Part shown: positions 1 through 64,000 of the stretch, piece by piece
How the letters are laid out: every line of letters begins with the position of its first letter
How positions within the stretch are numbered: the stretch's first letter is position 1
DNA from: Cloacibacillus sp. An23
Lineage (GTDB): Bacteria; Synergistota; Synergistia; Synergistales; Synergistaceae
NCBI RefSeq assembly: GCF_002159945.1
Contig: NZ_NFJQ01000004.1
Span: 124,001 to 188,000 of the forward strand
DNA: 64,000 bases
Direction: 5' to 3'
Translations under genes and position numbers: made by a program
Notes under the pieces: model-generated
Told to the model about the DNA's origin: nothing
Database searches by the model: none
The model's input: the letters and a program-made list of their open reading frames with translations, nothing else

Positions 1-380
1 TGCGCGCGGAGATAGCGCGAGTGCTATCGCTGCGCGAGGACGAGGTATTCGAGGCGGCGAAGGAGATGCAGGTCCCGGCCGCGCGCCTTTTCGAGCTGCG
101 CGAACTCGGCGGCCTGCCGGTAGTGAACTTCGCGGCCGGCGGCGTCGCGACTCCGGCCGACGCGGCTCTGATGATGACGCTCGGCGCGGAAGGAGTCTTC
201 GTCGGCAGCGGAATCTTCAAATCCGGCGACCCGGCAAAGCGCGCGGCGGCGATAGTCAAGGCCGTGACGAACTACGAAAATCCGGAAATCCTCGCCGAAA
301 TATCAGAAGACCTCGGCGAAGCGATGGTGGGCACGAACGCGGACGAAATAGCTCTGCTCATGGCGGAGCGCGGAAAATGA
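1..380 (+). CDS. pdxS: PdxS, PLP synthase lyase subunit (5' truncated)
   Basis: This is the C-terminal part, about 125 residues, of the PdxS/Pdx1 subunit of pyridoxal 5'-phosphate synthase; the start lies left of the window. PdxS builds PLP from ribose 5-phosphate, glyceraldehyde 3-phosphate and ammonia delivered by PdxT. The visible part contains the family's conserved [18 protein letters not shown] stretch, the [14 protein letters not shown] phosphate-binding loop and the C-terminal EDLGEAMVG segment, ending in LLMAERGK. The reading frame is open to base 3. The stop codon overlaps the pdxT start by 4 bases (ATGA), so the two are cotranscribed and probably translationally coupled. Confidence 0.97.
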
Positions 381-952
381 GCCGTCCGCTCACTGTAGGC
401 GTGCTCGCCGTGCAGGGGGCCTTCGCCGAGCACTGCGCGGCGCTGCGGCGCGCGGGCGCAAAGCCGCGCGAGATACGCGAAGCGCGCTCGCTCGAAGGGC
501 TCGACGCCGTGATACTGCCAGGCGGTGAAAGCACCGCGCAGGGCCGCCTCATGCGCGAGTTCGGCATATTCGAGCCGCTGCGCGCCGCGATAGCGGGCGG
601 CCTGCCCGTCTTCGGAACATGCGCGGGCATGATACTTCTCGCGAAAAACATAGAGAACGACGAACGGCGCCACCTCGCCGTGATGGACATAGCTGTGCGG
701 CGCAACGGCTACGGACGGCAGCTCGCGAGCTTCGTCGCGCGCGGCGCGTTTGCCGGAATGGAAGATGTCGAGATGGTCTTCATCCGCGCGCCATATATCG
801 CCTCGGCGGGGCCGAACGTCGAGATACTCGCCGAAACCGGCGGACGCGCCGTCGCCGCGCGCGAAGGGAACATGCTCGCCGCGGCCTTTCACCCGGAAAT
901 GACGGACGACCCGCGCGTACTCGAATATTTCCTCTCCATGGCGCGCGGATGA
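377..952 (+). CDS. pdxT: PdxT, PLP synthase glutaminase subunit
   Basis: This 191-residue class I glutamine amidotransferase releases ammonia from glutamine and channels it to PdxS in the cytoplasmic PLP synthase complex. The nucleophile is Cys82 in GTCAGM, and the His-Glu pair is H172/E174 in FHPEM. The oxyanion-region motif LPGGEST sits near residues 48-53. The length is normal for the family. It overlaps pdxS by 4 bases. No terminator is visible directly after it. Confidence 0.97.
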
Positions 953-1013
953 AATTCCTCCGGAGTGCTACAATTTAAGGGCATCGCATAAATCTTAAGG
1001 AGGAATGTTCAGC

Positions 1014-1412
1014 ATGGACGAAGTCTACAAGTTTCTGAAGGAGAACCCGATCTTCTTCGTGGCGACGGAAGAGGGCGACCAGCCGCGCGTGAGGCCCTTC
1101 GGCGTCGTTTCGCAGTTCGAGGGCAGGCTCTACCTCCAGACCGGAAACGTCAAGCCGGTATTCAAGCAGATGATGGCGAACCCGAAGATAGAGCTCTGCG
1201 CGATGGGCAAGGACGGCAAGACGTGGCTCCGCGTAGCCGCCGAAGTCGTGCTCGACCCGAGAGTCGAGGCGCGCCGCCAGATGCTCGACGAGAACCCGAT
1301 GCTGCGCAGCCTCTACTCCGAGGACGACGGGATAGGCGAAGTTCTCTGGCTCAAGAACGCGACGGCGACATTCAGCTCGATGGGCGGCGAGCCGCGCGTC
1401 GTGAAGTTCTAG
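1014..1412 (+). CDS. Pyridoxamine 5'-phosphate oxidase family protein
   Basis: This small protein of about 132 residues has the split-barrel FMN-binding fold seen in PNPOx-like proteins. The opening MDEVYKFLKENPIFFVATEEGD and the following RPFGVVSQFEG and LYLQTGNVK segments are typical of the short anaerobe subgroup. An ATG at 1005 is in frame, but the strong AGGAGG at 998-1003 lies almost against it; the ATG at 1014 has proper spacing and is preferred. A TACAAT hexamer at 969-974 could be its -10 element, without a clear -35. The substrate is unknown. Being next to pdxST does not show a role in vitamin B6, because this family often binds FMN, heme or F420 instead. Confidence 0.85.
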   Translation: MDEVYKFLKENPIFFVATEEGDQPRVRPFGVVSQFEGRLYLQTGNVKPVFKQMMANPKIELCAMGKDGKTWLRVAAEVVLDPRVEARRQMLDENPMLRSLYSEDDGIGEVLWLKNATATFSSMGGEPRVVKF

Positions 1413-1436
1413 CGAAATTTACGCAAATACGTAAAA

Positions 1437-1466
1437 AAGGGCGGAAGCGCGAAGCTCCGCCCTTTT
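1437..1466. terminator. Bidirectional Rho-independent terminator
   Basis: A stem with arms GGGCGGA and TCCGCCC is flanked by an A-run on the left and a T-run on the right. It can end both the plus-strand flavin-fold gene and the converging hcp transcript. Confidence 0.8.
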
Positions 1467-1490
1467 TCGCGTATTCCGCGCCGCGCGCGG

Positions 1491-3050
1491 CTAGCCCATG
1501 ATTTTTTTCAAATCTTCGTCGGGCGTTGTGACGGGCGCGACGTTGTAGTTCTCGACGAGGAAGTTCAGCACGTTCGGCGAGACGAAGGCCGGGAGCGACG
1601 GGCCGAGGAGTATGTTCTTTATGCCGAGGTGCAGCAGCGTGAGCAGAATGCAGACGGCCTTCTGCTCGTACCACGAGAGGACGAGCGTCAGCGGCAGGTC
1701 GTTGACTGTGCAGCCGAATGCCTCAGCGAGCGCCGAGGCGACTTTTATCGCGCCGTATGCGTCGTTGCACTGGCCCATGTCCATTATGCGCGGAAAGCCG
1801 CCTATCGTGCCGAGGTCGAGGTCGTTGAAGCGGTATTTGCCGCAGGCGAGAGTCAGCACGATCGTGTCGGCCGGCGTCTTTTTCACGAATTCCGTGTAGT
1901 AGCTGCGCCCCGGCTTCGCGCCGTCGCAGCCGCCGACGAGGAAGAAACGGCGCACCGCACCGCTCTTGACGGCCTCGACTATCTGCGCCGCGTTCGCGAG
2001 CACCGCGCCGTGGCCGAAGCCGGTCGCCGTCTCCGCACCGCCGTTGATTCCCGTGAACTTCCTATCCTCCGCCCAGCCGCCGAGCTCGAGCGCCTTTTCT
2101 ATCACCGGCGTGAAATCCTTGTCCTCGCCGATATGCGCGGCGCCCGGGTACGATACGACCTCGGTCGTGAAAACTCTGTCCGCGTACGACGGCTTAGGCG
2201 GCATCAGGCAGTTCGTCGTGAAGAGCACCGGCGCGGGGATGCCGTCGAATTCCTTCTGCTGGTTCTGCCACGCGGTGCCGAAGTTGCCTTTGAGGTGCGC
2301 GTACTTCCTGAGCTCGGGATAGCCGTGCGCGGGCAGCATCTCGCCGTGAGTGTAGACGTTAACGCCGCGCCCCTCAGTCTGTTCAAGCAGCAGCTTGAGG
2401 TCGCGCAGGTCGTGCCCCGTCACGACGATGAACGGCCCCTTCTCCACCGTGAAGGTCACGCGCGCCGGCTGCGGCGTGCCGAAGCTCTCGGTGTTCGCGC
2501 GGTCGAGCAGCTCCATGCAGCGCAGGTTGATTTCTCCGACCTTCAGCACGAACGGCAGAAGCTCCTCCATCGTGTCAAACTTCGCGAGCGCGGCGAGGCC
2601 GTCGAAGAAGAATCCGTCCACCTCCGCGTCGCGATAGCCGAGCACCGCCGCGTGGTAGGCGTAGGCCGCCGTGCCGCGCAGACCGAAGAGTATCAGCGAC
2701 TTCAGCGAGCGCACGTCCTCGCCGGCCTCCCATATCTTGCGCACGTCATAGGCGGGCGTCCCGCCGCCGAGCTTCGCGCGTTCGGCGCGCACACGCTCCG
2801 CGAGCTCCTTCACCGTCTCGCTGTTGAAATTCACGTTCGTCACCGTCGTGAAAAGCCCTTCGAGCATGAGCCGCGACAGCTCCTCGCGCGCCGCTCCCTT
2901 CGCCGCGAGCGCGAGCGAGATAAGCTCGCCCGTCAGTTCGTCCTGAAGCTCAGCCGTCTCCGCGGGCTTTCCGCAGACCCCCATGCTGCCCGTGCAGCCG
3001 CGGCATCCAGCCGTCTGCTCGCACTGAAAACAAAACATTTTTTTCTCCAT
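1491..3050 (-). CDS. hcp: Hybrid-cluster protein (hydroxylamine reductase)
   Basis: This 519-residue cytoplasmic iron-sulfur protein carries the hybrid 4Fe-2S-2O cluster and a cubane cluster. It reduces hydroxylamine and has been described as an NO reductase in nitrosative stress. The N-terminus shows the cysteine cluster C7, C10, C16, C19 and C26 (CFQCEQTAGCRGCTGSMGVC). Later motifs include VTGHDLRDLK, VFTTEVV and GGCDGAKPGRSYY, matching the family's hybrid-cluster ligands. GGGGAGGAG precedes the ATG. A four-cluster ferredoxin-like protein lies just upstream in the same direction, and a Crp/Fnr regulator diverges beyond it. This is the usual arrangement of Hcp with its redox partner and regulator in anaerobes. 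Confidence 0.96.
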   Translation of the reverse strand: MEKKMFCFQCEQTAGCRGCTGSMGVCGKPAETAELQDELTGELISLALAAKGAAREELSRLMLEGLFTTVTNVNFNSETVKELAERVRAERAKLGGGTPAYDVRKIWEAGEDVRSLKSLILFGLRGTAAYAYHAAVLGYRDAEVDGFFFDGLAALAKFDTMEELLPFVLKVGEINLRCMELLDRANTESFGTPQPARVTFTVEKGPFIVVTGHDLRDLKLLLEQTEGRGVNVYTHGEMLPAHGYPELRKYAHLKGNFGTAWQNQQKEFDGIPAPVLFTTNCLMPPKPSYADRVFTTEVVSYPGAAHIGEDKDFTPVIEKALELGGWAEDRKFTGINGGAETATGFGHGAVLANAAQIVEAVKSGAVRRFFLVGGCDGAKPGRSYYTEFVKKTPADTIVLTLACGKYRFNDLDLGTIGGFPRIMDMGQCNDAYGAIKVASALAEAFGCTVNDLPLTLVLSWYEQKAVCILLTLLHLGIKNILLGPSLPAFVSPNVLNFLVENYNVAPVTTPDEDLKKIMG

Positions 3051-3081
3051 AACAAACTCCTCCCCATCCGCGCTTCCGCGC

Positions 3082-3789
3082 CTAGTCCAGAATCTCCCCG
3101 TCGACCGCTACCGTGACGACGTTCCACGGCAGAAACTTGCCGCTCGCGTTCAGAGCACGCTTCACGGCGTCCTCTATGCCGCCGCAGCACGGGACCTCCA
3201 TGCGCACGACCGTAACGCTCTTTATGTCGTTGTTTTTGATTATCTCCGCGAGCTTCTCCGCGTAGTCCACGCCGTCGAGCTTCGGACAGCCGGCGAGCGT
3301 CACGCGCCCCTTTATGAACCTCTCGTGAAAATCCGCGCGCGCGAAGGCCGTGCAGTCCGCCGCGACGAGCAGCTTCGCTCCGTCGAAATAGGGCGCGCGC
3401 AGCGGCGCGAGCTTTATCTGCACCGGCCACTGCGAAAGACGCGAAACTACGCCGCTCTCGCGCGGTGTGGGAACCTCAGAGGCTTCGCGCCGTATCTCGC
3501 GCGAGAACGTCCCCGGGCATCCGCACGGCAGCTTTCCGCCCGCCGCGCGCTTCGCAGCGACGTTCGCCTCCGCCGCGGCCTTGTCGTAGGGCGCGGCCTC
3601 GCGCTCTACGAAGCGTATCGCGCCCGCCGGGCAGGCCGGCAGGCAGTCGCCCAGCCCGTCGCAGTAGTCGTCGCGCGTGAGCCGCGCCTTTCCGTTTACC
3701 ATAGCTATCGCGCCCTCGTGGCAGGCCTCGGCGCACGCGCCGCAGCCGTTACATTTTTCCTCGTCTATCTCTATTATCCTTCTTTTCAA
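3082..3789 (-). CDS. 4Fe-4S ferredoxin-type partner of Hcp
   Basis: This 235-residue protein starts with a bacterial ferredoxin domain. The first cluster ligands are C13, C16, C19 and C23. The second motif is spaced C43-x5-C49-x3-C53-P, the variant seen in this Hcp-associated family. A long C-terminal half follows, with PCGCPG near residue 110, AADCTAF, LAGCPKLDG and VPCCGG, so further cysteines may hold another cluster. It probably passes electrons to the hybrid-cluster protein encoded 31 bases downstream in the same operon. The 5' leader on the minus strand holds a short hairpin (GCGGCG/CGCCGC, 3806-3822). The function is inferred from motifs and neighbourhood. Confidence 0.88.
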   Translation of the reverse strand: MKRRIIEIDEEKCNGCGACAEACHEGAIAMVNGKARLTRDDYCDGLGDCLPACPAGAIRFVEREAAPYDKAAAEANVAAKRAAGGKLPCGCPGTFSREIRREASEVPTPRESGVVSRLSQWPVQIKLAPLRAPYFDGAKLLVAADCTAFARADFHERFIKGRVTLAGCPKLDGVDYAEKLAEIIKNNDIKSVTVVRMEVPCCGGIEDAVKRALNASGKFLPWNVVTVAVDGEILD

Positions 3790-3845
3790 ATCTCATACCT
3801 CCGTGCGGCGATCTCCGCCGCTTTTTCACATTCAACCGAGTTTCC

Positions 3846-3874
3846 TTGATTCAACGGTGCAAGCATACTACAAT
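3846..3874 (+). promoter_or_regulatory. Promoter of the Crp/Fnr regulator gene
   Basis: A TTGATT -35 (3846-3851) is separated by 17 bases from a TACAAT -10 (3869-3874), followed by a good ribosome-binding site at 3911. ATTCAAC occurs twice, at 3830-3836 and 3849-3855, the second overlapping the -35. These are candidate operator half-sites for the regulator in the divergent hcp/regulator interval. Confidence 0.65.
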
Positions 3875-3919
3875 GGGAAAGAGAAGTACGTCGCAAAAAC
3901 AACGGACTGCGGAGGAACG

Positions 3920-4600
3920 ATGAAAGAATATCTCGGCGTGATAAAAAATTCGCGGCTCTTCCGCGACATAAAGGAGGACGAAATCGAGGCGATGCTCGCG
4001 TGCCTCTCCGTCCGCACGCGCCTCTATGCGAAGAACGAATTCATCCTGCGCGCCGGAGAAAGCGCGCGCGCCATCGGCCTCGTCCTCTCAGGCAAGGTCC
4101 ACATAATCAAGGAAGATTTCCTCGGCAACCGCAACATCATCGCCGAGGCCCGCGCGGGAGACATCTTCGCCGAAAGCTACGCCTGCGTCCCGGATGCGCC
4201 GCTCGAAGTGGGCGCCGCCGCCGCAGAACAGGCCGCGGTGATGTTCATGGACGTCAGCCGCGTCCTCACGGTCTGCGGCTCGGCCTGCGCGTTCCACGCG
4301 CGGCTCATGCGCAACCTGCTCGCCGTGCTCGCCGAGAAAAATCTGAAATTCAGCGAAAAGCTCACCTACATGACCCAGCGCTCCACGCGCATGAAACTCC
4401 TGTCGTACCTCTCCGCCGAATCCGTGCGCCGCGGCGCGCGCGAGTTCGAGATCCCCTTCGACCGCCAGCAGCTCGCCGACTACCTCTCGGTAGACCGCAG
4501 CGCGCTCTCCGGCGAGCTCTCGAAAATGCGCGCCGAAGGTCTGCTCGACTACCGCAAGAACAAATTCATCCTCGCGCCCGGAACGCACGCCGGAGAGTAA
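3920..4600 (+). CDS. Crp/Fnr family transcriptional regulator
   Basis: This 226-residue regulator has an N-terminal cyclic-nucleotide-binding-like beta barrel (about residues 10-120, with AGESARAIGLVLSGKV) and a C-terminal winged helix (about 150-220, with DYLSVDRSALSGELSKMRAEG). The start at 3920 follows GGAGGA at 3911; a much longer frame upstream lacks a site. It is divergent from hcp and its ferredoxin partner, so it most likely controls that stress operon, like HcpR-type members; this is inferred from position. There is no FNR-type N-terminal cysteine cluster. The last 83 bases of homology to a downstream copy (4503-4585) show that the 3' end has been duplicated, and the final residues (THAGE) differ from those of the downstream copy (TGEKS). 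Confidence 0.9.
   Translation: MKEYLGVIKNSRLFRDIKEDEIEAMLACLSVRTRLYAKNEFILRAGESARAIGLVLSGKVHIIKEDFLGNRNIIAEARAGDIFAESYACVPDAPLEVGAAAAEQAAVMFMDVSRVLTVCGSACAFHARLMRNLLAVLAEKNLKFSEKLTYMTQRSTRMKLLSYLSAESVRRGAREFEIPFDRQQLADYLSVDRSALSGELSKMRAEGLLDYRKNKFILAPGTHAGE
4503..4585 (+). repeat. 83-bp direct repeat, left copy (within Crp/Fnr gene)
   Basis: This segment at the 3' end of the Crp/Fnr gene matches 5330-5412 base for base except for one mismatch (C at 4510, A at 5337). The offset between copies is 827 bases. Similarity stops abruptly after 4585. Confidence 0.95.
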
Positions 4601-4692
4601 ACGTCCGCACCTGCGGCGTCATAAAAATAAAAAATATGGAGCGCGTATCAAAGAGCGTTATATAATTATCGAAAAAGGAGATGAATGCGGCA

Positions 4693-4992
4693 ATGTCAGA
4701 AAGACTGTCTCCGGAACAAATATCGGCGCGGCTTGCGCCGGTTTTTGAAAAACACGGCGTACGCAAGGCCGTACTCTTCGGTTCTTACGCAAAAGGTACG
4801 GCTACGGAGAAGAGCGACGTAGACATATTCGTCGACAGCGGACTGCGCGGACTGAAATTCACCGGGTTCCTGTACGACGTAGAGCAGGCCGCCGGAGTAA
4901 GGACGGACGTTTTAGACGCCGCGGACATAACATCCGGCTCCGCCGTCGAAAAAGAGATACGACGTACGGGCATCATCATCTATGCGAAATAA
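4693..4992 (+). CDS. mntA: MntA-type nucleotidyltransferase antitoxin
   Basis: This protein of about 99 residues has a minimal nucleotidyltransferase fold. The signature is visible as G30-S31 followed by D42 and D44 (LFGSYAKG ... SDVDIFV). In characterised MntA/HepT pairs this enzyme adds AMP groups to a tyrosine of HepT and so neutralises it. Two in-frame ATGs exist; the one at 4693 is preferred because AAGGAG at 4675-4680 abuts the ATG at 4681. A TATAAT hexamer lies at 4661-4666 without a clear -35. The toxin start overlaps this gene by 11 bases. The pair is visibly less GC-rich than the flanking genes, which together with the flanking 83-bp repeats suggests it was acquired. Confidence 0.9.
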   Translation: MSERLSPEQISARLAPVFEKHGVRKAVLFGSYAKGTATEKSDVDIFVDSGLRGLKFTGFLYDVEQAAGVRTDVLDAADITSGSAVEKEIRRTGIIIYAK

Positions 4993-5308
4993 AATAATCA
5001 TAGAGAAAATAGTCCGTCATGCGGACAGAATACTGGCTTACTGCCGCGGCGTAAGTTACGAAAAATTCTCGGCAGACGCCATGCTCAGTGACGCGTGCGT
5101 TTTCAACCTCGGACAGATAGGCGAGCTGGCGAACCAGCTTGACGATGATTTTACCCGTTCGCACCAGGAAATACCGTGGCGCAGCCTTTACGGCCTGCGC
5201 AACCGCATCGTCCACGACTACGACGGAGTCAACATGAACCTGATATGGACGATAATCGCCGAAGACCTGAAGCCGCTGCGCGACAACCTCAGTAAAATTC
5301 CTGAATAA
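4982..5308 (+). CDS. hepT: HepT-type HEPN toxin
   Basis: This 108-residue alpha-helical HEPN-domain protein is the likely toxin of the pair. It has the full R-x4-H-x-Y motif: R73, H78 and Y80 in LRNRIVHDYDG. In known HepT proteins the Arg and His form an RNase active site and the Tyr receives AMP groups from MntA. All the key residues are present, so the module looks intact. The start overlaps the antitoxin stop by 11 bases, so translation is coupled. The frame ends 21 bases before the right copy of the 83-bp repeat. Its target RNA cannot be inferred. Confidence 0.9.
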   Translation: MRNKIIIEKIVRHADRILAYCRGVSYEKFSADAMLSDACVFNLGQIGELANQLDDDFTRSHQEIPWRSLYGLRNRIVHDYDGVNMNLIWTIIAEDLKPLRDNLSKIPE

Positions 5309-5329
5309 TCCCACAGACACACAAATGCC

Positions 5330-5412
5330 CGCTCTCAGGCGAGCTCTCGAAAATGCGCGCCGAAGGTCTGCTCGACTACCGCAAGAACAAATTCATCCTC
5401 GCGCCCGGAACG
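5330..5412 (+). repeat. 83-bp direct repeat, right copy
   Basis: This is the second copy of 4503-4585, with one mismatch. It lies in plain order after the toxin gene and before the HD-domain gene, so the 744 bases 4586-5329 sit between two copies of the Crp/Fnr gene's 3' end. Confidence 0.95.
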
Positions 5413-5427
5413 GGAGAAAAAAGCTGA
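5330..5427 (+). pseudogene. Detached 3' fragment of the Crp/Fnr gene
   Basis: In the frame of the regulator this fragment encodes the last part of the winged helix (GELSKMRAEGLLDYRKNKF) and continues to its own stop at 5425-5427 with the tail APGTGEKS. It has no start codon in frame and cannot make a protein. It is probably the original end of the regulator gene, displaced when the toxin-antitoxin segment entered. The reverse, that this copy came in with the insertion, cannot be excluded. Confidence 0.85.
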
Positions 5428-5471
5428 AACCTCCGTGCGGTTGTATAATCTCATCGGACGGAGGTAAGGTA

Positions 5472-6230
5472 ATGTATTCGACCGAAAAGACAGAGGAATG
5501 GTTCAGCGTGTACGTCGACTCCTTCCGCGTGGACGGCGCGCTCGAAAATATGCAAGAGCTGAAAAGAAAGCACAGTTGGCGCGTCTGCGGAATCGCCTGC
5601 GCGATAGCCGAGTCGCTCGAATGGAACGAGCCGCGCGACAGATGGCTCGCCCACGCGATAGGGCTGCTGCACGACACGGCGCGCTTCGAACAGTACCGCG
5701 ACTACAAGACATTCGCGGACGCCGCGAGCTTCGACCACGGCGACCGCGGCGCGGAAATTTTGGCACGTGAGTTCGACTGGGAGGACGTGGAGGACGGCGA
5801 CAGGGAAAAGCTGCTCGCGGCGGTGCGCTTCCACAACAAGATAGAAATACCGCCGAAAACACCGCTGGCGCAGTACCGCTGGTGCGCGCTCGCGCGCGAC
5901 GCCGACAAGATAGACGTGTTCCGCATGGTACAGAGCCGCATAGACAACGGCACGATATACGACATGCTGCCGCGCCACAAAAAAGTCACGGGCCTCTCCC
6001 CCGCGCTCGTGGAAGAAGTCCGCGCCACGGGCCGCGGCTCCTACAAAAACGCGCGCTCGCTCCAGGACTACCGCCTGATCCAGCTCACGTGGGGCCTCGA
6101 CCTCAACTTCCCCGTCTCCGCAGCGACGCTGCGCGAAGAGGGAATTTTCGCGCGCATCGCCGAGGATTTAGAGAAATACGAAATAAAAGACCTGACGGGC
6201 GAAATAATCAAGAAAATATACAATATGTAA
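5472..6230 (+). CDS. HD-domain phosphohydrolase
   Basis: This 252-residue protein has an HD-superfamily metal-dependent hydrolase domain. Visible ligands are H34 (KRKHSWRV) and the H67-D68 doublet (GLLHDTARFEQY), with FDHGDRG and ARDADKIDVFR further on. The family cleaves phosphate esters of nucleotides; the substrate is not evident. The start at 5472 follows GGAGG at 5459-5463. A perfect TATAAT at 5444-5449 lies just after the Crp/Fnr fragment, so transcription may start there, though no -35 is clear. Base composition matches the bulk of the window, unlike the toxin-antitoxin pair before it. A long hairpin follows the gene. Confidence 0.85.
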   Translation: MYSTEKTEEWFSVYVDSFRVDGALENMQELKRKHSWRVCGIACAIAESLEWNEPRDRWLAHAIGLLHDTARFEQYRDYKTFADAASFDHGDRGAEILAREFDWEDVEDGDREKLLAAVRFHNKIEIPPKTPLAQYRWCALARDADKIDVFRMVQSRIDNGTIYDMLPRHKKVTGLSPALVEEVRATGRGSYKNARSLQDYRLIQLTWGLDLNFPVSAATLREEGIFARIAEDLEKYEIKDLTGEIIKKIYNM

Positions 6231-6290
6231 AACGATACAAGAAAGCCGCGCAGGACCTAAACATACTATCTCTGCGCGGAGTATCGTTTT
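6229..6290. terminator. Long terminator hairpin between converging genes
   Basis: The outer arms AAAACGATAC (6229-6238) and GTATCGTTTT (6281-6290) and the inner arms CCGCGCAG and CTGCGCGG form a two-part stem. The T-run on either strand lets it work for both the HD gene and the converging SLC13 gene. Confidence 0.7.
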
Positions 6291-6342
6291 CCGACTGTGC
6301 CATGTCTATATGCTTCGAATCTGCGGCGCCGGCCGCACGAGA

Positions 6343-7614
6343 TCAAAACGCCCAGATGAGCGGGATAAGTATTATCGTCACTACGGTCGTTATCAGCGTC
6401 AGGCTGATGTTGACCTTAAAGAAGTCAGTAAACTTGAAACCGCCGTACGTGTAGGCAAGGTTCGCCATGCCGCACGAAATCGGAGTAAGCAGAGACATAA
6501 TTCCTCCCATGCAGAGCACGATGAGCATCGTCACCGGGTTTGCCTGTATTTCGTTCGCCAGCGATATTGCGATAGGAGCAAAAAGAGTTATCATTACGAC
6601 GTTGCTCATGAATTGGGTCATAATGGTCGATACGATGAAAATAACGCTGCATATCACATAGGGATTTGTGGAACCGCCTATGACAGCGACTAATGCTTGC
6701 GCCATCATATCCGCCGCCCCCGTATTGGAAAGCGCGCTGGCAAGAGGCACACAGCCTCCCATCATTACAACTATGTTCCAGTCCATCGCTGTGTAAATTT
6801 CCCCGCGCTTATAAACTCCGAGGCAGGCTACCGCTACGGCTCCGATAACCGCGCATATATACGGCGTCAGACCAAGCTGTTTTGAGAAAATAATCCCAAC
6901 GACTACAAGAAGCAAAACGGCGACTGAACCGACCTGCTTCCATTTCGGCGTATTTTCGTTAAAGGAGCGTGTCAGCGACGCTCCGCTGGCGCTCAACGGA
7001 CGGTCTGGAATTATCTTATATCCCCAGAACCAGAGCCAGACCGCGTTTAGAATGAAGAGAGGAAGTCCTATTTTCGTAACCTCGAACATGCCGAATGTTC
7101 CGCCGACGCTTTCTATATATTCCGCGATTTTCAGAAACACAGACGAATCGCCGATCAGAGTTAAACGCCCGCCCGCCAAACTGCCGAGAAACGAAGCAAA
7201 AATAAGACGCGAAGCGCTTAATTCTTTTGCGTAAGTGTTGCACATACCTATGATTAAAGGGATAAGAACGCACATGCTCGCAGTATCGCTCATAACAGAC
7301 GAAATAGCGCCCGTAATAAGATACATAGCCATTATCATTTCACGTTCCGTCTTCGCGTATTTCATGGCGAAACGTGCGACCTTATCACACACTCCTGATT
7401 CAAACAGCGCGCCTCCGACAACCATCATAGCGACGATCATGATAATAGTCGGACTCGCAAAACCTGAAATCGCCTCCTGAGGAGACACGATTCCGGCAAA
7501 GACAAGAATGACCGCCGTCAGCATAATGGTAAGATTGACAGGTATGAATTCGGTTATAAACGCAACCATGGCGACGCATAACAGAACAATGGTAAAAATT
7601 GCCGCAGTGCTCAT
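6343..7614 (-). CDS. SLC13/DASS-family anion:sodium symporter
   Basis: This 423-residue polytopic membrane protein has about 11 hydrophobic segments and belongs to the arsenite-antiporter/SLC13 (DASS, CitT-like) superfamily. Supporting segments are FASPTIIMIVAMMVVGGALF near residue 55, ISSVMSDTASMCVLIP near 115 and MTQFMSNVVMITLFAPIAI in the second repeat; these resemble the two hairpin motifs that bind sodium and substrate. It probably imports a di- or hydroxycarboxylate for the catabolic enzymes encoded upstream on the same strand. A strong hairpin at 7738-7771 separates it from them, so it may be read less often or from its own promoter. It is less GC-rich than most genes here, which is a sign of possible transfer. 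The substrate is unknown. Confidence 0.85.
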   Translation of the reverse strand: MSTAAIFTIVLLCVAMVAFITEFIPVNLTIMLTAVILVFAGIVSPQEAISGFASPTIIMIVAMMVVGGALFESGVCDKVARFAMKYAKTEREMIMAMYLITGAISSVMSDTASMCVLIPLIIGMCNTYAKELSASRLIFASFLGSLAGGRLTLIGDSSVFLKIAEYIESVGGTFGMFEVTKIGLPLFILNAVWLWFWGYKIIPDRPLSASGASLTRSFNENTPKWKQVGSVAVLLLVVVGIIFSKQLGLTPYICAVIGAVAVACLGVYKRGEIYTAMDWNIVVMMGGCVPLASALSNTGAADMMAQALVAVIGGSTNPYVICSVIFIVSTIMTQFMSNVVMITLFAPIAISLANEIQANPVTMLIVLCMGGIMSLLTPISCGMANLAYTYGGFKFTDFFKVNISLTLITTVVTIILIPLIWAF

Positions 7615-7737
7615 ATATAACTTCCTTTCCTTTAGTCTTTCAAAGGCCGGAAAAAGGAATGACAGTAAAAAAGGGAATTAAAAGAATCGATGGATGATAT
7701 GACTGCCGGTATCCGGCCGTTTTTTGTAAATATACAA

Positions 7738-7771
7738 GGCGCGCCGCCCATACGCGGAAGTGCGGCGCGCC
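7738..7771 (-). terminator. Terminator hairpin after the aldehyde dehydrogenase gene
   Basis: Ten-base arms GGCGCGCCGC and GCGGCGCGCC enclose a 14-base loop. On the minus strand they are followed by TTGTATATTT. The stem is very stable and the T-rich tail imperfect, so partial readthrough into the SLC13 gene is possible. Confidence 0.6.
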
Positions 7772-7781
7772 AGTCGTGTGT

Positions 7782-9218
7782 TTAAGGCTGAATCGAAATC
7801 CTGCGGATGTCGTAATATTCTTCGAGTGACCATTTGCCTCGGTCGCAGCCGAGTCCGCTCTGCTTGATGCCTATGTGCGGCATGTTCGGCCCGGCGCCCG
7901 GCTGATTGACCTGAAGCTCGCCGACTTCCACGTCTTCGATGCATCTGCCGATGACGCGCGAATCGTGAGTGAAAAGGTAGCCCGTCAGTCCGAGGTCGGT
8001 CTTGTTCGCCCGTTCGACTACTTCGTCCAGATCTTTGAACGTCAGCACCGAATAGATCGGGCCGAATATTTCCTGCTGGGTTATGGACATTTCGTCTGTC
8101 ACGCCGTCGAGCACGGCGGGAACGAAGAATGCCCCGTTTTTCAGCTCGTCGGGCAGTTCGGGGATGTTTCCGCCGTAAAGGAGCTTCGCTCCTTCTTTCT
8201 GCGCCTCTTCGACGAGATGGATCATTCTGTCTCTCGTCTTGACGTTGATCATCGGCCCCATCGCGTTCGGCATGTCGCCGCTCCAGCCTACCTGCACCTT
8301 TTTGACGTAGCCGAGAAGTTTTTCGACAAATACGTCGTGTATGGATTCGTGAACGAATATGCGGTTGATGTTCGCGCAGCCCTGTCCGCTGATGCGAACT
8401 TTGCGGTCGGCGACGAATTTCGCCGTTTCTTCCAGATCGCAGTCCGGCATGATTATGCACGGGGCGTTGCCGCCGAGTTCCATGGAGAAGCGCTTGACGG
8501 AGGTCGAGGCGTTCTTCATGACTTCCACGCCGACGGACGACGAACCGATGACCGCCACCATCGCGGGGATTTTGCTCCGGCTCAGATGGTTGCCGATGAC
8601 GCTCGCGCGTCCGGTGACGATGTTGACGACTCCTGCGGGCAGGCCGATCTTTTCGCAGAGTTCGCCGATTTTGAGGCTCGCGAGCGGAGTCTCCGTGCTC
8701 GGCTTGAGGACGCAGGTGCATCCGGAGGCCATCGACGGACACATTTTCAGGCCGACGTTGCTGACCGGCATGTTCCACGCGAGATGTCCGACGACCACGC
8801 CGACGGGGCGTTTCAGGACTACGTGGAAATTGCCGCGGCGTCCGCCGTATTCCGGGATGTCCGTGCCGTAGACGCGCTTAGCCTCTTCCGCGTAATATCC
8901 AAAGTAGCTGATGAAGGCGTTGAAGTCGTTCCCGGCCTCTTTGTAGGATTTGCCGCCCTCTTTCGCCATAAGGTCTATTATCACGTCTTTTTCGGCGAGG
9001 CAGGCATCTTTCAGCTTCATCATCCATCCTATGCGCTCGTTGAGGCTGAGGCGCGACCACGACGGGAACGCGGCCTGCGCCGCTTCGAGCGCTTCGTCGG
9101 CCTGTTCCGTGGACGCGGTCGATATCGTTTCGAGCAGCCCTCCAGTGGCCGGGCATGTCACGTCGAGTTTCTCGCCCGCTCCTTCAACGCATTTTCCGTT
9201 TATATACATTTTATACAT
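7782..9218 (-). CDS. NAD(P)-dependent aldehyde dehydrogenase
   Basis: This 478-residue protein is a full-length aldehyde dehydrogenase of the succinate-semialdehyde dehydrogenase-like branch. The general base lies in MELGGNAPCII, and the catalytic Cys in SGQGCANINR. The nucleotide-binding region (VIGSSSVG) and a C-terminal GYLFTHDSRV segment are present. It should oxidise an aldehyde to an acid in the cytoplasm. The start at 9218 is chosen because GGGGAG stands 7 bases before it; a longer frame to 9269 has no site. It lies 69 bases after an iron alcohol dehydrogenase gene, suggesting that the alcohol dehydrogenase makes its substrate. The exact aldehyde is unknown. Confidence 0.92.
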   Translation of the reverse strand: MYKMYINGKCVEGAGEKLDVTCPATGGLLETISTASTEQADEALEAAQAAFPSWSRLSLNERIGWMMKLKDACLAEKDVIIDLMAKEGGKSYKEAGNDFNAFISYFGYYAEEAKRVYGTDIPEYGGRRGNFHVVLKRPVGVVVGHLAWNMPVSNVGLKMCPSMASGCTCVLKPSTETPLASLKIGELCEKIGLPAGVVNIVTGRASVIGNHLSRSKIPAMVAVIGSSSVGVEVMKNASTSVKRFSMELGGNAPCIIMPDCDLEETAKFVADRKVRISGQGCANINRIFVHESIHDVFVEKLLGYVKKVQVGWSGDMPNAMGPMINVKTRDRMIHLVEEAQKEGAKLLYGGNIPELPDELKNGAFFVPAVLDGVTDEMSITQQEIFGPIYSVLTFKDLDEVVERANKTDLGLTGYLFTHDSRVIGRCIEDVEVGELQVNQPGAGPNMPHIGIKQSGLGCDRGKWSLEEYYDIRRISIQP

Positions 9219-9287
9219 CCAGATACTCCCCTTTCGTAAAAATACCTTTCCGTAACGGCGATTTTTCAAAAACGCGGATTTCTGTTT

Positions 9288-10466
9288 TTAATAGGCGTTT
9301 TTGTAAATCGCGATAAGGTCCTTGAGCGTGCCTTTGCACGGGTTGACGAAGAACGGTTTGCCCTGTATGCAGTCCTTCGCCATCTGCTCGAAGGCTTCCG
9401 GATCGACGCCCGCGTCTTTCAGGTTGCAGGGAAGCCCTATGTCGGCGCACATCTCTCGGATGGCCTCGCACGCGGCTTTCGCGGCCTGGACTTCGTTCAT
9501 GTCTCTTGTGTCGACTCCCATTATTTCAGCGACTTTGGCGAATTTCGCGGGATTTCCGCGCCACGTGTATTTGACGACGTGCGGCAGCATCAGGGCGTTC
9601 GCCGTCCCGTGCGAGATGTGGAAGTGCGCGCTCAGCGGTTTCGCGAGTCCGTGTACAATGCCGAGGGCCGCCTGCGAAAGGCACATCCCTCCGAGCGTCG
9701 AGCCGATCAGCATGGCCTGCGCCGCCGTCTGATTTCCGGGGTTCGCTACGTACTGGCGTATGTTCGACGAAATCAGCCGCATTCCTTCGAGCGCCATAAA
9801 GTCGCTGAAAGCCCACGAGCCGTTCGTCGATATGTAGGCCTCGAAGCAGTGGGTGAAAGCGTCTATCCCGCAGCCTGCCGCGACGGAGGCGGGGACGGTC
9901 GCTATCATTTTCGCGTCAAGCACGGAGAATACCGGGACGTAGAAGGGGCTCTGCGCGCGGACTTTTTTGACGTTGTCAGTATCGTTGATGGCGATGTTCC
10001 AGCTCGATTCGCTTCCCGTCCCCGCCGTGGTCGGGATTGCGAAGCACGGAACCGGCGCGTTTTTGTATCTGTTGACTCCGGTGTAGTCGCCTTTGTAATC
10101 GAGAATGTGAGTTCCGGGGTTGGCGATGAGGATGGAGGCTGCTTTCGCGGAATCGAGAGAACTGCCGCCGCCGACGCCGAGGACGCAGTTAGCCCCGTCT
10201 TTTATCCCCTGTCCTCCTATGGCGTCCATCAGGTGGGCCGAGGGGTCGGCCTCGATTTTATCGAAGACGGAATATTCGAGTTCCGCGTTCTTGAGCGACT
10301 CGAACACTACGTCGAGCACGCCGAGTTTTACAAGGACCTCTTCGGTTACTACCAATACTTTCTTTCCGCCGCGTTTCTTTATCTCTTCGCCTATCGTGGC
10401 GGCGAGCCCTACGCCGCAGTTCAGACGACCCTGGTTGTGGAAGTGTCCCGGATTTGCGTTAAACAT
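9288..10466 (-). CDS. Iron-containing alcohol dehydrogenase
   Basis: This 392-residue group III alcohol dehydrogenase has an N-terminal dinucleotide domain with GVGGGSSLDSAKA near residue 100. Its helical iron domain carries the ligands Asp and His in GCGIDAFTHCFEAY, plus two later His residues in GIVHGLAKPLSAHFHISHG. PTTAGTGSESS is also typical. The family interconverts alcohols and aldehydes with NAD(P)H; members include lactaldehyde reductase, 1,3-propanediol dehydrogenase and 4-hydroxybutyrate dehydrogenase. Its place between an enolase-superfamily enzyme gene and an aldehyde dehydrogenase gene points to a middle step of one catabolic route. The substrate cannot be read from sequence. Confidence 0.93.
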   Translation of the reverse strand: MFNANPGHFHNQGRLNCGVGLAATIGEEIKKRGGKKVLVVTEEVLVKLGVLDVVFESLKNAELEYSVFDKIEADPSAHLMDAIGGQGIKDGANCVLGVGGGSSLDSAKAASILIANPGTHILDYKGDYTGVNRYKNAPVPCFAIPTTAGTGSESSWNIAINDTDNVKKVRAQSPFYVPVFSVLDAKMIATVPASVAAGCGIDAFTHCFEAYISTNGSWAFSDFMALEGMRLISSNIRQYVANPGNQTAAQAMLIGSTLGGMCLSQAALGIVHGLAKPLSAHFHISHGTANALMLPHVVKYTWRGNPAKFAKVAEIMGVDTRDMNEVQAAKAACEAIREMCADIGLPCNLKDAGVDPEAFEQMAKDCIQGKPFFVNPCKGTLKDLIAIYKNAY

Positions 10467-10531
10467 ATAAAATCGCTCCTTTATATTAAGTGTATAGGTA
10501 AATCAGTCTGTCATAAGCCGCTGTGCCGAAA

Positions 10532-11692
10532 TTATCTTACGCGCGTCGCCTCTATGACGCTCTCGTCTATTTCGAGGCCGAAGCCAGGCTTGTCCTGCAT
10601 CGTTATCATTCCGGTCTTCGGGTCGTAATCCATCGGAAGCGGCGTGAGGTCCCATCTCAGCGGGTTGCGCTGGTCCTTCGCCCAGTCGGACTGCATATGC
10701 TCGAACATATAGCAGTCGTTAAAGGCCGCCGCGATGTGCAGCGTCGAAGCGAGGCATACGGCGGAGCAGCTTCCCGTGTGCGTGAGGTACTTGACGTTGT
10801 AGGCGTTGGCGAGCCCGTGGATTTTCAGCGCTTCGGTGACGCCTCCGCAGCGGCAGATGTTCGGCTGTATTATGTCGATTTTGCCGCGCGTGATGAGGTC
10901 TTTCATGCCCCAGCGGAGGAAGTGCGCCTCGCCTCCGGCGATGGGGACGCTCAGATTTTCGGAGAGCAGCCTGTAGCCGTCGTAGTCGTCGGGATGCACC
11001 GGCTCTTCAAACCAGCGGATGTTGCACTCTTCGAGCACGCGTCCGACGCGGAGCGCCGTCTTCGCGTCGTAGCCGCAGTTGGCGTCGCTGGTAAGCTCAA
11101 TATCGTCGCCGACGACTTCGCGCACGGCGCGCACCGTCGCCATGTCGTTCTCGGGGACCTGCCCGATCTTTATCTTCATGGAGCGGAATCCCGCTTCCTT
11201 GAATTTCAGAGCCGTCTCTTTGACAACCTCAAGGCCGCGGAAACGTATCGACGAGGCGTAGGCCATGAAGGAAGGACGTCCGCCCGCTCCGAGCAGCTTG
11301 TAGACCGGCACGCCGAGCGCCTTTCCCTTGATGTCCCACAGCGCGCAGTCAATGCCGGACATCGCTTCGATGTAGAAGCCCTGATAATGTCCGCGGTTCA
11401 TCATCGCGCCGAACATCAGATCCCATATGCGCTCAGTGTCGAACGGGTCTTTGCCTATGAGCAGCGGCGATATATATTCAACTATGTCGCGCGTGGCTGT
11501 CGGCGAGAAGCGGACCATGCATTCCCCCCAGCCGGTGACGCCTTCGTCCGTTTCGATTTTCACGAGAGTGGCGCGGTATTCCTTGAACACGAGATGCTCG
11601 AGCTCGCTCGCATACGGAATGCTTATCGGCGCCTTGATCGGGTTCTTTATCTCTTCGACACAGGTTATGGCTTCAACTTTGGTGATTTTCAT
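10532..11692 (-). CDS. Mandelate racemase/muconate lactonizing enzyme family protein
   Basis: This 386-residue enolase-superfamily enzyme has an N-terminal capping domain and a beta/alpha barrel. The K-x-K acid/base motif is in SMKIKIG. The metal ligands are Asp in LTSDANCGY, Glu in RWFEEPVHP and Glu in IAGGEAHF. A candidate catalytic His is in LTHTGSCSAV. Such enzymes abstract a proton alpha to a carboxylate and usually dehydrate or epimerise sugar acids or hydroxy acids. Where most mandelate-racemase-group members have QPD on the sixth strand, this protein has QPN (IIQPNICRCGG), so the Asp of the His-Asp dyad seems replaced. It is the first gene of the operon, with a strong promoter upstream and a divergent LysR gene. 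Confidence 0.92.
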   Translation of the reverse strand: MKITKVEAITCVEEIKNPIKAPISIPYASELEHLVFKEYRATLVKIETDEGVTGWGECMVRFSPTATRDIVEYISPLLIGKDPFDTERIWDLMFGAMMNRGHYQGFYIEAMSGIDCALWDIKGKALGVPVYKLLGAGGRPSFMAYASSIRFRGLEVVKETALKFKEAGFRSMKIKIGQVPENDMATVRAVREVVGDDIELTSDANCGYDAKTALRVGRVLEECNIRWFEEPVHPDDYDGYRLLSENLSVPIAGGEAHFLRWGMKDLITRGKIDIIQPNICRCGGVTEALKIHGLANAYNVKYLTHTGSCSAVCLASTLHIAAAFNDCYMFEHMQSDWAKDQRNPLRWDLTPLPMDYDPKTGMITMQDKPGFGLEIDESVIEATRVR

Positions 11693-11797
11693 AATACTCC
11701 CCCTAAGATTCTGAAATTCAATACGCTTATTTATTTTTGAAAAATCTGTAACTGACTGAGCATATATTAACCCTCTTAAAACGATAAGTAAAATAGA

Positions 11798-11826
11798 ATT
11801 ATATAAAGACTTACATTAGCTTTTAA
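11798..11826 (-). promoter_or_regulatory. Promoter of the catabolic operon
   Basis: Read on the minus strand, a TTAAAA -35 (11821-11826) is followed after 17 bases by a perfect TATAAT -10 (11798-11803). It lies in an AT-rich interval of about 250 bases shared with the divergent LysR gene, where the regulator would be expected to bind. Confidence 0.7.
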
Positions 11827-11864
11827 TAATATATCAACGCACAGCGCGGCTGCGCGCGGCAAAC

Positions 11865-11893
11865 TTGTTTTTTCCAGCGGCATCAACTAAGAT
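11865..11893 (+). promoter_or_regulatory. Possible weak promoter of the LysR gene
   Basis: TTGTTT (11865-11870) and TAAGAT (11888-11893) are 17 bases apart. Both hexamers are only partial matches, as is common for autoregulated LysR genes. Confidence 0.35.
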
Positions 11894-11943
11894 AAATGTT
11901 AGGAAGGTCGCGTTATTACAGAACAAAAAGGGGCGTGAACGCC

Positions 11944-12828
11944 GTGACTTTAAGGCATCTGCGTATTTTTGTGGAAGTCGTCAACTGCGGCAAGATGAGC
12001 GAGGCGGCGTCCAAGCTGTATATTTCGCAGTCGTCGATAAGCCAGACGATCGCTGAGTTGGAGAGCTACTATAATGTAAAGCTCTTTGACCGGCTGTCGA
12101 AAAGGCTTTTTCTGACTTCTTCCGGGCGAGAGCTTTACGAAATGGCTTCCAAGGTAATCCTCTCTTACGATGAGATGAACCAGTACATGACGCACATCAC
12201 GGACAGGCAGGAGCTCAAGGTTGGCGCGACGTTCACGATAGGGGCGACCGTGATGACGCAGATATTGAAGCGGCTGAACGGCACGTGCCCGAACGTCACA
12301 ACGAGGGTCGTCGTCGACAGAACTCCGGTTCTCGAAAGGCAGATCCTCCACGGCGAGCTAGACGCCGCGCTCGTCGAAGGCACGGTGAAGAGTCCAGACG
12401 TCGTAGTGCAGAAACTTATGCAGGACGAACTTTTTCTGGTCTGCTCGCCTGAACACCCGTTCGCCGGAAAAGAGCAGGTAGAGATAAAGGAGCTTGAAGG
12501 ACAGGATTTTATTATGCGCGAGCCGCAGAGCAAGACGCGCAAAATTTTTGAAACTTATCTGGAGCGCGAGCACGTCGCCGTGGCCGAGAAATGGACCTGC
12601 AACAACCCCGAAACTATAAAGTCTGCGGTAATATCAGGCTACGGGCTGTCGGTGCTGTCGGAACGCTACGTAAGGCGCGAGCTGGAGAAGGGGACTATAA
12701 AGGCCGTGCCGGTCAGGGACATACATATGGTTCGTGATTTTTCACTCGTCTATCACAAAAGCAAGTATCGTTTCCCCGCTTTCGTCAATTTCGTAACGAT
12801 TTGCAGTAATTTCAGCGAAATACAGTAA
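11944..12828 (+). CDS. LysR family transcriptional regulator
   Basis: This 294-residue protein has an N-terminal winged helix-turn-helix (about residues 1-60: LRHLRIFVEVVNCGKMSEAA, then SQSSISQTIAELE) and a periplasmic-binding-protein-like effector domain. The GTG at 11944 is preferred because AAAGGGG at 11927-11933 is 10 bases ahead; the GTG at 11935 is too close and an upstream ATG lacks a site. It diverges from the enolase-superfamily/alcohol dehydrogenase/aldehyde dehydrogenase operon and most likely controls it in response to the pathway substrate. That role is inferred from the usual LysR arrangement. Confidence 0.93.
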   Translation: MTLRHLRIFVEVVNCGKMSEAASKLYISQSSISQTIAELESYYNVKLFDRLSKRLFLTSSGRELYEMASKVILSYDEMNQYMTHITDRQELKVGATFTIGATVMTQILKRLNGTCPNVTTRVVVDRTPVLERQILHGELDAALVEGTVKSPDVVVQKLMQDELFLVCSPEHPFAGKEQVEIKELEGQDFIMREPQSKTRKIFETYLEREHVAVAEKWTCNNPETIKSAVISGYGLSVLSERYVRRELEKGTIKAVPVRDIHMVRDFSLVYHKSKYRFPAFVNFVTICSNFSEIQ

Positions 12829-12851
12829 GGCGGGCCGCGCGCGGCCCCCGG

Positions 12852-12889
12852 ATAAAATTCGAGCGGCCCGCGATTACCGGAGCCGCTCG
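12852..12889 (-). terminator. Putative terminator of the rubredoxin gene
   Basis: On the minus strand a CGAGCGGC/GCCGCTCG stem is followed by AATTTTAT. A second GC palindrome at about 12834-12849 may serve the converging LysR gene but has no T-run. Confidence 0.5.
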
Positions 12890-12917
12890 ACGCAGTTCAG
12901 CTGCGCTGTCGACGTTT

Positions 12918-13076
12918 TTACTGCGCTTCGAACATCTCCTTGCCGACGCCGCAGACCGGGCAGACCCAGCCGTCGGGGATGTCTTCGAAGGCGGTGCCGG
13001 CGGCTATGCCGGAATCGGGGTCGCCTATCTCGGGGTCGTAAACGTAACCGCAAACTGTGCAGACATATTTCTTCAT
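12918..13076 (-). CDS. Rubredoxin
   Basis: This 52-residue protein is a standard rubredoxin with a single iron held by C6, C9, C39 and C42 (CTVCG and CPVCG). It also has the conserved aromatic core YVYDPEIGD and the DIPDGWVCP segment. It is a cytoplasmic one-electron carrier, used in anaerobes for oxygen and peroxide detoxification among other roles. The start at 13076 follows AGGAGAG; a longer frame upstream is not supported. It lies about 70 bases downstream of the M24 peptidase gene on the same strand and could be the last gene of that operon. The redox partner is not identified here. Confidence 0.97.
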
Positions 13077-13148
13077 GGGAACTTCTCTCCTTTTCGTTGC
13101 TTCGTTATGTGATGCGAAACTCCACGCGGTCATTATAACACGCTGAAA

Positions 13149-14246
13149 TCATTTTGAAACTACGAAGAGTTCCGGCGCGAGTTCATCGGTCAGAAGCTCC
13201 GCGCCCTCCGACGTTATCAGATAGTCGTCCTCGAGCCTCATGCCGCGCGAGCCCTCGAAGTAGAGCCCAGGCTCTATCGTCACGACGTCGCCGGCCGCCA
13301 GCGCGTCGTCGCGGCGCGGAGAGAGCACCGGGGATTCGTGGACTTCGAGGCCGAAGCTGTGGCCCAGGCTGTGCGTGAAGAATTTTTCTTTTCCTTCCGC
13401 GGCGAATACGCGCGCCGCAGTTTCGTGCAGTTCTTTGCCGGAGGCTCCGGCTTTGAGCGCCGCGGCTCCTGCGTCGTGCGCGCGTTTGACGAGCGCGTGG
13501 AGCACTAGCGCTTCGTCCGTTGGCTCGCCTATCGAGAAGTTGCGCGTGATGTCGCAGAGGTAGCCGTTCCAGCGCGCGCCGTAGTCCACGGTGACGCATT
13601 CGCCGCGCTCCATCGGCTTGTCCGTCGCGCGTCCGTGCGGCATCGCGCCGCGAGCGCCGGAGGCGACTATCATGTCGAAGCCCGCGCCGCCGCCCGCCGC
13701 GCTTATGCGGTAGTTGAGCAGCGACTCGAATTCTTTTTCGGTCATGCCCGGGCGCGCGGCGTCGAGCGTTTCGAGGAAGGCGCGCGCGCCTATCGAGGCC
13801 GCGCGCTTGATGCAGGAAATCTCCTCCGCGTCCTTCCTGCGGCGCAGCCGCTCCATTATCGCGCCTCCGTCGCGCCACGTTCCGAGGCCGTCCGCTAGGC
13901 GCAGCCAGTTTTCGTGCGACGTTTTGCGCGCCTCGCATAAAATCTCCTCCGCGCCGTGCGCGCGCAGGCTTTCGCGCAGGTCTTCGGCGAGATTTTTTTT
14001 CTGTTCCTTCACGCAGTAGGGAGACTGGGTCCGTCCGGCCTCGGCGTAGCGCCCGTCGAGGAAGAGCTCCGGTTCCGCGTCGTCGTAGACGACGAGCGCG
14101 CCCGCCGTGCCGCGGAAGCCGCTGAGGTAGAAGAGGCTCTCCCAGTTGGAATCTTCGTCGTTGAGCACGACGTAGGCGCGCGCGCCCGCTTCGCGCATTT
14201 CCGCGCGCAGCCGCGCCGCGCGGCTCAGAATATATTCCGCGCTCAT
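13149..14246 (-). CDS. M24 family Xaa-Pro aminopeptidase-like peptidase
   Basis: This 365-residue cytoplasmic metallopeptidase has a creatinase-like N-terminal domain and a C-terminal pita-bread domain. The five metal ligands are visible: Asp in TVDYGARW, Asp in CDITRNF, His in HSLGHSFG, Glu in TIEPGLY and Glu in MRLEDDYLI. Such enzymes remove an N-terminal residue before proline, which fits a peptide-fermenting organism. The ATG at 14246 overlaps the previous gene's stop by 4 bases (ATGA), so the two are coupled. Frames extending further upstream belong to the neighbouring gene's shadow. Confidence 0.93.
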   Translation of the reverse strand: MSAEYILSRAARLRAEMREAGARAYVVLNDEDSNWESLFYLSGFRGTAGALVVYDDAEPELFLDGRYAEAGRTQSPYCVKEQKKNLAEDLRESLRAHGAEEILCEARKTSHENWLRLADGLGTWRDGGAIMERLRRRKDAEEISCIKRAASIGARAFLETLDAARPGMTEKEFESLLNYRISAAGGGAGFDMIVASGARGAMPHGRATDKPMERGECVTVDYGARWNGYLCDITRNFSIGEPTDEALVLHALVKRAHDAGAAALKAGASGKELHETAARVFAAEGKEKFFTHSLGHSFGLEVHESPVLSPRRDDALAAGDVVTIEPGLYFEGSRGMRLEDDYLITSEGAELLTDELAPELFVVSK

Positions 14247-15226
14247 TCTTTTCCCATCTTCAGCAGACGCCAGAGCTCTTCGGCGGGCTCGGGCAGCTTT
14301 TCCGTGAGAGGGCCGCCCATGCGGCCGGCGACGACGGAGTCGAAGCCCGCGGCTTTGAGCGACGCCTGCGCCTCTTCCGCCTTGTCCGCGGGGACGACGG
14401 CGAGCAGGCTGCCGGAGGCTATGAGTTTGAGCGGGTCGAAGCCGAGGCGTTCCGCCGCGCGCTTCGTCAGCGGGTGTACCGGAAGCGCGTCGCGCCAAAG
14501 TTCGGCGCTGCGTCCGCAGAGCTGCGAAATTTCGTCGAGGCCGCCGAGGAAGCCGCCCTCCGTCGGGTCGTGCATGAATTTCGCGTATTGCCGCACGGCG
14601 CGCGACTCGGCGAGCACCGAGGTCATGTCCGCCCACGAGACTATTTCCGCGATTTCCTCCGGCGTCATGAAGGGTTCGAGAAGCTCGGGCCTGTCGAGCG
14701 CGAGTATCGACATTCCCTCAATGCCGATGTGTTTCGTTACGATGAGCATGTCGCCTTCGGATATGTCGGTCGCGCGCATGACTTTGTCCGCCGTGCCGAT
14801 GAGCGCGCCCATGATTACGGGACGGTCGTAGCGGTCGTTGAACTCGGTGTGGCCTCCCGCGACTGCGATGCCCTGAGCTTTGCATTCCTCGTCGATCTCG
14901 CTCATTATGCGGCGCGCGCCCTCTTCGCCGAATCTCGGCGGCAGTATGAGCGTGACGGCGAGATATGCGGGGTCGCCGCCTTTCGACGCGATGTCGTTTG
15001 AATTTATCCTGACAAGAAGTTTTCCCGCGCCGCTGTCCGCGCCGACTATCGGGTCGGACGAGAAGACGAGATATTTTCCTTCGGGCCAGCGTATGACCGA
15101 GGCGTCCTCGCCTACGCCGGGGCCGATGAGCACCTCGGGCCTGCGCGCGCCAACGTAGGAGAGCACGCTGCGTTTGAGCGCCTCGGGCGGCAGCTTGCCG
15201 GCGGGGAGTTTGTTTTCTTCCGCCAT
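14243..15226 (-). CDS. AIR synthase-related (HypE/ThiL-like) protein
   Basis: This 327-residue protein belongs to the PurM/AIR-synthase superfamily, ATP-dependent enzymes that include HypE, ThiL, SelD and PurM. IGPGVGEDASVI near the N-terminus, SSDPIVGAD, RINSNDIASKGGDP and VAGGHTEFNDR are the typical ATP- and metal-binding stretches. It ends in LLKMGKE rather than in the cysteine-containing tail of true HypE, and no other hydrogenase maturation gene is near, so I do not call it HypE. It sits between queH and a peptidase gene in a compact operon, with GAGGTG before its ATG. Its reaction is unknown. Confidence 0.88.
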   Translation of the reverse strand: MAEENKLPAGKLPPEALKRSVLSYVGARRPEVLIGPGVGEDASVIRWPEGKYLVFSSDPIVGADSGAGKLLVRINSNDIASKGGDPAYLAVTLILPPRFGEEGARRIMSEIDEECKAQGIAVAGGHTEFNDRYDRPVIMGALIGTADKVMRATDISEGDMLIVTKHIGIEGMSILALDRPELLEPFMTPEEIAEIVSWADMTSVLAESRAVRQYAKFMHDPTEGGFLGGLDEISQLCGRSAELWRDALPVHPLTKRAAERLGFDPLKLIASGSLLAVVPADKAEEAQASLKAAGFDSVVAGRMGGPLTEKLPEPAEELWRLLKMGKE

Positions 15227-15229
15227 TTT

Positions 15230-15793
15230 TTATTTCACCTCTGTGACCGCGGCGTCTCTCATCGAGAAGAGGCAGCCGCAGTAATTCTGTCTGTATAGTC
15301 CGAGCCTTCTGCTCTCGGCGACGGAGCGTTTGAAGCCGTCGTTCTTGCGCCAGACGCGCTCGACCCATTCGAGGCCGCGCGCCGCGGCGGCCTGCGCGCC
15401 TATTGCGTTGATGAGTTTCGCGTCCTTGTGCGGGCTTATCGTGAGAGTCGTGCACAGGTGCGAGAAGCCGTTTTCGCGCGCGTAGTCCGCCGCGGCCTCT
15501 AGCTGCACGCGGAAGCATACGGCGCACCTCGCGCCGCGCTCCGGCTCATCTTCGAGACCGCGCACAGCGGAGAACCATCCTTCCGTATCATACGCTGGCA
15601 GTACGAGCTCGCCGCGCGTCTCCGCCGCGAGCATCCGCACGGCTTCGAGCCTGCGTTCGTACTCGGCGGCGGGGTGGATGTTGCCTCCGTAGAAATATCC
15701 CGCCGTCTCGTACTCTTCCGATATGAGCTCTGGCCACGGCACGGTCGCGTCGGGCGCGCAGCAGATGTGGAGCAGAAGGCGTTTTTTACTCAA
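15230..15793 (-). CDS. queH: Epoxyqueuosine reductase QueH
   Basis: QueH catalyses the last step of queuosine synthesis, reducing epoxyqueuosine in tRNA to queuosine, and replaces QueG in many bacteria. The conserved cysteines are present: HICCAPD at the start, RCAVCF in the middle and YCGC near the end, together with GGNIHP. The frame is open to an ATG at 15868. That start would overlap trmI by 83 bases and add a very basic stretch that is only the shifted reading of trmI's acidic tail. I therefore place the start at the TTG at 15793, overlapping the trmI stop, giving 187 residues as in other QueH proteins. The ribosome-binding site there is weak, so the start is uncertain. Confidence 0.88.
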   Translation of the reverse strand: MSKKRLLLHICCAPDATVPWPELISEEYETAGYFYGGNIHPAAEYERRLEAVRMLAAETRGELVLPAYDTEGWFSAVRGLEDEPERGARCAVCFRVQLEAAADYARENGFSHLCTTLTISPHKDAKLINAIGAQAAAARGLEWVERVWRKNDGFKRSVAESRRLGLYRQNYCGCLFSMRDAAVTEVK

Positions 15794-16682
15794 CAGGCTC
15801 TTTTTCTTCCTTTTGCTCCGCTTCTCCGCTTTCCGGCGCTTCCTCGTGAGCGTCGGCGTTTTCCGCACGTTCGCCAGCTTCAGCCGCGTTTTCCTCCGGC
15901 TCCTCGATTTCAGGAAGCGGCAGCGTCTTGACGCCGAAGATGAGATAGCCGGTGTGCCCTATCATCATATCCTCAGGGCGTATGCGGTTCGGCTCGGTCT
16001 TGAAGTAGCGCAGCATTATCTCGACGACCTGCACGTCGGCGAAGTTGAACTCATTCAGCGCGCGCAGCGTCTCGGAAATCTGGTTCGTCGTCGGCACGAG
16101 TATGCCGAGATGGCAGCCAGGCGCGAGCGCCTCGTAGGCCTTGTCGATGTATTCCCACGGCGCTGGCACGTCGAGGAACACCGCGTCCGCGTTGCGTTCC
16201 TTGAAGCCTTCGTCGAGCGAGCGCACGTTGAATTCTATGCGGTGCGCGACGCCCCACTTCTCGGCGTTCTTCCGCGCGAGCGCGGAAAATTCCTCGCGGC
16301 GGTCGTAGGTGCAGACCTTGCCGGTGTCGCCGACAAAGTGCGCGAAGGTGCAGCAGAGGCTGCCCGAGCCGGTGCCGCACTCGACGACTGTGCAGCCGGG
16401 ATATATGTTCAGATGTTCGAGTATGAAGCCGGATTCTTTGGGGAAAACTATCTGCGTCTGGCGCTTGAGGCGGCGCGTGTACTCGCCGAGCGTCGGGCGC
16501 AGCAGGTAGTAGACCTGCCCCTTCGGCGTGCGGATGCCCTCGCCGTAGTCGTGCTCCATTATCTCGGAGTGCTTTATCTGCCCGAAGTGCGTCCCCTGCG
16601 ACTGCCCCGGCTGTACCTTGATGAGGAAGCTGTCGCCTTTTTTCGGGTTCCAGATAAAGACGAGGTCGCCTTCTTTAATCAT
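15786..16682 (-). CDS. trmI: tRNA (adenine-N1)-methyltransferase TrmI
   Basis: This 298-residue SAM-dependent methyltransferase makes m1A58 in the T-loop of tRNA as a homotetramer. An N-terminal small beta domain (about 1-75) precedes a Rossmann-like domain with the SAM motif VVECGTGSGS near residue 95 and LDVPAPWEYID, the family's substrate-site motif. The last 45 residues are rich in Glu and Ala and look disordered; such a long acidic tail is unusual. The gene overlaps transketolase by 8 bases upstream and the queH start downstream, so it belongs to one operon with two tRNA-modification genes. Confidence 0.92.
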   Translation of the reverse strand: MIKEGDLVFIWNPKKGDSFLIKVQPGQSQGTHFGQIKHSEIMEHDYGEGIRTPKGQVYYLLRPTLGEYTRRLKRQTQIVFPKESGFILEHLNIYPGCTVVECGTGSGSLCCTFAHFVGDTGKVCTYDRREEFSALARKNAEKWGVAHRIEFNVRSLDEGFKERNADAVFLDVPAPWEYIDKAYEALAPGCHLGILVPTTNQISETLRALNEFNFADVQVVEIMLRYFKTEPNRIRPEDMMIGHTGYLIFGVKTLPLPEIEEPEENAAEAGERAENADAHEEAPESGEAEQKEEKEPVE

Positions 16683-18612
16683 TGAGAAGTTCCTTCGCCG
16701 CGGCGGCTATGCCCTCCGCACAGAGCCCCATCTCGGCGAGCACCTCGGGGCTCGGGCCGGAGCAGCCGTAGCGCGTCACGCCGAGGTTCTTTATTTTTAC
16801 GGCCTTTCCGGCGCGCGCGAAGGCGAGCGCGGCTATGGCGCCGATGCCGGTCTCGGCGTGGTGGTCCTCCGCCGTCAGCAGCGGCATATCGCCTACGAGC
16901 TCGAATAGTTTTTCCGTATCCATCGAGAGCGGCGTCGCGCAGTGCAGCACCTTCGCGCTGACGCCATCTTTCGCAAGCGCCTCCGCGGCTTCGACGGCGC
17001 GGCCAGCGAGGTGCCCCATCGTGAGTATCGTCACGTCCGTCCCGTCGCGCAGCACGTCTATCGCGCCGTCGCGGAATTCGTAGTCTCCGCCGAAGAACGG
17101 CGTCCCGTCTTCTTTAAGCACTACGGGCAGCACGCTGCGCCCCATCGCGAGGCAGATGTTGCCGGGCTGCGTCAGCATCCAGCGCGTAGCCCTGTCGGTC
17201 TGGTTCGGGTCGGCGGGCACGACGACGCGCCAGCCGAAGGTGTTGCGGAACAGGCCGACGTAGTCGATGCACTGGTGAGTCATGCCGTCCTCGCCGACGT
17301 CGAGGCCGCTGTGGGTCAGCACCGTCTTGATTCCCGCGCGGTTGATGTCGTTGAGGCGCTGCTGGTTGTAGACCTCGTCGCTTCCGAATACGCCGAAGTC
17401 GGCCCACACCGCTACGACTCCCGCCGCCGACGCAGCGCCCGCCGCCGTCGCGGTCGTGTGCTCCTGTATGCCCGCCTCGACGAAATTATCGGGGCAGACC
17501 TTGGCGAAGCTGTCGACCTTGACGGAGCCCGCGAGGTCGCAGTCGAAGACGAGCACAGGCGTCGCGCCCTCTTTCTTGTAGTTCAGCTCGCCTACCTCCG
17601 CGAGCGCCTTGCCGAAGGCTCCGCGGTTGTCCTTCTTGTCGTCCTTCGTGTATGTGTGCGGCGTCCCCGTGTCGAGCGATGCGGGCTCGTGCTTCACGCT
17701 GCGCCCTTTCGGCAGCGGCCCCTTGCGCGCTTCAAGCGCCGCGTTGAAAATCTCCATGCTCCCGCCGAGTTCCATGAGCGCGGTTTCGAGCTTGTCGCCA
17801 GAGGCAGGCTTCCCGTGGTAGTCGGGGATCCCCTCCATGAAGGAGACGCCCTTGCCCATCACGGTGTGGCAGAGGATGACGGTCGGGACTTCGGAGGCCG
17901 CGGCCGTTTTCATCGCTTTGTAGAGCTCCGCGTAGTCGTGGCCGCAGCACTCGATTATCTTCCAGCCGTCGGCGGCCCAAAGCGCGCGGAGGTCGACCGG
18001 CATGACGTCGCCGAGATGGCCGCTTATCTGAATGTCGTTCCAGTCTACGAGCGCGGTGAGGCTCGTGAGCTTTTCCTTGACGGTGATGCGGCGCGCCTCG
18101 GCTATCTGCCCTTTTACCTGTTCGCCGTCGCCCATGACGACCCACGTGCGCGCCTTCGAGCCGCGAGCGCGAGCCGCGAGAGCGAAACCGACGCCGGCGG
18201 AGAGTCCCTGCCCGAGGTTGCCAGTTCCCCAGTCCACTCCGGGAACGTCGCGCTCGACGTGTCCCTGGTACGGGCTGCCCGTGCGGCGGAAATTCGCCGC
18301 CATCTCCTTCGCGTCGAAGAAACCGTACTCGGCGAGCGCCGCGTAGAAGCCTGCGGAGGTGTGTCCGTGGCTCACGACGATGCGGTCGCGCTCCGGCGAG
18401 TCCGCAAGCTCGGGCGAGACGTTCGCCGCGCCGAGCAGCGTCATATATATATCCATCGAGGACAGAGCGCCGGCCGGATGTCCGCTCTTCGCGGCAGACG
18501 TCGCGACGACGGCCCACATGCGCGCGCGCCGCGCCGCTTCCGCAAGTTTCGCAGCGCCTTCCGCGCTTATGCTTTCGGCCTGAAAGTTGCGTATCTCTTC
18601 AGCGATATTCAT
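16675..18612 (-). CDS. tkt: Transketolase
   Basis: This 645-residue thiamine-diphosphate enzyme moves two-carbon units between sugar phosphates in the non-oxidative pentose phosphate pathway. The N-terminal half shows AAKSGHPAGALSSMD, SHGHTSAG and the cofactor motif GDGEQVKGQ..DWNDIQ. The middle has the catalytic Glu in EAGIQEHTTAT. The C-terminal domain is complete, so both halves are fused in one chain. It is first in the minus-strand operon with trmI, queH, the AIR-synthase-like gene and the peptidase gene. It makes erythrose 4-phosphate for aromatic amino acids and ribose 5-phosphate for nucleotides and PLP. It faces the divergent thiC, whose product thiamine is its cofactor precursor. 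Confidence 0.96.
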   Translation of the reverse strand: MNIAEEIRNFQAESISAEGAAKLAEAARRARMWAVVATSAAKSGHPAGALSSMDIYMTLLGAANVSPELADSPERDRIVVSHGHTSAGFYAALAEYGFFDAKEMAANFRRTGSPYQGHVERDVPGVDWGTGNLGQGLSAGVGFALAARARGSKARTWVVMGDGEQVKGQIAEARRITVKEKLTSLTALVDWNDIQISGHLGDVMPVDLRALWAADGWKIIECCGHDYAELYKAMKTAAASEVPTVILCHTVMGKGVSFMEGIPDYHGKPASGDKLETALMELGGSMEIFNAALEARKGPLPKGRSVKHEPASLDTGTPHTYTKDDKKDNRGAFGKALAEVGELNYKKEGATPVLVFDCDLAGSVKVDSFAKVCPDNFVEAGIQEHTTATAAGAASAAGVVAVWADFGVFGSDEVYNQQRLNDINRAGIKTVLTHSGLDVGEDGMTHQCIDYVGLFRNTFGWRVVVPADPNQTDRATRWMLTQPGNICLAMGRSVLPVVLKEDGTPFFGGDYEFRDGAIDVLRDGTDVTILTMGHLAGRAVEAAEALAKDGVSAKVLHCATPLSMDTEKLFELVGDMPLLTAEDHHAETGIGAIAALAFARAGKAVKIKNLGVTRYGCSGPSPEVLAEMGLCAEGIAAAAKELLND

Positions 18613-18729
18613 TTTATAGAAAACTCCTCTCCCCGTTGCGGGAATTGTGTGAACACACTTAGCTTTATTCTACTACCAAAAGAGACCGCTGTGTTGTAAT
18701 TTTTTCGGCGGCGGCGCGTCGCGCGCGTG

Positions 18730-18758
18730 TTGACAAAGGCGCGCGCGGGTGTTCTAAT
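18730..18758 (+). promoter_or_regulatory. Promoter of the thiC riboswitch transcript
   Basis: A consensus TTGACA -35 (18730-18735) is 17 bases from TCTAAT (18753-18758). The expected transcription start, at about 18765, is right at the front of the TPP aptamer. Confidence 0.85.
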
Positions 18759-18763
18759 AAACG

Positions 18764-18855
18764 CGAGCAAGCGGGGGAGCCCGGAGGACGGGCTGAGAGG
18801 AAGCGGACGCTTCGACCCTTCGACCTGATGCGGGTAATGCCGCCGTAGGAAGATT
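18764..18855 (+). promoter_or_regulatory. TPP riboswitch aptamer (thi-box)
   Basis: The conserved thi-box blocks appear in order: GGGGAGCCCG and its hairpin, GCTGAGAGG, ACCCTT, then ACCTGATGCGGGTAATGCC and CGCCGTAGGAAG. This aptamer binds thiamine pyrophosphate. It stands directly before a strong terminator and thiC. The segment 18804-18812 (CGGACGCTT) is perfectly complementary to 18881-18889 in the terminator, so it can act as an antiterminator when TPP is absent. Confidence 0.96.
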
Positions 18856-18874
18856 CGGCTGTTTGAAGTCTTTT

Positions 18875-18912
18875 AGCGGGAAGCGTCCGTGTCGGCGCTT
18901 CCCGCTATTTTT
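18875..18912 (+). terminator. Riboswitch-controlled terminator before thiC
   Basis: Eleven-base arms AGCGGGAAGCG (18875-18885) and CGCTTCCCGCT (18896-18906) are followed by ATTTTT. The stem ends 27 bases before the thiC start, showing control by transcription termination. Confidence 0.93.
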
Positions 18913-18933
18913 ATGAAAGAGAGTGAACGCTGC

Positions 18934-20241
18934 ATGACTTACGTAACGCAGATGGAAGCCGCGAGAAATTCGGTAATCACGAAAGAGATGGAGGCCGCCG
19001 CCGCGAAGGAGGGAATCGCGCCCGCGGAGCTGATGCGCCAGATGGCGGAGGGACGCGCGATAATCCCGTGCAACAAGCGCCACGCCTGCATATCGCCGAG
19101 CGCCGTAGGCGCGGCTCTGAAAACTAAGATAAACGTCAATCTCGGCACATCGCGCGACATGACCGACATGGAGATGGAGTTCGAGAAGGTCAAGAGCGCC
19201 GTCGATATGGGCGCGGAGGCGATAATGGACCTCAGCTCATTCGGCGACACGCGCAAGTTCCGCCGCTACCTCACGGAGAACTGTCCCGCGATGATCGGCA
19301 CCGTACCGATATACGACGCGGTCGTCTACTACCACAAGCCGCTCGCGCAGATAACGACCGACGAATGGATAGACATAGTGCGGATGCACGCGGAGGACGG
19401 CGTGGACTTCATGACGATACACTGCGGCATGAACCGCGACAACGCGGCGAAGTTCAAGCGCAACAAGCGCCTCACTAACATCGTCTCGCGCGGCGGCTCG
19501 ATAATGTTCGCGTGGATGGAGATGACGGGGAAAGAAAATCCGTTCTTCGAGCGCTTCGACGAGATTCTCGAAATCTGCCGCGAGTACGACGTGACGCTGA
19601 GCCTCGGCGACGCCTGCCGCCCGGGCTGCCTCGCCGACGCGACCGACGCGCCGCAGATAGGCGAGCTCATCACGCTCGGCGAGCTGACGAAACGGGCGTG
19701 GGCGCGCGACGTGCAGATAATGATAGAAGGCCCGGGCCACATGCCGCTCAACCAGATAGCGGCGAACATGGAAATCGAAAAGACTCTCTGCCACGGCGCG
19801 CCGTTCTACGTTCTCGGCCCGATAGTCACCGACGTCGCGCCGGGCTACGACCACATCACCTCGGCGATAGGCGGCGCGATAGCGGCCTCGCACGGCGCGG
19901 CCTTCCTCTGCTACGTGACGCCGGCCGAGCATCTGCGCCTGCCCGACGTGAACGACGTCAAAGAAGGGATAATCGCCGCGCGCATAGCCGCGCACGCCGC
20001 CGACATAGCGAAGGGCGTGCCGGGCGCGGCCGAGTGGGACTATAAGATGAGCGAAGCGCGCAAGCGCCTCGACTGGGAGGGAATGTTCGCCCTCGCGATG
20101 GACCCCGAGAAGGCGCGCCGCTACCGCGCCGAGTCGAAGCCGGAGAAGGAAGACACGTGCAGCATGTGCGGCAACTTCTGCGCAGTGAAGAACACGAACA
20201 GGATACTCGACGGCGAGATAGTCTCAATATTCGACGAATAA
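18934..20241 (+). CDS. thiC: Phosphomethylpyrimidine synthase ThiC
   Basis: ThiC is a radical-SAM enzyme that rearranges 5-aminoimidazole ribotide into the hydroxymethylpyrimidine phosphate of thiamine. The protein of about 435 residues is the short anaerobe-type form without the long N-terminal extension. The unusual C-terminal cluster motif CSMCGNFC is present, with [15 protein letters not shown] and [18 protein letters not shown] as family landmarks. The ATG at 18934 begins the usual [11 protein letters not shown] start and is 10 bases after AGAGAG; an ATG at 18913 sits on the terminator tail. Expression is controlled by the TPP riboswitch. No other thi gene follows; a terminator closes the unit. 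Confidence 0.97.
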
Positions 20242-20275
20242 GGGGCCGCGCGCCCGCCGCGCGAAGGAAAGGCAA

Positions 20276-20306
20276 AAAACGCTCCCGCCACGCGCGGGAG
20301 CGTTTT
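20276..20306 (+). terminator. Terminator after thiC
   Basis: The arms ACGCTCCCGC and GCGGGAGCGT, a short loop, an A-run before and TTTT after make a strong intrinsic terminator, which can also act on the other strand. Confidence 0.85.
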
Positions 20307-20680
20307 CGTATGGATCGTGGAAAATTTCGGAACGCGGCGCGGCGGCGTGAATTACGCGCACCGCCGCCGGACGCTCGCCGTAGCGGCGCGCGAAGCAGGA
20401 ACACGGCAAAACGCCGAAGGCTCCGGCGCTTGAGACGGAAAGGGTGAAGCCCGCAGACTTCTACGAAATCCGCGCCGCGCGCGCAAAACGCGAAGGCTTC
20501 GCCAGCGCGGCGGCGCTTCCGTAAAGTTATGAAGATTTTCCGAATCCGCGGAAATCATGCGCGCGCCCAGCAGACGACCGCGGCCCGCAGGAATTTTCAG
20601 AATCGGCAAAAGTTACGCGCGCTTTGCGGCGTTTTCCAAAAACACCGGACTTTGCGTAGATCAGAGGACATTGATATTTT
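20307..20680. other. 374-base interval without a recognised gene
   Basis: No open frame here has a convincing ribosome-binding site or family signature, and I see no tRNA-like or repeat structure. The left half is GC-rich, the right half more mixed. It lies between thiC and the 3' end of rsmG and may be degenerate or untranslated sequence. Confidence 0.5.
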
Positions 20681-21388
20681 TTATTTCTTCTTCGCGTTCG
20701 CGAGATACCACGGGAACTTCTCCGCCATGCCGGGGCGGCGCGGGATTCCCTTCTGCTCAGCGCCGGTCTTGTCCCAGACGACGACGCAACGGGCCATATC
20801 CTCGAGCTCGTAGCGCACGAGGCGCGGCTCGGAGAGGCCGAGCGTCTTCCATTTGCCGGCGGCCGGCGCTAGTTCTTCCGCCGCCTTCGGCCCTTTGAAG
20901 GCGAGCAGCCTTCCGCCGCGCTTCACGAACGGCGTGAGATATTCCGCGAGCACGCCCGCGGCGCACACGGCGCGCGCCGCAGCCGCGTCGAACTTTCCGG
21001 CCTGCTTTTTCGCGTAGTCTTCGGAGCGGGCGCAGACGACTGTGATGTTGGCAAGCCCCATAGCGAGCGCCATCTTCTCGACGAGCGCGCACTTTCGCGT
21101 GATGCTGTCGAGCAGCGTCACATTCAGCCCGGGCCTGCACACGGCCCAGACTATTCCCGGAAGGCCGCCGCCCGTGCCGACGTCTATGACCGCGCCGCGC
21201 TGCGGCAGCAGCGGCACTACGGACGCGCAGTCGGCTACGTGCGCGCGCCAGAGCGTCTCTTCGTCGGACGGCCCCGTGAGCCGCGCCAGCTCGTTCGCTT
21301 TTGCAAGCAGCGATACGTATCGCCGAAGCCGCTCCTCGTTCTCGTCAAGGATTTTTTTTATCTCCGCCGCGTTGATGCTTTCGCCCAT
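20681..21388 (-). CDS. rsmG: 16S rRNA (guanine527-N7)-methyltransferase RsmG
   Basis: RsmG (GidB) uses SAM to methylate G527 of 16S rRNA. The 235-residue protein has the SAM loop VIDVGTGGGLPGIV, the downstream DSITRKCALVEKMA motif and ARAVCAAGVLAEYL, as expected. An AAAGGAGG site stands 5 bases before the ATG at 21388; the open frame further upstream is not part of the gene. It is alone here rather than in the usual gidA/parA-region cluster. Loss of RsmG gives low-level streptomycin resistance in other bacteria. Confidence 0.94.
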   Translation of the reverse strand: MGESINAAEIKKILDENEERLRRYVSLLAKANELARLTGPSDEETLWRAHVADCASVVPLLPQRGAVIDVGTGGGLPGIVWAVCRPGLNVTLLDSITRKCALVEKMALAMGLANITVVCARSEDYAKKQAGKFDAAAARAVCAAGVLAEYLTPFVKRGGRLLAFKGPKAAEELAPAAGKWKTLGLSEPRLVRYELEDMARCVVVWDKTGAEQKGIPRRPGMAEKFPWYLANAKKK

Positions 21389-21484
21389 GCGCGCGCCTCC
21401 TTTGTATTTTTCAAAACGCATATTCTCTAAGAACGGCGCCATTGTATAATAATAGCACGACCGGCAGCGATGGGAGGCTGATCC

Positions 21485-22582
21485 ATGAACACTTTTGAGA
21501 ACGGCTCGAAGTCTAAGAACGGAAGGCTGAGCGTTATAGAGCTCAGCGGCACGTGGCGCGAGATGGGGCGCCAGTACGGCGCGCTGATGGCGGAGGAGCT
21601 CCGCCACATTTATGAAAAGGGAGTCGGCCGCCTGCTCGCCGAGGCTGAGAACGCGGAGGAGCACGCGCTGTCCGCCGCGAAGTTCTTCGCGAATTATCCC
21701 TATAAATTCAAGTCTCTGATGCGGGGCATGAGCGAGACCTCGGGGCTTACGCTCGACGAGCTGAAGCTGGTCAACGCGATAGAGGTCATAGCGGCGCAGT
21801 CGCTAGCGCCGCAGCAGTGCACCGGCATCGCGGCGTGGGGCGACTACTCGGACGGTCCGCTCGTATACGGGCGCAACTACGATTACCTGCCGTGGTTCCG
21901 CGAGCTCGCGGACGACCTGACGCTCGCCTGTTTCCACCCTGGAGACGGCTCTCTCTCCGTCGCGACGATCGGCTACGCGGGCGAGATATACGCGGTGAAC
22001 GGCATGAACGAGAAGGGAATCTTCCTCGAGCTCAACAACGGTATGCCGTCGGGCGGCGCTCTGTGGTACGACAGCCGCGTCCCGGCGGTCGTCGAGCTTT
22101 TCAGCTTTCTGCTCGAGGCTTCGACGCTCGACGAGATAGAGAGTTTCTTCAAGACTACGAAGGCGAACTTCGCCTACATCGTCGGCGTCGCGGACGGGCA
22201 GACGGCGCGCTGCTTCGAGTGGCCCGTCTTCGAGGTCAAGCGCCGCGAGTCGCATTCGCGCCTCGGCCTTACGGTGCTGACGAACCACTTCACGGAGTTC
22301 TCGTGGGGGCTTCCGCGCCCCGACGACAAACGTTTCTGGATGACGCGCACGCGCCGCCAGAACCTTCTGACGCTCGCGAAGCACTTCAAGGGCTCGATAA
22401 ACGACAAGGTGATGAAGGACATCATGGACACGCGCATCGAGGACCTCGGCGCGACGACGGACATGACGCTCTATCAGCTCGTCGCGGTGCCGGAACGCTA
22501 CGAAATGTGGTTCAAGATGCCCGGCGTGCAGGACTGGAGCCTGGTCGATATGCGCGCTCTGCTGAAGCCGCGCGAGGAGTAA
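21485..22582 (+). CDS. C45-family autoproteolytic acyltransferase/hydrolase
   Basis: This 365-residue protein resembles the peptidase C45 (acyl-coenzyme A:6-APA acyltransferase) group of Ntn hydrolases, related to choloylglycine hydrolases. The probable nucleophile is C112 in QQCTGIAAWGDYS, followed by the typical DGPLVYGRNYDYLPWF. In C45 enzymes self-cleavage before the Cys frees it as the N-terminal nucleophile, leaving an alpha chain of about 111 residues. There is no signal peptide, so it is probably cytoplasmic. GGGAGG precedes the ATG, and a TATAAT lies at 21445-21450. The stop is 3 bases before an FGGY kinase gene, a tight two-gene unit. The substrate is unknown; amide bonds are likely. 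Confidence 0.82.
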   Translation: MNTFENGSKSKNGRLSVIELSGTWREMGRQYGALMAEELRHIYEKGVGRLLAEAENAEEHALSAAKFFANYPYKFKSLMRGMSETSGLTLDELKLVNAIEVIAAQSLAPQQCTGIAAWGDYSDGPLVYGRNYDYLPWFRELADDLTLACFHPGDGSLSVATIGYAGEIYAVNGMNEKGIFLELNNGMPSGGALWYDSRVPAVVELFSFLLEASTLDEIESFFKTTKANFAYIVGVADGQTARCFEWPVFEVKRRESHSRLGLTVLTNHFTEFSWGLPRPDDKRFWMTRTRRQNLLTLAKHFKGSINDKVMKDIMDTRIEDLGATTDMTLYQLVAVPERYEMWFKMPGVQDWSLVDMRALLKPREE

Positions 22583-22585
22583 ACC

Positions 22586-24121
22586 ATGGGCCAGTATTAC
22601 GTCGTCTTCGACTGCGGCACGATGGGGACGAAGACGGCTATATATTCGCTCGACGCGGAACGCGTCGCCGAGGCTTACCGCGAGAATAAAATTTCATACC
22701 CGAAGCCCGGCTGGGCCGAGATGGACGCGAACGGCTTCGTGGAGAACGTCCGCGAGGGCGTCCGCGAATGCGTATCGAAGTCCGGCGTGAATCCCGCGGA
22801 GATACGCGCGATAACGGCGAGCGGGATAATCTGCGGCATAGTCGGCATCGACGAAGAATGGCGTCCCGTCACTCCGTTCGTCTCCTACCTCGACAACCGT
22901 GCCGCCGGCGAGGCCGCCTACGTGCGCGCGCACGCTAAGCCAGTATGGGTAAAGGAGAGCGCGAACGCCATCGTGGACGAGTTCATGCCGCCGCTGATAC
23001 TTCGATGGTTCCTCAATCACTACGAGGGCTTCCGCGAACGCGCGGTGAAGGTCGTAAACAACGGCCCGTTCGTCCTCGGCGCCCTCGCGGGGCTGCGCGC
23101 CGGCGAGGCGTTTCTCGACTGGGCGACGATGTCGGGCTGGCTCATCGGCTACGACGCGCGCGAGCGCAAGTGGTCGCGCCGTCAGATGGACGAGCTCGGC
23201 ATACCGATGGAGATACTTCCGCAGATAGTGAAGCCGTGGCACATCGTCGGCTTCCTGTCGCCCGAGGAGGCCTCTAAGATGGGGCTGCGCGCCGGGATAC
23301 CGATAGCCGCGGGCGCTGGCGACACGATGCAGTCCGCTCTCGCATCGGGGCTGCTGGAGCCGGGGCTCGCGGCGGACGTGGCGGGCACGGCATCGATATT
23401 CGCCGTCGCCGTGGACGGCCCGGACGAGCGCATAACGAACGCTCCGGGCATGATGTTCGCGACGGGGACGCTCGAGGATTCCTATTTCTACTGGAGCATG
23501 ATACGCGCCGGCGGCCTTTCGCTGCGCTGGTTCCGCGACCGCGTCGCGGGGCGCGCCGGAGATCCGCTCTTTTACGCAGAGATGGACGGGCTCGCGGCGA
23601 ACGTTCCGGCCGGGGCCAACGGCCTGCTCTTCTATCCGTATCTGCAGGGCGCAGGGCCGGACACGCCGGGAGCCTGCGGAGTATTCGCCGGGTTATTCGG
23701 CTCTGCGGACCGCGCCTCCATGTGGCGCGCGATACTCGAGGCGATAGCCTTCGAATACGCGCAGATGATAAAGATCTACCGCGAGTGCGGAATGCCGCTC
23801 GACGAGATAATCGGCACCGAGGGCGGCAGCAAGAGCCCGCTCTGGACGCAGATAAAGGCCGACATACTGCGCGGCGCGTACAACATACCGGCGCGCAGCG
23901 AGGGCGGCCTCATGGCGGACGCCGCGGTCGCGGCCTACTCCGTAGGCGACATCGGCGACATCAAGGAAACCATGCGCGAGTGGATAACCTTCCGCGGACG
24001 CTTCGAGCCCGACGCGAAGGACGCGGCGAAGTACGAAAAAATATTCGCCGAGCGCCAAAAGCTGCTGGCCGGCCCGATGCGCGAGGTGTTCAAAGCGATG
24101 GGCAGGATAAGGAACATATGA
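22586..24121 (+). CDS. FGGY-family carbohydrate kinase
   Basis: This 511-residue ATP-dependent sugar or polyol kinase has the two actin-like domains of the FGGY family. The first phosphate loop is in FDCGTMGTKTAIYS. A substrate-site region follows at ITASGIICGIVGID. The C-terminal domain has IAAGAGDTMQSALASG, DVAGTASIF and IIGTEGGSKSPLWTQIKADIL. Xylulokinase-like relatives phosphorylate ketoses or polyols. It starts 3 bases after the C45 hydrolase gene, so the two are surely cotranscribed; perhaps the hydrolase frees a sugar or polyol from a conjugate and the kinase traps it. No sugar transporter or isomerase gene is near. The exact substrate cannot be assigned. Confidence 0.9.
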   Translation: MGQYYVVFDCGTMGTKTAIYSLDAERVAEAYRENKISYPKPGWAEMDANGFVENVREGVRECVSKSGVNPAEIRAITASGIICGIVGIDEEWRPVTPFVSYLDNRAAGEAAYVRAHAKPVWVKESANAIVDEFMPPLILRWFLNHYEGFRERAVKVVNNGPFVLGALAGLRAGEAFLDWATMSGWLIGYDARERKWSRRQMDELGIPMEILPQIVKPWHIVGFLSPEEASKMGLRAGIPIAAGAGDTMQSALASGLLEPGLAADVAGTASIFAVAVDGPDERITNAPGMMFATGTLEDSYFYWSMIRAGGLSLRWFRDRVAGRAGDPLFYAEMDGLAANVPAGANGLLFYPYLQGAGPDTPGACGVFAGLFGSADRASMWRAILEAIAFEYAQMIKIYRECGMPLDEIIGTEGGSKSPLWTQIKADILRGAYNIPARSEGGLMADAAVAAYSVGDIGDIKETMREWITFRGRFEPDAKDAAKYEKIFAERQKLLAGPMREVFKAMGRIRNI

Positions 24122-24201
24122 CGAAAGCGGCGAGTCCGCAGAAAATCAGAAAACTACGCGCGCCGCTCCCATAGGGGACGACGCGCGCATATTATGAGGA
24201 C

Positions 24202-25527
24202 ATGACGAATATACTTTCAGGCAAAAAATTTTCGATACACATACAGGGCTGCCGCACGAACCAGTACGAGGGCGAGGCGATTGCCGCGGCCCTCGAGGCG
24301 CACGGCGCGCGGCGCGACGACGAAGCCCCGGACATAATAGTGATAGTAACCTGCGCGATAACGGCGGTCGCGGAGCGCAAGTGCCGCAAGCTAATACGCC
24401 GCGCGCGGCGCGAACATCCAAACGCAGTGACAGCCGCCTGCGGCTGCAGCTCGCAGAAAATATCCGAAAGCGAAGCGGCGGAGCTGGGCCTCGACATAAC
24501 GATAGGCAACAGGGAAAAGCATCTGCTGCCGCACATGATAGTCGAACGGCTAGCGGGCGCGCGGGATATCTATAAAATCAACGAAAACATCATGACCGAC
24601 GCGAGCTGGGATTCGCTCTCGCTAGACAGGCCGAGGCTCCACACGCGCGCGTTCCTCAAGGTGCAGGACGGCTGCGCGCATTTCTGCTCCTACTGCATAG
24701 TCCCTTTCGTGCGCGGCAGGCCGGTTTCGCGCCCGATGGACGAGGCCGTAGACGAGGCGCGGCGCATAACGGAGTCCGGCTGCCCCGAAATCGTGCTGAC
24801 CGGCATACATCTTGGGCTTTACGAAAATCTGCCGGAGCTGGTGCGGCGCATAGGCGCTCTGCCGGAATTGAAGCGGCTGCGCTTCGGCTCGATAGAGCCG
24901 TTTGCAGTGGACGAAGCTCTGCTTTCCGCGCTCGCGGAGACGCCGGCCTTCTGCGAGCATCTGCACATGCCGCTCCAGTCCGGCGACGACGGAGTGCTCG
25001 CCTCCATGCGGCGCGGCTACACGGCCGCGGAGTTCGCAAAAATAGCGGAACGCGCGCGCGCCGCGCTCGGCGACTCGCTGCACATAAGCACCGACCTGAT
25101 GGTCGGCTTCCCTGCGGAGGACGGTGCGGCCTTCCGACGCAGCCTCGACTTCGTGAAGAGCGTGGGCTTCGGCAAAGTCCACGTCTTCCCCTACTCGCCG
25201 CGCAGCGGCACGACGGCCGCTTCGATGACGCCCGTTCCAGACGCCGTTATGAAAGAACGGACGGCGGAGGCTCTCGAGACGGCGGCGGAGCTTCACGAAA
25301 AATTCTGCTCGCGCTGGCTCGGGCGCGAAATAACGATCCTGACCGAGGAGATAAAGGACGGAGCGGCGCGCGGCCTCACGCGCAACTACATACGCGCGGA
25401 GGCCCCCGCGCGCGGCGCGGGCGTGAACGAGGAGCTTTCGCTCACGCCCGCGGGATACCGCGCGGAGACGCTCTTCGCGGCGGAGACGCCGAATGCCGGC
25501 TTCTCCGAGGAAATTTCCGTAATTTGA
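24202..25527 (+). CDS. mtaB: tRNA t6A37 methylthiotransferase (MtaB-like)
   Basis: This 441-residue radical-SAM protein belongs to the MiaB/MtaB family and probably turns t6A into ms2t6A at position 37 of tRNAs reading ANN codons. The N-terminal UPF0004 domain has its three cluster cysteines (IQGCRTNQ, VTCAITAVAERK, AACGC). The radical-SAM motif is CAHFCSYC near residue 160. A C-terminal TRAM-like region (GLTRNYIRAEAP) is also present. The MtaB type is favoured over MiaB and RimO by QGCRTNQYE and CAITAVAERK. GAGG precedes the ATG by a few bases. Confidence 0.9.
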   Translation: MTNILSGKKFSIHIQGCRTNQYEGEAIAAALEAHGARRDDEAPDIIVIVTCAITAVAERKCRKLIRRARREHPNAVTAACGCSSQKISESEAAELGLDITIGNREKHLLPHMIVERLAGARDIYKINENIMTDASWDSLSLDRPRLHTRAFLKVQDGCAHFCSYCIVPFVRGRPVSRPMDEAVDEARRITESGCPEIVLTGIHLGLYENLPELVRRIGALPELKRLRFGSIEPFAVDEALLSALAETPAFCEHLHMPLQSGDDGVLASMRRGYTAAEFAKIAERARAALGDSLHISTDLMVGFPAEDGAAFRRSLDFVKSVGFGKVHVFPYSPRSGTTAASMTPVPDAVMKERTAEALETAAELHEKFCSRWLGREITILTEEIKDGAARGLTRNYIRAEAPARGAGVNEELSLTPAGYRAETLFAAETPNAGFSEEISVI

Positions 25528-25546
25528 CCTGCCGGAGGTGATTTTC

Positions 25547-26392
25547 ATGGAAGTGTCTAAAATTCTCGCCGAATACGACGCGATGCTCGCCGCGGGACGG
25601 CGGCGCGAGGCGGGAGAATTTCTGTCCGAGGCCGCCGACGTCGCGGCGCGCGAGGACGACGCAGTCTCCGAGGCGTCGCTGCGCGGCGAGCTGACGGGCT
25701 ATTGGCGCGTATTCGGCGAGCCGGAAAAGAGCTTCGCTTCGGCGGAGCGGGCGCTCTTTCTGCTCGAATCGCGCGGCCTCGGCGAAAGCGCCGCGTACGC
25801 GACCGCACTCCTGAACTACGCGACTGCGAAAACGGCCTTCCGCATGACGGACGAGGCGCTCGCGCTTTACGGGCGCGTCGCTGAAATTTACGAAAAAACC
25901 GTAGCGCCCGGCGACTACCGATTCGCGAGCCTCTACAACAACATGGCGCAGGCGCTGATGCGCGCGGGGCGCGCGTCGGAGGCGCTGGGATATTTCGAGC
26001 GATCACTCGCGCTGCTCTCGCCGCCGGAAGACGCCGCGGAAATCGCGACCTGCCGCACGAACATGGCCTACTGCCTGACGGCGGAAAAGAAACTCGACGA
26101 GGCGGAGCGTTCGCTCGCGCTCGCCGAAGAGATATATTCCGCGCTGCCTGACGACCCTCACTTGGCGAGCGCGCTGTCGTGCCGCGGACAGCTTTCGTAC
26201 ATACGCGGCGAATACGCGCGCGCGGCCGAATATTTCGCGAAAAGCGCCGAAACGGTAGAACGTTTCTTCGGGCGTACCGCGAACTACGCCGCGGCCTGCC
26301 GGAGCTGCGCAAAGTCGTTCGAGGCCGCCGGCATGGCGGACGAGGCGGCTAAGTACCGCGCGCTCGCGGACGCCGCGCGAGGCGCGAGGTGA
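25547..26392 (+). CDS. Tetratricopeptide repeat protein
   Basis: This protein of about 281 residues is built of TPR-like helical pairs across most of its length (for example LYNNMAQALMRAGRASEALGY, TNMAYCLTAEKKLDEAERS, SCRGQLSYIRGEYARAAEY). It has no signal peptide, membrane segment or other recognised domain, so it is likely a cytoplasmic scaffold or partner-binding protein. The ATG at 25547 has GGAGG 8 bases upstream; a GTG at 25538 overlaps that site and is rejected. It lies 7 bases before a DUF4037 gene and is followed by a DUF4125 gene, which suggests the three products work together. Confidence 0.85.
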   Translation: MEVSKILAEYDAMLAAGRRREAGEFLSEAADVAAREDDAVSEASLRGELTGYWRVFGEPEKSFASAERALFLLESRGLGESAAYATALLNYATAKTAFRMTDEALALYGRVAEIYEKTVAPGDYRFASLYNNMAQALMRAGRASEALGYFERSLALLSPPEDAAEIATCRTNMAYCLTAEKKLDEAERSLALAEEIYSALPDDPHLASALSCRGQLSYIRGEYARAAEYFAKSAETVERFFGRTANYAAACRSCAKSFEAAGMADEAAKYRALADAARGAR

Positions 26393-26399
26393 CGGCGCG

Positions 26400-27314
26400 A
26401 TGAAGGGGCTCGAACTCTGCCGTGAATTTTACGCCAGATGCGCTCGCGATGCGATAAAGGCGCGCTTCGGCGAACGCGCCGGACGAATAGCCGCGGGACT
26501 CGCGGGCGAGGGCTCGGAATGCCTCGGCTTCGACGACGAAATTTCGCGCGACCATGATTTCGGCCCAGGCTTCTGCCTCTGGCTGAGCGACGAGGATTTC
26601 GCTGAGTTCGGCGCGGAGCTGCGGAGCTTCTACGACGGCCTGCCGGCCGAGTTTATGGGCTTCCGCCGAAACTCCACGCCGCAGGGCGCGGCCCGCGTCG
26701 GCGTCATGCGCATAGGCGATTTCTACGCGCGTTTCACGGGCTCGCGCGGAATCCCCGAAAGCGAGGCCGCGTGGCTGCGTATCCCGGAGCATGCGCTCGC
26801 GGCCGCGACGAGCGGCGTGGTCTTCGACGACCCGCCGGGCGAGTTCAGCCGTATCAGGTCGGCGCTGCTTCCCTGTTACCCAGAGGAAGTGCGGCTCAAA
26901 AAGCTCGCGGCGCGCCTCTTCACGATGGCGCAGGCCGGGCAGTACAATTACCCGCGCATGACAAAGCGCGGCGACGCCGCGGCGGCTTCGTTCGCGCTCG
27001 CGGAGTTCGCGAAGGCGGCCTTCTCCGCGCTGCATCTGCTCAACCGCCGCTACGCGCCATACTACAAGTGGCTCTCGCGCAGCGCGCAGGAACTTCCGAA
27101 ATTGTCCGAATCGGCACGCGAGACGGCGGCGCTCTTCGAGCCAGGCGCGGATCGCGAAAATCTTATAGAATCTGTATGCGCGCGCGTGCGCCGCGAACTC
27201 CGCGAAGAGGGGCTCTCGTCGTCCGACGACCCGTTCCTCGTCGCGCAGGCGGTCGAGACGACGCGGCGCATAAAAAGCGAATACCTGCGGAAACTCAGCG
27301 TAACGGTGGGATGA
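26400..27314 (+). CDS. DUF4037 protein with nucleotidyltransferase signature
   Basis: This 304-residue protein matches the DUF4037 family by its block EGSECLGFDDEISRDHDFG and by IPEHALAAATSGVVF. The block also fits the nucleotidyltransferase-fold pattern: G38-S39, then 11 residues, then D51-H52-D53. This predicts a metal-dependent NMP-transferring or related enzyme. The C-terminal part is helical (KLAARLFTMAQAGQYNYPRM). The biological function of the family is not known to me. It sits between the TPR gene and the DUF4125 gene; its stop is 2 bases from the preferred start of the latter. Confidence 0.85.
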   Translation: MKGLELCREFYARCARDAIKARFGERAGRIAAGLAGEGSECLGFDDEISRDHDFGPGFCLWLSDEDFAEFGAELRSFYDGLPAEFMGFRRNSTPQGAARVGVMRIGDFYARFTGSRGIPESEAAWLRIPEHALAAATSGVVFDDPPGEFSRIRSALLPCYPEEVRLKKLAARLFTMAQAGQYNYPRMTKRGDAAAASFALAEFAKAAFSALHLLNRRYAPYYKWLSRSAQELPKLSESARETAALFEPGADRENLIESVCARVRRELREEGLSSSDDPFLVAQAVETTRRIKSEYLRKLSVTVG

Positions 27315-27316
27315 CG

Positions 27317-27934
27317 ATGAAAGAACTGATAAAAGAGATAATCGCGCTCGAATGGGCGTTCTTCGACAAGGTGCAGAACGAAGGCGGACGCGCGGACTGC
27401 CAGGACGACTTCCGGACGTTCGAGATAATGCGCGGCAGCCAGTACGAGGCGTGGGACGAAGCGACGCTCGAAAGCTGGCGCGACGACCTCGAGGCGGCGA
27501 AGGCCGAAGGGCGCAACCCGCTCGCGGAGAAATACGGCTACATGATGATCATAGACGCGCCGGAGGAAAACCGCGCGCTCGCCGCGATGCTGCCGCCCGT
27601 CTCCGAAGAAAAGAAAAATCTCGCGCGGGAGATAACGAAACGGCTCGCGCCGCAGAACGCTGCCTTCGCCGCCCGTTACCCTCTTCTCGCCGCTCACGCG
27701 CGCCCGCTCAGCGGAGCGGGCGGCGAGTGTACGTCGATAGAGACCTATCAGACGGGCGAGCTCTGGACATATTCAGAGCGCACGCTACGGCTGCTCGCCG
27801 CGCGAGTGTCGGAGCTCGAAGCGCGCGGCGAGAGCTACGCGGAGCTCGTCATAGAAAACGGCCTCAAACGCCGCGGCTTCGCAGGACTCGCGCACGCGGA
27901 AGAAATTCTTAGAACGCGGCGGGCCGGCGATTAA
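27317..27934 (+). CDS. DUF4125 family protein
   Basis: This 205-residue protein belongs to the uncharacterised DUF4125 family, recognised by EIIALEWAFFDKVQNEGGRADCQDD, FEIMRGSQYEAW and EKYGYMMI. It has no membrane segment and no known catalytic motif. Two in-frame ATGs occur; the one at 27317 has GGTGGG at workable distance, while the ATG at 27311 overlaps the previous stop. It ends the TPR-DUF4037-DUF4125 unit. I cannot assign a function. Confidence 0.82.
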   Translation: MKELIKEIIALEWAFFDKVQNEGGRADCQDDFRTFEIMRGSQYEAWDEATLESWRDDLEAAKAEGRNPLAEKYGYMMIIDAPEENRALAAMLPPVSEEKKNLAREITKRLAPQNAAFAARYPLLAAHARPLSGAGGECTSIETYQTGELWTYSERTLRLLAARVSELEARGESYAELVIENGLKRRGFAGLAHAEEILRTRRAGD

Positions 27935-27962
27935 AATAAAATATATTGCACACGATTATTTA

Positions 27963-27992
27963 TTGACAAAACATCGCTGTAACCCCCATAAT
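27963..27992 (+). promoter_or_regulatory. Promoter of rpsU-yqeY
   Basis: A consensus TTGACA (27963-27968) is 18 bases from CATAAT (27987-27992). The transcript would have a leader of about 90 bases before rpsU. Confidence 0.75.
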
Positions 27993-28028
27993 ATGCAGAT
28001 GTAATATTCGCAGAGATAGACATCGGGC

Positions 28029-28083
28029 GGATACGCCAAACATTTCGCTTAGGTGTTGATCCCCAGCTGAACGAAAGGGGGGA
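28029..28083 (+). promoter_or_regulatory. Structured leader of rpsU that may mask the ribosome-binding site
   Basis: GGATACGCC (28029-28037) can pair with GGTGTTGATCC (28052-28062). The overlapping TCCCC (28060-28064) can instead pair with the GGGGA of the Shine-Dalgarno sequence (28079-28083). The two stems share bases, so the leader could switch. This is drawn by eye. Confidence 0.4.
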
Positions 28084-28089
28084 ATGTTG

Positions 28090-28278
28090 ATGACCACCGT
28101 AACTAGACGCGACAATGAGTCGATAGAAGATGCCCTCAAGCGTTTTAAAAGAGAGATCCGGAAGGTGGGCGTGCTTCGCGAAGCAAAGAAGCATGAACAT
28201 TACGAAAAACCCAGCGAAATCAAAAAACGTAAGAAGGCCGAGATGGCACGAAACAGAGGCAGGAGGTCCGATTACTAA
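28090..28278 (+). CDS. rpsU: 30S ribosomal protein S21
   Basis: This 62-residue, very basic protein is ribosomal protein S21 of the small subunit, involved in initiation. The family pattern is clear: NESIEDALKRFKREIRKVG, then LREAKKHEHYEKPSE and a Lys/Arg-rich tail. Of two in-frame ATGs, 28090 is chosen because the AGGGGGG site at 28076-28082 nearly touches the one at 28084. It shares its last base with the start of the yqeY gene, the common bacterial rpsU-yqeY pair. Confidence 0.95.
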   Translation: MTTVTRRDNESIEDALKRFKREIRKVGVLREAKKHEHYEKPSEIKKRKKAEMARNRGRRSDY

Positions 28279-28742
28279 TGTCCGGACTTGCGGCTAGAGT
28301 ACAGAGCGACCTTGTCGCCGCTATGAAACATAAAGACGAGCTGACCCTTTCGGTGCTCCGTATGCTCAAATCCTCGATACAGCTCATGCAGGTCGAGAAG
28401 GGCAAGGATCACGAGCTGACGGACGACGACGTTCTTGTTCTCGTGCGCCGCCTCATCAAGCAGCGCGTCGAAGCCGCCGAGATGTACAAGAGCGGCGGGG
28501 CGAACGACCGCGCCGAGCGTGAGCTCGACGAGGCGAAGATACTCGAGGCCTATCAGCCCGCGCAGATGTCCGACGGCGAGATCGCGCAGCTTGTCGCGAA
28601 AATCGCCGGAGAACTCGGGGCCAAGGGGCCGAAGGATATGGGCAAGGTGATGGGAAAAGTCATGGCGGCAGTCAAAGGCCAGGCCGACGGCAACAGAGTC
28701 AGGGCCGCCGTACAGAATTACCTCGCCGGACTCGCCCAGTAA
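28278..28742 (+). CDS. yqeY: GatB/YqeY domain-containing protein
   Basis: This 154-residue protein has the YqeY fold, shared with the tail domain of GatB (the amidotransferase subunit that corrects mischarged tRNA). Typical segments are KDELTLSVLRMLKSSIQ, EMYKSGGANDRAERELDEA and MGKVMGKVMAAVKGQADGN. Stand-alone YqeY may bind tRNA, but its role is not settled. The start overlaps the rpsU stop by one base, so the two are coupled. A terminator follows at 28775-28807. Confidence 0.93.
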   Translation: MSGLAARVQSDLVAAMKHKDELTLSVLRMLKSSIQLMQVEKGKDHELTDDDVLVLVRRLIKQRVEAAEMYKSGGANDRAERELDEAKILEAYQPAQMSDGEIAQLVAKIAGELGAKGPKDMGKVMGKVMAAVKGQADGNRVRAAVQNYLAGLAQ

Positions 28743-28774
28743 AAATTTCATAGCGATCTATTCGAACGACGAAG

Positions 28775-28807
28775 TGCCGGAGAGTTCCAACGCTCCGGCG
28801 CTTTTTC
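28775..28807 (+). terminator. Terminator after yqeY
   Basis: The arms GCCGGAG and CTCCGGC surround a 10-base loop and are followed by GCTTTTTC. Confidence 0.8.
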
Positions 28808-28852
28808 TATATCCGCGCCCGCGCGCAGCGGAGCGCACAAGGAGAGAAAAGC

Positions 28853-29935
28853 ATGAAAACTTACAAAATACCGCTCGTCCCCGGGCCGACGTCGGTTCCG
28901 GCGGAATACCGCGAAGCCTACATGACCGACTACGGAAGCACCGACCTCGAGGAAGAATTTTTCGAGCTTCTCGAGGAGAACCAGAACCTTCTCAAAAAGA
29001 TGCTCCACACGGAAAACGACGTGATTATAGGTTCCGGCGAAGGGATGCTCGCTCTGTGGGGCGCGATGAAGAGCGTCATAAAGCCAGGGGACAAAGTGCT
29101 AGCCGTCTCGAACGGCATATTCGGACACGGCTTCGGCAAGATGGCTGAGGCGATGGGGGCGCGCGCCGAATATCTGGAAGCGTCCGACGGCGCGTTCGTG
29201 AGCGCCGAAGCTCTGCGCACCAAGCTCGCGGAGTTCCGCCCCGACGTCGTGACCGCCGTACACTGCGAGACGCCGAGCGGCCTGCTGAACCCGATAGCTG
29301 AGATTGCGCAGGCGGTCGCCGAAAGCGGCGCGCTCTTCATCGTCGACTTCGTCGCGAGCGCCGGCGGCGCGGAAGTGCGAGTAGACGACTGGCGCATAGA
29401 CCTCGGCCTCATGGGCAGCCAGAAGTGCCTCTCGATACTGCCCGACCTCAGCATGATAACGGTAAGCGGACGCGCGTGGAAGCGCGCCGCCGAAGTAAAC
29501 TACCCGGGCTACGACGCGATACTACCGTGGAAGACCGCCGTCGCCGACAGATATATGCCGTACACGCACAACTGGCACGCGAACGCGGCGATGAACCTCT
29601 CGCTGAAGCATTTCTTCGCCGAGGGCGCGGAAAACGTCTTCCGCCGCCACGCCGGGGCCGCCTCATGCTGCCGCGCGCGCGCGAAGGAACTCGGGCTCAG
29701 GCTCTACGCAGCGGACGAAGCGCTCTGCTCGCCGACCGTAACCGCGCTGATTGTTCCCGACGGCTGGACGTGGAAGGAGTTCGACTCGGCGCTGCGCGCC
29801 GAAGGGCTCGCAGTCGGCGGCAGCTACGGCCCGCTCGCCGGAAAGGTGTTCCGCGTCGGACACATGGGAAGCCAGGCGGACCTCGGCCTAGTCAACAAAG
29901 GTATGGACGTAATAGCGAGGGTGCTGAGGAAATAA
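28853..29935 (+). CDS. Class V aminotransferase (alanine-glyoxylate/serine-pyruvate type)
   Basis: This 360-residue PLP enzyme is of fold type I, class V, in the branch with alanine-glyoxylate and serine-pyruvate aminotransferases and phosphonate transaminases. The opening LVPGPTSVP is characteristic. D165 in IVDFVAS and K191 in GSQKCLS are the cofactor-binding Asp and Schiff-base Lys. HCETPSGLLNPI and the C-terminal FRVGHMG are also typical. The amino donor is not determined by sequence. It stands alone between two terminators, so it is a single-gene unit. Confidence 0.93.
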   Translation: MKTYKIPLVPGPTSVPAEYREAYMTDYGSTDLEEEFFELLEENQNLLKKMLHTENDVIIGSGEGMLALWGAMKSVIKPGDKVLAVSNGIFGHGFGKMAEAMGARAEYLEASDGAFVSAEALRTKLAEFRPDVVTAVHCETPSGLLNPIAEIAQAVAESGALFIVDFVASAGGAEVRVDDWRIDLGLMGSQKCLSILPDLSMITVSGRAWKRAAEVNYPGYDAILPWKTAVADRYMPYTHNWHANAAMNLSLKHFFAEGAENVFRRHAGAASCCRARAKELGLRLYAADEALCSPTVTALIVPDGWTWKEFDSALRAEGLAVGGSYGPLAGKVFRVGHMGSQADLGLVNKGMDVIARVLRK

Positions 29936-29962
29936 CGGCCTCGCCCCGCCGGAAAAAGCACA

Positions 29963-29996
29963 GGCCGCGCCTCCGCAGCGGAGGCGCGGCTTTTTT
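29963..29996 (+). terminator. Terminator after the class V aminotransferase gene
   Basis: The arms GCCGCGCCTCCGC and GGAGGCGCGGC, a three-base loop and six T residues form a strong intrinsic terminator. Confidence 0.9.
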
Positions 29997-30017
29997 CGTC
30001 CCTTTACACTGCTTCCG

Positions 30018-30656
30018 CTATCTTTCAAACGAATCTATAATTTCCTGAACGTCGGAAAAGAAGCGGCAGAGATGGAAGCCGTCGGCTACGGCGTGATGGA
30101 CGCTCATCGTGAGCGGCATTGGACATTTTTCGCCTTCTCGCTCGTATCTTCCCCACGTCACGACCGGCGCGAGAAATTTTCCCTCGTCGAAGACGTGCAT
30201 GTCGAAATGACGGTACCGCAGCCACGGCAGGCACGAGACGTCGAAGAAGTTCGGCGGCTGGTTCTCAGCGAAGCCGCGGACGTTTTTATATTTTTCCCTG
30301 CCGGCGGCAAAGCGCGCGTAAAATTCGAAAAGGTCGGCTGAATATTCCGTGACGTATTTTGTGAATCGTTCGTCCTCTTTGTGAAAATCAGCGTAGGATG
30401 GGGAGACTAAGTCCCACTGTATCAGCTCCCCGCGGCGGTCCCAGCCGTATCTGAATTCTCCGCGCGCGTTGACGGCCTTCGAGACGGCCCAGATCATGAC
30501 GGGATAGAACTTCATCCCGTTTTCCTTCGTAAATTCCAGCAGCGGCGCTGCGTCCACGTCGGCGGTCAGGCTCATAACGACGCGCAGATTGTCGATATAA
30601 CTTTTGAAAAGTCCGCCCCTGCTCCATTCGTCCAGATTTATCTTCCTATATTTCAC
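30018..30656 (-). CDS. CatA-like acetyltransferase
   Basis: This 212-residue protein has the type A chloramphenicol acetyltransferase fold. The catalytic His and supporting Asp are in SVHHAVADGFH (H188, D192), and FLAPVVTWGRY is family-typical. The Ser of classical CAT (Ser148), which stabilises the transition state, appears as His150 in PWLRYRHFD, so resistance activity is doubtful; many chromosomal relatives have other or unknown substrates. The start is placed at the GTG at 30656, because the GGGAGG site lies inside the longer frame that begins at 30674. It is a lone gene facing a terminator. Confidence 0.85.
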   Translation of the reverse strand: MKYRKINLDEWSRGGLFKSYIDNLRVVMSLTADVDAAPLLEFTKENGMKFYPVMIWAVSKAVNARGEFRYGWDRRGELIQWDLVSPSYADFHKEDERFTKYVTEYSADLFEFYARFAAGREKYKNVRGFAENQPPNFFDVSCLPWLRYRHFDMHVFDEGKFLAPVVTWGRYEREGEKCPMPLTMSVHHAVADGFHLCRFFSDVQEIIDSFER

Positions 30657-30870
30657 AGCAATTCCTCCCTGCATTTTTTATCTGAAAAAACGCAGGGCCT
30701 TCGGAAATCTCATTCCGCTCCATACAGGCTGTTCCGTCAGGCCCCGCATGGAGCGGGGACGAGCCCGAGCTTCATTCCGCACCGCCTCCCTTCTTTTTCA
30801 AAATCCATAAAAGCCGCGCCTGACGCCTCGCTTTTCCGATTTTATACCGTAATCACGGCGGCGCGCGGCG

Positions 30871-32064
30871 TTACTGCCCTCCGTCGAAATACTCGCATAT
30901 CCGCCGCGCGATGTGGGCCGACGCGCCGCGGCGAAGGTCGAGCGCTGCGTAGCCTTCCTTTATAGCGCGGCGGCGCTCCGGCGACTCTATCAGCTCGGAG
31001 ATGTAGCGGCAGGCGCTCTCGGGCGTCATCAGCTCGCGGCGCTCCGGCAGCAGCCCGCGGCCTGCGAGCATGTTCGGCAGCGATACGTATTCGTGAGTCT
31101 CGTTGTACCAGTGGACGAGTTTTTTTCTGAACGCGACCGCCGCCGCGCTGCGGCGTGGCAGCGAACCGGCGAGCCCGTCGAGCGGAATGTTGTGCGCCTG
31201 GTTGAGCGGCGCGATCATCAGCAGCGGCACGCCGAGCGACGCTATCTGCAAATTGTTTGTCCCTGGGAATGCGACCGCGAGCGACGACGCGGCTATAGCG
31301 GCGTACTGCCCTTCGCGCACCAGCGGCGCGCGCGAGCCGTCGCGCAGGATTATCTCTTCGACGCGCTCGCCGCCGCGCCACGACAGCCCCGTCTTCGCTA
31401 GCCCCGCGCGAAGTATCTCCTCGTGTACCGTCGGAGCGACCGGGAAGACCGCGCGCCATCCGTCGTAGCGTTCGCGCACGAGTGCCGCGCATTCGCAGTA
31501 GAAGCCGAAGCCGAGCTCGTATTCGAACGGACGGCTGCCCGGCATAAAGGCGATGATGTTTTCGCAGCCATCTCCGTAACGTTCGCGCGCCGCGGCGAGC
31601 TTAGCTTCGTCCGACGCTTCGACGCTGTCTAGTATAAGATTGCCCACGACCGTATAGCGTTCAGGCGCTACGCCGGCGCGCTCGAAACGCGCGCGCGCCG
31701 CGCCGTCCGGTATGAAATAGTGCGTCACCTTGCCGCGCCACCGCGGGCGCGCCGTGTATATCATCCACGGGCAGCCGAGCCGCGCCGAGAGCGCCCAGCC
31801 GTACATCGGGTCGCCGCCGAGCTGCAGCACGAGCGAACGCCCCGGCTCCTTCTTCGAGCCGATCGCCTCGCGGAAACGCATCACGCGAGCGACGCCAGGC
31901 ATCGTCCCCGCGTGCGCGCCCTCCCTCCCGCTCGCGTAGGGGCACGGCAGAGTCACCGCCGCGACCGGCGCGCGAAAGCCGTCCGCCGCGAGCGCCCGCG
32001 TCACCGGCCCCATCCAGCCGGAGACCTCGCCCGGGGAATTTGAAAGAATATAGAGAAACCCCAC
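30871..32064 (-). CDS. Lipid-A-disaccharide synthase (LpxB)-like glycosyltransferase
   Basis: This 397-residue protein resembles the GT-B fold LpxB-like family. ILSNSPGEVSGWMGPVTRAL at the N-terminus, FMPGSRPFEYELGFGFYCE in the middle and AFPGTNNLQIASLGVPLLMIAPL near the sugar-nucleotide site support this. It has no membrane span. True LpxB joins two acylated glucosamine units of lipid A. This sequence is closer in style to the LpxB-related group, and no lpxA, lpxC, lpxD or lpxK gene is near, so the lipid A role is not certain. The start is a GTG at 32064, divergent from the RemB-like/gyrB unit. Confidence 0.78.
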   Translation of the reverse strand: MGFLYILSNSPGEVSGWMGPVTRALAADGFRAPVAAVTLPCPYASGREGAHAGTMPGVARVMRFREAIGSKKEPGRSLVLQLGGDPMYGWALSARLGCPWMIYTARPRWRGKVTHYFIPDGAARARFERAGVAPERYTVVGNLILDSVEASDEAKLAAARERYGDGCENIIAFMPGSRPFEYELGFGFYCECAALVRERYDGWRAVFPVAPTVHEEILRAGLAKTGLSWRGGERVEEIILRDGSRAPLVREGQYAAIAASSLAVAFPGTNNLQIASLGVPLLMIAPLNQAHNIPLDGLAGSLPRRSAAAVAFRKKLVHWYNETHEYVSLPNMLAGRGLLPERRELMTPESACRYISELIESPERRRAIKEGYAALDLRRGASAHIARRICEYFDGGQ

Positions 32065-32116
32065 CGAACCACCGCCGTTCGTAATCAGCGCGCGGTTACA
32101 CGACCGCTTGACCGCA

Positions 32117-32125
32117 TGATATAAT
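32117..32125 (+). promoter_or_regulatory. Extended -10 promoter of the RemB-like/gyrB operon
   Basis: TGATATAAT at 32117-32125 is a perfect extended -10 element. No good -35 is present, as is acceptable for this promoter class. It is 26 bases before the first start codon. Confidence 0.65.
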
Positions 32126-32150
32126 TATAGCTGATTGGGGGACTATGCGA

Positions 32151-32372
32151 ATGTTCATTCCTCTGGAGGGCGAAAACGTCCTCTACCTCGAAAACGCCGT
32201 CGCGATATACAGGGAAGACGGCGCGACGGTTATTCTCAAACGAAACGGCGGAAAAGAACACACCTCATTCACACCGCGGGCCATCGCGAAACGCGGGGCC
32301 AGGCTCGGCGCGCGCTGGGCGTCCGACGCCGCGCTTATGAAAGAACACTTGCGCAAAAGGAGCAATTCATAG
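32151..32372 (+). CDS. Small RemB/YaaB-like (DUF370-type) protein
   Basis: This protein of about 73 residues starts MFIPLEGENVLYLENAVAIYR, which recalls the DUF370 family (RemA, and RemB/YaaB of Bacillus). The gene order also fits: YaaB is encoded just before gyrB in Bacillus. RemA proteins form ring-shaped DNA-binding assemblies and control matrix genes. The match is by short pattern and synteny only. The ATG at 32151 has GGGGGA 8 bases upstream; an ATG at 32145 is too close. It abuts gyrB without a gap. Confidence 0.65.
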   Translation: MFIPLEGENVLYLENAVAIYREDGATVILKRNGGKEHTSFTPRAIAKRGARLGARWASDAALMKEHLRKRSNS

Positions 32373-34313
<1,941 letters not shown>

Positions 34314-34333
34314 CGATTTCACAAAAAGAACAT

Positions 34334-34364
34334 AAGCCCCGGCACATACCGCCGGGGCTTTTTC
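34334..34364 (+). terminator. Terminator after gyrB
   Basis: The arms AGCCCCGGC and GCCGGGGCT have a 7-base loop, then TTTTC. Confidence 0.88.
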
Positions 34365-34380
34365 GTAACTTATATTCCGC

Positions 34381-34410
34381 TTGACACGGAAAAAACTAAT
34401 ATATTATGAT
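34381..34410 (+). promoter_or_regulatory. Promoter of the first YdcF gene
   Basis: A consensus TTGACA (34381-34386) is 18 bases from TATGAT (34405-34410). The promoter is just beyond the gyrB terminator. Confidence 0.7.
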
Positions 34411-34448
34411 ACCGTAAGTTTTAGACTACACCCAAGAGGAGCGGTTGG

Positions 34449-35249
34449 ATGTTTCTATTATATAAGTTCGTGGGCTCTCTCGTCGTACCTCCCGGATGCT
34501 TTATAGTCGCAATACTCGTAATCGCCGCGCTCGCGCTGCGCAAGCCGCGCAAGCCGGTTCTCGCGGGAGCGCTCTGCGCGCTCGCCGCCGCCATGTACGT
34601 CATGAGCTCTCCGATATTCGCCTACCACGTCAACAAATCATTAGACATCGCATATAAGCCCCAGCTTCCACCTAAAAACGTCAAAGCCGCGGTCGTCGTG
34701 CTCGCCGGCGGCTCGTCTGTAGACGAGAACGGCAGACCATTCCAGCCCTCAGCGGCGACGATGGAACGTCTCTACGCCGCGGTAAAGCTCTCGAAGGAGC
34801 AGCCTTCGTGCTCGCGCCTGATCTTCTCCGGCGGCGACGTCTACGGGCGCAACAAAGTGACGGAAGCCGAGGTCATGAAATACGCGGCGCAGATAATGGG
34901 CTGCCGCGCGAAGATCATCCTTGAGGACAAATCCAGAAACACGGACGAAAACCTCAAATACAGCGCGGAGATCATCGAGAAGCTCGGAGTGAAGCACGTC
35001 GTCGTCGTCACCAACAACTTCCACATAGAGCGCGCTATGGACTTCGCCTACCAGTACATGCCGTCGAACGTAAGGCTCTACGCCTACCCGAGCGGCGGCG
35101 CTAAGCAGAAGGAGCTGCACGTGACGCCGGAGATGCTGATGCCGAGCGTCGGCTCGCTCAGCGCGTCATGCACCGGCATAAAAGAATGGATAGGCATAGC
35201 CGTCGCGAATCTAGCGCCAGAACAGCAGAAGAAGCGCGTTCTTTCTTAA
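34449..35249 (+). CDS. YdcF/SanA-family membrane-anchored protein (copy 1)
   Basis: This 266-residue DUF218 protein has two hydrophobic segments at the N-terminus (about residues 5-30 and 37-57) and a soluble domain probably facing the periplasm. Family motifs are VVVLAGGSSVDENGRPFQ, LIFSGGDVYGRN, EDKSRNTDENLKYSAEI and VVVTNNFHIERAM. SanA/ElyC members affect cell-envelope permeability and peptidoglycan-lipid precursor use, but the biochemical activity is not settled. A close paralogue follows, with a terminator between them, so each is transcribed on its own. Confidence 0.88.
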   Translation: MFLLYKFVGSLVVPPGCFIVAILVIAALALRKPRKPVLAGALCALAAAMYVMSSPIFAYHVNKSLDIAYKPQLPPKNVKAAVVVLAGGSSVDENGRPFQPSAATMERLYAAVKLSKEQPSCSRLIFSGGDVYGRNKVTEAEVMKYAAQIMGCRAKIILEDKSRNTDENLKYSAEIIEKLGVKHVVVVTNNFHIERAMDFAYQYMPSNVRLYAYPSGGAKQKELHVTPEMLMPSVGSLSASCTGIKEWIGIAVANLAPEQQKKRVLS

Positions 35250-35272
35250 AAATCAAATCAGGCGAATAAGCA

Positions 35273-35309
35273 GCGCGCCCGCGTTAAAACGTGGGGCGCG
35301 CATTTTTTT
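35273..35309 (+). terminator. Terminator after the first YdcF gene
   Basis: The arms GCGCGCCC and GGGCGCGC are separated by a 13-base loop and followed by ATTTTTTT. Confidence 0.85.
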
Positions 35310-35421
35310 GCGTCCAAAGGCAAAGGAGCAGACCGCCTCCGCCTGTATTTTCAGGAAGCGCGCAGTTTTCCGATTAACGGCTATAATACGAAGAAAGTCT
35401 GAAAAACGGAGCTGGCGTGAA

Positions 35422-36216
35422 ATGTTCGCACTGTATAAAATCATCGGGGCCTTCGCGGCCCCGCCCGGCCTCTTCATAGCGGCGCTTCTCGCAGCCGCTT
35501 CCGCGGCTTTCGTAACGGCGCGCCGCCCGCGCCGTCACGGCCGGAACTTCACGCCGGTTGCGCTCGTCCTATTCGCCGCAGTCCTTTACGTAATGAGCAC
35601 GCCAGCCGGGGCGCTTTTGACGGCGGGACCGCTCGAGTCCGCATATTCCGTGCAGCTTCCGCCGGAGGGCGAAGATGCCGCTTTCGTCGTGCTCGCCGGC
35701 GGCTCGTCATACGACGGGCGCGGTTCGTCAGTCCAGCCGTCGCCGCAGGCGCTCGAGCGCGTCTACACAGCGGTCACGCTGGCTTCAAAGCGCGATGGAA
35801 ATTCCGTGCTCGTGATGTCGGGCGGCAACGTCTTCGGCGACAACGACCGTTCGGAGGCCTCGGCCATGCGCGACGCCGCGCGCGCGATGGGCTGGCGCGG
35901 AGAGACGGTGCTCGAAGAAGAGTCGCGCACCACGGCGGAGAATATGAAATACTGCGCCGGTATAGTGCGTTCGCTCGGCATTGAAAACGTCGCCGTCGTC
36001 ACGAACGCCTACCACATGCCGCGCGCGATGTACCTCGCCCGCCGTTTCATGCCCGGGACGCGCCTCTATCCATGCCCCGGCCCGCGCCAGGCAGACCCGC
36101 TCGTCAGGGGGCTGCCGTCGTTTCTGCCGGCGGCGGGAAGCCTCGACATATCGTGCACCGCGGCCCGAGAGTGGATAGGAATCGCGGCGTCGGCCGCGGC
36201 CAGCCTCCGGAAATGA
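35422..36216 (+). CDS. YdcF/SanA-family membrane-anchored protein (copy 2)
   Basis: This 264-residue paralogue of the preceding gene shares the two N-terminal hydrophobic segments (MFALYKIIGAFAAPPGLFIA and LVLFAAVLYVMSTP) and the motifs VVLAGGSSYDGRG, LVMSGGNVFGDN, EEESRTTAENMKYCA and AVVTNAYHMPRAM. The C-termini also align (SCTAAREWIGIA here, SCTGIKEWIGIA there). The start at 35422 is 10 bases after GGAG; the longer frame upstream has no support. A TATAAT at 35382-35387 may be its -10. The pair looks like a tandem duplication that has diverged. Confidence 0.88.
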   Translation: MFALYKIIGAFAAPPGLFIAALLAAASAAFVTARRPRRHGRNFTPVALVLFAAVLYVMSTPAGALLTAGPLESAYSVQLPPEGEDAAFVVLAGGSSYDGRGSSVQPSPQALERVYTAVTLASKRDGNSVLVMSGGNVFGDNDRSEASAMRDAARAMGWRGETVLEEESRTTAENMKYCAGIVRSLGIENVAVVTNAYHMPRAMYLARRFMPGTRLYPCPGPRQADPLVRGLPSFLPAAGSLDISCTAAREWIGIAASAAASLRK

Positions 36217-36263
36217 TATATTAACGGAAATTTATAAATGAGAAAGGGCAGCAAAGAACTACA

Positions 36264-37018
36264 GTGACACAGACAGTTTACAGATTTTACGCAGAGCTTT
36301 GCGATTAATTCCCCCAAAATATGGCGGCGCTTCCAGACGGCGAACGACGTGACGATGGCCTATCTCGGTTACGTTCTGATGACTATGTTCGAAATGCAGG
36401 CGGGCCACCTGTTCGCGTTCGACATTCCGCACGCGGATAACTTCGACCGCGCTCTGAAAAAACGCGTGTCCGTCGAGCTGCCTCCAATGGAGGACGAGGG
36501 CGCGCGGCGACTGGCACATCGTGCTGCCGCTTCCGGATGAGTGGAACTTCAGCTCGCCGCTGACGGAAGGCGAGAGGCCGGAAGAGTTCGACGCGGCCGA
36601 AATTAAGCTGCGAAACGCGCTCTTCGACGAGGGAGACCTCGCCATGTTCACCTACGATTTCGGCGACGACTGGCAGATTGCGCTGCGCGTGGAAGAAATA
36701 ATCAGAAACAGCAGCATTCCCGCGACCGACCTTCCGAAGGTTCTCGACGGCGAAGGATACGGCATAATAGAAAACTGCGGGGGAGCATACGGACTGAAGA
36801 AACTCGCCGCCGCCTTCAAAAGAAAGCGCGGGCCGCAGTACGAAGAATTTCGCGAGTGGCTCGGCGTCGATTCGCTCGACATGACCGCCTTCGACATTGC
36901 TGATATGAATTACCGCCTGAAAAAGGTTCCGGCGATATACAGAAAAATCTACGAAAACCATCAAGCTCCGTCGAGACGATCCGTAGCGATACTAACGCGC
37001 GAATATCTGAAAAAATAA
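36264..37018 (+). pseudogene. Frameshifted pRiA4b ORF-3-like gene
   Basis: Three frames joined together read as one protein of the plasmid pRiA4b ORF-3 family. Frame A gives VYRFYAELCD from a GTG at 36264. A one-base insertion near 36307 moves into frame B, giving SPKIWRRFQTANDV and then MAYLGYVLMTMFEMQAGHLF. A second one-base insertion near 36505 moves into frame C, giving GDWHIVLPLPDEWNF and the family-typical FTYDFGDDWQIALRVEEI and IENCGGAYGLKKL. As written, no full protein can be made. Sequencing error could explain one shift but is less likely for two. The function of the intact family is unknown. Confidence 0.8.
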
Positions 37019-37025
37019 AAAAACG

Positions 37026-37050
37026 GCCGCTGGATTTCAGCGGCTTTTTC
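37026..37050 (+). terminator. Terminator after the pRiA4b-like pseudogene
   Basis: The arms GCCGCTG and CAGCGGC have a short loop and are followed by TTTTTC. It may also help end the converging polysaccharide transcript. Confidence 0.75.
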
Positions 37051-37081
37051 GTCTTTATCTCGTTCAGCCGAAAATACGGAA

Positions 37082-38938
37082 CTATTCGCCGCTCTCCGCT
37101 TCCACGCCGAGCCCGAGTATCGTCTCCCTCAGCTTTACGCCGGAGAGGCGGCCTTCATCGGCCTCGCGCAGGATTTCCGTGACTCGCGGCAGTATCGAAA
37201 CGGCCTCGGGCGTCAGCTTCGTCTTGAAAATCTTCGTGTGTCCCGTCGTGTCCACGTGGCTCGGGTCGTAGAAGAGCTCCTCGTACAGTTTTTCGCCGGG
37301 GCGTATGCCGGTGTACTGGATGTCTATGTCCTTGTACGGCTCGTAGCCGTGGAGGCGTATCAGGGTCTCCGCCATTTCGGATATTTTCACGGGCGCGCCC
37401 ATGTCGAGGACGAAAAGCTCGCCGCCCGTCCCCATCGTTCCGGCCTGGAGGACGAGGCTGACAGCCTCTGGTATCAGCATAAAGTAGCGCTTCATATCAG
37501 GGTGCGTGACTGTGACTGGGCCGCCAGCCGCTATCTGGCGCTCGAACTTGGGCACTACGCTGCCGCGGCTTCCGAGGACGTTGCCGAAGCGCACCGCCAT
37601 ATACTTCGTGTTCGGAAATTCTTTCTGCACCGACAGAAGCAGCCTTTCGGCGGCGCGCTTGGTCGCCCCCATGACGCTTGTCGGATGGACGGCCTTGTCG
37701 GTCGATATCATGACGAAACGTTCGACGCCGTATTTTCCGGCGAGAGTGGAAATGTTCCACGTACCGAATGCGTTTACGCGCAGAGCCTCGCGCGGGTTCT
37801 CCTCCATCAGCGGCACGTGCTTGTGCGCGCCGGCGTGGAAGATCACCTGCGGGCGGTGTCTTGCGAATATCATGTTCATCGTGTCTTCATCGGCGACGTC
37901 GGCGATGATCGGGATCACCGGTATGGTGTTGCCGGCGTCGTGAAGCGATTCGAGAAGCAGGTATATCGACTGCTCGCCGTGGCCGAGGGCCAGCAGCTCC
38001 TTAGGCTCGCGCGCGAGGACCTGGCGGCATATTTCGGAGCCTATCGAGCCGCCGGCGCCCGTTACGAGGACTGTCTTGCCCTTTATTACGGCCGAAATGT
38101 TTTCGTTGTCGAGCTTTATCGGGTCGCGGCGCAGGAGGTCCTCAAGGTTGACGGAACGCAGGCGGCTGACGCTGACGTGCCCGTCGGCCAGCGCGATGAA
38201 GCTCGGGACGACGCGGACTGTGACGTTTTCCTTATTAAGTATATCCACGTATTCGCGCATCTGAGCGCCGGTGGCCGACGGTATGGCGAGCAGCACGGTG
38301 TCTACCGCGTAACGCTTTATGACCGCCGAGATGTCCTTCTTAGTGCCGAGCACCTTGAGAGAGGCGACAGTCATCTTGCGCAGGTTCGGATCGTCGTCGA
38401 TGAAGCCGACCGCCTCGAGCGCGGACTGGTTGCGCAGCAGATCGCGCGCTATGAGCGTACCGGCCTCGCCGGCGCCGACGATGAGCGCGCGCTGGCTCAC
38501 CGCGCCGTGCTTATGGCGGCTGACCGCCGCAAGACGCCAAGCGGCGCGCATTCCGGTCATGAACATGATCGCGAGCAGTATCGATATAAGGAACGACGAA
38601 CGGGGGACGCTGACTATCCTCGTGAAGTAGTTGAATATTACGAACACCGCCACGCCTATGCAGTACCACTGCGCGAACCGCGTGTATTCCTCGATGCTGG
38701 CGCGCGTCCATACGACGGTGTATGTTTTGCCCAGAAAGAGCGCAGCCATGACTATGGCGGAGAAGGCCGCAAGCGTCCGCGTAAAGCCCTCGCCGTCGTC
38801 GAGGCTCAGGAAAAAATACGAGAAGCGCATCGAGTAGCCGATGAACACGGCCAGGGCTATGCAGCAAACGTCCACCAGCATTACGCGGCGGTTGCGCATA
38901 CCGAGCCAGACCACCATCTGAAGCAGTTTCCTGTACAT
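37082..38938 (-). CDS. Membrane UDP-sugar 4,6-dehydratase (PglF/WbpM/CapD type)
   Basis: This 618-residue protein has four N-terminal membrane segments, then a CoA-binding-like NAD domain with IVGAGEAGTLIARDL (about residue 152), then a short-chain dehydrogenase domain with VLVTGAGGSIGSEICRQ (about residue 290). The catalytic region ISTDKAVHPTSVMGATKRAAE and RFGNVLGSRGSV match the PglF/WbpM/CapD group. These enzymes turn UDP-GlcNAc into its 4-keto-6-deoxy form, the first step to bacillosamine or FucNAc in surface glycans. It is 25 bases downstream of the chain-length regulator gene. No glycosyltransferase or Wzx/Wzy gene follows here, so the remaining genes must be elsewhere. Confidence 0.93.
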   Translation of the reverse strand: MYRKLLQMVVWLGMRNRRVMLVDVCCIALAVFIGYSMRFSYFFLSLDDGEGFTRTLAAFSAIVMAALFLGKTYTVVWTRASIEEYTRFAQWYCIGVAVFVIFNYFTRIVSVPRSSFLISILLAIMFMTGMRAAWRLAAVSRHKHGAVSQRALIVGAGEAGTLIARDLLRNQSALEAVGFIDDDPNLRKMTVASLKVLGTKKDISAVIKRYAVDTVLLAIPSATGAQMREYVDILNKENVTVRVVPSFIALADGHVSVSRLRSVNLEDLLRRDPIKLDNENISAVIKGKTVLVTGAGGSIGSEICRQVLAREPKELLALGHGEQSIYLLLESLHDAGNTIPVIPIIADVADEDTMNMIFARHRPQVIFHAGAHKHVPLMEENPREALRVNAFGTWNISTLAGKYGVERFVMISTDKAVHPTSVMGATKRAAERLLLSVQKEFPNTKYMAVRFGNVLGSRGSVVPKFERQIAAGGPVTVTHPDMKRYFMLIPEAVSLVLQAGTMGTGGELFVLDMGAPVKISEMAETLIRLHGYEPYKDIDIQYTGIRPGEKLYEELFYDPSHVDTTGHTKIFKTKLTPEAVSILPRVTEILREADEGRLSGVKLRETILGLGVEAESGE

Positions 38939-38963
38939 CTTAAAGCCCCCTTAGAGCGGACGG

Positions 38964-39851
38964 TTACGGCTTGGCTTTAAAGCCGAGAAGTTTTCTGAGG
39001 TAGTTTTTCTTTTCCGCCGTCTCAGGATCTCCAGGCGACTGCCAGAAGTGGCGCAGGAAGGCCGCGGTCACGGCGCAGAAGAATCCGAGCAGGGCGGCTA
39101 GGACGACTATTTTCCCGCGTCCCTGCGGCTCCTTTTCATCCGGCAGCGATGCCGGAGAGACGAGCTGAAGCACCATCGGGCTCTTGTCTTTTATGCGCTG
39201 GTTCTCGTTGTACTGGGAAAGTACGGAGTACAGCTCGAGCACGGAAGACAGCCTCGCGTTCGGCTCGTCCGAAGCTTCGTTCCTGCTTATTTCGTCCAAC
39301 TTTTCTTTTATCGTCTTTGCGAGGAAAGCGTCGCGCGTTTCTATCGTCGAGGTAACGCCCATCGCGAGGAGCGCCGCGTCCGTCCTTCTGTAAATGAAGT
39401 CGGCCATCTTCATCGAGCGCTCGGGCGACGGCGACGTCACGGATATTGTGATAAGCCCGTTCCTTCCTGCGTCGACCTTGACGTTCTTTCCGAGCTCGCG
39501 CATCGCGGCTTCTTTCGAGACCGTCCTGCCTGCGGCGTTTGTGAGGTCGAACTCGGCTATCAGAGCGTCGCGCATCGAGTTGCTCGAGACGACGGCGTCC
39601 ACCATATTGCCCGGCATATAGACGGAGAGCTCTCCGTCGCCTATGATGCGCGAGTTGACCGTCATCATCTGCACCTCGCTCTTGTACTCCGGCTCGGTGA
39701 AAAAGAACGCGTAGGCCAGTCCAGCGACGGCGAAGAGGACGGTGACGCACGCGATGAATTTTTTCTGTTCGGCAAGGACGATAAGGATATCAAGAAGAGA
39801 TAATTCTTCGCCCTCGTCTTGGAACATTTCCATATTATTGCGGTTTTCCAT
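38964..39851 (-). CDS. Wzz-type polysaccharide chain-length determinant protein
   Basis: This 295-residue inner-membrane protein has one membrane segment near residues 33-53 and another near 250-270, with a periplasmic helical domain between. That is the polysaccharide co-polymerase plan. LSLLDILIVLAEQKKFIA at the N-terminus and SLPDEKEPQGRG before the second segment support the family. It has no tyrosine-kinase domain. It should set the length of O-antigen or a surface polysaccharide and is transcribed with the dehydratase gene that follows. An extended -10 promoter lies upstream. Confidence 0.88.
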   Translation of the reverse strand: MENRNNMEMFQDEGEELSLLDILIVLAEQKKFIACVTVLFAVAGLAYAFFFTEPEYKSEVQMMTVNSRIIGDGELSVYMPGNMVDAVVSSNSMRDALIAEFDLTNAAGRTVSKEAAMRELGKNVKVDAGRNGLITISVTSPSPERSMKMADFIYRRTDAALLAMGVTSTIETRDAFLAKTIKEKLDEISRNEASDEPNARLSSVLELYSVLSQYNENQRIKDKSPMVLQLVSPASLPDEKEPQGRGKIVVLAALLGFFCAVTAAFLRHFWQSPGDPETAEKKNYLRKLLGFKAKP

Positions 39852-39922
39852 TTTTATCCCTCGCTGGTCAGAAAATCAACGGCTTTTAAAAAAGATATAA
39901 TGCCGCCGACAAAGTCAACGAC

Positions 39923-39931
39923 ATTATATCA
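39923..39931 (-). promoter_or_regulatory. Extended -10 promoter of the Wzz/dehydratase operon
   Basis: On the minus strand TGATATAAT is a perfect extended -10 element, about 70 bases before the Wzz-type start. No good -35 is visible. Confidence 0.5.
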
Positions 39932-39985
39932 AAGCCAACGATAGAAAGAAAGGTTGCAAAGCGCCGCTAAAGCGCGGCGGAAGAG

Positions 39986-41119
39986 CTAGCCGAGGTAGGC
40001 GAGCAGGATGCCGCCGGCGAGGACGGAGCCGATCTGTCCGGCGACGTTCGCGCCGACCGCGTGCATCAGAAGATGGTTGCCCGGGTCGGCCTGCTGTCCG
40101 AGACGCTGAATGACGCGCGCCGACATCGGGAATGCGGAGATTCCGGCCGCGCCGACCATCGGGTTGACCTTTTTGTCCTTCGGCAGGAAGAGGTTCAGTA
40201 TCTTGGCCGTGATGACGCCGCCCGCGGTGTCGAGCACGAAGGCTATGAGCCCCATGCCGATGATGGCGAGCGTTCCGAGGTTGACGAACTTCTCGCCGGT
40301 CATCGTCGCAGAAATGGAGAAGCCGAGGAGTATCGTGACGATGTTGGCCATTTCGTTCTGGGCGGCCTGCGAGAGACGCTCGGTGACGCCGCTGACGCGG
40401 AGCACGTTGCCGAACATGACGAAGCCGAGCAGCGCGACGGAGGCAGGAGCTATAAGACCGCCGATAATCGTTATCGCTATCGGGAACAGGAAGAGCTTGG
40501 TCTTGGAGACCGGACGCGGCGCGTAAGGCATCCTCATCTTACGCTCTTTCTCGGTCGTGAGCGCCTTGATGACGGGCGGCTGAATGAGCGGGACGAGCGC
40601 CATATAGGTATAGGCCGCGACTGAAATCGGGCCGAGCAGGTTCGGAGCGAAGCGCGTCGAGACGTATATCGAGGTCGGGCCGTCGGCGGCTCCGATTATC
40701 CCTATCGAGGCGGCCTCATATATGTTGTAGTCGAATATGAAGTAGGCGATGCCCATCGTGAGGAATATGCCCGCCTGCGCCGTAATTCCGAAGAGGAATA
40801 CCTTCGGGTTCGCCAGCAGCGGCGTGAAGTCGCACATCGCGCCGACGGCGACGAGTATCAGCAGCGGGAATATCTCGGTCGCTATACCGAGGTCGAAGAA
40901 CATCTGGAGAGCGCCGTGAACGACGCTGCCGCCTTCTATTATCTGATCGAGCGCCGAGGAAAGCGGAAGGTTTACAAGTATCGTGCCGAAACCCATCGGC
41001 AGAAGCAGGTTAGGCTCGAAGTCCTTCTTTACGGCCATGTACATCAGAAGGCCGCCCACACATATCATTACCAGGCTCTGATAGGTTATCGCTTGGAAAG
41101 TTGCTACAAATGATTCCAA
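39986..41119 (-). CDS. Sodium-ion-translocating decarboxylase beta subunit
   Basis: This 377-residue polytopic membrane protein is the beta subunit of the oxaloacetate, methylmalonyl-CoA or glutaconyl-CoA decarboxylase family. These enzymes release CO2 from carboxybiotin and pump sodium out. The key motif GIIGAADGPTSIYVSTRFAP holds the sodium-site Asp, and LLLPMGFGTILVNLPLS and GNVLRVSGVTERLS are conserved. The length is somewhat under 400, which is normal. The start is TTG at 41119, with AAGGAG 14 bases upstream, rather far. No alpha, gamma, delta or biotin-carrier gene adjoins it, so it works with subunits encoded elsewhere and the substrate is open. Confidence 0.93.
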   Translation of the reverse strand: MESFVATFQAITYQSLVMICVGGLLMYMAVKKDFEPNLLLPMGFGTILVNLPLSSALDQIIEGGSVVHGALQMFFDLGIATEIFPLLILVAVGAMCDFTPLLANPKVFLFGITAQAGIFLTMGIAYFIFDYNIYEAASIGIIGAADGPTSIYVSTRFAPNLLGPISVAAYTYMALVPLIQPPVIKALTTEKERKMRMPYAPRPVSKTKLFLFPIAITIIGGLIAPASVALLGFVMFGNVLRVSGVTERLSQAAQNEMANIVTILLGFSISATMTGEKFVNLGTLAIIGMGLIAFVLDTAGGVITAKILNLFLPKDKKVNPMVGAAGISAFPMSARVIQRLGQQADPGNHLLMHAVGANVAGQIGSVLAGGILLAYLG

Positions 41120-41343
41120 TCTAGCGTCACCGCTCCTTTATAAGATTTAATACGGGGGTTACTATACCATAAAATTATCTGAAACGTGCTCCGTATTTTA
41201 TCCGCCTGTGAAAAAATCATGTAAAATAAATTTGTGGAGATGGTGAAAAAAATGTTGATACGGTCGTGCAAAGAAAGCGTTATTATATATGTTTGCCGCC
41301 GCGCGTTCATATCCGCGCTTCAGCGTTCGGAGTAACGGCGGGC

Positions 41344-42600
41344 ATGCGCTTTCCCGACGCGCTGCGCGCGCTGAACTCGCGCAACTACCGGCTCTTCTTT
41401 ACAGCGCAGACCATATCCATGACCGGGCTCTGGATGTACCGCGTCGCGATAGGCTGGCTGGTCTTCCGCCTCACGGATTCCAACAGCGCGCTCGGCCTCA
41501 TGGATTTCGTAGCATCTCTGCCGATTTTCTTCCTTTCGCCGCTCGCGGGCGCGGTCGTGGAACGGCTCGACCTTCGGAAACTCATCTTCCGCACGCAGGC
41601 CTGCTGTATGTGCATCGCCTTCGCGTTCGCCTTTCTGACCTTCACGGACCTCATAACCTACGAGATAATTTTAGCCCTCGTCCTCGCGCGCGGGCTGCTC
41701 GACGCATTCGAGATGCCGGCGCGCTATTCGCTCGTCTCCTACATGGTGGACGCGAAGGAGGACGTCGGCAACGCCGTCGCGCTGAACTCGACGCTTTTCA
41801 ACACGGCTCGCATGATAGGGCCGACGGTCGGCGGCTTCGTCATCCACGCCTTCGGCGAGGCTTTCTGCTTCTTCTCCAACAGCTTCTGCTATCTCAGCAC
41901 GCTGTGGGCGCTCAGCAGGATGCGGCTCTCGCGTCCCCCCGTGGGCAGGACCGGCGGGAAAAGCCGTCCCGTCCGCGACATGATAGACGGCCTGCACATC
42001 GCGCGGGATTTCGCGCCTTACAGGTATTTCCTGCTGATGATAACGGCGACGGGATTTTTCGCATTTCCGAGCATAACGCTGATGCCGGCGATGGCGAAGA
42101 GCGTGCTGAACGGCTCGTCGAAGACTCTCGGCTTCCTGCTGATGGGCGTCGCGGTAGGCGCGCTCGCCGGCTCGCTGCTGATGGCCTCGCGCAAGAGCGT
42201 CGCGCGCCATTCATGGTGGTGTACGCGCACATGCGCCGCTTTCGGCGTATCGGTGATGCTCTTCTCGCTCTCGCGCAATATATGGCTCAGCATAGCGCTC
42301 GCGGCTCCGCTCGGCTTCTGTCTCGTGACATGTACGATAGCCTGCAACACCCTGCTCCAGACCATGACTGAGCCGGAGAGCCGCAGCCGCATAATGGCGC
42401 TCTACACTCTTGCGAACATCGGCATCCCGCCCTTCGGCAGCATGCTCGCGGGCCGGTTCGGCGACCTCACGAACACCGGCTGGGCGCTCTTCGCCTGCGG
42501 CGTCTGCTGCACTGTGTCGTCGCTCTTCTTCACGCGCAGAATCGACCGCATCGGCGGCGAGGTCACGGCGGCGCTCAAACGCCAGGGGGCGCTGCGATGA
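41344..42600 (+). CDS. Major facilitator superfamily transporter (MFS_3/EntS-like)
   Basis: This 418-residue protein has about 12 membrane segments and resembles the EntS/MFS_3 exporter group. It opens with FPDALRALNSRNYRLFFTAQ, has GLWMYRVAIGWLVFRLTDS in the first span region, and carries the MFS loop RGLLDAFEMPARYSLVSYMV. Many members export siderophores or drugs; the substrate here is unknown. The ATG at 41344 has GGAG 11 bases upstream; the longer frame from 41266 is not supported. It overlaps an EamA-type exporter gene by 4 bases, so the two are coupled. Confidence 0.88.
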   Translation: MRFPDALRALNSRNYRLFFTAQTISMTGLWMYRVAIGWLVFRLTDSNSALGLMDFVASLPIFFLSPLAGAVVERLDLRKLIFRTQACCMCIAFAFAFLTFTDLITYEIILALVLARGLLDAFEMPARYSLVSYMVDAKEDVGNAVALNSTLFNTARMIGPTVGGFVIHAFGEAFCFFSNSFCYLSTLWALSRMRLSRPPVGRTGGKSRPVRDMIDGLHIARDFAPYRYFLLMITATGFFAFPSITLMPAMAKSVLNGSSKTLGFLLMGVAVGALAGSLLMASRKSVARHSWWCTRTCAAFGVSVMLFSLSRNIWLSIALAAPLGFCLVTCTIACNTLLQTMTEPESRSRIMALYTLANIGIPPFGSMLAGRFGDLTNTGWALFACGVCCTVSSLFFTRRIDRIGGEVTAALKRQGALR

Positions 42601-43487
42601 AGCTGAGCCTTCGCGGTAATCCGGTGCTCGCGGCGGATCTGACGCTCGCGCTCGTCGCTCTGATATGGGGCGCGGGAATTCCGCTCTCCGCCGTACTCGC
42701 GCGCGGACTCACACCTCTTTGGGCTGTCGCGCTGCGTATGCTGCTCGCGTCGTTCTTCCTTATAATTATGTTCCGCCGCACGATAACGTCGTCGAGCGCG
42801 CGCGACTGGAAAATTTCTTTTCTCCTCACGGCGGTGCTGACGGCCGTATTCGTCTCGATGACCTTCGGCCTCTCCTACAGCACGGCGAGTAAGCAGGCCT
42901 TCATCGGCGGGCTGAACGTCATACTGGTCCCGCTGTTCGTCTGGCTCTTCTACCGGAAGCGTCCGCCCGCACGCCTCTTCGCCGGCGCGGGGCTCACGAC
43001 CGCGGGGCTGCTCGTCATGGGCTTCACGCCTGGAATGGAGTTCAACTTCGGCGACTTCCTCTCGTTCATCATGGCGGTATCCTACGCGCTGCAGATCATA
43101 GGCGGCGGGTTCTGCGCGCGGCGCGTCGAACCCGCGCGTCTCACGGCGCTGCACATAATCATGCTCTCTGCAGTGCTGACGGCGCTGGCGCTCATATTCG
43201 AGCCGCTGCCGCAAATCTCCGACTTCACGCCCAAGATATGCGGCGCTCTGCTCTGCGTCTCGCTCTGCAACACGATACTATGCTTCAACATGCAGTTCCG
43301 CGCGCAGAAAAAAACCAGCGCGACGCACGCGGCGGTCATCTTCTCGCTCGAGGGGCTCTTCGGCTACATACTCGCCGTCGCGAGCGGTCAGGACCCTTTC
43401 CACCTCCAGGGGGCGCTCGGGGGGCTCATGATCATCGCGGGAATGCTTGTGACCGAGCTTGACGGCGTGACGACGCGCAAAAAATAG
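42597..43487 (+). CDS. EamA/DMT-family transporter
   Basis: This 296-residue inner-membrane protein has ten predicted spans in two EamA repeats and belongs to the drug/metabolite transporter superfamily. LVALIWGAGIPLSAVLARGL begins the first repeat and ATHAAVIFSLEGLFGYILAV is the typical end of the second. Such proteins export amino acids or metabolites. Its ATG overlaps the MFS gene's stop (ATGA), an unusual pairing of two exporter types in one unit. Confidence 0.9.
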   Translation: MKLSLRGNPVLAADLTLALVALIWGAGIPLSAVLARGLTPLWAVALRMLLASFFLIIMFRRTITSSSARDWKISFLLTAVLTAVFVSMTFGLSYSTASKQAFIGGLNVILVPLFVWLFYRKRPPARLFAGAGLTTAGLLVMGFTPGMEFNFGDFLSFIMAVSYALQIIGGGFCARRVEPARLTALHIIMLSAVLTALALIFEPLPQISDFTPKICGALLCVSLCNTILCFNMQFRAQKKTSATHAAVIFSLEGLFGYILAVASGQDPFHLQGALGGLMIIAGMLVTELDGVTTRKK

Positions 43488-43630
43488 CCGGAGCTCTGCA
43501 GATCCGCGCCCGTACCGGCTTCCATTACCTGACAGCGCCGGCGCCGCCGTCCGCCGCGGCGCGTGGTTTTTATTCATTTGAACAAATGATTATAATTTGA
43601 AGTTGAATGAATTCTTCTTGCGTTTGAACA

Positions 43631-43658
43631 TTGACGCTCGTTTCACAAGAGATAAAAT
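43631..43658 (+). promoter_or_regulatory. Promoter of the amino-acid ABC transporter operon
   Basis: TTGACG (43631-43636) and TAAAAT (43653-43658) are 16 bases apart. About 40 bases upstream, the inverted repeat CATTTG-AA-CAAATG (43575-43588) next to a TATAAT (43591-43596) may be an operator and second promoter. Confidence 0.65.
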
Positions 43659-43708
43659 GAAGGGTCGAAAACAGGACGCGCGCGGCGCGCGTCTAAAGGG
43701 GACCTGAG

Positions 43709-44374
43709 ATGAGATTCAACTGGGAATATTTCTTCGAGACTCTTCCGCTGATTGCGAGCAAACTCAACGTCACGCTCTCGCTCACTCTTATAAGCGCTTT
43801 TTTCTCTCTTGTAATAGGCATCGTGCTCGCGCTCATCAGCTATTACAACGTCAAGGGGCTGAGCCAGCTCCTGCGCGTCTGGATTTCGTTTATACGCGGC
43901 ACGCCGGTCGCGACGCAGCTTTTCTTCTTCTATTACGGAATGGCGAACATCAGCTCGATAATCCTGAACATGTCGCCTACGGTCGCCGTCGCGGTCATTA
44001 TGAGCCTCAACATGGGGGCGTTCGTCTCAGAGTCTATACGCGGCGCGCTGATTTCCGTAGACGAGGGGCAGCGCGAGGCGGCGATGTCGCTCGGCATGAG
44101 CGGATGGCAGATGACGACGCGCATAGTTATACCGCAGGCGATACGCGTCGCGCTCCCCCCGCTCTTCAACGACCTTATCAACCTCTTCAAGATGTCCTCG
44201 CTCGCCTTCCTCGTCGGCGTGCGCGACGTCATGGGCGCGGCGAAGATAGAAAGCACGCAGACCTTCCTGTTCTTCGAGTGCTATGCATGCGTCATGGCCG
44301 TCTACTGGGTCGTCACGCTTATGCTCACTTTCGTGCAGCGCAGGCTCGAGGCGCGCTGCAACGCGATCTACTAG
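43709..44374 (+). CDS. Polar amino acid ABC transporter permease
   Basis: This 221-residue inner-membrane protein of the HisM/GlnP family has about five spans. The EAA loop that contacts the ATPase is visible as EAAMSLGMSGWQMTTRIVIPQAIRVALPPL. VWISFIRGTPVATQLFFFYYG is also typical. It forms the channel with the binding protein and ATPase encoded next, presumably as a homodimer since only one permease gene is present. It starts the operon. Confidence 0.95.
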   Translation: MRFNWEYFFETLPLIASKLNVTLSLTLISAFFSLVIGIVLALISYYNVKGLSQLLRVWISFIRGTPVATQLFFFYYGMANISSIILNMSPTVAVAVIMSLNMGAFVSESIRGALISVDEGQREAAMSLGMSGWQMTTRIVIPQAIRVALPPLFNDLINLFKMSSLAFLVGVRDVMGAAKIESTQTFLFFECYACVMAVYWVVTLMLTFVQRRLEARCNAIY

Positions 44375-44432
44375 GATTTACCCGCGCCGCGGCGGCGCGG
44401 TAAAGAAACTTAAACGACGGAGGTAATTTTTA

Positions 44433-45263
44433 ATGAGACACGGGAAATTTACGGCGGCGTTGACGGCGGCGGCTCTCGCCGCGCTGCTCGCGGCGGGCTG
44501 CGCTTTCGCGGCCGACGGAGCGGCGCGCAAAGTAATAGTCGGTACGACGGGCACGGGCGAGCCTTATACGCTCGTCGCTGACGACGGCACGTGGACCGGC
44601 GTCGAAGCCGAGCTCTGGGCCGAGGTCAAGAAGCGCACGGGCTGGAACATCGAGATGAAGCAGGTGGCGGACATGGCCTCGCTCTTCGGCGAGCTCAACA
44701 CGGGCCGCGTAGACGTGGCGGCCAACTGCTTCGCGATAACGGAGACGCGCCTCAAGAATTACCTCGCCTCTATCCCCATCTATGCCGACGCTCAGGTCAT
44801 CATAGTCAAGCCCGACAGCAAGTACAAGACCTTCGAGGACCTCCGCGGCTGCACGATGGGCGTGACCGCGGGACAGGCGGCCCAGACGACGGTCGAGGCC
44901 ATGGCTCCGAAGTACGACTGGAAGGTCATCACCTACGAGGATTCGCCGCAGGGCTTCCTCGACTGCGCAAACGGACGCATCGACTCCTACGCGAACACAG
45001 TGACGAACATCGAGAAGGCGCAGCGCGCGCAGGGGCTCCAGTTCCGCATGCTCGACCAGAAGCTCTTCGGCAACAACGTCGGCTGGTGGTACGCCAACAA
45101 CGAGAAGGGGCGCGAGCTGCGCGACGCGCTGAACAAGGTGCTGCGCGAGATGCACGAGGACGGGACGATTTCGCGCATAACGACGAAATGGTTCTATCAG
45201 GACCTCACGAAGCTCATCAGCAACCAGTGGCTGACCGACGAGCGCGGCGAGGCGAAGAAGTAA
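44433..45263 (+). CDS. Amino acid ABC transporter substrate-binding protein
   Basis: This 276-residue solute-binding protein of family 3 (polar amino acids) has a signal sequence over the first 26 or so residues. Both a lipobox-like LLAAGC and a signal peptidase I site (AFA-AD) are possible. The mature part shows ADDGTWTGVEAELWAEV, DVAANCFAITETR and GCTMGVTAGQAAQTTVE, matching the family. It delivers an amino acid to the permease. The ligand is not clear from the sequence. Confidence 0.93.
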   Translation: MRHGKFTAALTAAALAALLAAGCAFAADGAARKVIVGTTGTGEPYTLVADDGTWTGVEAELWAEVKKRTGWNIEMKQVADMASLFGELNTGRVDVAANCFAITETRLKNYLASIPIYADAQVIIVKPDSKYKTFEDLRGCTMGVTAGQAAQTTVEAMAPKYDWKVITYEDSPQGFLDCANGRIDSYANTVTNIEKAQRAQGLQFRMLDQKLFGNNVGWWYANNEKGRELRDALNKVLREMHEDGTISRITTKWFYQDLTKLISNQWLTDERGEAKK

Positions 45264-45276
45264 AGCCGCGCGCCAA

Positions 45277-46014
45277 ATGATAGAAGTACGCAATCTTTCA
45301 AAGACCTTCGGCGAAGGCACGGAGGTGCTGAAAGATATAAGCTTCACGGTGAACAAGAACGACGTCGTCGCTGTGCTCGGCCCTTCGGGCACGGGCAAGT
45401 CGACGATGCTGCGCTGCCTCAACTACCTGTGCATGCCGACGACGGGCGTCATAACGATAGGTGACGTGACCGTGGACGCGGCGCACTACACGAGCGCCGA
45501 CGTACGCAGGCTGCGCCGCCAGAGCGCGATGGTCTTCCAGAGCTACAATCTGTTCAAGAACAAGACGGCGAAGGAGAACGTCATGGAGGCGCTCATAACG
45601 GTGCAGAAGAAGCCGAAGGACGAGGCCGAGGAGATCGCGCTGAAGTTCCTGAAGAAAGTCGGGATGCTCGACAGGAAGGACTTCTACCCCTCGAAGATGT
45701 CCGGCGGGCAGCAGCAGCGCGTCGGCATCGCGCGCGCTCTCGCGGTGAACCCGAACGTCCTTCTCTTCGACGAGCCGACCTCCGCGCTCGACCCCGAGCT
45801 GGTCGGCGAAGTGCTCAACACGATAAGGCAGCTCGCCGAGGAAGAGACGACGATGATACTCGTCACGCACGAGATACGCTTCGCGCGCCACGTCGCGAGC
45901 AGGATACTCTTCATGGACGGAGGGCGGATAGCCGCCGACGGGACGCCGGAGGAGATAATCGACGACCCGCAGAACCCGAGGCTGCGCCAGTTCCTGAAGT
46001 TCGTGAGCAAATAA
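45277..46014 (+). CDS. Amino acid ABC transporter ATP-binding protein
   Basis: This 245-residue ATPase drives the importer above. It has the Walker A box GPSGTGKS (residues 35-42), the signature MSGGQQQRVGIARAL, the Walker B VLLFDEPTSALDPE and the switch His in LVTHE. It belongs to the GlnQ/HisP polar amino acid group. It follows the binding protein gene by 13 bases and ends the operon at a strong terminator. Confidence 0.96.
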   Translation: MIEVRNLSKTFGEGTEVLKDISFTVNKNDVVAVLGPSGTGKSTMLRCLNYLCMPTTGVITIGDVTVDAAHYTSADVRRLRRQSAMVFQSYNLFKNKTAKENVMEALITVQKKPKDEAEEIALKFLKKVGMLDRKDFYPSKMSGGQQQRVGIARALAVNPNVLLFDEPTSALDPELVGEVLNTIRQLAEEETTMILVTHEIRFARHVASRILFMDGGRIAADGTPEEIIDDPQNPRLRQFLKFVSK

Positions 46015-46025
46015 CGGCGATACGC

Positions 46026-46058
46026 GGCGGAGGCTTCGCGCCTCCGCCTTTATTTTTT
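46026..46058 (+). terminator. Terminator after the ABC transporter operon
   Basis: The arms GGCGGAGGC and GCCTCCGCC have a short loop and are followed by TTTATTTTTT. Confidence 0.9.
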
Positions 46059-46077
46059 ACTGAACGGAGAATGAAAG

Positions 46078-47286
46078 ATGCTGACCGATGATATTAAGGC
46101 GTTAGCGCAAAAATACGCGCCGCGCATGATAGAGTTCCGGCGCGACCTTCACAGACATCCTGAAATTTCCATGCACGAGCTCCGCACCTCGGAACGCATA
46201 GCCGAAGAGCTGAAAAAGCTCGACGGCGTGGAGGTGCGCGAACACGCGGCCGGCGGCACGGGAGTGATTGGGCTCCTGCGCGGAAACGGCGACGGTCCGA
46301 CTGTGCTGCTGCGCGCCGACATAGACGCGCTTCCGATAAAAGAGGCGACCGGGCTGCCCTTCGCCTCGGAGACCGACGGAATGATGCACGCCTGCGGTCA
46401 CGACGGACACGCGGCGTGGCTCCTGGGCAGCGCGATGATTTTGTCCGAGCTGCGCGGACGCTTCCGCGGAAACGTGAAATTCGTCTTCCAGCCCGGCGAG
46501 GAGACCGGAGACGGCGGACGCAGGATGATACTCGACGAGAAGGTGCTCGAAGCGCCGAAGGTCGACGCGGTGTTCGCGGCGCACGCGTGGCCCGACGTTC
46601 CGGCGGGAAAGATCTCTATAGCCGAGAGATGTGCCTTCGGGTACGCGGGACGTTTTTCGGTAAAGGTGACTGGACGCGGAGGCCACGGCTCGTGGCCGCA
46701 CCTCTGCATAGACCCGATAGCGGTAGCGCATCAGATATACGGCGCGATCCAGCAGATAGTCTCGCGCCGCCTGCCGGAGATCGCGCCGCGCGTCATATCG
46801 GTCTGCACGATACGCTCGGGCGACAGCGAGAAGAGCAACATCATCCCGGACTGGTGCGAGATGACCGGGACGATACGCGGCGACCGCGTCGAGGTGATGG
46901 AGCAGATAACCCGCGACCTGAAAACTCTCGCCGAGGGCATAGCTGCGGCGAACGGCGCGCGCGCGGAAGTCGCGGCACGCTGCGGCAACGCGGTCATAAA
47001 CACGCCGGAGGCCGTAGCCTTCTGCGCAGAAGCCGCCGCGAAGATAACCGGCGCGGAAAACGTGATAATAGACAAAGAGCCGCACCTCGGCGGCGAGGAT
47101 TTCAGCGAGTACATCACGCGCGTTCCCGGCGCCTATCTCTTCGCCGGAATAGAGACGGAAGAGACGCGCGGAAAATTCGGCCTTCACGCAAACAACTTCG
47201 TCCTTGAGGAATCCGCCGTTCCGCGCATGGCGGCGGTCTTCGCGCAGATAGCGGTAGATTTTACGGAAAAGGGCGGCTTCCGGTAG
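46078..47286 (+). CDS. M20D amidohydrolase/peptidase
   Basis: This 402-residue cytoplasmic metallo-amidohydrolase belongs to the M20D group (hippurate hydrolase, N-acyl-amino acid and indole-acetyl-amino acid hydrolases). Metal ligands lie in MMHACGHDGHAAW and FQPGEETGDGGRRM, with His later in GGRGGHGSWPH and the Glu-containing LGGEDFSEY. It cuts N-acyl or short peptide bonds to release an amino acid. The preceding operon imports amino acids, but a terminator separates the two, so the link is only physical nearness. Confidence 0.94.
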   Translation: MLTDDIKALAQKYAPRMIEFRRDLHRHPEISMHELRTSERIAEELKKLDGVEVREHAAGGTGVIGLLRGNGDGPTVLLRADIDALPIKEATGLPFASETDGMMHACGHDGHAAWLLGSAMILSELRGRFRGNVKFVFQPGEETGDGGRRMILDEKVLEAPKVDAVFAAHAWPDVPAGKISIAERCAFGYAGRFSVKVTGRGGHGSWPHLCIDPIAVAHQIYGAIQQIVSRRLPEIAPRVISVCTIRSGDSEKSNIIPDWCEMTGTIRGDRVEVMEQITRDLKTLAEGIAAANGARAEVAARCGNAVINTPEAVAFCAEAAAKITGAENVIIDKEPHLGGEDFSEYITRVPGAYLFAGIETEETRGKFGLHANNFVLEESAVPRMAAVFAQIAVDFTEKGGFR

Positions 47287-47393
47287 CTTTCCCAGGAATT
47301 ACGGCGGCGCGGCGGCGCTCCGTTTTGTCAGGAGCGGCGCGCAACGCCGTAAGTTGACGCGCGTTTTGAAACGCGCGCCCGTTTGCGCGAAAG

Positions 47394-47429
47394 GCTAAAA
47401 ATAAGGGGACGGGCGAAAATCCCGTCCCC
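47394..47429 (-). terminator. Terminator after ccdA
   Basis: The arms GGGGACGGG and CCCGTCCCC form the stem. On the minus strand they are followed by TTATTTTT. Confidence 0.8.
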
Positions 47430-47449
47430 GTGTCTTCATTCTTCCGGCG

Positions 47450-48121
47450 CTACCAGAAGAGCGCCGACCAGTAGGCGAAGGTGTCCGTCAGTATCGCTAT
47501 GCCGGCGGCGGCGAGTATCGCGCCGGAGACTTTTTTTATCGCCTGTCCGTGGCGGCGAAGCCACTGGAAAATTCCCTTGATGCGCGTGAAGAAGAGCGCC
47601 GCAAGTATGTACGGCACGCCGAGGCCCATCGAGAAGACGAAGAGATAAAAAACTCCCTCCGCGACGGTCTCGCGCGCGCCAGCGAGCATCAGCGCCGAGC
47701 CGAGGAACGGGCCGAGGCACGGCGTCCAACCGAGCGAGAAGGCCGCGCCGAAGAGCAGCGCGCCGATGAAGCCGCGCCGCTTCACGTTCACCTCGAGCTT
47801 CTTCTCAACGTCGAGGAAGCCTATTCTGAACACGCCGAGGAAGTGCAGGCCGAAGAGCAGTATCACGATCCCGCTCGCGCGCTGAAGCAGAAGCCTGTGC
47901 GCGTCGAGCGCGGCGCCTATCGCGGTGGCAGTCGCGCCGAGCGCCATGAAAAGCAGCGTGAACCCCGCGACGAAGCCGAGCGTGTTGACGACGCTCGCGC
48001 GTTTGCCCTGCTCAGTCTCCGCCGCGAGGTACATCAGATAGACCGGCAGCATCGGCAGCATACACGGCGAGACGAAGGCGAGCAGCCCTTCGAGAAAAAG
48101 GAGCGGAAGCTCGCCCCCCAC
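47450..48121 (-). CDS. ccdA: CcdA-family thiol-disulfide transporter
   Basis: This 223-residue membrane protein with six spans carries the two essential cysteines in FVSPCMLPMLPVYL and WTPCLGPFLGS. CcdA/DsbD-beta proteins carry reducing equivalents across the inner membrane to periplasmic thioredoxin-like proteins. It shares one base with the stop of the TlpA-like gene, so the two form a redox pair in one operon. In the absence of visible cytochrome c genes, it may serve general periplasmic disulfide reduction or oxidative stress defence. Confidence 0.93.
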   Translation of the reverse strand: MGGELPLLFLEGLLAFVSPCMLPMLPVYLMYLAAETEQGKRASVVNTLGFVAGFTLLFMALGATATAIGAALDAHRLLLQRASGIVILLFGLHFLGVFRIGFLDVEKKLEVNVKRRGFIGALLFGAAFSLGWTPCLGPFLGSALMLAGARETVAEGVFYLFVFSMGLGVPYILAALFFTRIKGIFQWLRRHGQAIKKVSGAILAAAGIAILTDTFAYWSALFW

Positions 48122-48630
48122 TACTTGCCCTCTCCGCGCAGCAGCTTCAGCACGGCGTCCTTTGTCGTCGCGCCCTGTATCTGTCCCGCGAGTTTTCCGT
48201 CCTTGTCGAGTATGAATGTCGTCGGTATGTAGCGCACGCCGAAGAACGACGCGGCCTCCTGTTTTTCGTCAAGCAGCACGGTCATGCCGTAGCCGGTCTC
48301 CTTGAGGAATTCGGCGACGCGCTCGGGCGTCTCGCGCTTCCCGTCGGTGAGGTTGACGGCGAGCAGCACGGCTTCTCCGCTCTTTTTAAGCTCTTTGTCG
48401 AGCTCGTCGAACTCCGGCATCTCGCCGCGGCACGGCGGGCACCACGTGGCCCAGAAGTTGAGGACGACGGGCTTTCCTTTGAAACCGTCGAGCGAGACCG
48501 GCTTTCCGGACATGTCCGTAAGCGTTATGTCGCGCGCGAGGTCGCCCGAGCCGACCGCGAACGAGGGGACGGCGATGAGCGCAGCCGCGAGCAGCGACAT
48601 TACGAGCGCCGCGAATATTTTTCTCCGCAT
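48121..48630 (-). CDS. TlpA/ResA-like thioredoxin-fold lipoprotein or secreted protein
   Basis: This 169-residue protein has a signal peptide over the first 26 residues (KIFAALVMSLLAAALIAVPSFA) and a thioredoxin fold with the active-site pair in FWATWCPPCRGEMPEF. It should work in the periplasm as a disulfide reductase kept reduced by the CcdA encoded after it. The cis-Pro loop is seen in VRYIPTTFILD. The operon is preceded by an extended -10 element. Confidence 0.93.
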   Translation of the reverse strand: MRRKIFAALVMSLLAAALIAVPSFAVGSGDLARDITLTDMSGKPVSLDGFKGKPVVLNFWATWCPPCRGEMPEFDELDKELKKSGEAVLLAVNLTDGKRETPERVAEFLKETGYGMTVLLDEKQEAASFFGVRYIPTTFILDKDGKLAGQIQGATTKDAVLKLLRGEGK

Positions 48631-48673
48631 TGAAGATCCTCTCCTTTTGTCAATGTTTACGCCCTGCGCGCGT

Positions 48674-48682
48674 ATTATATCA
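48674..48682 (-). promoter_or_regulatory. Extended -10 promoter of the tlpA-ccdA operon
   Basis: On the minus strand TGATATAAT is a perfect extended -10 element 44 bases before the TlpA-like start, with AGGAGAGG between. Confidence 0.6.
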
Positions 48683-48975
48683 TGAAAGATGCGGCATGCA
48701 GGACAATGCGCCCCTTCGTCTGGAATTTATAAAGTTTGCGCTTTTTCGGACGATATGGACGGACGCTTTGAGCTTTGGGCGTGAGCGCAAAAAAGCAGCC
48801 GCGCCGGGAACGTCATGCCCGCGGCGCGGACGAGCCGGATTTTTTATGATTTGCGCGCAGGAGCCGAAACGTTGCGGCTTTCCGTAATTTCCGCCGCGGC
48901 CTCCGTTTTGAGGCGCAGGAGGCCGCGCGGCGAAAGTCCGCGGAACTTCGCGCTTCCGCCGTTTTCCGCACCGCG
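48683..48975. other. Interval without a recognised gene between buk and the tlpA promoter
   Basis: I see no frame with a good start or known signature. An imperfect GC hairpin (CCGCGCCGGG against CCCGCGGCGCGG, about 48804-48835) is followed some bases later by ATTTTTTAT, but neither flanking gene clearly needs it. No tRNA-like structure was seen. Confidence 0.45.
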
Positions 48976-50049
48976 TTACAAATACGCGCCGTCGGGGTAA
49001 TTCCGCACGCGTTCCTCGCCGCGCAGGACGCGCAGAGCGCCGAACGCGAGGGCTTCGAGCTCGTTCTCGCCGGGCAGGGCTATGACGTTTCCGAGGAATT
49101 TTATCTTTTTCGTGATGCGCGAGACAAGCTCCGCGGAGTTAGCCATTCCTCCCGTGAGTATGACGGCGTCGACGTCTCCGTCGAGAGCCGCGGCTAGCTC
49201 GCCTATCCCCTTCGCCGTCTGGTAGACGAAGGCGTCAAGGACGAGCGCCGCTCGCTCGTCGCGCCGCGCGAGCGCGAATATCTCGCGCAGGTCGCGCGTG
49301 CCGAGGTATGAGACGAAGCCCCAGCCCGAGAGCAGCTTGACGCGCAGTTCGGCCTCCGTGTATTTCCCGCTGAAGCAGAGCTCGACGAGCGCGTCCGCGG
49401 GCAGTCCGCCCGCGCGCTCGGCCGAGAACGGGCCGTCGGCCTTCGCGCCGATGACGTCGGCGATGCGCCCGTTTTCGTGCGCGCCTATCGTGACGCCGGT
49501 GCCTAGGTGCGCGACGACGAAGCGGCAGTCCTCGTAGCGCTTGCCGAGAGCCGCCGCGGCCTTGCGCGCCGTCGCGCGCTGGTTCAGCGCGTGGACGAGG
49601 CTGCCGCGCTCTATCTCCGGCGCGCCCGATATGCGCGCGACGTCGGAGAGCTCGTCGACAGATACGGGGTCGACGATGTAGGCGGGAGCGCCGGACTTCT
49701 CCGCGAAGCGGCGCGCGATGAAAGGGCCGAGGTTCGAGGCATGTTCGCCGCGCGGCGCGCGCGTGAGCCAGTCGGTCATCGCGCCGTTGACGAGGTACGT
49801 CCCCGACGGCACGGGCGCGAGCAGCCCTCCGCGTCCGACGGCGGCGTCGAATTTCCGCCCGCCGAAGCCGGCTTCGCCCAGCGCCGCCTCTATCGCGGCG
49901 CAACGCGCGGGAAGCTGCGCGAGTATCGTCGAGTAACGCGCGCGCTCCGCGTCGGAGAAAGGCAAGCTCTTTTCGAAGAGCTGACGTTCGTCCTCGTAGA
50001 CGGCTGTCTTCGTCGAGGTCGAGCCGGGGTCGGCGGCGAATATCAGCAA
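48976..50049 (-). CDS. buk: Butyrate kinase
   Basis: This 357-residue acid kinase of the ASKHA family makes butyrate (or a branched or aromatic acid) and ATP from the acyl phosphate. The phosphate loop is in ADPGSTSTKTAVYED, and PEIERGSLVHALNQRA and VAHLGTGVTIGAHENGRI are close to known Buk proteins. The start is a TTG at 50049, because GGAGGA stands 8 bases before it; it overlaps the ptb stop by 7 bases. The longer frame seen upstream is only the shadow of ptb. It acts after Ptb to gain ATP in amino acid fermentation. Confidence 0.93.
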   Translation of the reverse strand: MLIFAADPGSTSTKTAVYEDERQLFEKSLPFSDAERARYSTILAQLPARCAAIEAALGEAGFGGRKFDAAVGRGGLLAPVPSGTYLVNGAMTDWLTRAPRGEHASNLGPFIARRFAEKSGAPAYIVDPVSVDELSDVARISGAPEIERGSLVHALNQRATARKAAAALGKRYEDCRFVVAHLGTGVTIGAHENGRIADVIGAKADGPFSAERAGGLPADALVELCFSGKYTEAELRVKLLSGWGFVSYLGTRDLREIFALARRDERAALVLDAFVYQTAKGIGELAAALDGDVDAVILTGGMANSAELVSRITKKIKFLGNVIALPGENELEALAFGALRVLRGEERVRNYPDGAYL

Positions 50050-50963
50050 CGATGCATTCCTCCGGCGACGAGGCACGATAGCGCGATGGCGTTGAACTTC
50101 GTCTCGTGGTCGTCTGTACGCGACACGAGGATTATCGGGGCTTTCGCTCCGAGGACGACGCCAGCCGACTTCGCGTGACAGTAGTGGATGAGCGTCTTGC
50201 AGTGGACGTTGCCGCACTCGATGTCCGGCACTATCGTGAGGTCCACCTTGCCGGCGATGACGCTCTTTATCCCCTTGCGTTCGGCGGCCTCTTTCGAAGC
50301 CACTACGTCTATCGCCATCGGCCCCTCTATAGTGCAGGTGCAGGGCAGTCCGTCGAACTCCCCTTCGCGCCACGCCTCGACGAGCGCCGCCGCGTCCACG
50401 GTCGCCGGCATGTCGGGGTTGACGCGCTCGTTCGCCGCCAGTATCGCGACGTTGACGTGCTCGTAGCCGAGCGCGTGAATCGCGCGCAGAGAGTTCGCGA
50501 TTATATGCTTTTTCTCTTCGAGAGTCGGCGCGATGATGAAGCCGCTGTCGGCACAGAATGACAGATGATGCTCGCCCGGTATCTCGAGCACCGCAAGATG
50601 GCTCAGCATCCGCCCTGTGCGCAGGCCGTTCTCCCTGTCGAGCACGGCGCGCAGAAAGTCCTCCGTGTTGACGAGCCCTTTCATCAGAGTGTGCCCCGAG
50701 CCCTCGCGCACTATGGAGACGGCTTTGCGCACCGCCTCCGCCGGAGCGTCCGCGTGGACGACCTCCGCGCGCGCCCCTACGCCGAACTCCTCCATCGCGG
50801 GGCGTATCACGCCCTCGTCGCCGACGAGCACCGCGTGACCGAGGCCGTGGTCGAAGGCGAGCTTTATCGCCTCGACGGTCTCCCTGTCGGCGGAAGCCGC
50901 GACGACGTTGCTGCCTCCGAGGCAGCCGCAGCAGTTTATCATTTCGTCGAAAGTCTTATACAA
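50043..50963 (-). CDS. ptb: Phosphate butyryltransferase
   Basis: This protein of about 306 residues belongs to the phosphotransacetylase/phosphotransbutyrylase family and turns an acyl-CoA into an acyl phosphate. Typical blocks are LMKGLVNTEDFLRAVL, LSHLAVLEIPGEHHLSFCADSG and the C-terminal LGAKAPIILVSRTDDHETKFNAIAL. The start is a TTG at 50963, since GGAGGG lies just inside the longer frame beginning at the TTG at 50978. Both ptb and buk thus begin with TTG. Its real substrate may be isobutyryl-, isovaleryl- or phenylacetyl-CoA, given iorAB nearby. Confidence 0.93.
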   Translation of the reverse strand: MYKTFDEMINCCGCLGGSNVVAASADRETVEAIKLAFDHGLGHAVLVGDEGVIRPAMEEFGVGARAEVVHADAPAEAVRKAVSIVREGSGHTLMKGLVNTEDFLRAVLDRENGLRTGRMLSHLAVLEIPGEHHLSFCADSGFIIAPTLEEKKHIIANSLRAIHALGYEHVNVAILAANERVNPDMPATVDAAALVEAWREGEFDGLPCTCTIEGPMAIDVVASKEAAERKGIKSVIAGKVDLTIVPDIECGNVHCKTLIHYCHAKSAGVVLGAKAPIILVSRTDDHETKFNAIALSCLVAGGMHRC

Positions 50964-51008
50964 AGAACAGCCCTCCAATCGTTGGGGACGCCGGGCCGAG
51001 GCCCGGTG

Positions 51009-51036
51009 TTGTGAAAAAATTATACTATACTATAAT
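51009..51036 (+). promoter_or_regulatory. Promoter of the MATE transporter genes
   Basis: TTGTGA (51009-51014) and a perfect TATAAT (51031-51036) are 16 bases apart. Tandem TATAC-like steps precede the -10. Confidence 0.7.
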
Positions 51037-51078
51037 GTACAGCGTCTGCGCGCGCCGCGCGGCGATGGAGGCGGCTTA

Positions 51079-52482
51079 ATGGGTTTTATGAAAAACGCGA
51101 AAGGGATATTTTTTCACAGAGGTCCCGTCGATCTCGGCGGCGGGCACGTGCTTCAGTCGCTCGCTCGCCTCTCCGTACCCTCTATCGGAATGGTGCTCTT
51201 CCAGACGCTCTTCAACCTCGTAGACACTATTTTCATCTCGTGGCTCGGCGAGAGCCACATGGTCGCTATCTCGTACACATTTCCCGTGCAGATAGGAGTC
51301 TTCGCCCTGCTCGAAGGCGTCGGCAACGGCGTGACCGCGCTCGTAGGCCGCAGGCTCGGCGAGAGCGACATCGAGCTCGCGCGTAAGACCGCGCGCTTCG
51401 GCCTCGCATTCTCCTACGTCCTGAGCCTCGTGTGGCTTCCTTTTTTATTCCCCGGCCCGTCGAACGCTTTCTTCTCCATGCTCGGAGCCTCCGACCCTGA
51501 GACGCTGCGCCAGGCGTGGCTCTACAATATGTGGATTCCGCCGATGACCTTCGTCATAAGTTTCACCTACATCGTCAATTCCATATTCCGCTGTCAGGGC
51601 GACACGATGACTCCGCTGCGCTTCTTCGTCGTCGCGAACGGGCTGAACTTCGTACTCGACCCGCTGTTTATATTCGTCTTCGGCTGGGGCATGACCGGCG
51701 CGGCCGCGGCGACCTTCATCGGGCGCGTCGCGGGCGCCGTCTACCTTATAAAAAAGATGCGCCGCGGCAGCGCGATACAGATACCGCTCTTCGTCCGCCC
51801 GCGCCGCGAAATGCTGCCGGTATGGCGCGCGGTCGCGGCGATCGGCCTGCCCGTGACGCTCTCGACCGGAAGCGTCGCTCTCGGCATGGGCTCGGTCAAC
51901 CGCGTGCTCACCGAGGCATACGGCAACGTCGCGATAGCGGGCTGGATGATCTCGCTGCGCATCGAGGACCTCGCCTTCGGCACGCTGATGGGCGTCAGCA
52001 ACGCGCTCGTCCCCTTCATCGCCTTCAACTACGGGCGGCGCAGCTTCGCGAGGATAAAAGAAGGAATACGCGCGGCGTTTGTGATATGCTGCTGCGTCAC
52101 GCTCACGATCTGCTTCCTGCTCGCGCTGTACCCGTGGCCCGCGATAGGGCTCTTCCGCCCGTCGCCAGATGTCGCGCACGCGGCGGTGCGCTCTCTGCGC
52201 ATCACGATGGCGGGCTATCCGTTCGCGATGTACGGAATGATATACAACGCGCTCTTCATCGCCGCCGGCAGCTCCGTCTACGGTTTTATCGTGCAGATGG
52301 GCAGATGTATGTTCTTCCGCCTGCCGATGGCTTGGTTCCTCGCCGCGACCGTCTCGATGAGCTGGGTATGGCTCTTCCAGCCGCTCTCGTTCCTCTGCGC
52401 CGCAGTCATGACATTCGCCTTCGCCGCAACGCTTATGAAAAAGCTTAAAAAAGAGCTCGCCGGCCCCCTAAGCGCGGAATAA
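51079..52482 (+). CDS. MATE-family efflux transporter (first)
   Basis: This 467-residue protein has 12 spans in two MatE repeats and exports cationic or other drugs in exchange for sodium or protons. Repeat starts are SLARLSVPSIGMVLFQTLFN and ALGMGSVNRVLTEAYG, with LVDTIFISWLGESHMVAISY early and IVNSIFRCQGDTMTPL, a family signature. The ATG at 51079 has GGAGG 7 bases before it; the longer frame upstream is not real. A second, distinct MATE gene follows after 37 bases. Confidence 0.93.
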   Translation: MGFMKNAKGIFFHRGPVDLGGGHVLQSLARLSVPSIGMVLFQTLFNLVDTIFISWLGESHMVAISYTFPVQIGVFALLEGVGNGVTALVGRRLGESDIELARKTARFGLAFSYVLSLVWLPFLFPGPSNAFFSMLGASDPETLRQAWLYNMWIPPMTFVISFTYIVNSIFRCQGDTMTPLRFFVVANGLNFVLDPLFIFVFGWGMTGAAAATFIGRVAGAVYLIKKMRRGSAIQIPLFVRPRREMLPVWRAVAAIGLPVTLSTGSVALGMGSVNRVLTEAYGNVAIAGWMISLRIEDLAFGTLMGVSNALVPFIAFNYGRRSFARIKEGIRAAFVICCCVTLTICFLLALYPWPAIGLFRPSPDVAHAAVRSLRITMAGYPFAMYGMIYNALFIAAGSSVYGFIVQMGRCMFFRLPMAWFLAATVSMSWVWLFQPLSFLCAAVMTFAFAATLMKKLKKELAGPLSAE

Positions 52483-52519
52483 AACCAAAAACGTCAACAA
52501 GCTCGGAGATGGACAAGAA

Positions 52520-53911
52520 ATGATACGACACGCCATAAAAAAGGTCGATCTCGGAAAAGACCCGATAAGGCCGCTGCTGTTCAAACTCGCCGCACCGGCG
52601 ATAACGTCGCAGGTCGTCAACGCGCTCTACAACGTCGTCGACCGCATGTACATCGGACACATCCAGGGAGAAGGCGCTGCGGCTCTGACCGGGCTCGGCG
52701 TATGTTTCCCGCTCATCATGCTCATATCGGCCTTCGCGAACCTCATCGGCATGGGCGGCGCGCCGCGCGCGAGCATACTCATGGGCCACGGCGACGAAAA
52801 GGGCGCGGAGCGCATACTCGGCAGCTGCTTCACCGCGCTCGTAGCCGTCTCCGTCGTCCTCACCGCTTTCTCGTTCGCCTTCATGCGCCCGCTGCTCACG
52901 CTCTTCGGCGCGAGCGGCGCGACCATCGGCTACGCGACGGACTACATGGAGATTTACGCCGCCGGGACTATCTTCGTGCAGCTTACGCTCGGCATGAACG
53001 TTTTCATAACGGCGCAGGGCTTTGCCAAGATCAGCATGATGACGGTCATTATCGGCGCGGCGATAAACATTGTGCTCGACCCGATATTCATCTTCGTCTT
53101 CGACATGGGCGTGCGCGGCGCGGCGTGGGCGACGGTGATCTCGCAGGCGGTCAGCGCCGCGTGGGCGCTGTGGTTCCTCTGCGGGGAACGCGCCGTGCTG
53201 AAGCTGCGGCGCTGCAACATGCACCCCTCGCGCGCAGTCATAACGCCGTGCGTCGCGCTCGGCTTCGCTCCGTTCGTAATGCAGTCAACCGAGAGCCTGC
53301 TCCTGCTCTCCTTCAACTCGTCTCTGCTGAAATACGGAGGCGACGCCGCGGTCGGAGCCATGACGATTGCGTCGAGCGTGATGCAGTTCGCCATGCTTCC
53401 CGTGCAGGGGCTCACGCAGGGCTCGCAGCCGATAATAAGCTACAACTACGGAGCCGGGAACCCGGAGCGCATGAAGCAGGCGTTCGTCATACTTCTGAAG
53501 TCGTGCCTCGCCTGCACCGCCGTACTGTGGGCCGTGTGCGTGTTCTGCCCGGGAGTATTCGTCCGCATATTCACCGACGACCCTGAGCTTGCCGCGTCGG
53601 CCTGCCGGGCGCTGCGCATCTACATGGCCGGCATCGGCGTATTCGGCGCGCAGACGGCATGCCAGCAGACCTTCATCGCCCTCGGAAATTCAAAGACGTC
53701 GTCGTTCCTAGCGATGCTGCGCAAGATCATCCTGCTCATACCGCTCATCTACATACTGCCGCATTTCTTCGACGACAAGGTCTTCGCCGTCTTCCTCGCG
53801 GAGCCGGTCGCCGACGTCATAGCAGTAACGACGACGGCGACGCTCTTCAGCCGCGAATTCCGCCGGCTGCTGCGCTCTATGGAGAGCGGCGCGGAACTTC
53901 GGAACTATTGA
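52520..53911 (+). CDS. MATE-family efflux transporter (second, MepA-like)
   Basis: This 463-residue MATE protein is of the MepA/NorM-like branch. It has NVVDRMYIGHIQGEGAAALT in the first span, MNVFITAQGFAKISMMTVII and GQGLTQGSQPIISYNYGAG-like text (VQGLTQGSQPIISYNYGAG). It differs strongly from the first MATE protein and belongs to another subfamily, so this is not a recent tandem duplication. The two genes are probably cotranscribed. A promoter for the next unit overlaps its stop codon. Confidence 0.93.
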   Translation: MIRHAIKKVDLGKDPIRPLLFKLAAPAITSQVVNALYNVVDRMYIGHIQGEGAAALTGLGVCFPLIMLISAFANLIGMGGAPRASILMGHGDEKGAERILGSCFTALVAVSVVLTAFSFAFMRPLLTLFGASGATIGYATDYMEIYAAGTIFVQLTLGMNVFITAQGFAKISMMTVIIGAAINIVLDPIFIFVFDMGVRGAAWATVISQAVSAAWALWFLCGERAVLKLRRCNMHPSRAVITPCVALGFAPFVMQSTESLLLLSFNSSLLKYGGDAAVGAMTIASSVMQFAMLPVQGLTQGSQPIISYNYGAGNPERMKQAFVILLKSCLACTAVLWAVCVFCPGVFVRIFTDDPELAASACRALRIYMAGIGVFGAQTACQQTFIALGNSKTSSFLAMLRKIILLIPLIYILPHFFDDKVFAVFLAEPVADVIAVTTTATLFSREFRRLLRSMESGAELRNY

Positions 53912-53936
53912 CACCCGAGGCGCGAGCGGTTATAAA
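53908..53936 (+). promoter_or_regulatory. Promoter ahead of the ior leader
   Basis: A consensus TTGACA (53908-53913), overlapping the MATE stop codon, is 17 bases from TATAAA (53931-53936). The transcript would start near 53943, about 160 bases before iorA. Confidence 0.75.
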
Positions 53937-54033
53937 TACTTCGGGAAGAGAAGGGACAGCCCTCCTCGCTAGAGACAGGACAAGACGAGAAAAGCTGCGA
54001 GATAAGACGAGTGTGTTGACTGTGAAGACATTC

Positions 54034-54064
54034 AAGGCTCCGTCGTGTGCGCGGGGCCTTTTTT
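54034..54064 (+). terminator. Terminator inside the iorA leader
   Basis: The arms AAGGC-CCG and CGG-GCCTT, with one-base bulges, are followed by a run of six T residues. It lies about 40 bases before the iorA start and after the promoter at 53908, so it either ends a short RNA or attenuates the operon. There is no promoter between it and iorA that I can see. Confidence 0.7.
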
Positions 54065-54105
54065 CGTGAGTTCATAAATTTTTCAGCGCTTGGGGGAATT
54101 TTTTC

Positions 54106-55905
54106 ATGCGTAAGGTCTGTATGGGAAACGAGGCGATAGCGCTCGGCGCGCTCGCCGCGGGGCTGAAACTTGCAGCCGGCTATCCCGGAACGCCTTCGAC
54201 GGAAATAATAGAGACTCTCGTCCGCGAGCACCGCGCGGACGTGGACGTACAGTGGTCGGTCAACGAGAAGGCCGCGCTCGAAGTCGCAGCGGGCGGCGCA
54301 TACGCCGGCGCGCGCACGATGTGCACAATGAAGCAGGTCGGCCTCAACGTCGCGTCAGACCCTCTGATGAGCCTCGCATACATCGGCGTCAAGGGCGGCA
54401 TGGTCGTCGCCGTCGCCGACGACCCGGGGCCCTGGTCGTCACAGACGGAGCAGGACACGCGCGGCTTCGCGAAGCACGCGAACCTTCCGGTCTTCGACCC
54501 GTCGTCGCCCGAGGAAGCCTACGAGATGATACAGACGGCTTTCGACTTCTCCGAAAAATACGAGCTTCCCGTCTTCCTGCGCCCGACGACGCGCGTCTGC
54601 CACGCGAGCGCGGAAGTCGAGCTGCGCGAGCCCTCGCCCGTTAAAGAGGCGGACGGCTTCGAGCGCCGCCCCGAGTGGTGCATATTCCCCGCGCTCTCAT
54701 ACCGCAAGCACGGCGAGCTCGAGGTCAAGCAGCACGAGATGGCGCGCGACTTCGACGCGATGCCGTATAACAGGATAGAAAAATACGGAGCGGGCGGACG
54801 CCGCGCGATAGCGGCCTCCGGCATATCGTACCTCTACGCTAAGGAGGCGCTGAACGAACTCGGCGCGGACGCTGCGCTCTACAAGATAGGCACGCCCTAC
54901 CCGATCCCCGAGCAGACGACGAAAGATTTCCTCGCCGGCGCGGATTCCGTGCTCGTACTCGAAGAGCTCGACCCCGTAGTCGAAGAACAGCTCCTGATAG
55001 AAGCCGCGGGGCGCATCCCCGTGCTCGGCAAGCGCAGCGGCGACATGCCGTGGAACGGCGAGTATTCCTTCGAGCTCATAAAGGCGGCCCTCGCGAAATA
55101 TCTCGGGCTTTCCGCCGAAGCTGAGGCTGCGCCCGAACTTCCGCAGCTTCCCGTGCGTCCGCCGGTTCTCTGCGCCGGATGCCCGCACCGCGCTTCGTTC
55201 TACGAGGCGAAGGTCGCGACAAAGGACTGCAAGAAAGCGATATACTGCGGCGACATCGGCTGCTACACGCTCGGCAACGCCGCGCCGCTCAACATGGTAG
55301 ACACATGCCTCTGCATGGGCGCTGGCATAACGGTTGCGCAGGGGCTCGCGCTCGCCGAGCCGGGGGCGAAATGCCTCGCCTTCATCGGCGACTCGACCTT
55401 CTTCCATACGGGCATCCCCGGCGTGATAAACGCCGTCTACCAGGGAACGGACATAACGATAATAGTCCTCGACAACAGGACGACCGCGATGACGGGCCAC
55501 CAGCCGCACCCCGGCACGGGAAAGCGCGCGCTAGGCGACGACAGCATCGCGCTCGACATAGAGACGATTCTGCGTGCCTGCGGCGTGGAGCACATAGCGC
55601 GCGTCAATCCATTCGACTTTGAAAAATCCGTCGCCGCGATGAAGGATGCCGTGGCCTTCGACGGCCCGTCTGCCGTCATAGCAGAAGCGCCCTGCATAGC
55701 GAGCCTCAAGAAAAAACCGGCGGCGCACTTCGTCGCCGAAAGCTGCATAAAATGCGGCAGGTGCGTGCGCGAGATAGGCTGCCCCGCGATAACGCCCGAC
55801 GCCGAAGGGCGCGCCGTCATCAGCGCGTCGCTCTGCACAGGCTGCGGCCTCTGCGCGAGCGTCTGCCCCGTAAACGCGATAAAGGGAGGCGAAGCCGATG
55901 CTTAG
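54106..55905 (+). CDS. iorA: Indolepyruvate ferredoxin oxidoreductase alpha subunit
   Basis: This 599-residue large subunit oxidises indolepyruvate, phenylpyruvate or hydroxyphenylpyruvate to the aryl-acetyl-CoA, reducing ferredoxin. It uses thiamine diphosphate and iron-sulfur clusters. The pyrimidine domain starts with GNEAIALGALAAGLKLAAGYPGTPSTE. The cofactor motif is in FIGDSTFFHTGIPGVINAVY. Two 4Fe-4S motifs close the protein (CIKCGRCVREIGC and CTGCGLCASVCP). It overlaps iorB by 8 bases. GGGGGA precedes its ATG. With the CoA ligase gene nearby this marks aromatic amino acid fermentation. Confidence 0.96.
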   Translation: MRKVCMGNEAIALGALAAGLKLAAGYPGTPSTEIIETLVREHRADVDVQWSVNEKAALEVAAGGAYAGARTMCTMKQVGLNVASDPLMSLAYIGVKGGMVVAVADDPGPWSSQTEQDTRGFAKHANLPVFDPSSPEEAYEMIQTAFDFSEKYELPVFLRPTTRVCHASAEVELREPSPVKEADGFERRPEWCIFPALSYRKHGELEVKQHEMARDFDAMPYNRIEKYGAGGRRAIAASGISYLYAKEALNELGADAALYKIGTPYPIPEQTTKDFLAGADSVLVLEELDPVVEEQLLIEAAGRIPVLGKRSGDMPWNGEYSFELIKAALAKYLGLSAEAEAAPELPQLPVRPPVLCAGCPHRASFYEAKVATKDCKKAIYCGDIGCYTLGNAAPLNMVDTCLCMGAGITVAQGLALAEPGAKCLAFIGDSTFFHTGIPGVINAVYQGTDITIIVLDNRTTAMTGHQPHPGTGKRALGDDSIALDIETILRACGVEHIARVNPFDFEKSVAAMKDAVAFDGPSAVIAEAPCIASLKKKPAAHFVAESCIKCGRCVREIGCPAITPDAEGRAVISASLCTGCGLCASVCPVNAIKGGEADA

Positions 55906-56491
55906 CAGCATAGTGATAGCAGGAGTCGGCGGACAGGGGACGCTGCTCGCCTCGCGCATACTCGCGGAGGCGGCGCAGGACAAGGGGCTCTTCGTCCGCA
56001 CGTCTGAAACGATAGGCATGGCTCAGCGCGGCGGCTCCGTATCGAGCCATCTGCGTATAGACGCGCGCGAAGTCTCGCCGATAATCCCGGCGGCGCACGC
56101 CGACGTGCTGCTCGCCTTCGAGCCGGCGGAAGCCGTGCGCATGATACCGAAACTGAAGAAAAACGCCGCCTGCGTAGTCAACACCGACGAGATAATCCCG
56201 ACCAACGTCGCGCTCGGCAAAGGCGTCTACCTCGGCGAAGAATATATAGATACGATGAAGCGCTTCTATCCGGATACGCTCTTCCTCGCCGGCGCGGCTC
56301 TCGCGCTCAAGGCCGGAGACATCCGCACGCTCAACATCGTGATATTAGGCGCGGCCTGCGGGGCCGGGAAACTGCCCTTCACGACCGACGAAGTACACTC
56401 CGCGATAGCGAGATGCGTCAAGCCGAAGCTGCTGCCGATGAACGAAAAAGCATTCGCGCTCGGCATAGACGCGTCGTCGCGCCGATGGTGA
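55898..56491 (+). CDS. iorB: Indolepyruvate ferredoxin oxidoreductase beta subunit
   Basis: This 197-residue small subunit of the 2-oxoacid:ferredoxin oxidoreductase family carries the gamma-like domain (IVIAGVGGQGTLLASRILAEAA, then TSETIGMAQRGGSVSSHLRI). It pairs with IorA to give the active oxidoreductase in the cytoplasm. Its start lies 8 bases inside iorA. The C-terminus is ordinary. The paaK gene follows after about 100 bases holding a GC hairpin (GCGGCCC/GGGCCGC) without a T-run. Confidence 0.96.
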   Translation: MLSSIVIAGVGGQGTLLASRILAEAAQDKGLFVRTSETIGMAQRGGSVSSHLRIDAREVSPIIPAAHADVLLAFEPAEAVRMIPKLKKNAACVVNTDEIIPTNVALGKGVYLGEEYIDTMKRFYPDTLFLAGAALALKAGDIRTLNIVILGAACGAGKLPFTTDEVHSAIARCVKPKLLPMNEKAFALGIDASSRRW

Positions 56492-56592
56492 GAGACCGGC
56501 GGAAATTCATAAAGACGCAGTAAACTACGCGGCCCCGCGCGGGCCGCACAGAACAGACCAGATTTAGAGAAGACGAGACAAGGAGAAGAAAA

Positions 56593-57822
56593 ATGAACGA
56601 ACTTACGATAATGAGCCAGTGCTTCGCTCAGGTGCGCCGCGTAGCTAAAGAAAGCCCGATGTACCGCGAGAAGTTCAAAGATATACCGGTCAACACGATG
56701 ATGACGAAAGAGCAGTTCGAGACGCTGCCCTTCACGACGAAGCAGGACCTCCGCGACGCATACCCGATGGGCATGCAGTGCGTGCCGAACGATAAAATAG
56801 TCCGCGTCCACTCGTCCTCTGGCACGACCGGAACGCCCGTCATCATGCCCTACAGCGCGCAGGACCTTGAAGACTGGGCCGTCATGTTCGAGCGCTGCTA
56901 CCAGTTCGCGGGCGTCACGCCCGAAGACCGCGTGCAGATAACGCCTGGCTTCGGCCTCTGGACCGCCGGCCTCGGCTTCCAGGCCGGAGCGGAACGCCTC
57001 GGCGCGATGGTCATACCGACCGGCGCGGGCAACACCGACCGCCAGCTTCAGCTCATGCGCGACCTGAAAGCCACAGTGCTGTGCAGCACGTCGTCATACG
57101 CGCTCGTCATCGCCGAAGAGGTGGACAAGCGCGGCATGAGAGACCAGATACACCTCAAGCGCGGCATCTTCGGCTCAGAGCGCTGGGGCGACAAGATACG
57201 CGAGCGCATCCACGAGACGCTCGGCATAGAGTTCTTCGACATCTACGGCCTGACGGAAATCTACGGCCCGGGCATCGCGATCGACTGCGAAAAGCACACA
57301 GGCATGCACTACTTCAACGACTACATCTACTGCGAGATAATCGACCCGGTAACGGGCAAGGTGTTGCCCAACGGAGAGCAGGGCGAGATAGTCATCACGA
57401 CCTTCCGCAAGGAGGCCGCGCCGCTCATCCGCTACCGCACGCGCGACATCTCGCGCATAATCCCCGGCGAATGCCCCTGCGGCTCGCCGTTCCCGCGCCT
57501 CGACAGGATAGTCGGACGCAGCGACGACATGATAAAGGTCAAGGGCACGAACATCTACCCCGCGCAGGTCGAGGAGATACTCAAGAACATCGACGGCTTC
57601 TCCAGCGAGTACCGCATCATCCTCGAGAACAAAGACCTCCGCGACCGCATGATAGTCCAGGCCGAAATGAAAGAGGGCGCGGACCCTGAGCGCCTCGCCG
57701 AAGAGCTCGTCCGCGAATGCAAATCCGGCCTCGGCATCCGCATAGTCCCCGAAGTAATGAAGCTCGGCGAACTCCCGCGCAGCGAGAAAAAGACGCAGCG
57801 GGTCATCGACAGGAGATACTAA
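56593..57822 (+). CDS. paaK: Phenylacetate-CoA ligase-type acyl-CoA synthetase
   Basis: This 409-residue AMP-forming ligase of the PaaK family has the ATP loop HSSSGTTGTPVIMPYS near residues 75-90, the GLTEIYGPG motif, and DDMIKVKGTNIYPAQVEEIL near the C-terminal hinge. Next to iorAB it can link aryl acetates with aryl-acetyl-CoA; in anaerobes it may run toward the acid with ATP gain, or activate the acid. That direction is an inference. AAGGAGAAG precedes the start, and a strong terminator follows. Confidence 0.93.
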   Translation: MNELTIMSQCFAQVRRVAKESPMYREKFKDIPVNTMMTKEQFETLPFTTKQDLRDAYPMGMQCVPNDKIVRVHSSSGTTGTPVIMPYSAQDLEDWAVMFERCYQFAGVTPEDRVQITPGFGLWTAGLGFQAGAERLGAMVIPTGAGNTDRQLQLMRDLKATVLCSTSSYALVIAEEVDKRGMRDQIHLKRGIFGSERWGDKIRERIHETLGIEFFDIYGLTEIYGPGIAIDCEKHTGMHYFNDYIYCEIIDPVTGKVLPNGEQGEIVITTFRKEAAPLIRYRTRDISRIIPGECPCGSPFPRLDRIVGRSDDMIKVKGTNIYPAQVEEILKNIDGFSSEYRIILENKDLRDRMIVQAEMKEGADPERLAEELVRECKSGLGIRIVPEVMKLGELPRSEKKTQRVIDRRY

Positions 57823-57847
57823 AAGCTGAATAAACGACAGACGCGGG

Positions 57848-57880
57848 CGGCGGCGGGAATTTTCCCCGCCGCCGTTTTTA
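57848..57880 (+). terminator. Terminator after paaK
   Basis: Ten-base arms CGGCGGCGGG and CCCGCCGCCG with a 7-base loop are followed by TTTTTAT. Confidence 0.92.
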
Positions 57881-57993
57881 TGCGCGCGGCGCGTTTTTGC
57901 GCAATATGCGCGTACCTCCATAAAATCTCCACACAAGGGATGTATAATGATTAACTGTGGGAAAATCATCGACGGTCAAGGTGATCTGGCTTT

Positions 57994-60900
57994 ATGAAAA
58001 TCACGGAAATTTCTCTGCGCAGACCCGTAACGGTCCTTATCGTGACGATAGCCACAGTTATATTCGGAGCCTATTCGTACATGCACATGGGCGTGGAAAG
58101 GATGCCGAACGTAGAGTATCCGATAGTCGTCGTGCGCACGACGCTAGAGGGCGCGAGCCCGTCGATCATCGACAACGACGTTACTGACGTGCTGGAATCG
58201 CGCATCAACACCATAGAGGGCATCAAGAGCATGAGCTCCAGCAGCTACGAGGGACGCTCCGTCATCGTCGTGGAGTTCGAGCTTGACCGAGACATCGACT
58301 TCGCGACGGCGGACGTGCGCAACAAGGTGAGCCGCGCGCGCGGACAGCTGCCCGACGACTGCGACGAGCCGGAGATCGACAAGTACGACCCGAGCGACCG
58401 CCCGATCATGCGCGTCGCGGTGAAGAACGACGGGCGCACGGACATGAAGACTCTCTCTCGCTACGTAGACCAGGTCGTGCAGGAGCGCCTCCAGACGGTT
58501 CGCGGCGTCGGCGGCGTGCAGCTCCCGGGCTTCCGCGAGCGCGAGATGCGCGTCTGGCTGAATCCCGAGGCGCTCGAGGGCTACCGCATCACGACGAAGG
58601 AAATCAAGGACGCCATCTACAACAAGCACGTCGAGCTTCCCGCTGGGCGCGTCGAGACGGGGACGAAGGAGTACGGCATACGCATCATCGGCGAGTACGC
58701 CTCCGCCGCAGAGCTTGAGTATCTTCCGATAGCCGTGCGGAACGGCGCTGTGATACGGCTGCGCGACGTCGCGCGCATCGAGGACGGCCTCGAGGACGCG
58801 CGCAGCATGTCCATCTACGAGGGCAAGCCGGCGATCATGGTCAGCATAAGAAAGCAGCGCGGCGCGAACGAGGTCGCGCTTTCGCGGCTGATGCACGAGC
58901 GCATAGCGGAGCTCAACAAGACCGCGCCGGTAGGCACGAGCCTCGTCGTAGTGTCGGACAACGCGAAGTTCATCATGAATTCGATGAACGGCGTATTCGG
59001 CGACATCATCGCCTCGATAATCCTCACCGCTCTCATCATGTTCGTATTCCTGCGCACTCTGCGCGCGACGATAATCGCCTGCATAAGCATCCCCGTCTGT
59101 CTGCTCGGCAGCATGTCCGTGCTCTATCTGATGGGGATAACGATAAACAACATGTCGATGATGGGCATCTCGCTCGCCGTCGGAATGGTCGTAGACGCGA
59201 CGACCGTCATCATGGAGAACATTTCGCGCCACAAGTCGATGGGGAAGAGCGCCTTCCGCGCTTCTGAGGACGGCACGAACGAGATCGCTTTCGCGGTCGT
59301 CGCGGGCGCTGCCACGACCCTCGCCGTCTTCGTCCCGGTCGCCTTCATGGGCGGGATGATGGGACGCTACTTCAACGCGTTCGGCGTCACCGTATCCACG
59401 ACGATAGCCATATCGCTGGTCATCGCGGTGACGCTGACGCCGTTCCTCTGCTCGCGCATCATGGGGCGCTCGCACAAGCCGACGCGCCTTGAGACGGCGC
59501 TCGAGCGCCCGTTCCTGCGTCTCGAGGCGCAGTACGAGCGCGCGCTGAAATTCGCCGTCGGACACCGCGCGCTGGTGCTTTCGTCGGGGATAGCGCTCTT
59601 CCTCATAGGCATGGTCTTCGCCTTCAATCTAGGGACGGAGTTCTTCCCGAGCGAGGACCAGGGGCGCCTGCGAGTCGAGCTTGAGCTTCCGGCCGACACA
59701 TCGCTTGAAGTGACTACGGCGATAACGAAGGAAATGGTCGATATAATCCAACAGAATAAATTCGTCGCCTACACTTACGGCGAAATCGGGAGCGGACGCG
59801 GCGAGGAGGTCTATAAATCCACGATAAACATTGAGCTGATAGACCGCGCGCTGCGGCCGCGCGCCGCAGTCATAATGCGCGGCCTGCGCGAGGAGCTTTC
59901 GCGCTACCGCGACGCCGACATAAAGATGGGCACGTGGGGCAACTCGGACATCGCGCTGGTCGTAATGGGGCCGACGAGCGAGGAGCTTGCGGCGCTGGGC
60001 GATCTCATCAAGCGAGACCTGACGGAGAACGCACGCGGCCTCGTAGACATAACGACCGACCTCCAGATGAACAAGCCGCGCATCAACCTGGCGCTGAACC
60101 GCGGCCTCGCCGACGACCTGAATGTGAGCATACGCGACCTCTCGGACGAGATGCTGACGTGGTTCGGCGGCGACGACGGCGGCACCTTCAACGACCGCGG
60201 ATACCGCTACGACATCCGCCTGCGCGCGGAGCGCAGCGGGCGCGACGACCCGGAGAAGGTGCTGAAGACTCTGATAACGACGCAGAGCGGCGCGACGATA
60301 CCGGCCGAGGGCGTCATAACGAGCTCGATAGGCATGGCGCCGAACGTCATAACGCGCTACAACCGTCAGCATTCGATAGAGATAGAGGCCAACGTCGACG
60401 GCATATCGCCGGGCGAGGGCATAGAGATAATGCAGGAAGTGTTCCGCAAATACGCGCCGCAGGACGGCATGTACAGCATGGTGCCGACCGGAGACTCCGA
60501 AGACATGCGCGAGAGCTTCCGCTATATGACGGTCGCGCTGATTTTCGCGATAATGCTCGTCTACATGGTGATGGCGATACAGTTCGAGTCGTTCATACAC
60601 CCGCTGACGGTCATGTTCTCGCTTCCGCTTATGACGGCTGGCTCCTTCGGCCTTCTCGCGCTCGCGGGGCTGCGTATCTCCGTTATGAGCTTCATGGGGA
60701 TAATCCTGCTCGTCGGCGTCGTCGTCAACAACGCGATTCTGTTAGTAGACGTAATCAACCAGCTCCGCGCCGCGGGGGACGACAAGATAACGGCTGTGCT
60801 CAAGGCCGGGCCGCTGCGCCTGCGCGCGATACTTATGACGACTGTCTCGACGCTTATCGGCTCCCTGCCCGTCGCGCTCGCGCTCTCCGAGGGCGGCGAG

Positions 60901-61077
60901 ACGCGCCAGCCGATGTCTGTCGCGGTCATAGGCGGGCTGACGACGTCGACGCTGCTGACGCTGCTCGTCATTCCGGTGGTCTATCTCATCTTCGACGACA
61001 TAACGGACAGAGTAAAAGGCTCGATACGGCGCTTCAACGCCTACAGGCGTCTAAAAAGCCACGGGAGGGGCGCGTGA
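57994..61077 (+). CDS. RND-family efflux pump (HAE1/AcrB-like)
   Basis: This 1027-residue inner-membrane pump has the two-fold RND plan: a membrane span near residues 10-28, a large periplasmic loop, spans 2-6 (about 335-480), another loop and the last spans. The opening SLRRPVTVLIVTIATVIFGA and ERMPNVEYPIVVV are typical. In span 4 the segment GMVVDATTVIMEN has D401 but Ala402 where AcrB has a second Asp. In span 10 VVNNAILLVD has N912 where AcrB has Lys940, so the coupling residues differ from AcrB, as in other VNNA-type members. It starts an operon with the outer-membrane channel and adaptor genes. A TATAAT lies at 57943-57948. Confidence 0.94.
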   Translation: MKITEISLRRPVTVLIVTIATVIFGAYSYMHMGVERMPNVEYPIVVVRTTLEGASPSIIDNDVTDVLESRINTIEGIKSMSSSSYEGRSVIVVEFELDRDIDFATADVRNKVSRARGQLPDDCDEPEIDKYDPSDRPIMRVAVKNDGRTDMKTLSRYVDQVVQERLQTVRGVGGVQLPGFREREMRVWLNPEALEGYRITTKEIKDAIYNKHVELPAGRVETGTKEYGIRIIGEYASAAELEYLPIAVRNGAVIRLRDVARIEDGLEDARSMSIYEGKPAIMVSIRKQRGANEVALSRLMHERIAELNKTAPVGTSLVVVSDNAKFIMNSMNGVFGDIIASIILTALIMFVFLRTLRATIIACISIPVCLLGSMSVLYLMGITINNMSMMGISLAVGMVVDATTVIMENISRHKSMGKSAFRASEDGTNEIAFAVVAGAATTLAVFVPVAFMGGMMGRYFNAFGVTVSTTIAISLVIAVTLTPFLCSRIMGRSHKPTRLETALERPFLRLEAQYERALKFAVGHRALVLSSGIALFLIGMVFAFNLGTEFFPSEDQGRLRVELELPADTSLEVTTAITKEMVDIIQQNKFVAYTYGEIGSGRGEEVYKSTINIELIDRALRPRAAVIMRGLREELSRYRDADIKMGTWGNSDIALVVMGPTSEELAALGDLIKRDLTENARGLVDITTDLQMNKPRINLALNRGLADDLNVSIRDLSDEMLTWFGGDDGGTFNDRGYRYDIRLRAERSGRDDPEKVLKTLITTQSGATIPAEGVITSSIGMAPNVITRYNRQHSIEIEANVDGISPGEGIEIMQEVFRKYAPQDGMYSMVPTGDSEDMRESFRYMTVALIFAIMLVYMVMAIQFESFIHPLTVMFSLPLMTAGSFGLLALAGLRISVMSFMGIILLVGVVVNNAILLVDVINQLRAAGDDKITAVLKAGPLRLRAILMTTVSTLIGSLPVALALSEGGETRQPMSVAVIGGLTTSTLLTLLVIPVVYLIFDDITDRVKGSIRRFNAYRRLKSHGRGA

Positions 61078-62369
61078 TGAATAAAAAATTTGCGATTCTG
61101 GCGGCGGCACTCGCGCTCGCCGCCGCGGCGGCCCCGTCCTTCGCCGCGGCCCCGCTGGAGATAGGCGAGGCAGTCGCGATAACGATGAAAAACAACTCCT
61201 CGCTGCGCTCGCTGCGGCAGGAGCTTATAAAGGCCGAGGCTTTCAAGCTCGCGGCCGACGGCACTCTGCTGCCCTCCGCGACGGTAGACGGGACGCTCGG
61301 CTGGCAGCGCGAGCCGCAGACCGACGACGGGGACCGCGACGACGACCGCAGCGCCGAGGCGGCGCTCGAACAGGTGATATACTCTGGCGGGCGCAACAGC
61401 GCGATGCGCGCGCAGTCGCCGCAGGTGCGCACGATAGCGGAAATGGCGATAGCCGACGGAGAAAACAGCGCGGCGGGAGAGCTTTTCGCGCGCTTCTACA
61501 ACGTCCTGCTCCAGAAGAAATGTATCGAAGCCGAGGAAGACGCCGTGAAAACTTCGGAGCTTCATCTGCGCGAAGTGTCGCGCATGTGCGACGTCGGCCT
61601 CGCGAACAGGCTCGAGGTGATACGAGCGCAGCAGCAGCTCGCTGAAAACAAGGCGGCTCTCGCGACGGCGCGCGGAGCCTTCGAGGCGGCGAACATTTCG
61701 CTGATGAACTACATGGGCATAGAGCCGGCAAACCGCCGCGAGGTGCAGGGCGAGCTTTACGAGCCGGAGATAACGGGCAGCCGCGAGAAGTCGCTCGCGC
61801 TCGCCTCGCAGTTCCGCGCCGACCGCCGTCAGCTCGAGGAACAGCTCGGCTATCAGACGAACCAGATAAAGATAGAGCGCAGCGAAATGCTGCCGCAGGT
61901 CTCGGCGGGATTCACCGCCGGATGGCTCAGCCCGTACCACCAGCGCGACGAGAGCGGCGACACGTGGCGCGCCGAGCTTCGCATATCCGTCCCGATATTC
62001 GACCGCAACGTGACGCGGCGCGCCGTAATGGAGGCGAAGGCCGTGCGCGAGCAGGACAAAATAGCGCTAGAACAGAAGGAGCTCGACATAAAATCCGAGG
62101 TCGAGACGGCGTGGACGGAGATAGAGACGAACCGCGAAAATCTCGCCGCATCGGAGGAGGCGCTGCGCCTCGCGCGCGAATCGCTGCGCCTCGCCGAAGT
62201 CGGCTACCGCGAAGGGGTAACGCCGCAGCTCGACCTGCTGACGGCGCAGTCCGACCTCACGGCGGCGCAGCTCGAATACAACCGCGCGCAGTACAACTGC
62301 ATAATAGCCGCCGTCGCGCTCAAAATGACGGAGGGGACGATAACAAAGTGGAACGGGGAGAGCATATGA
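61077..62369 (+). CDS. TolC-family outer membrane efflux protein
   Basis: This 430-residue protein has a signal peptide (KKFAILAAALALAAAAAPSFA) and the TolC plan of long coiled coils with two outer-membrane-protein repeats. Supporting segments are LEQVIYSGGRNSAM in the first half and WRAELRISVPIFDRNVTRRAV and LRLAEVGYREGVTPQLDLLTAQ in the second. It forms the exit duct for the RND pump. The ATG at 61077 overlaps the pump's stop (TGATG) with GGGAGGGG before it. Such a protein implies an outer membrane. Confidence 0.93.
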   Translation: MNKKFAILAAALALAAAAAPSFAAAPLEIGEAVAITMKNNSSLRSLRQELIKAEAFKLAADGTLLPSATVDGTLGWQREPQTDDGDRDDDRSAEAALEQVIYSGGRNSAMRAQSPQVRTIAEMAIADGENSAAGELFARFYNVLLQKKCIEAEEDAVKTSELHLREVSRMCDVGLANRLEVIRAQQQLAENKAALATARGAFEAANISLMNYMGIEPANRREVQGELYEPEITGSREKSLALASQFRADRRQLEEQLGYQTNQIKIERSEMLPQVSAGFTAGWLSPYHQRDESGDTWRAELRISVPIFDRNVTRRAVMEAKAVREQDKIALEQKELDIKSEVETAWTEIETNRENLAASEEALRLARESLRLAEVGYREGVTPQLDLLTAQSDLTAAQLEYNRAQYNCIIAAVALKMTEGTITKWNGESI

Positions 62370-62370
62370 G

Positions 62371-63540
62371 ATGAAAATACAGAAACGCCCGCGATTCGGA
62401 AAGGCCGCGGCGATAACGGCGCTGCTAGTCGCGGTAACGGCGGCGGCCTGGATCTACAGCCGCAGGGAGACGCTCTTCGACAAGCCGGCGGACCCGTCGC
62501 TGCTGACGCCGATAGTGAAGACCGAGATAGTCAGAGGCGACGGCACGATATCGAGCCGCATAATCCAGAACATGCAGATAGACGCGCGCGACCGCGTCGA
62601 GCTGCTGCCGCGCGTCACGGGGCGGCTCCTCTCGCTCTCCGTCAAACAGGGCGACCGCGTCAAGAAAGGGCAGATAGTCGCGACGCTCGAACACGAGCAG
62701 CAGGACGCGCTGATACTCTCCACGATGGCGCAGGCCGCCTCCGCGCGCGCCGACAGCGAGAAGGCGCACGCCGAGATGCTCAACGCGAAGACGGAGCTCG
62801 ACCGCTACAGCCGCCTCGTAAAAGAGGGCTTCAGCACGCAGCAGCAGTACGACGCCGTGCAGACGCAGTACACCAGCGCCGAAGCCTCCTACCGCGCCGC
62901 GCTTGCGAAGGAACGCCAGTACGAGGCCGAGGAGAAGCGCGTGAAGTCCGAGAAGAACGACTACATAATCCGCGCGCCGATAGACGGCGTCGTGCTCGAC
63001 GACTACTCCTTGACGCCCGGCGCGATGATTTCTCCCTCGTCGCCGATACTCGACATCGCCGACCCGCGTATGCTGAAAGCGACGCTGCGCGTGCCCGAAC
63101 TCAAAATATTCAACGTCGAGGTCGGGATGCCGGTGACGCTGCGCTTCGACGCGCTGCCCGGCGAGACCTTCGACGGCAGCGTGACGCGCATAGACCAGTA
63201 CGTCGACCCCGCGACGCGCACGAGCGCCGTCGAAATTGCGCTCGACAACGAAAAGCAAGCCGGCGGCAGGCTGCGTCCCGGAATGTTCGGACAGGCCGCA
63301 ATCGTCGAAAAGGAATACAAAAACTCGCTGACTGTGCCAGAGGGCGCGCTCCACGCGAGCGAGGACGGTTTTTACGTCTACGTCGTGAAGGATGGCAAAG
63401 CCGAGGCGCGCCGCGTGACTGCCGGCATCAGGGAGAGCGGGCGCGTGCGCATAGACGAAGGACTCGCCGCGGGCGACGAGGTCGTCGTCTTCGGCGGCAA
63501 CAACCTGCGCGACGGAGAGGCCGTGACGGTCAGAAACTGA
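62371..63540 (+). CDS. RND periplasmic adaptor (membrane fusion protein)
   Basis: This 389-residue HlyD/AcrA-like adaptor has an N-terminal membrane anchor (about residues 12-30), a biotinyl-lipoyl-like domain (LLPRVTGRLLSLSVKQGDRVKKGQIVATLE), a coiled coil (about 110-185), the beta-barrel domain (LRFDALPGETFDGSVTRID) and a membrane-proximal domain. It bridges pump and channel. The order here is pump, channel, adaptor, rather than the common adaptor-first order. It begins one base after the channel gene's stop. Confidence 0.93.
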   Translation: MKIQKRPRFGKAAAITALLVAVTAAAWIYSRRETLFDKPADPSLLTPIVKTEIVRGDGTISSRIIQNMQIDARDRVELLPRVTGRLLSLSVKQGDRVKKGQIVATLEHEQQDALILSTMAQAASARADSEKAHAEMLNAKTELDRYSRLVKEGFSTQQQYDAVQTQYTSAEASYRAALAKERQYEAEEKRVKSEKNDYIIRAPIDGVVLDDYSLTPGAMISPSSPILDIADPRMLKATLRVPELKIFNVEVGMPVTLRFDALPGETFDGSVTRIDQYVDPATRTSAVEIALDNEKQAGGRLRPGMFGQAAIVEKEYKNSLTVPEGALHASEDGFYVYVVKDGKAEARRVTAGIRESGRVRIDEGLAAGDEVVVFGGNNLRDGEAVTVRN

Positions 63541-63545
63541 CGCGA

Positions 63546-64000
63546 ATGACGAACGCCCAAAGCCAGACGTCCGACTCTTACCGCGTCGGGATACTGCTCG
63601 CCGCGGCGGGCGGCTTCCTCGACGCCTACACTTTTCTCTGCCGCGGCCACGTCTTCGCTAACGCGCAGACCGGCAACATGGTGCTGCTCGGCGTCAGCCT
63701 CGCGCGCGGCGACCTCGGCGGCGCGGGCTACTACCTGCTGCCGATAACCGCCTTCTTCGCGGGCATCCTGCTCGCGGAGCTCGTCAAGGAATCCATGCGC
63801 GAAAGCCGCTTTATACACTGGCGTCAGGTGATAATAGCCGCGGAAGTGCTCTTCCTGCTCTGCGTCGCCTTCACGCCATCCGGGGAATTTTACGACATGT
63901 GCGCCAACGCCGCCGTCTCGTTCATCTGCTCGCTGCAGGTCGAGGCCTTCCGCAAGGTCCACGGACGCGCCTACGCGACGACGATGTGTACCGGCAACCT
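63546..64000 (+). CDS. YoaK/DUF1275 family membrane protein (3' truncated by window)
   Basis: The first 151 residues of a DUF1275 membrane protein are visible; the rest lies beyond the window. GFLDAYTFLCRGHVFANAQTGNMVLLG is the family's hallmark start, followed by at least four hydrophobic segments and SLQVEAFRKVHGRAYATTMCTGN. The function of the family is not established. The ATG at 63546 is 5 bases after the adaptor's stop, without an obvious ribosome-binding site, so translation may depend on coupling. Confidence 0.88.
   Translation, partial: MTNAQSQTSDSYRVGILLAAAGGFLDAYTFLCRGHVFANAQTGNMVLLGVSLARGDLGGAGYYLLPITAFFAGILLAELVKESMRESRFIHWRQVIIAAEVLFLLCVAFTPSGEFYDMCANAAVSFICSLQVEAFRKVHGRAYATTMCTGN

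What the first reader, a model, noticed from the sequence alone, without database searches (positions are those of the whole stretch)
4503..5412. A toxin-antitoxin module sits between two copies of the Crp/Fnr gene's 3' end
Bases 4503-4585 and 5330-5412 are 83-bp direct repeats with one mismatch, exactly 827 bases apart. Between them is only the MntA/HepT pair. The left copy completes the regulator gene with a new tail (THAGE); the right copy is a headless fragment with another tail (TGEKS). This is what results if an 827-bp circle or segment carrying its own copy of the gene end integrates by recombination in that end and rebuilds it, as some genomic islands do in tRNA genes. There is no integrase, so the route would be homologous recombination or a lost or trans-acting enzyme. 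The insert also looks less GC-rich than its surroundings.
Basis: partly seen in the sequence, partly recalled or inferred. Interest (0 to 1): 0.8.

Follow-up and report, generated by a model that had tools for sequence, protein, structure and literature searches.

The report
Toxin-antitoxin pair inserted with target duplication
A two-gene toxin-antitoxin unit has inserted into the end of a regulator gene and left an 83-base copy of the target on each side, a rare kind of insertion known for restriction-modification genes and seen here again around the same kind of toxin-antitoxin pair in several related bacteria.

Summary
In detail: 4503-4585 and 5330-5412 are 83-bp direct repeats (1 mismatch, spacing 827) and only an MntA/HepT pair lies between them. 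It is a recent insertion: in two relatives crp is followed directly by the HD gene, and the right copy keeps that spacing (44 bp; 43 bp in one relative). But the repeat is most likely a duplicated target, not a gene end carried in by a circle. Of 88 HepT-type loci fetched from the phylum (81 usable), five, this one included, have the pair between clean 31-83-bp repeats, each from a different host gene boundary, with an intact copy of the neighbouring gene or genes kept. A second event also has empty sites in two relatives. This matches "insertion with long target duplication", described for restriction-modification genes; here the cargo is a toxin-antitoxin pair. Ku was found in 0 of 183 genomes searched, so classical end joining is unlikely; I favour template-switch repair (inferred). 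Enrichment over other loci is modest: 5 of 81 against 1 of 118 (p = 0.04), but p = 0.12 against the 41 non-toxin loci alone, and the classes were set after looking.

The parts
3920..4600 (+). crp/fnr-type regulator gene, intact; its last part is the left repeat copy and a new tail THAGE
   Evidence: PF00027 and PF13545; tail read
4503..4585 (+). left copy of the duplicated target (83 bp; 4500-4585 with a second mismatch)
4586..5329 (+). inserted unique segment, 744 bp, GC 51.6% against 58.5% in the flanks
   Evidence: absent between crp and HD in G009 and G026
4681..4992 (+). mntA, nucleotidyltransferase antitoxin with motif GSYAKGTATEKSDVD
   Evidence: PF01909, PF18765; NCBIfam MntA model matched below its cut-off, 38.5 of 60 bits; motif
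4982..5308 (+). hepT, HEPN ribonuclease toxin with motif RNRIVHDY
   Evidence: PF01934; NCBIfam HepT model matched below its cut-off, 38.9 of 60 bits; motif
5330..5412 (+). right copy of the duplicated target, headless crp end
5413..5427 (+). tail of the right copy (GEKS-stop), by its context the original crp end
   Evidence: 44 bp to the HD start against 43 bp in G026
5442..5449 (+). TGTATAAT element upstream of HD, present at the corresponding place in relatives
5472..6230 (+). HD-domain gene, the ancestral downstream neighbour of crp in G009 and G026
   Evidence: PF01966

Best explanation
A bare MntA/HepT operon of about 0.74 kb, without transposase, integrase or visible terminal repeats, inserted recently into the 3' end of the crp/fnr gene, and 83 bp of the target were duplicated in the act (insertion with long target duplication). 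The left copy keeps crp complete with a chance new tail; the right copy stays joined to the ancestral HD promoter. Shown: the repeats, empty sites, and four similar events at unrelated genes in the phylum. Inferred: that the duplication comes from the target, by replicative template switching (the fork copies the crp end, switches to incoming DNA, copies the operon, then resumes about 83 bp behind its exit point) or by gap-filling of a staggered break. As no Ku was found, I prefer template switching (about 50%, against about 20% for gap-filled break capture). The pair then persists as an addiction module; one crossover between the copies would delete 827 bp and restore the original gene (inference).
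For: Repeat of 83 bp, 1 mismatch. Empty site in G009 and G026; the right copy keeps the spacing to HD, 44 bp against 43 bp in G026 (23 bp in G009). Both copies are closer to each other (1 of 51 differ) than to the sister species (5 of 51). Five of 81 usable HepT loci have the pair between clean repeats of 31-83 bp that copy five different host boundaries. In G079 the 65-bp perfect repeat holds the overlapping dppC stop and dppD start, so both genes stay whole. For G183 the relatives G184 and G180 have the empty site. Non-toxin loci: 0 of 22 HD and 0 of 19 Crp. Ku: 0 of 183 genomes.
Against: 76 of 81 usable HepT loci have no clean repeat. Enrichment is modest: p = 0.042 against all 118 other loci, 0.12 against the 41 non-toxin loci alone, 0.055 with doubtful cases, and the classes were set after looking. 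Empty sites were shown for two of the five events only. A shared 6-mer in 4 of 5 duplicated segments (18 of 2,000 random draws reach that) could point to a sequence-specific enzyme. In the 86-bp frame both mismatches lie in the first 11 bp, which would also fit element-derived sequence at one edge. No donor molecule was found, and no step of the insertion was observed.
Confidence: 0.73

Rival explanations
1. One reading: an 827-bp circle or segment that carries its own copy of the crp 3' end integrated into that end by homologous recombination, or by a recombinase acting in trans, as islands do at tRNA genes.
For: The anatomy of this one locus fits: gene rebuilt on the left, headless end on the right. 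Both edge mismatches (positions 3 and 11 of 86) could be element sequence. A 6-mer is shared by 4 of 5 duplicated segments.
Against: Four other events copy four unrelated boundaries, among them a gene start and a stop/start overlap. The second copy is this species' own sequence. No integrase lies between the copies. The 26-base core of the repeat was not found in viral contigs.
Confidence: 0.12
2. The 83-bp crp end was tandemly duplicated first by slippage, and the pair was later inserted at or between the copies by another route.
For: Partial tandem duplications do occur near such pairs, for example L103 and L209, where the pair itself is partly duplicated.
Against: It needs two independent events at the same place, five times over. 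None of the eight relatives' regions that I read shows a duplication without the pair.
Confidence: 0.07
3. Remnant of a larger integrative element that lost its integrase and kept only the toxin-antitoxin pair between its att sites.
For: Islands often carry toxin-antitoxin pairs and end in direct repeats at gene ends (established knowledge).
Against: The five inserts are 674-1,199 bp with no other mobile-element gene noticed; independent decay to the same minimal unit five times is unlikely. The targets include a gene start and overlapping genes.
Confidence: 0.05
4. Assembly artefact or mixture of strains.
For: The window's genome is a draft of 31 contigs; the sister draft's contig ends inside the repeat.
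Against: The locus lies inside a 266-kb contig; the copies differ at 1-2 bases and have different tails; the same pattern recurs in other assemblies.
Confidence: 0.03

Closest known systems
Insertion with long target duplication of restriction-modification genes (Nobusato et al. 2000, Gene 259:99; Furuta et al. 2010, NAR 38:2428; both unread, known here only from passages in PMC3874152, PMC1643837, PMC3031569, PMC3154945)
   Same: An addiction-type gene unit, no linked mobile element, flanked by long (order of 100 bp), variable direct repeats that copy the target.
   Different: Cargo is a toxin-antitoxin pair, not restriction-modification genes; the unit is below 1.3 kb; seen here in another phylum.
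MntA/HepT (HEPN/MNT, type VII) toxin-antitoxin system (PMC7641770, passages read)
   Same: Pfam families, gene pairing and both signature motifs.
   Different: Scores below the NCBIfam equivalog cut-offs; gene order here is mntA then hepT; activity untested.
Recent MNT-HEPN insertions in Deinococcus radiodurans and in the lysine operon of Thermus thermophilus HB8 (Makarova et al. 2009, PMC2701414, passages read)
   Same: The same kind of pair recently inserted in or between host genes, absent from a close relative.
   Different: In the passages seen no flanking repeats are mentioned (the term 'direct repeat' occurs 0 times in the main text); whether those sites carry duplications was not checked.
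Integrative islands at gene 3' ends (tRNA-gene type; from recall)
   Same: Gene end duplicated, one intact gene kept.
   Different: No integrase between the copies, insert of 744 bp, and the other events use unrelated targets including gene starts.

Membership tests
Insertion with long target duplication | Insert absent from relatives at the same site | tested here: met
   G009 and G026 for this locus; G184 and G180 for the G183 event; not tested for the other three events
Insertion with long target duplication | Long and variable direct repeats at the ends of the insert | tested here: met
   83, 65, 61, 65 and 31 bp
Insertion with long target duplication | Repeat is target sequence that is single in the empty site | tested here: met
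   one crp end in the relatives read, at about 60-86% similarity, not in the same species
Insertion with long target duplication | No transposase or terminal inverted repeats | tested here: met
   ORFs and 30-base insert ends inspected by eye
Insertion with long target duplication | Restriction-modification cargo, as in the described cases | tested here: not met
   cargo is MntA/HepT; hence filed as a variant
MntA/HepT toxin-antitoxin | Adjacent PF01909 and PF01934 genes | tested here: met
MntA/HepT toxin-antitoxin | GSX10DXD in the antitoxin and RX4HXY in the toxin | tested here: met
   motifs as given in PMC7641770
MntA/HepT toxin-antitoxin | NCBIfam equivalog cut-offs | tested here: not met
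   38.5 and 38.9 bits against a cut-off of 60: homologous pair, equivalog level not reached
MntA/HepT toxin-antitoxin | Toxicity and AMP transfer to HepT | not testable with these tools
   needs a bench test
Island integrated by a site-specific recombinase at a gene 3' end | Integrase gene in the element | tested here: not met
   none between the copies; elsewhere in the genome not searched
Island integrated by a site-specific recombinase at a gene 3' end | Same att core in independent integrations | tested here: inconclusive
   five targets are unrelated genes; the 6-mer GCTCGA is in 4 of 5, reached by 18 of 2,000 random draws, absent from the 31-bp case

The most novel reading that the evidence does not exclude
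Bare addiction modules (restriction-modification and toxin-antitoxin alike) share one transposase-free route of movement: a Ku-independent, replication-linked insertion that duplicates some 30-90 bp of target. Because the duplication leaves the genes on both sides intact, it lets a sub-kilobase pair land at gene boundaries, even between overlapping operon genes, and this may be a major way in which MntA/HepT pairs spread.
Probability: 0.25. Interest if true: 0.8.

Novelty: new variant of a known kind. Interest (0 to 1): 0.55.

Why it matters
How small toxin-antitoxin pairs move without a mobile element is an old open question. Five sites in one phylum with the same scar, two of them with empty sites in relatives, give a concrete, countable signature. 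It points to insertion with target duplication rather than carriage by an island, links toxin-antitoxin pairs to a mode of movement known for restriction-modification genes, and can be tested in a laboratory strain.

Tried and rejected
Tried without result: megablast of 3.5 kb around the locus against plasmids (no match); exact 26-base repeat pattern in viral contigs (0 matches); HepT in viral contigs (1 relative, L086, no enclosing repeat); HepT in genome contigs (10 relatives, 58% identity at best; L082 has a 38-bp terminator-like repeat around the pair, L074 a weak 38-bp match at spacing 2,084, the other 8 nothing); PADLOC (only candidate-system models matched, by the antitoxin alone); sigma-70 scan (no plus-strand site called upstream of mntA).

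Considered and rejected: the slot between crp and HD as a hotspot for such insertions. G015, G020 and G028 do have an unrelated minus-strand gene there, but without flanking repeats.

Loci with an enclosing repeat of score 24 or more that I did not count as clean. HepT (6 of 11): L103 and L209 (the pair itself partly duplicated), L099 (dispersed repeats), L112 (phzF-like fragment, spacing 1,945), L115 (43 bp, 5 mismatches, noncoding) and L198 (52 bp, 5 mismatches, repeat-rich noncoding). ParE (4 of 5): L140 (dispersed), L148 (38 bp, score 26), L155 (24 bp), L225 (terminator-like). PIN (1 of 1): L236 (59 bp, 3 mismatches, seems to copy the pair's own upstream region). Counted as the one clean ParE case: L218, 27 bp perfect. 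For the doubtful-case test I took 7 HepT (five clean plus L115, L198) and 3 others (L218, L225, L236). Set aside for short flanks: 7 of 88 HepT, 3 of 50 ParE, 3 of 25 HD, 1 of 20 Crp. Thirteen further matches listed, weak or at contig ends for the most part, were not fetched; for ParE and PIN only 50 and 30 of many listed matches were taken. Not all HepT-type hits were checked for an adjacent antitoxin.

Literature: searches (capped lists) showed me no paper on toxin-antitoxin pairs inserted with long target duplication. PMC2654758 cites the restriction-modification case as a parallel to toxin-antitoxin systems (passage). PMC4615327, PMC2614495 and PMC3120642 were searched for the term and gave nothing to the point.

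Full report
Observation. No other direct-repeat pair in the 64-kb window reaches score 30 at spacings of 250-3,500 with my scorer. Between the copies lie mntA (4681-4992; PF01909, PF18765) and hepT (4982-5308; PF01934). Both signature motifs given by PMC7641770 (passages read) are intact: GSYAKGTATEKSDVD and RNRIVHDY. Both proteins stay below the NCBIfam equivalog cut-offs. GC of the insert is 51.6%, of the flanks 58.5%.

Is it an insertion? A match to the regulator (E 0.001 or better, many distant) was found in 19 of 60 genomes, the own one included. In G009 and G026 the HD gene follows crp directly, with one crp end. The right copy in the window keeps that arrangement: 44 bp from its stop codon to the HD start, against 43 bp in G026 and 23 bp in G009, with the TGTATAAT element upstream of HD in common. 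So the right copy carries the ancestral downstream end and the left copy the gene body. G015, G020 and G028 have an unrelated minus-strand gene in the slot and no flanking repeats. In G010 crp has another neighbour, and the G021 region shows HD without crp. The contig of the sister species G001 stops inside the repeat, and no HD or HepT gene was found in that draft (87% complete), so it does not decide.

Whose sequence is the second copy? Over the 51 positions that can be compared with G001, each copy differs from G001 at 5 sites, while the two copies differ from each other at 1. Both thus look like this species' own sequence, and the event is recent. A donor gene end from another species is unlikely.

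Is it alone? I fetched HepT-type loci across the phylum and looked for direct repeats that enclose the toxin gene. Of 88 loci, 81 had enough flank; 11 had an enclosing repeat of score 24 or more at spacings of 400-2,300. Five are clean: two copies, more than 97% identity, host gene boundary. They are this window (83 bp); G079 (65 bp, perfect), where the repeat holds the stop of an oppC/dppC-type permease gene and the start of the ABC ATPase gene, which overlap as ATGA, so that both genes stay whole; G096 (61 bp, 3' end of a Cys/Met-metabolism PLP-enzyme gene; the insert carries one extra small gene); G049 (65 bp, ribosome site and start of a GYF_2/AIM24 gene); and G183 (31 bp, perfect, 3' end of a gene for a small protein of at most 89 residues, membrane-like by its sequence; not searched against a library). 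In all five the pair points the same way as the gene whose boundary is duplicated. For G183, relatives G184 and G180 have the empty site: 77 and 84 bp between the conserved flanks where G183 has 874 and 882 bp; a terminator-like hairpin follows the right copy, as it follows the gene in the two relatives. The other six of the 11 are two diverged noncoding repeats (L115, L198), two partial duplications of the pair itself (L103, L209), one dispersed-repeat region (L099) and one phzF-like fragment at spacing 1,945 (L112). Outside the phylum, in Clostridiales L082, a 38-bp terminator-like repeat flanks a pair whose hepT looks frameshifted; the other 9 genome-contig relatives show nothing like it.

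Controls. The same scan gave 0 of 22 usable HD loci, 0 of 19 Crp loci, 1 clean of 47 ParE loci (L218: 27-bp perfect copies of the ribosome site and start of a threonine-synthase-like gene, name from recall) and 0 clean of 30 PIN loci (L236 ambiguous). Fisher: 5/81 against 1/118, p = 0.042; against the 41 non-toxin loci alone, p = 0.12; with doubtful cases, 7/81 against 3/118, p = 0.055. The classes were set after looking, so the enrichment is suggestive only. The weight lies on the anatomy of the single events. The ParE case also means that the scar may not be special to MntA/HepT.

How it works. The unit is a bare operon: 674-1,199 bp unique, no integrase and no inverted ends seen by eye. Ku was found in 0 of 183 genomes of the phylum, while the control rang in Bacillus subtilis, so classical non-homologous end joining is unlikely. 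I therefore favour replicative template switching that resumes a few dozen bases behind its exit point; fill-in of a staggered break is the alternative. Both are inferred; the donor is unknown, so junction microhomology cannot be read. A shared 6-mer (GCTCGA, either strand, in 4 of 5 duplicated segments; 18 of 2,000 random draws from the same loci reach that) is an unexplained hint of sequence preference and is absent from the 31-bp case. Recombination between the copies would remove 827 bp and restore crp, so the insertion should be reversible; the addiction property of the pair may select against that (inference).

Comparison with what is known. Insertion with long target duplication was named for restriction-modification genes in Helicobacter pylori (Nobusato 2000, not read). 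PMC3874152 (passages read) states that some R-M systems can insert with long and variable target duplications in the order of 100 bp; PMC1643837 shows the H. pylori case (passages); PMC3031569 and PMC3154945 mention it (passages). PMC3031569 suggests that its conclusions on R-M mobility could hold for toxin-antitoxin systems, and PMC2654758 draws the same parallel (passages). Makarova 2009 (PMC2701414, passages) reported recent insertions of MNT-HEPN pairs, including one inside an operon of T. thermophilus HB8; the term 'direct repeat' does not occur in its main text. I saw no report of toxin-antitoxin pairs with this scar in searches (capped lists of an open-access library), and the two key papers were not read. 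I file it as a variant of a known kind: same form, other cargo.

Noticed in passing
L053 2777-3061, L054 3439-3792 and 4065-4370, L055 3314-3655, L060 3494-4000 (oriented as): A small hydrophilic minus-strand gene (MAVKND...HTGPYDEKF type) sits between crp and HD in G015, G020 and G028 (a second similar one in G020) and upstream of HD in G021; it has no flanking repeats.
   Followed up: partly
L218 1785-1811 and 2250-2276: A ParE-type pair lies between 27-bp perfect copies of the ribosome site and start of a threonine-synthase-like gene; the reading frame before the toxin begins at the start codon in the left copy.
   Followed up: partly
L082 868-905 and 1618-1655: In a Clostridiales genome a duplicated terminator-like palindrome (38 bp, 1 mismatch) flanks mntA-hepT, and hepT looks frameshifted.
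   Followed up: partly
L103 1153-1311; L209 (reverse strand) 1885-2006 and 2407-2528: Toxin-antitoxin pairs with part of the pair duplicated in tandem.
   Followed up: no
L112 1481-1628 and 3426-3572: A headless 3' fragment of a phzF-like gene, then a MntA/HepT pair, then the full phzF-like gene, spacing 1,945.
   Followed up: no
L236 1180-1238 and 1906-1964: A PIN-type toxin gene in G150 lies between 59-bp copies (3 mismatches) of a hairpin plus ribosome-site region.
   Followed up: no
phylum sample of 183 genomes: No Ku gene was found in any of the 183 genomes, with a positive control in Bacillus subtilis.
   Followed up: no
G000 contig C4 188600-188977, about 600 bp past the window end: A PIN-domain gene, perhaps another toxin, lies just beyond the window.
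   Followed up: no
window 4503-4585, and the duplicated segments in L106, L110, L121, L119: The 6-mer GCTCGA (either strand) occurs in 4 of the 5 duplicated segments; 18 of 2,000 random draws from the same loci reach that. Unexplained.
   Followed up: partly

Follow-up and report, generated by a model that had tools for sequence, protein, structure and literature searches.

A TPR–DUF4037–DUF4125 gene unit of anaerobic bacteria with a nucleotidyltransferase-like protein, and glycyl radical enzyme genes enriched near DUF4125

Three tightly packed genes in Cloacibacillus

The window analysed here is a 64,000-nt stretch of the genome of Cloacibacillus sp. An23. Three genes without an assigned role, all on the + strand, are tightly packed at positions 25547–27934, and we could confirm the order TPR, DUF4037, DUF4125 given by the first-pass annotation. 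The first gene (25547..26392, +) encodes a TPR protein of 281 aa (P0001; TPR_12, E 7.9e-17), the second (26400..27314, +) a DUF4037 protein of 304 aa (P0002; PF13228, E 7e-37) and the third (27311..27934, +) an all-helical DUF4125 protein of 207 aa (P0003; PF13526, E 9.4e-61). All three matches lie far above the Pfam cut-offs, with 126.7 bits against a curated 22.1 for P0002 and 205.4 bits against 25 for P0003. That of PF13228 is confined to residues 125–225 of P0002 (26772..27074, +), where the helical C-terminal part begins. Since only 7 nt separate P0001 from P0002 and the genes of P0002 and P0003 overlap by 4 nt (ATGA), the three are probably co-translated. Searches of NCBIfam, PADLOC and PDB sequences returned no name for P0002 or P0003.

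An mtaB-type methylthiotransferase gene (window 24202–25547) stops ~19 nt upstream of the TPR gene. The order mtaB–module–yqeY, with yqeY downstream, recurs in just one of the Synergistota loci compared, that of the sister genus Candidatus Caccocola (L013), and a functional link to either neighbour was dropped for this reason. Elsewhere in the window, two consecutive MATE-like transporter reading frames begin in 50908–52520 (+).

Conservation, linkage and frequent fusion of the three genes

Scanning 84,980 species genomes with a DUF4125 alignment gave 80 loci, mostly in Clostridia but also in Synergistota, Negativicutes, Coriobacteriia and Desulfovibrionaceae; two further DUF4125-bearing MAGs among the 80 are labelled Bacteroidales/Bacteroides. 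Presence within Synergistota is patchy (10/151 genomes). DUF4037 was found in the same locus in 65/80 cases. In 20/80 loci DUF4037 and DUF4125 are fused to each other, and 18 of these 20 fusions also include the TPR domain, giving TPR-NTase-DUF4125 (NTase, nucleotidyltransferase). We also scored an even sample of 196 Clostridia genomes for DUF4125 and for a strong DUF4037 match: the former occurred in 8, the latter in 18 and both in 7, where they were always linked. DUF4037 was thus present in 7/8 genomes with DUF4125 compared with 11/188 others (Fisher P 1.2e-7).

A TPR gene or fused TPR domain lies immediately upstream of most DUF4037 and/or DUF4125 genes in the relatives. It usually stays directly upstream when DUF4037 occurs without DUF4125, and is often retained when DUF4125 occurs without DUF4037. 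This retention indicates that the TPR protein is the common partner of both, and that the NTase and DUF4125 could each be used alone with it. The first-pass annotation had named absence of the gene pair from other genomes as grounds for abandoning its proposal; the survey found the set conserved, linked and often fused, and by this gene linkage TPR–DUF4037–DUF4125 is a real bacterial unit spanning several phyla.

Some loci depart from the usual arrangement. The operon order seen elsewhere is not kept in Desulfovibrio (L037, L071), where DUF4037 and DUF4125 are encoded on opposite strands and their 5' ends abut or overlap. One genome (G159) carries a second, divergent DUF4125–DUF4037 pair (L170) as well as a DUF4125–TPR pair adjoining a glycyl radical enzyme (GRE) activase (L042). 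The triple-fusion gene of L036, L060, L077 and L023 has immediately upstream of it, in the same orientation, genes for a SufB/D-like protein (306 aa, assigned by eye) and an ABC ATPase. Recurrent neighbours of the MATE, ABC and alcohol dehydrogenase types were set aside; they keep largely to single branches and therefore probably reflect inherited gene order.

A nucleotidyltransferase-like fold in the DUF4037 protein

AlphaFold2 gave a confident model of P0002 (64 sequences; pLDDT 95, pTM 0.91), in which a core of helices and strands leads into a helical bundle. The leading structural matches in the PDB were all NTases (3c18, ANT(4''), kanamycin nucleotidyltransferase (KNT) and LinB, with HalB lower), so that the comparison with nucleotidyltransferases proposed by the first-pass annotation came out in its favour. 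The best Foldseek E-value was a modest 3.5e-3 and TM-scores reached only 0.4–0.5, which places the match at superfamily level, and a DUF4037 family profile run against PDB sequences yielded chance matches only. In three other Clostridia proteins (L123, L124, L126) the DUF4037 domain sits C-terminal of Pfam Polbeta/NTP_transf_2. From model and sequence we are confident that the DUF4037 protein has an NTase-like fold, with an N-terminal NTase domain and a helical C-terminal domain.

This part of the finding is less hidden than it had been taken to be. The available text of Anantharaman et al. 2013 (PMC3710099) places DUF4037 at the C terminus of aminoglycoside-type NTases as a HEPN-like domain ('Aminoglycoside_NT_C') and already records its TPR fusions. 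The NTase fold behind the earlier signature is hence supported, while the link itself has been partly known, by implication, since that work.

The signature reads exactly as first claimed: G38-S39 (26511..26516, +), then 11 residues, then D51-H52-D53 (26550..26558, +), the predicted metal-binding pair. Taken alone the pattern is weak evidence, as G[SG]x9-13[DE]x[DE] is present in 25% of shuffled P0002 sequences. We nevertheless count it as real because G38, S39, D45, D46, S49, D51, H52 and D53 are all unchanged in 69/69 family members, that is, in every aligned relative that covers the signature region.

The DUF4037 protein thus has both the fold and the G[GS]-x(9-13)-D-x-D site of the Pol-beta-like superfamily. 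The superfamily's third metal-binding acid, which canonical NTases bear on the following strand, is replaced. In P0002 the strand that follows the DHD site (model residues 101–104) comes after R-V and reads G-V-M. At its position 101 (26700..26702, +), 65 of the 71 family members scored there have Gly and the other 6 have Ser; all aligned relatives without DUF4125 have Gly. L124 (...DIDIIYL...), which carries Pfam Polbeta/NTP_transf_2, and L138 (...RRVDWIY...) have Asp at the matching place. The assignment was made from the strand in the predicted model and by-eye comparison with L124 and L138 rather than by structural superposition, and since an hhalign comparison with L124 aligned the C-terminal part alone, the argument rests on the strand pattern. 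Read in this way from alignment and model, Gly or Ser in place of the third catalytic acid throughout the DUF4037 family is a new observation, and it makes nucleotide transfer by the protein doubtful.

A helical DUF4125 protein without a structural relative in the libraries searched

The P0003 model was also confident (pLDDT 94.4, pTM 0.90) and all-helical. Foldseek found no match for it in the PDB (best E 3.0) or BFVD (best E 1.3), and a profile search of DUF4125 against PDB sequences found nothing; as modelled, the fold is thus without a structural relative in these two libraries. A TorD-like or other known helical fold was rejected because neither profile nor structure matched in the PDB. 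Fourteen residues do not vary among the 80 members (E14, C30, Q31, F37, D59, N69, E73, K74, Y75, M79, P124, R131, Y146 and E150), which suggests a candidate active or binding site. A literature search for a described function of DUF4125, GRE-linked or other, returned mentions only.

Glycyl radical enzyme genes near DUF4125

As the background for 50 DUF4125 loci with long flanks we took the GREs of the same genomes, which amount to 174 Gly_radical matches in 140 Mb. A GRE was found near DUF4125 in 11/50 loci against 0.85 expected (Poisson P 2e-9). One of the 11 (L090) is a 74-residue fragment; without it and one of two related microcompartment loci, P is still about 1e-7 by estimate. GRE was chosen after about 23 neighbour clusters had been looked at, so the P is post hoc, yet it lies far below any correction for 23. 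Two control families taken through the same procedure were not enriched (ETF-alpha, 1 against 0.49 expected; aminotransferase, 2 against 3.5).

Two more GRE loci (L146, L147) came from genomes picked solely for having DUF4125, and with them counted the neighbouring GREs form at least seven groups at ≤39% identity. On the DUF4125 tree, many inner branches of which are weakly supported, the GRE label needs 11 changes. Spacing along the same strand supports the link in L027, L079, L030, L046, L062 and L083, and several loci resemble single operons. Operon-like strings in L030, L046, L027, L062 and L083 join the module to a GRE and its activase, or else to MerR, aldehyde dehydrogenase and shell proteins of a microcompartment. 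Linkage to a GRE or GRE activase also occurs where DUF4037 is missing (L039, L042, L089, L147). No GRE lies within 8 kb of the 16 DUF4037-only loci, a weakly informative result as only about 0.3 would be expected from background, and about 80% of DUF4125 loci likewise have none within 8 kb. An independent case comes from a limonene degrader: lrcL (DUF4125) and lrcM (DUF4037) stand behind bssE in the ring-cleavage operon, and both are expressed (PMC12583861).

Neither the window nor any other Synergistaceae locus that was fetched has a GRE close to the module; GRE neighbours in Synergistota were limited to two genomes, both outside Synergistaceae. The genome of the window has two GREs, one about 107 kb from the module and the other on another contig. 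As none is nearby, any GRE-related role in this lineage would presumably be exerted in trans, unless the module serves something else. Overall, proximity to GREs far beyond chance suggests that the module acts in anaerobic metabolism as an accessory or regulator of a new kind.

Discussion

Most likely the module is a complex that uses nucleotides in a regulatory or accessory role in anaerobic metabolism. We give a probability of roughly 40% to the more specific reading that it regulates anaerobic catabolic enzymes through an NTase that transfers a nucleotide to protein. The products of the three genes would work in anaerobic bacteria as a single functional unit. Its TPR protein would be a scaffold or receptor able to pair with either of two partners and to recruit the target. 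The DUF4037 protein would be a two-domain enzyme of the kanamycin-NTase type whose GS...DHD site is predicted to bind metal-nucleotide; once recruited by the TPR protein it would transfer the nucleotide, probably AMP, to a protein target, or might only sense it. DUF4125, which is compact, helical and rich in invariant polar residues, may be a second effector tied to anaerobic radical enzymes. The whole would tune or service enzymes of anaerobic catabolism, notably GREs; in the window's lineage, where the unit stands apart from any GRE, it would presumably do so in trans. The first-pass idea of a protein- or RNA-modifying system with TPR and helical partners is partly supported: it holds for the fold and the linkage, while the catalytic triad turned out to be incomplete. 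The first-pass annotation had overlooked the association with GREs and the lack of structural matches for DUF4125.

The replaced acid bears most directly on whether anything is transferred at all. The DUF4037 protein could be a pseudo-nucleotidyltransferase that binds without transferring, the unit then being a nucleotide- or energy-sensing switch whose TPR protein relays the state to DUF4125 or others. Loss of the third acid in 71/71 members beside an invariant GS and DHD nucleotide-metal site speaks for this, but full invariance of DHD and the adjacent D45-D46 goes beyond what binding alone usually demands, and D45 or D46 might supply the third ligand; we consider a mere switch rather unlikely. 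The same missing acid counts against a small-molecule NTase acting in detoxification or drug inactivation with the exporters that neighbour some loci. The nearest solved folds are indeed aminoglycoside and lincosamide NTases, and a MATE exporter lies downstream of the module in 8 loci. Those exporter genes, though, are mostly confined to a single branch of the DUF4125 tree, and an ever-present TPR partner and triple fusions would be out of character for drug-modifying enzymes, which makes such a role quite improbable.

The other two alternatives turn on the helical partner. DUF4125 and TPR might together be an assembly, protection or reactivation factor, chaperone-like, for GREs and perhaps other oxygen-sensitive enzymes, with the NTase as its regulator. 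Linkage to GRE or activase does track DUF4125 even without DUF4037, the 0/16 count for DUF4037-only loci fits, the varied GRE subfamilies argue for a general role, and lrcL/lrcM come after bssE, a GRE activation chaperone (PMC12583861). Set against this are the weak information in that 0/16, the majority of loci without a nearby GRE, and the lack of any Foldseek resemblance between DUF4125 and solved helical folds, those of known chaperones among them; on balance we hold it to be unlikely. A toxin-antitoxin or anti-phage system related to MntA/HepT could be read into an NTase fold beside a small helical partner and into the HEPN-like C-terminal domain proposed for DUF4037 in the available text of PMC3710099. 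We found no conserved His column, and so no Rx4-6H RNase motif, in the DUF4037 C-terminal domain, and no HEPN structural match for DUF4125 in the PDB with Foldseek; an HEPN RNase was rejected on the missing His. PADLOC profiles of known anti-phage systems matched neither P0002 nor P0003, and no relative was found in 2.9 million viral contigs, so a defence or mobile-element role was rejected too. A kinship of this sort is highly improbable, and the MntA-type comparison drawn in the first-pass annotation fails.

GREs drive the breakdown of choline, propanediol, hydroxyproline and hydrocarbons in gut and sediment anaerobes, and to our knowledge few GRE helpers or regulators have been described besides the activases. 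A conserved unit tied to many GRE subfamilies is a concrete candidate for one, and it includes a protein without a structural relative in the libraries searched. As a tentative idea, to which we lend limited credence, DUF4125 could be a new GRE accessory family with a fold unseen in solved structures; together with a TPR receptor and a modified NTase it would control GRE activation, protection or shutdown across anaerobes. The DUF4037 family is also a place to ask whether an NTase fold without the third acid still transfers nucleotides.

Among known systems, MntA/HepT shares an NTase-fold protein with a helical partner, and differs in the HEPN partner and HEPN RNase motif that the DUF4037 module lacks. 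The kanamycin/ANT(4'') and LinB NTases (PDB 1kny, 6un8, 3jyy) and 3c18, the best structural matches of the DUF4037 protein, have the same succession of NTase and helical domains and the GS...DxD site. Identity to them is about 10–16%, and the DUF4037 protein is set apart by Gly/Ser at the third acid, its fixed TPR and DUF4125 partners and the extra invariant D45-D46. The 'Aminoglycoside_NT_C' HEPN family is the same domain, C-terminal to an NTase and with TPR fusion; the available text of PMC3710099 makes no mention of DUF4125 and does not describe the three-gene unit or the GRE link. For LrcL (DUF4125) and LrcM (DUF4037), PMC12583861 leaves the function open and the setting is a catabolic operon, unlike that of the window; the likeness lies in the same adjacent, expressed pair, there adjoining a GRE activation chaperone.
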